Position numbers and translations under genes: made by a program. 5,769 nucleotides of DNA from positions 1 to 5,769 of the forward strand of contig CAJPML010000083.1 in assembly GCA_905371725.1 (NCBI GenBank). Reading direction: 5' to 3'. This document shows, piece after piece, positions 1-5,769 of this stretch. The stretch's first letter is position 1, and the number at the start of each line of letters is the position of its first letter. The notes below the pieces were generated by a model. The model ran no database searches. It had not been told where the DNA came from and saw only the letters and a list, made by a program, of their open reading frames with translations. This DNA is from Leptotrichia sp. oral taxon 215 (GTDB lineage Bacteria; Fusobacteriota; Fusobacteriia; Fusobacteriales; Leptotrichiaceae).

Positions 1-31
1 GATATATATTAATAATATAAAAAACCTATAT

Positions 32-60
32 TTTACATTAATATTTATTTTTGATACAAT
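32..60 (+). promoter_or_regulatory. Probable sigma-70-type promoter of the ilv leader and operon
   Basis: A -35 hexamer TTTACA (32-37, 5 of 6 to consensus) is separated by exactly 17 nt from a -10 hexamer TACAAT (55-60, 5 of 6). The -10 is preceded by TG at 52-53, giving the extended form TGATACAAT. The DNA upstream (1-31) is almost pure A/T and could help as an UP-like element. Transcription would start near 67, leaving about 40 nt of 5' leader with a strong ribosome binding site before the small ORF at 106. This is the best promoter in the window. In AT-rich DNA single hexamers are cheap, but the spacing plus the extended -10 makes this combination credible. Confidence 0.7.
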
Positions 61-91
61 AACCTAGTAAATAATTAAAAAATTTATGAAA

Positions 92-202
92 TTAAGGAGA
101 AGAAAATGTCATTAACATTAATTTTAGTCATATTATTACTCATAATTATTATTCAAATTCTAGGACTCATAGTCGTGAAAAAGTTACAATTTTCAGCCTT
201 AA
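92..202 (+). promoter_or_regulatory. Possible alternative RNA pairing that hides the leader-peptide ribosome binding site
   Basis: TTAAGG (92-97), which includes the start of the Shine-Dalgarno, is complementary to CCTTAA (197-202). After a small internal loop, GAAAA (102-106) is complementary to TTTTC (190-194). This 11-bp interrupted pairing would use bases 197-202 and so prevent them from forming the antiterminator. It is the position expected of a '1:2' structure in classical attenuators, where lack of leader translation favours termination. The helix is AU-rich with an internal loop, so it is weak and may be coincidence. Confidence 0.3.
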
Positions 203-261
203 AAGTTTCCAGGAATGATTTTGAAATGGAATCGGTAATTATGAGAAAAGACTATTATTAA
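106..261 (+). CDS. 51-aa Leu/Ile/Val-rich ORF, candidate ilv leader peptide (or small membrane protein)
   Basis: This ORF starts at ATG 106, with a near-perfect Shine-Dalgarno AAGGAGA (94-100) 5 nt upstream, and ends at TAA 259-261. Residues 3-24 are almost all branched-chain: 8 Leu, 8 Ile and 3 Val among the first 24 residues, including the run LILVILLLIIII. Several control codons (CTC twice, CTA, GTC twice) look uncommon in the downstream ilv genes by eye. Residues 25-51 are ordinary, charged and end in KDYY. Lying between the promoter and a terminator just upstream of ilvD, it is placed like an attenuator leader peptide whose translation reports charging of Leu/Ile/Val tRNAs. It is longer than classical leader peptides such as the 32-aa E. 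coli ilvGMEDA leader. The same stretch also reads as one transmembrane helix followed by KK, so a small single-pass membrane protein is the main alternative. I recognise no homologue. That it is translated is well supported; its function is inferred. Confidence 0.7.
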   Translation: MSLTLILVILLLIIIIQILGLIVVKKLQFSALKVSRNDFEMESVIMRKDYY

Positions 262-357
262 AAATGTTAATAATATACTCATAGTAGAAAATCATAAATT
301 GCAATTATTCCAAAAAATCTTAGGAAATATAAAATCTTATTATAGAATTTTTAAGGC
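196..357 (+). promoter_or_regulatory. Candidate antiterminator: long-range pairing of 196-208 with 345-357
   Basis: GCCTTAAAAGTTT (196-208, codons 31-35 of the small ORF) can pair with GAATTTTTAAGGC (345-357) over 13 consecutive base pairs: 11 Watson-Crick and 2 G-U. Bases 353-357 are also the 5' arm of the terminator stem, so the two structures exclude each other. Inside the loop, GGAATGATT (212-220) pairs with AATTATTCC (303-311) with one G-U. TATTATTA (253-260) also pairs with TAATAATA (268-275) around the leader stop codon, giving a nested long structure. A ribosome stalled at the last branched-chain codon (175-177) should leave 196 onward exposed. The pairing is seen in the sequence; its regulatory role is inferred. 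Confidence 0.5.
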
Positions 358-384
358 GATTTGAAGAGATCGCCTTTTATTTTT
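353..384 (+). terminator. Intrinsic terminator upstream of ilvD (attenuator terminator)
   Basis: AAGGCGAT (353-360) and ATCGCCTT (369-376) form a perfect 8-bp stem with a GGCG/CGCC core and an 8-nt loop (TTGAAGAG). The T-rich tract TTTTATTTTT overlaps its base (375-384). It acts on + strand transcripts; the opposite side has only a poor T tract. It lies 92 nt after the stop of the small ORF and ends 56 nt before the ilvD start. It would therefore either stop read-through from the leader into ilvD (attenuation) or simply end an independent small-ORF transcript. Confidence 0.8.
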
Positions 385-394
385 AGAGGGTATT

Positions 395-424
395 TTGTTG
401 AAAAAATTAAGAATTAAATATAAT
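395..424 (+). promoter_or_regulatory. Weak candidate promoter between terminator and ilvD
   Basis: A perfect TATAAT (419-424) lies 18 nt after TTGTTG (395-400, 4 of 6 to the -35 consensus). If used, transcripts would start near 431, only about 10 nt before the ilvD ATG and after its Shine-Dalgarno, so the mRNA would be nearly leaderless. That makes it doubtful as the main ilvD promoter, but it is the only alternative to read-through from the upstream leader. TATAAT arises easily in DNA this AT-rich. Confidence 0.2.
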
Positions 425-440
425 TAGGAGAGTGAAATCG

Positions 441-2105
441 ATGTCAAGAAGTAACAATTTAACAAAAGGTGCGGCAAGAGCTCCGCATAGGTCACTGCTA
501 AAAGGGTTGGGGTTTGTAAATGAAGAGATGGATAAACCGATAATAGGGATTGCAAATTCATTTAATGAAATAATACCTGGGCATGTTCATCTGAAAACAT
601 TAGTACAGGCTGTAAAAGACGGTATACGTAATGCCGGAGGAGTTCCTATGGAATTTAATACAATAGGAATATGTGATGGGCTGGCAATGAATCATATTGG
701 AATGAAATATTCCCTTGTAACGAGAAATATAATAGCTGATTCAATTGAAGCTACAGCCATGGCAACACCTTTTGATGCAATAGTTTTCATACCGAACTGT
801 GACAAGGTTGTACCGGGAATGCTTATAGCGGCTGCAAGGCTTAATATTCCTTCATTATTTATAAGTGGTGGAGCGATGCTGGCAGGAGTGTATAAAGGAA
901 AAAAGGTTGGACTGAGTAATGTGTTTGAAGCTGTGGGGCAATATGAAGCGGGGCTTATGACCAAGAAGGAACTGAATATGGTTGAGGATATGGCGTGTCC
1001 TACCTGTGGTTCATGTTCAGGAATGTACACTGCAAATACAATGAACTGTCTGACTGAAGCACTGGGAATGGGGCTTCCTGGAAATGGAACTGTACCTGCA
1101 GTATTTTCTGAAAGGCTGAGACTTGCTAAAAAGGCCGGTATGCAGATAATGCAAGTATTAAAACAGGATTTGAGACCAAAGGATATAATGACAAAGGAAG
1201 CATTTGAAAATGCAGTAGCTGTGGATATGGCTCTTGGAGGATCTTCAAATACGGCATTACATTTACCTGCAATAGCACATGAAGCAGGAGTAAAGCTGAC
1301 ACTTGACGATTTCAACGAGATTGCAAAAAAGACACCTCAGCTATGTAAACTGTCACCGTCAGGAGAGTACTTCATAGAAGACCTATACAGGGCAGGAGGA
1401 GTTACAGGAGTTATGAGACGGATGCTTGAAAACGGAAGACTTCATGGTGATGCCAAGACGGTAGCACTGGAAACTCAGGGGGAACTTGCAAAAGGAGCAT
1501 TTATAAATGATGATGATGTAATAAAACCGTGGGACAAACCTGCATATGAAACAGGAGGAATAGCAGTACTTAAAGGAAATCTGGCAATAGATGGAAGTGT
1601 GGTAAAGGAAGGTGCTGTTGACAGGGAAATGCTTGTTCATTCAGGGCCTGCCAAGGTATTTGACAATGAGGAAGATGCTGTTGAAGCAATAAGAGGTGGA
1701 AAAATAGTAGCCGGAGATGTTGTAGTCATAAGATATGAAGGACCTAAGGGCGGACCGGGAATGAGGGAAATGCTTGCCCCTACAGCAATGATAGCTGGAA
1801 TGGGTCTTGATAAGGATGTAGCCCTTATAACTGACGGAAGATTTTCAGGAGCAACAAGAGGGGCTTCCATAGGACATGTATCGCCTGAAGCGGCTTCAGG
1901 AGGAACAATAGGAATAATTCAGGATGGAGACATAATAGAAATAGATATACCTAACAGAAAATTAAATGTAAAACTGTCAGATGAGGAAATAGAAAAAAGA
2001 AAATCTGAAAAGGAACCATACAAAATAGAAGTTAAAGGTTATCTGAAAAAATATGCGCTGCATGTATCTTCTGCAGCTGAAGGTGCGATTGAAATACTGG
2101 ATTAA
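441..2105 (+). CDS. ilvD: Dihydroxy-acid dehydratase
   Basis: IlvD dehydrates 2,3-dihydroxy-3-methylbutanoate and its methylpentanoate homologue to the 2-oxo acids preceding valine/leucine and isoleucine. It is a cytoplasmic Fe-S enzyme. The 554-aa length is typical. Family signatures are present: CDG (C78), CDKVVPGM (C120, K122), the cysteine cluster CPTCGSC (C186, C189, C192), and near the C terminus [10 protein letters not shown] with the presumed catalytic Ser469. In [10 protein letters not shown], Gly47 stands where [2Fe-2S] family members carry an extra cysteine, as in the oxygen-labile E. coli enzyme. That suggests a [4Fe-4S], oxygen-sensitive form (inference). I chose ATG 441 because the Shine-Dalgarno AGGAG (426-430) sits 10 nt upstream and the N terminus ([20 protein letters not shown]) matches clostridial-type IlvD. 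An in-frame GTG at 432 would be only 1 nt from that site. It is the first enzyme gene after the attenuator-like leader, and ilvA follows with no terminator between. Confidence 0.96.
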
Positions 2106-2165
2106 TATGTGATTGAAATAATAATAGATTTTTTAAATAAACAGCTGAAAAAAGAAAAAATGAAG

Positions 2166-2172
2166 AAGGTGA
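2166..2172 (+). promoter_or_regulatory. Ribosome binding site that decides the ilvA start
   Basis: AAGGTGA (2166-2172) matches the 3' half of the consensus GGAGGTGA and stands 5 nt before TTG 2178. The alternative ATG at 2160 is preceded only by an A-rich run without a recognisable site. The in-frame GTG at 2109 has none either. This favours TTG 2178 as the ilvA start. Confidence 0.5.
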
Positions 2173-2177
2173 AAAAA

Positions 2178-3395
2178 TTGCATAAACTTTATGATTTTAT
2201 GGAAGCAAGAGAAAGACTGAATACTGTAATTACTAAAACAAAATTAATTCACAGTTCAGTTTTTTCCAAAGAAACGGGGAATGATGTCTATATTAAACCT
2301 GAAAATTTGCAAAGAACAGGGTCATTTAAATTAAGAGGAGCTTATAACAAAATAGCAAAACTGACAGAAGAAGAAAAAAAGAAGGGGGTTATAGCTTCTT
2401 CTGCGGGAAATCATGCTCAGGGAGTGGCACTTGCCGCACAGAAACTGGGGATTAAGGCAGTTATCGTAATGCCTAAATATACACCGCTTATAAAGGTGGA
2501 AGCTACTCGCCAGTATGGTGCTGAAGTTATTCTGGCCGGAGAAGTATATGATGATGCCTATAACTATGCGAAAGAATTGCAGGAAAAAGAAGGATACGTG
2601 TTTATTCATCCCTTTAACGATGATGATGTTGTAGAAGGACAGGGAACAATTGCTCTTGAGGTGCTGGAAGAATTACCTGATACTGATATAATTCTTGTGC
2701 CGCTTGGAGGAGGAGGACTTATTTCGGGAATCGCTCTTGCGGCAAAACTGAAAAATCCTACGATAAAGATAATTGGGGTAGAACCTGAGGGTGCAGCTTC
2801 AGCAATTGCTGCTTTAAAAAATGGGGAAGTTGTGGAACTGCCTGAAGCCAATACAATAGCAGATGGTACAGCTGTCAGAAGAATCGGTGATTTGAACTTT
2901 GATTATATAAAAAAATATGTAGATGACATAATTACAATATCCGACTATGAGCTTATGGAATCTTTTCTGCTGTTAGTTGAAAAACATAAAATTGTTGCAG
3001 AAAATGCAGGTGTGCTTTCAGTTGCGGCACTTAGAAAAATAAATGAAAGAGGAAAGAAGATCGTTTCGATTCTAAGTGGCGGAAATATAGATGTGCTGAC
3101 TATTTCTTCCATGATAAATAAGGGGCTTGTTGTAAGAGGAAGAATATTCAGATTTTCGGTTGATTTGCCGGATAAGCCTGGACAGCTGGTTGCAGTGTCG
3201 CAAATTCTTTCTGAAAAGAATGCAAACGTTATAAGGCTTGATCATAACCAGTTTAAAAATCTTAACAGATTTCACGATGTGGAACTGCAGGTAACAGTTG
3301 AAACAAACGGTGAAGAGCATATTCAAAAAATAATAGAGGAATTCAGCAAGAGGGGTTATGTTATTAAAAGACTGAATTCTCAGGAAATAGAGTAA
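2178..3395 (+). CDS. ilvA: Threonine ammonia-lyase (threonine deaminase), short ACT-domain type
   Basis: This PLP enzyme converts threonine to 2-oxobutyrate and ammonia, the committed isoleucine step. From TTG 2178 it is 405 aa. Residues 1-320 are the fold-type II catalytic domain: ENLQRTGSFKLRGA carries the Schiff-base Lys51, SAGNHAQG (75-82) is the substrate loop, GGGGL (177-181) binds the PLP phosphate, and SGGNID (300-305) contacts the pyridine ring. Residues about 324-405 form one ACT domain (VDLPDKPGQL), a likely allosteric site. This matches the roughly 400-aa clostridial-type enzyme, not the 514-aa E. coli IlvA with its doubled regulatory domain. Placement between ilvD and ilvB argues for a biosynthetic role over a catabolic TdcB role. 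The start is uncertain: ATG 2160 would add 6 residues, and the open frame reaches back to 2109 with a Lys/Ile-rich, non-family sequence. The gap from ilvD is 72 nt, with no promoter or terminator seen. Confidence 0.92.
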   Translation: MHKLYDFMEARERLNTVITKTKLIHSSVFSKETGNDVYIKPENLQRTGSFKLRGAYNKIAKLTEEEKKKGVIASSAGNHAQGVALAAQKLGIKAVIVMPKYTPLIKVEATRQYGAEVILAGEVYDDAYNYAKELQEKEGYVFIHPFNDDDVVEGQGTIALEVLEELPDTDIILVPLGGGGLISGIALAAKLKNPTIKIIGVEPEGAASAIAALKNGEVVELPEANTIADGTAVRRIGDLNFDYIKKYVDDIITISDYELMESFLLLVEKHKIVAENAGVLSVAALRKINERGKKIVSILSGGNIDVLTISSMINKGLVVRGRIFRFSVDLPDKPGQLVAVSQILSEKNANVIRLDHNQFKNLNRFHDVELQVTVETNGEEHIQKIIEEFSKRGYVIKRLNSQEIE

Positions 3396-3424
3396 TAAAA
3401 ATAAAAAAGAGAGGTGGCTGGAAA

Positions 3425-5143
3425 ATGAGTATTGAAATGATTAGTGGTGCCAGAATAGTACTGGAATGTCTGCACAGATTAGGTGTAAAAGATATATTTG
3501 GATATCCGGGAGGTGCAGTAATACCTATTTATGATGAAATTTATAAATTTGATAAGATTAATCATTATTTTGCAAGGCATGAGCAGGGGGCAGCTCATGA
3601 GGCTGACGGATATGCGAGGGTATCTGGAAAAGTGGGAGTCTGCCTTGCCACTTCAGGACCGGGAGCGACAAATCTTGTTACAGGAATAATGACTGCACAT
3701 ATGGATTCTGTTCCAATACTTGCCATAACAGGACAGGTAAGCAGTTCGTTATTGGGAAAAGATGCATTTCAGGAAAGTGACATAGTGGGAATAACACTAC
3801 CTATTACAAAAATGAATTATCTTGTACAGAATATAGAAGACTTGCCAAGAATTTTGAAGGAAGCCTACTATATATCTTCAACAGGTAGGCCAGGCCCTGT
3901 TCTTGTTGATATTCCAAGAGATATTCAGTTACAGAAAATAACATATCAGGAATTTGAAAAATTATACGAAAAAGAATTTAAACTTGAAGGATATGATCCT
4001 ACATATAAAGGACATCAGGGGCAGATAAAAAGAGCATTAAAACTGATAAAAGAAGCAAAGAAACCTTTAATTATAGCAGGAGCGGGAATTTTGAAATCAA
4101 AGGCTTCAGAATATCTGAGAGAATTTGCTGAAAAAACTCACACTCCTGTAACAATGACATTGCTTGGACTTGGAGCATTTCCAGGAAATCATGAACTGTC
4201 ATTGGGAATGCTCGGAATGCATGGAACGGTTTATGCAAATTATGCAACAGATGAAGCTGATCTTATAATTGCAGCCGGAATAAGATTTGATGACAGGATT
4301 ACAGGAAATCCTGATAAATTCTGTCCAAAAGCAAAAATAATACATATTGACATTGATCCTGCTGAAATAGAAAAAAACAAAAAGGTAGATGTTCCAATAG
4401 TAGGAGATCTGAAAAATGTTCTGGTAGGACTGAATAAGGAACTGACACAGTTAAAACATGAAGAATGGAATGAAAAAGTTAAAGGATGGAAAAAGGAATA
4501 TCCTCTCGTTTATAGAAAAGTATCTGATGACAAGCTTATTCCTCAGGAAGTGCTTTCAGAACTGAATAGTATACTTAAAGGAAACGGGATAGTTGTAACA
4601 GATGTAGGGCAGCATCAGATGTGGACAGCACAGTTCATGACTTATACAAATCCTGATTCGATTGTAACATCAGGAGGAGCAGGAACTATGGGATTTGGAC
4701 TTCCTGCCGCAATAGGGGCTCAGGTGGCAAAGCCTGATACAAAAGTGGTACTTGTAGTTGGTGACGGAGGATTCCAGATGACATTCCAGGAACTTATGAT
4801 GATAAAACAGTATAATCTTCCTGTAAAAGTACTGATTATAAATAATTCATTCCTTGGAATGGTAAGACAGTGGCAGGAAATATTTAATGACAGAAGATAC
4901 TCATTTGTTAATCTTGACTACAATCCTGATTTTATAAAAATTGGGGAAGCATATGGAATTAAATCGATAACATTGAAAACAAAGGAAGACTTGAAAAATA
5001 ACCTTAAAGAGCTTATAGAAAGTGATGAAGGAGTATTGATAAACTGTGTAGTTGAAAAGGAAGAAAATGTGTATCCGATGATACCGGCAGGAACAAGTGT
5101 AGCTCAGATGGTAGGTAAGAGAGGGGTGCTTGAAAATGAATAG
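3425..5143 (+). CDS. ilvB: Acetohydroxyacid synthase (acetolactate synthase), large catalytic subunit
   Basis: This ThDP- and FAD-dependent enzyme condenses pyruvate with pyruvate (acetolactate, toward Val/Leu) or with 2-oxobutyrate (acetohydroxybutyrate, toward Ile). At 572 aa it shows the three-domain plan: an N-terminal PYR domain (about 1-170) with catalytic Glu53 in RHEQGAAHEADGYAR, a central FAD-binding domain (about 195-335, with GIRFDDRITG), and a C-terminal PP domain with the ThDP/Mg motif from GDGG (446-449) to NN (473-474). Next comes GMVRQWQ (478-484), whose tryptophan is characteristic of biosynthetic AHAS and associated with preference for 2-oxobutyrate. This and the adjacent ilvN separate it from catabolic acetolactate synthases. 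ATG 3425 has a strong site, GAGGTG (3411-3416), 8 nt upstream. The gene starts 29 nt after ilvA and its end overlaps ilvN by 8 bp. Confidence 0.97.
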   Translation: MSIEMISGARIVLECLHRLGVKDIFGYPGGAVIPIYDEIYKFDKINHYFARHEQGAAHEADGYARVSGKVGVCLATSGPGATNLVTGIMTAHMDSVPILAITGQVSSSLLGKDAFQESDIVGITLPITKMNYLVQNIEDLPRILKEAYYISSTGRPGPVLVDIPRDIQLQKITYQEFEKLYEKEFKLEGYDPTYKGHQGQIKRALKLIKEAKKPLIIAGAGILKSKASEYLREFAEKTHTPVTMTLLGLGAFPGNHELSLGMLGMHGTVYANYATDEADLIIAAGIRFDDRITGNPDKFCPKAKIIHIDIDPAEIEKNKKVDVPIVGDLKNVLVGLNKELTQLKHEEWNEKVKGWKKEYPLVYRKVSDDKLIPQEVLSELNSILKGNGIVVTDVGQHQMWTAQFMTYTNPDSIVTSGGAGTMGFGLPAAIGAQVAKPDTKVVLVVGDGGFQMTFQELMMIKQYNLPVKVLIINNSFLGMVRQWQEIFNDRRYSFVNLDYNPDFIKIGEAYGIKSITLKTKEDLKNNLKELIESDEGVLINCVVEKEENVYPMIPAGTSVAQMVGKRGVLENE

Positions 5144-5624
5144 GGAACATGAAATTCTTATAATTGCAAAAAATACTAACGGAATAGTTGCCAGAATAAT
5201 GTCATTATTTAACAGAAGAGGATACTTTGTAAATAAAATGACAGCAGGAGTTACAAATAAAACTGGATATGCAAGATTGACACTTACTGTAGACGGAGAT
5301 TCAAAATCACTTGACCAGATACAGAAACAGGTGTATAAAATAGTTGATGTAGTAAAAGTAAAAGTATTTCCATCAGAAGGTGTAATAAGAAGGGAACTTA
5401 TGCTTATAAAGGTGAAATCTGACAATGAAACAAGGGCACAGATTGTTCAGATAGCTGATATCTATAGAGGAAAGGTACTTGACGTATCTCCAACTTCCCT
5501 AATAATAGAACTTACAGGAGATGTGCAGAAACTGAGGGGATTTGTGGAAATAATGAAAAATTATGGAATATTGGAAATGGCAAAAACAGGAGTTACTGCA
5601 ATGAGTAGAGGAGAAAAAATGTAA
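5136..5624 (+). CDS. ilvN: Acetohydroxyacid synthase, small regulatory subunit
   Basis: The regulatory partner of IlvB stimulates the large subunit and confers feedback inhibition, classically by valine. The 162-aa length is normal. Residues about 3-76 are the ACT domain (HEILIIAKNTNGIVARIMSLFNRRGY in pattern, ending in a V-rich strand). Residues about 85-158 are the conserved C-terminal small-subunit domain (RRELMLIKV to GVTAMSRG). Asn13 and Gly16 align with the valine-site Asn11 and Gly14 of E. coli IlvH, so valine sensitivity is plausible (inference). I chose ATG 5136, which overlaps the ilvB stop by 8 bp and has GAGGGGTG (5121-5128) 7 nt upstream; an in-frame TTG at 5130 sits too close to that site. 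The overlap implies translational coupling and balanced subunit production. By family the gene could equally be called ilvH. Confidence 0.95.
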   Translation: MNREHEILIIAKNTNGIVARIMSLFNRRGYFVNKMTAGVTNKTGYARLTLTVDGDSKSLDQIQKQVYKIVDVVKVKVFPSEGVIRRELMLIKVKSDNETRAQIVQIADIYRGKVLDVSPTSLIIELTGDVQKLRGFVEIMKNYGILEMAKTGVTAMSRGEKM

Positions 5625-5654
5625 TTGAAGTTTCTTTCAAAAATTAAGGATAAT
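5625..5654 (+). promoter_or_regulatory. Very weak promoter candidate after ilvN
   Basis: TTGAAG (5625-5630) and GATAAT (5649-5654), 18 nt apart, are 4 of 6 and 5 of 6 matches to the -35 and -10 consensus. They could start a transcript for the next gene about 50 nt before its ATG. Nothing in the 85-nt gap resembles an intrinsic terminator: the small hairpin of TTGAA (5625-5629) with TTCAA (5636-5640) has no T tract after it. The downstream gene may therefore be read through from the ilv operon. Confidence 0.15.
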
Positions 5655-5709
5655 TTCAGGTATTACTAAAGAAAATTACTAGTTTAAAAACTGAAAGGAA
5701 TTGAGTAAA

Positions 5710-5769
5710 ATGAAAGTAAGTCAGCATTGGGAAAAGGAAAAATATGAGAAAAATGCACGTTTTGTATCA
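5710..5769 (+). CDS. N-terminal fragment of a probable class I SAM-dependent methyltransferase (cut by window end)
   Basis: Twenty codons are visible from ATG 5710 to the window edge without a stop. A Shine-Dalgarno AAAGGA (5694-5699) lies 10 nt upstream. The pattern HWEKEKYEKNARFVS resembles the start of a widespread family of class I methyltransferases (trans-aconitate-methyltransferase-like). In these, W-x(n)-Y-x(2)-NA/H-x-FV-S precedes the glycine-rich SAM-binding motif by about 20-25 residues. The SAM motif itself would fall beyond the window, so the assignment rests on this N-terminal signature alone. The substrate cannot be named. It begins 85 nt after ilvN on the same strand, with no clear terminator between, so it may be co-transcribed, but nothing visible ties it to branched-chain amino acid synthesis. 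Confidence 0.6.
   Translation, partial: MKVSQHWEKEKYEKNARFVS

Follow-up and report, generated by a model that had tools for sequence, protein, structure and literature searches.

The window, i.e., the complete stretch of 5,769 nucleotides from Leptotrichia sp. oral taxon 215 that was analyzed here, carries the genes ilvD, ilvA, ilvB and ilvN behind a putative promoter, a leader ORF and an intrinsic terminator (Table 1). The original prediction had recognized the promoter, the well-initiated 51-codon ORF with 19 Leu/Ile/Val among its first 24 codons, the terminator and ilvD, and each of these, together with the Shine-Dalgarno (SD) sequence of the ORF, was confirmed at its position. The terminator stem (353-362/367-376) comprises 10 bp and is followed by TTATTTTT; the ATG of ilvD lies at 441. 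The start of the leader transcript near position 67 is a guess. According to window positions 5710-5769 and the leuA locus L218 (read on its minus strand; reverse-complement positions 3-1456), ilvN is followed by an ORF whose motif LDLGCGDG we take to be methyltransferase-like, then by a presumably aspartate racemase-like ORF and then by leuA.

Table 1. Features of the ilvDABN locus in the window.
Feature	Position	Strand	Details
Promoter	32..60	+	-35 TTTACA 32-37; 17-nt spacer ending TGA; TACAAT 55-60; extended -10 TGATACAAT
SD sequence AAGGAG of the leader ORF	94..99	+	sequence
Leader ORF, 51 codons, MSLTLILVILLLIIIIQILGLIVVKKLQFSALKVSRNDFEMESVIMRKDYY	106..261	+	ATG 106; stop 259-261
Control codons (codons 3-24), 19 of them Leu/Ile/Val, GTC and CTC included	112..177	+	
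Region 2 GCCTTAAAAGTTT, proposed antiterminator (5' arm), within the leader ORF	196..208	+	
Region 3, proposed antiterminator (3' arm)	345..357	+	
Hairpin of the intrinsic terminator (regions 3:4), 10 bp, -12.9 kcal/mol	353..376	+	
U tract of the terminator	377..384	+	
ilvD, dihydroxy-acid dehydratase	441..2105	+	TIGR00110, 801 bits, cut-off 618
ilvA, threonine ammonia-lyase, approximate start	2175..3395	+	TIGR01127, above cut-off
ilvB, acetolactate synthase large subunit	3425..5143	+	TIGR00118, above cut-off
ilvN, acetolactate synthase small subunit	5136..5624	+	TIGR00119, above cut-off

In the AT-rich window, promoter patterns (22 observed vs. 20.2 expected) and terminator patterns (2 observed vs. 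2.6 expected) occurred at chance level. Therefore, both elements gain weight only through their conservation. The Leu/Ile/Val run of the leader ORF is far beyond chance. When the loci collected up to that point, many of them near-copies, were all searched on both strands (1.92 million bases) for SD-preceded ATG ORFs of 15-90 amino acids with at least 10 Leu/Ile/Val in 12 residues, 89 were found, 85 of them ilvD leaders and four, in our reading, TatA-like. GTC made up 47, 47 and 56% of the Val codons in the leaders of three groups, where the counts are inflated by common ancestry, as compared to 4, 3 and 8% in ilvD, for which the baseline was taken from plus-strand loci (11 of 23, 4 of 4 and 9 of 27). 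Such overuse of a rare Val codon is what would be expected if the ribosome is to be slowed. Leu and Ile, by contrast, were encoded mostly by common codons in the leaders, with TTA accounting for 74% of Leu in those of the Leptotrichiaceae type.

Region 2 lies 18 nt downstream of the final Val codon in the Leu/Ile/Val run and can pair with region 3 over 13 bp, with a predicted energy of -15.4 kcal/mol as compared to -12.9 kcal/mol for the terminator. Since five bases of region 3 also belong to the 5' arm of the terminator, antiterminator (2:3) and terminator (3:4) are mutually exclusive. The 2:3 pairing of the window was matched by none of 60 dinucleotide shuffles.

IlvD was present in 60 of the 98 Fusobacteriota genomes and in 308 of the 380 genomes of the class to which Veillonella belongs. 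Upstream regions were examined at 60 of the 66 fusobacterial IlvD places and at 70 places from Veillonella's class, and a leader was counted where an SD-led ORF with at least 9 Leu/Ile/Val in 12 residues lay within 600 nt of ilvD. Leaders were found in 32 of the 60 Fusobacteriota regions (22 Leptotrichiaceae-type, 4 Sebaldella-type and 6 others) and in 27 of the 28 Veillonella-type regions, the 28th being cut by a contig end. An SD-like sequence precedes each leader counted. A terminator-like hairpin stood behind all 60 leaders, in L141, L142 and L153 only via a relaxed pattern; a stricter pattern missed nine (L082-L085, L103-L106 and L162). The promoter string was found 32-68 nt before the leader ATG in 21/23 Leptotrichiaceae-type leaders (window included) and 4/4 Sebaldella-type leaders, in 2/6 other fusobacterial leaders and, by the same pattern, in 0/27 Veillonella leaders.

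The remaining 28 Fusobacteriota regions were counted as leaderless. Among the loci not counted were three with short Ile-run ORFs that lacked 2:3 pairing by the shuffle test (L126, L129, L131), two with an SD-led ORF at 9/12 located 590-750 nt upstream (L128, L130), two with a 9/12 ORF lacking an SD sequence (L132, L133) and L110, with only a 16-codon ORF lacking an SD sequence (59/60 in the 2:3 shuffle test). L119, also among the leaderless regions, offered just 155 nt of upstream sequence. No SD-led 9/12 leader was present in 42 other Negativicutes regions (L169-L210, with less than 250 nt upstream in L184 and L202) or at the distant loci L026, L027 and L029-L080, several of which were short of upstream sequence.

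The 2:3 pairing was matched by at most 3 of 60 dinucleotide shuffles in 52 of the 57 leaders scored, i.e., in 20/23 of the Leptotrichiaceae type, 4/4 of the Sebaldella type, 6/6 other fusobacterial ones and 22/24 scored from Veillonella, with L152 (contig end) left unscored and L141, L142 and L153 lacking a terminator by the finder of this test. The pairing was absent in L089, where 54/60 shuffles were equally good, and weak in L092, L098, L157 and L162. In Sebaldella-type leaders it was kept at the same place with different letters. Thus, the comparison of ilvD upstream regions of relatives, which the original prediction had proposed as a check, revealed that ORF, terminator and alternative pairing are retained. 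From sequence and comparison, the region comprises a leader ORF, a terminator-type hairpin and a conserved predicted 2:3 pairing that excludes the terminator. The layout and the pairing kept in relatives argue for the attenuator originally proposed, and this reading of the ilvD leader is very likely right.

Covariation was assessed in an alignment of 28 distinct anchored rows out of 33; L085 and L093 (anchor displaced by one base), two L141-type rows and L162 (different helix) were dropped, L089 had no anchor, and Sebaldella-type and other fusobacterial leaders were not included. In total, 90.7% of the cells paired, and sliding the partner reduced this to 30-64%. Cells changed on both sides numbered 13 vs. 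5.0 in shuffled alignments, a value reached in 0/500 shuffles, and two of five covariation measures were not above shuffles (pairs changed on both sides, 3, 84/500; further pair types, 14, 234/500); since the rows are related, these fractions are not probabilities. The covariation came mainly from one column pair, C-G in the Leptotrichiaceae type and U-A in 11 Veillonella rows, besides which single compensations were seen in L102 (A-U) and L143 (C-G).

In 21 Veillonella leaders with a GTCTT core, the core was read in one frame in 10 and in another in 11. As compared to L143, L145, L159, L160 and L163-L168, the frame of region 2 was shifted by one base in L146-L150, L154-L158 and L161. This one-base difference alters the peptide tail and leaves the RNA core unchanged. 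Thus, the core is kept as RNA, not as peptide. A reading of the core in all three frames was rejected, the six third-frame leaders carrying another helix. When tested against foreign ones, a leader's own region 3 ranked first in just 7/21 leaders; this test discriminates poorly because relatives share sequence.

Runs of cognate codons were also found before other amino acid operons. A Leu run preceded leuA in 10 of 22 Fusobacteriota loci (e.g., L239, L215). The Leu-run leader ORFs of L239-L244, L215, L250, L254 and L259, such as MILTNILSINLLLLLLLLLLPLGCKQ, are followed by terminators; in the L250 type, Ser and Val are mixed into the Leu run. Another set of 19 leuA loci contained 18 without a Leu run (L216-L233, mostly Leptotrichiaceae-type and Veillonella), the exception being L215. 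ORFs at 7-8/12 upstream of leuA in L223 and L225-L226 were rejected because they lacked an SD sequence or lay inside the preceding gene. In one Leptotrichia-type genome, leuA is broken by many stops (L234; G092:C7:75192-76518), and its ilvD leader L084 looks intact.

His runs (at least 3/12) occurred before hisG operons, presumed to start with hisZ, at 13 of 30 loci and at none of the Leptotrichia ones. Upstream of the hisG operons L261, L263-L270, L272, L276 and L338, short His-run ORFs such as MLNKMIITFHHHHHS were seen with strong terminators. Trp runs (at least 3) occurred at 16/30 trpE loci and at 13/13 further Leptotrichia-type trpE-like loci (L320-L332), whose matches score below the family cut-off and one of which belongs to G088, the genome nearest the window. 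The leader lay within 460 nt of the trpE-like match in 10 of these and 1.1-1.2 kb upstream in L328, L329 and L332. Leaders resembling trpL, with W-x-WW or WWW (e.g., MIRQTWTWWKKLNTI), were seen at L320-L332, L293-L299, L303-L306, L313, L315-L317 and L319. Trp runs also arise by chance, with 49 matches at 3/12 in 1.9 million bases of ilvD loci.

Terminators followed 10/10 Leu, 12/12 His and 24/28 Trp leaders, three of the four Trp misses being due to a wrongly picked ORF. The 2:3 test (at most 3/60 shuffles) was passed by 8/10 Leu, 6/12 His and 2/28 Trp leaders; therefore, an antiterminator for trp is not established. A T-box above the Rfam cut-off lies 82 nt upstream of trpE in genome G045 (L302/L212; G045:C2:398966-400662). 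Since G045 also has an ilvD leader peptide (L122), both sensing systems are present in one genome. Thus, in parts of the phylum, codon identity follows the pathway, with Leu runs at leuA, His runs at hisG and Trp runs at trpE operons.

It is considered highly probable that positions 32-384 act as a ribosome-mediated transcription attenuator of ilvDABN, which is predicted to sense how far the tRNAs for Leu, Ile and Val are charged. If these charged tRNAs were scarce, the ribosome would stall in codons 3-24 with its footprint ending short of region 2. Region 2 would then be able to pair with region 3 during transcription of the latter, which would block the terminator and allow read-through into ilvD. 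With ample supply, the ribosome, its A site in codons 27-39 according to the model, would cover region 2 during synthesis of region 3, and transcription would terminate. Alternatively, the ribosome would be gone at ample supply and region 2 absorbed in the fold of the leader ORF on itself, with the same outcome.

A ribosome-mask model, in which the transcript was cut inside the terminator loop, was used to fold 12 leaders. In the window, the modelled probability of 2:3 pairing was 0.75-0.83 with the A site at codons 1-21, about 0.6 at codons 22-25 and 0.00 at codons 27-39. From codon 41 on, it was 0.62-0.95. With the ribosome at the stop codon, about 50 nt downstream of region 2, it was 0.83, as region 2 would then be left free. 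The corresponding value at the stop codon was at most 0.06 in L145, L109, L107 and L163; the Sebaldella-type leader L103 gave 0.97 both at the stop codon and without a ribosome. In the Leptotrichia leader L086, the antiterminator reached at most 0.62 over the control codons and was near 0 for several of them.

Without a ribosome, the modelled probability of 2:3 pairing in the window was 0.11, and in the lowest-energy structure the ORF folded back on itself into a long hairpin. The ORF fold exceeded shuffled sequences moderately in Leptotrichiaceae-type leaders, with a median z-score of -2.2 (dinucleotide shuffles) and -2.0 (synonymous shuffles), and was weak in the window (-1.0 and -0.7) and about zero in Veillonella. 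Pairing of the SD sequence with region 2, suspected from the letters as a protector, was not supported in the window (0.00), although the Veillonella leader L143 gave a high value (0.82). When the full-length leader was folded at equilibrium under ribosome masks, the terminator always formed, which was uninformative about switching. In this model, the off state must rest on timing, on following ribosomes or on the ORF fold, and this is the least certain step of the proposed mechanism.

The original prediction had considered a fusobacterial origin of the DNA as a possibility, and the IlvD tree (67 rows) places the window in a Leptotrichiaceae-type group of 19 rows (support 100/99). The IlvD proteins of the window and of G088, a genome from the phylum of Leptotrichia, are 99% identical, and named neighbours of the window are Leptotrichiaceae MAGs, a genome labelled Fusobacterium gastrosuis, Leptotrichia hongkongensis and others. 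Veillonella IlvD falls within an otherwise fusobacterial clade (36 rows; 100/99) as sister to the Leptotrichiaceae type (99/94), apart from two other Negativicutes rows in the tree. In 6/6 Veillonella loci checked, ilvA or ilvB follows ilvD. The position of Veillonella IlvD inside the fusobacterial clade and the shared leader thus suggest that ilvD moved into Veillonella together with its switch, a transfer whose direction depends on the rows sampled.

Different explanations of the leader were weighed against the same data. If the ORF encoded a functional small membrane protein, with the terminator incidental or set to a fixed read-through, its Leu/Ile/Val run could make a transmembrane helix, and the partial similarity of the tail (ALKVS-like) among Leptotrichiaceae-type leaders would be in line with this. 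However, the coding frame of the tail shifts in Veillonella around a constant RNA core, the leaders vary in length from 29 to 56 codons, and His or Trp runs appear instead in the leaders of other operons. Moreover, the window ORF matched no NCBIfam family and no Pfam family above cut-off. Such a protein is hardly credible. T-box control is frequent in low-GC bacteria, and a divergent T-box would sense uncharged tRNA directly. Matches were indeed present in 20/98 Fusobacteriota genomes at E-values up to 0.001, two of them above the cut-off, but none lay at ilvD, the nearest on the same contig as an ilvD being 178 kb away; the scan used strict filters by which weak matches may be lost, and many contigs are short. 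The original prediction had seen no T-box motif, and the model RF00230 had no match in the window, nor at 40 other ilvD/IlvD-like loci scanned, and the probability of a T-box is regarded as practically negligible.

A riboswitch would have the leader RNA bind a branched-chain amino acid or ppGpp directly, a suggestion made at low confidence for the ilvD motif of Veillonella. The conserved features are instead an SD-led Leu/Ile/Val ORF, GTC codons and the 2:3 pairing, and the cognate runs before leuA, hisG and trpE operons require no aptamer. No known aptamer family of Rfam scored above its gathering threshold in the window, where only sub-threshold chance matches occurred, and no Rfam match was found at 40 other loci. 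An argument for this explanation is that the "ilvD motif" WRC-18-2, located upstream of Veillonella ilvD, was published as a weak riboswitch candidate (PMC8632094). It shares genus, gene and a terminator between element and ilvD with the Veillonella leaders, and the section on this candidate mentions no leader peptide (PMC8632094). By locus, WRC-18-2 is the Veillonella form of the leader described here and is reread as this attenuator; direct metabolite binding is judged very unlikely.

In a broader reading, Fusobacteriota would form a separate stronghold of peptide-read attenuation, with Leu/Ile/Val codons at ilvD, Leu only at leuA, His at hisG and Trp at trpE, depending on lineage. From a Leptotrichia-like donor, ilvD would have entered Veillonella together with its leader, which in that genus was published as a riboswitch candidate. 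This combined picture is favoured with fair confidence. It would extend classical attenuation, with several pathways each served by cognate codons, to a phylum without an earlier report in the literature searched, put right how a published riboswitch candidate has been read and provide a case of a gene crossing phyla along with its translation-read switch.

The enterobacterial ilvGMEDA, ilvBN and leu attenuators likewise combine a peptide rich in Leu/Ile/Val codons with 2:3 against 3:4 pairing, as in the window. To our knowledge, their sequences are unrelated to the window leader, and the window differs from them in its stop codon about 50 nt beyond region 2. The original prediction had located the attenuator outside the well-known groups. 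This overlooks two ilvD attenuators of other bacteria, Listeria Rli60 and that of Staphylococcus aureus, as described in the available parts of the respective reports (PMC5864092, PMC5794164). In S. aureus, attenuation by a leucine-rich peptide was supported, and ilvD is preceded by a leader ORF containing Ile and Leu codons and by a terminator, without a T-box, as in the window; its peptide has 26 amino acids, and the partner of its proposed antiterminator is the poly-U tail instead of the 5' arm of the terminator (PMC5794164).

The report on the Corynebacterium ilvB-II uORF, which also covers the ilvB-OMG and Leptospira ilvB motifs, reinterprets RNA motifs of uncertain function as attenuators (PMC10272879). 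Corynebacterium ilvB-II resembles the window in its uORF rich in branched-chain amino acid (BCAA) codons, terminator and antiterminator and differs in gene, bacteria and peptide length (15-17 amino acids); "ilvD", "Veillonella" and "Fusobact-" are absent from the text of that report (PMC10272879). Attenuators of ilvB with uORFs in Corynebacterium are also described in PMC11857589. In the accessible text of a 2024 survey that included Leptotrichia buccalis, manA-II and fhsA motifs are given for Leptotrichia, a trpB motif in Firmicutes and Fusobacteria is described for which the authors do not exclude a classic attenuator, and no ilvD motif was encountered (PMC11109978). According to the portions available, a 2010 terminator survey reported a His leader peptide in bacilli with Fusobacteria unmentioned (PMC2965389), and a 2016 survey of leader genes deemed the Fusobacteria data too few (PMC4833913). 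Fusobacterial ilv attenuation had been expected to be little described, and among the matches listed, the openly licensed literature held neither a report of it nor a description of the ilvD element as a leader-peptide attenuator.

A close known counterpart is Rli60 of Listeria monocytogenes, for which ribosome-mediated attenuation of the ilvD operon was demonstrated (PMC5864092). According to the available part of that study, it shares with the window a BCAA-rich leader peptide upstream of ilvD, a terminator and an antiterminator, with support from mutations in Listeria; its peptide comprises 13 amino acids as compared to 51 codons in the window, and loss of leader translation lowers ilvD in Listeria (PMC5864092). 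Thus, the kind of switch is already known, and what is new here is the proposed antiterminator 196-208/345-357, which, being named, is open to mutation.
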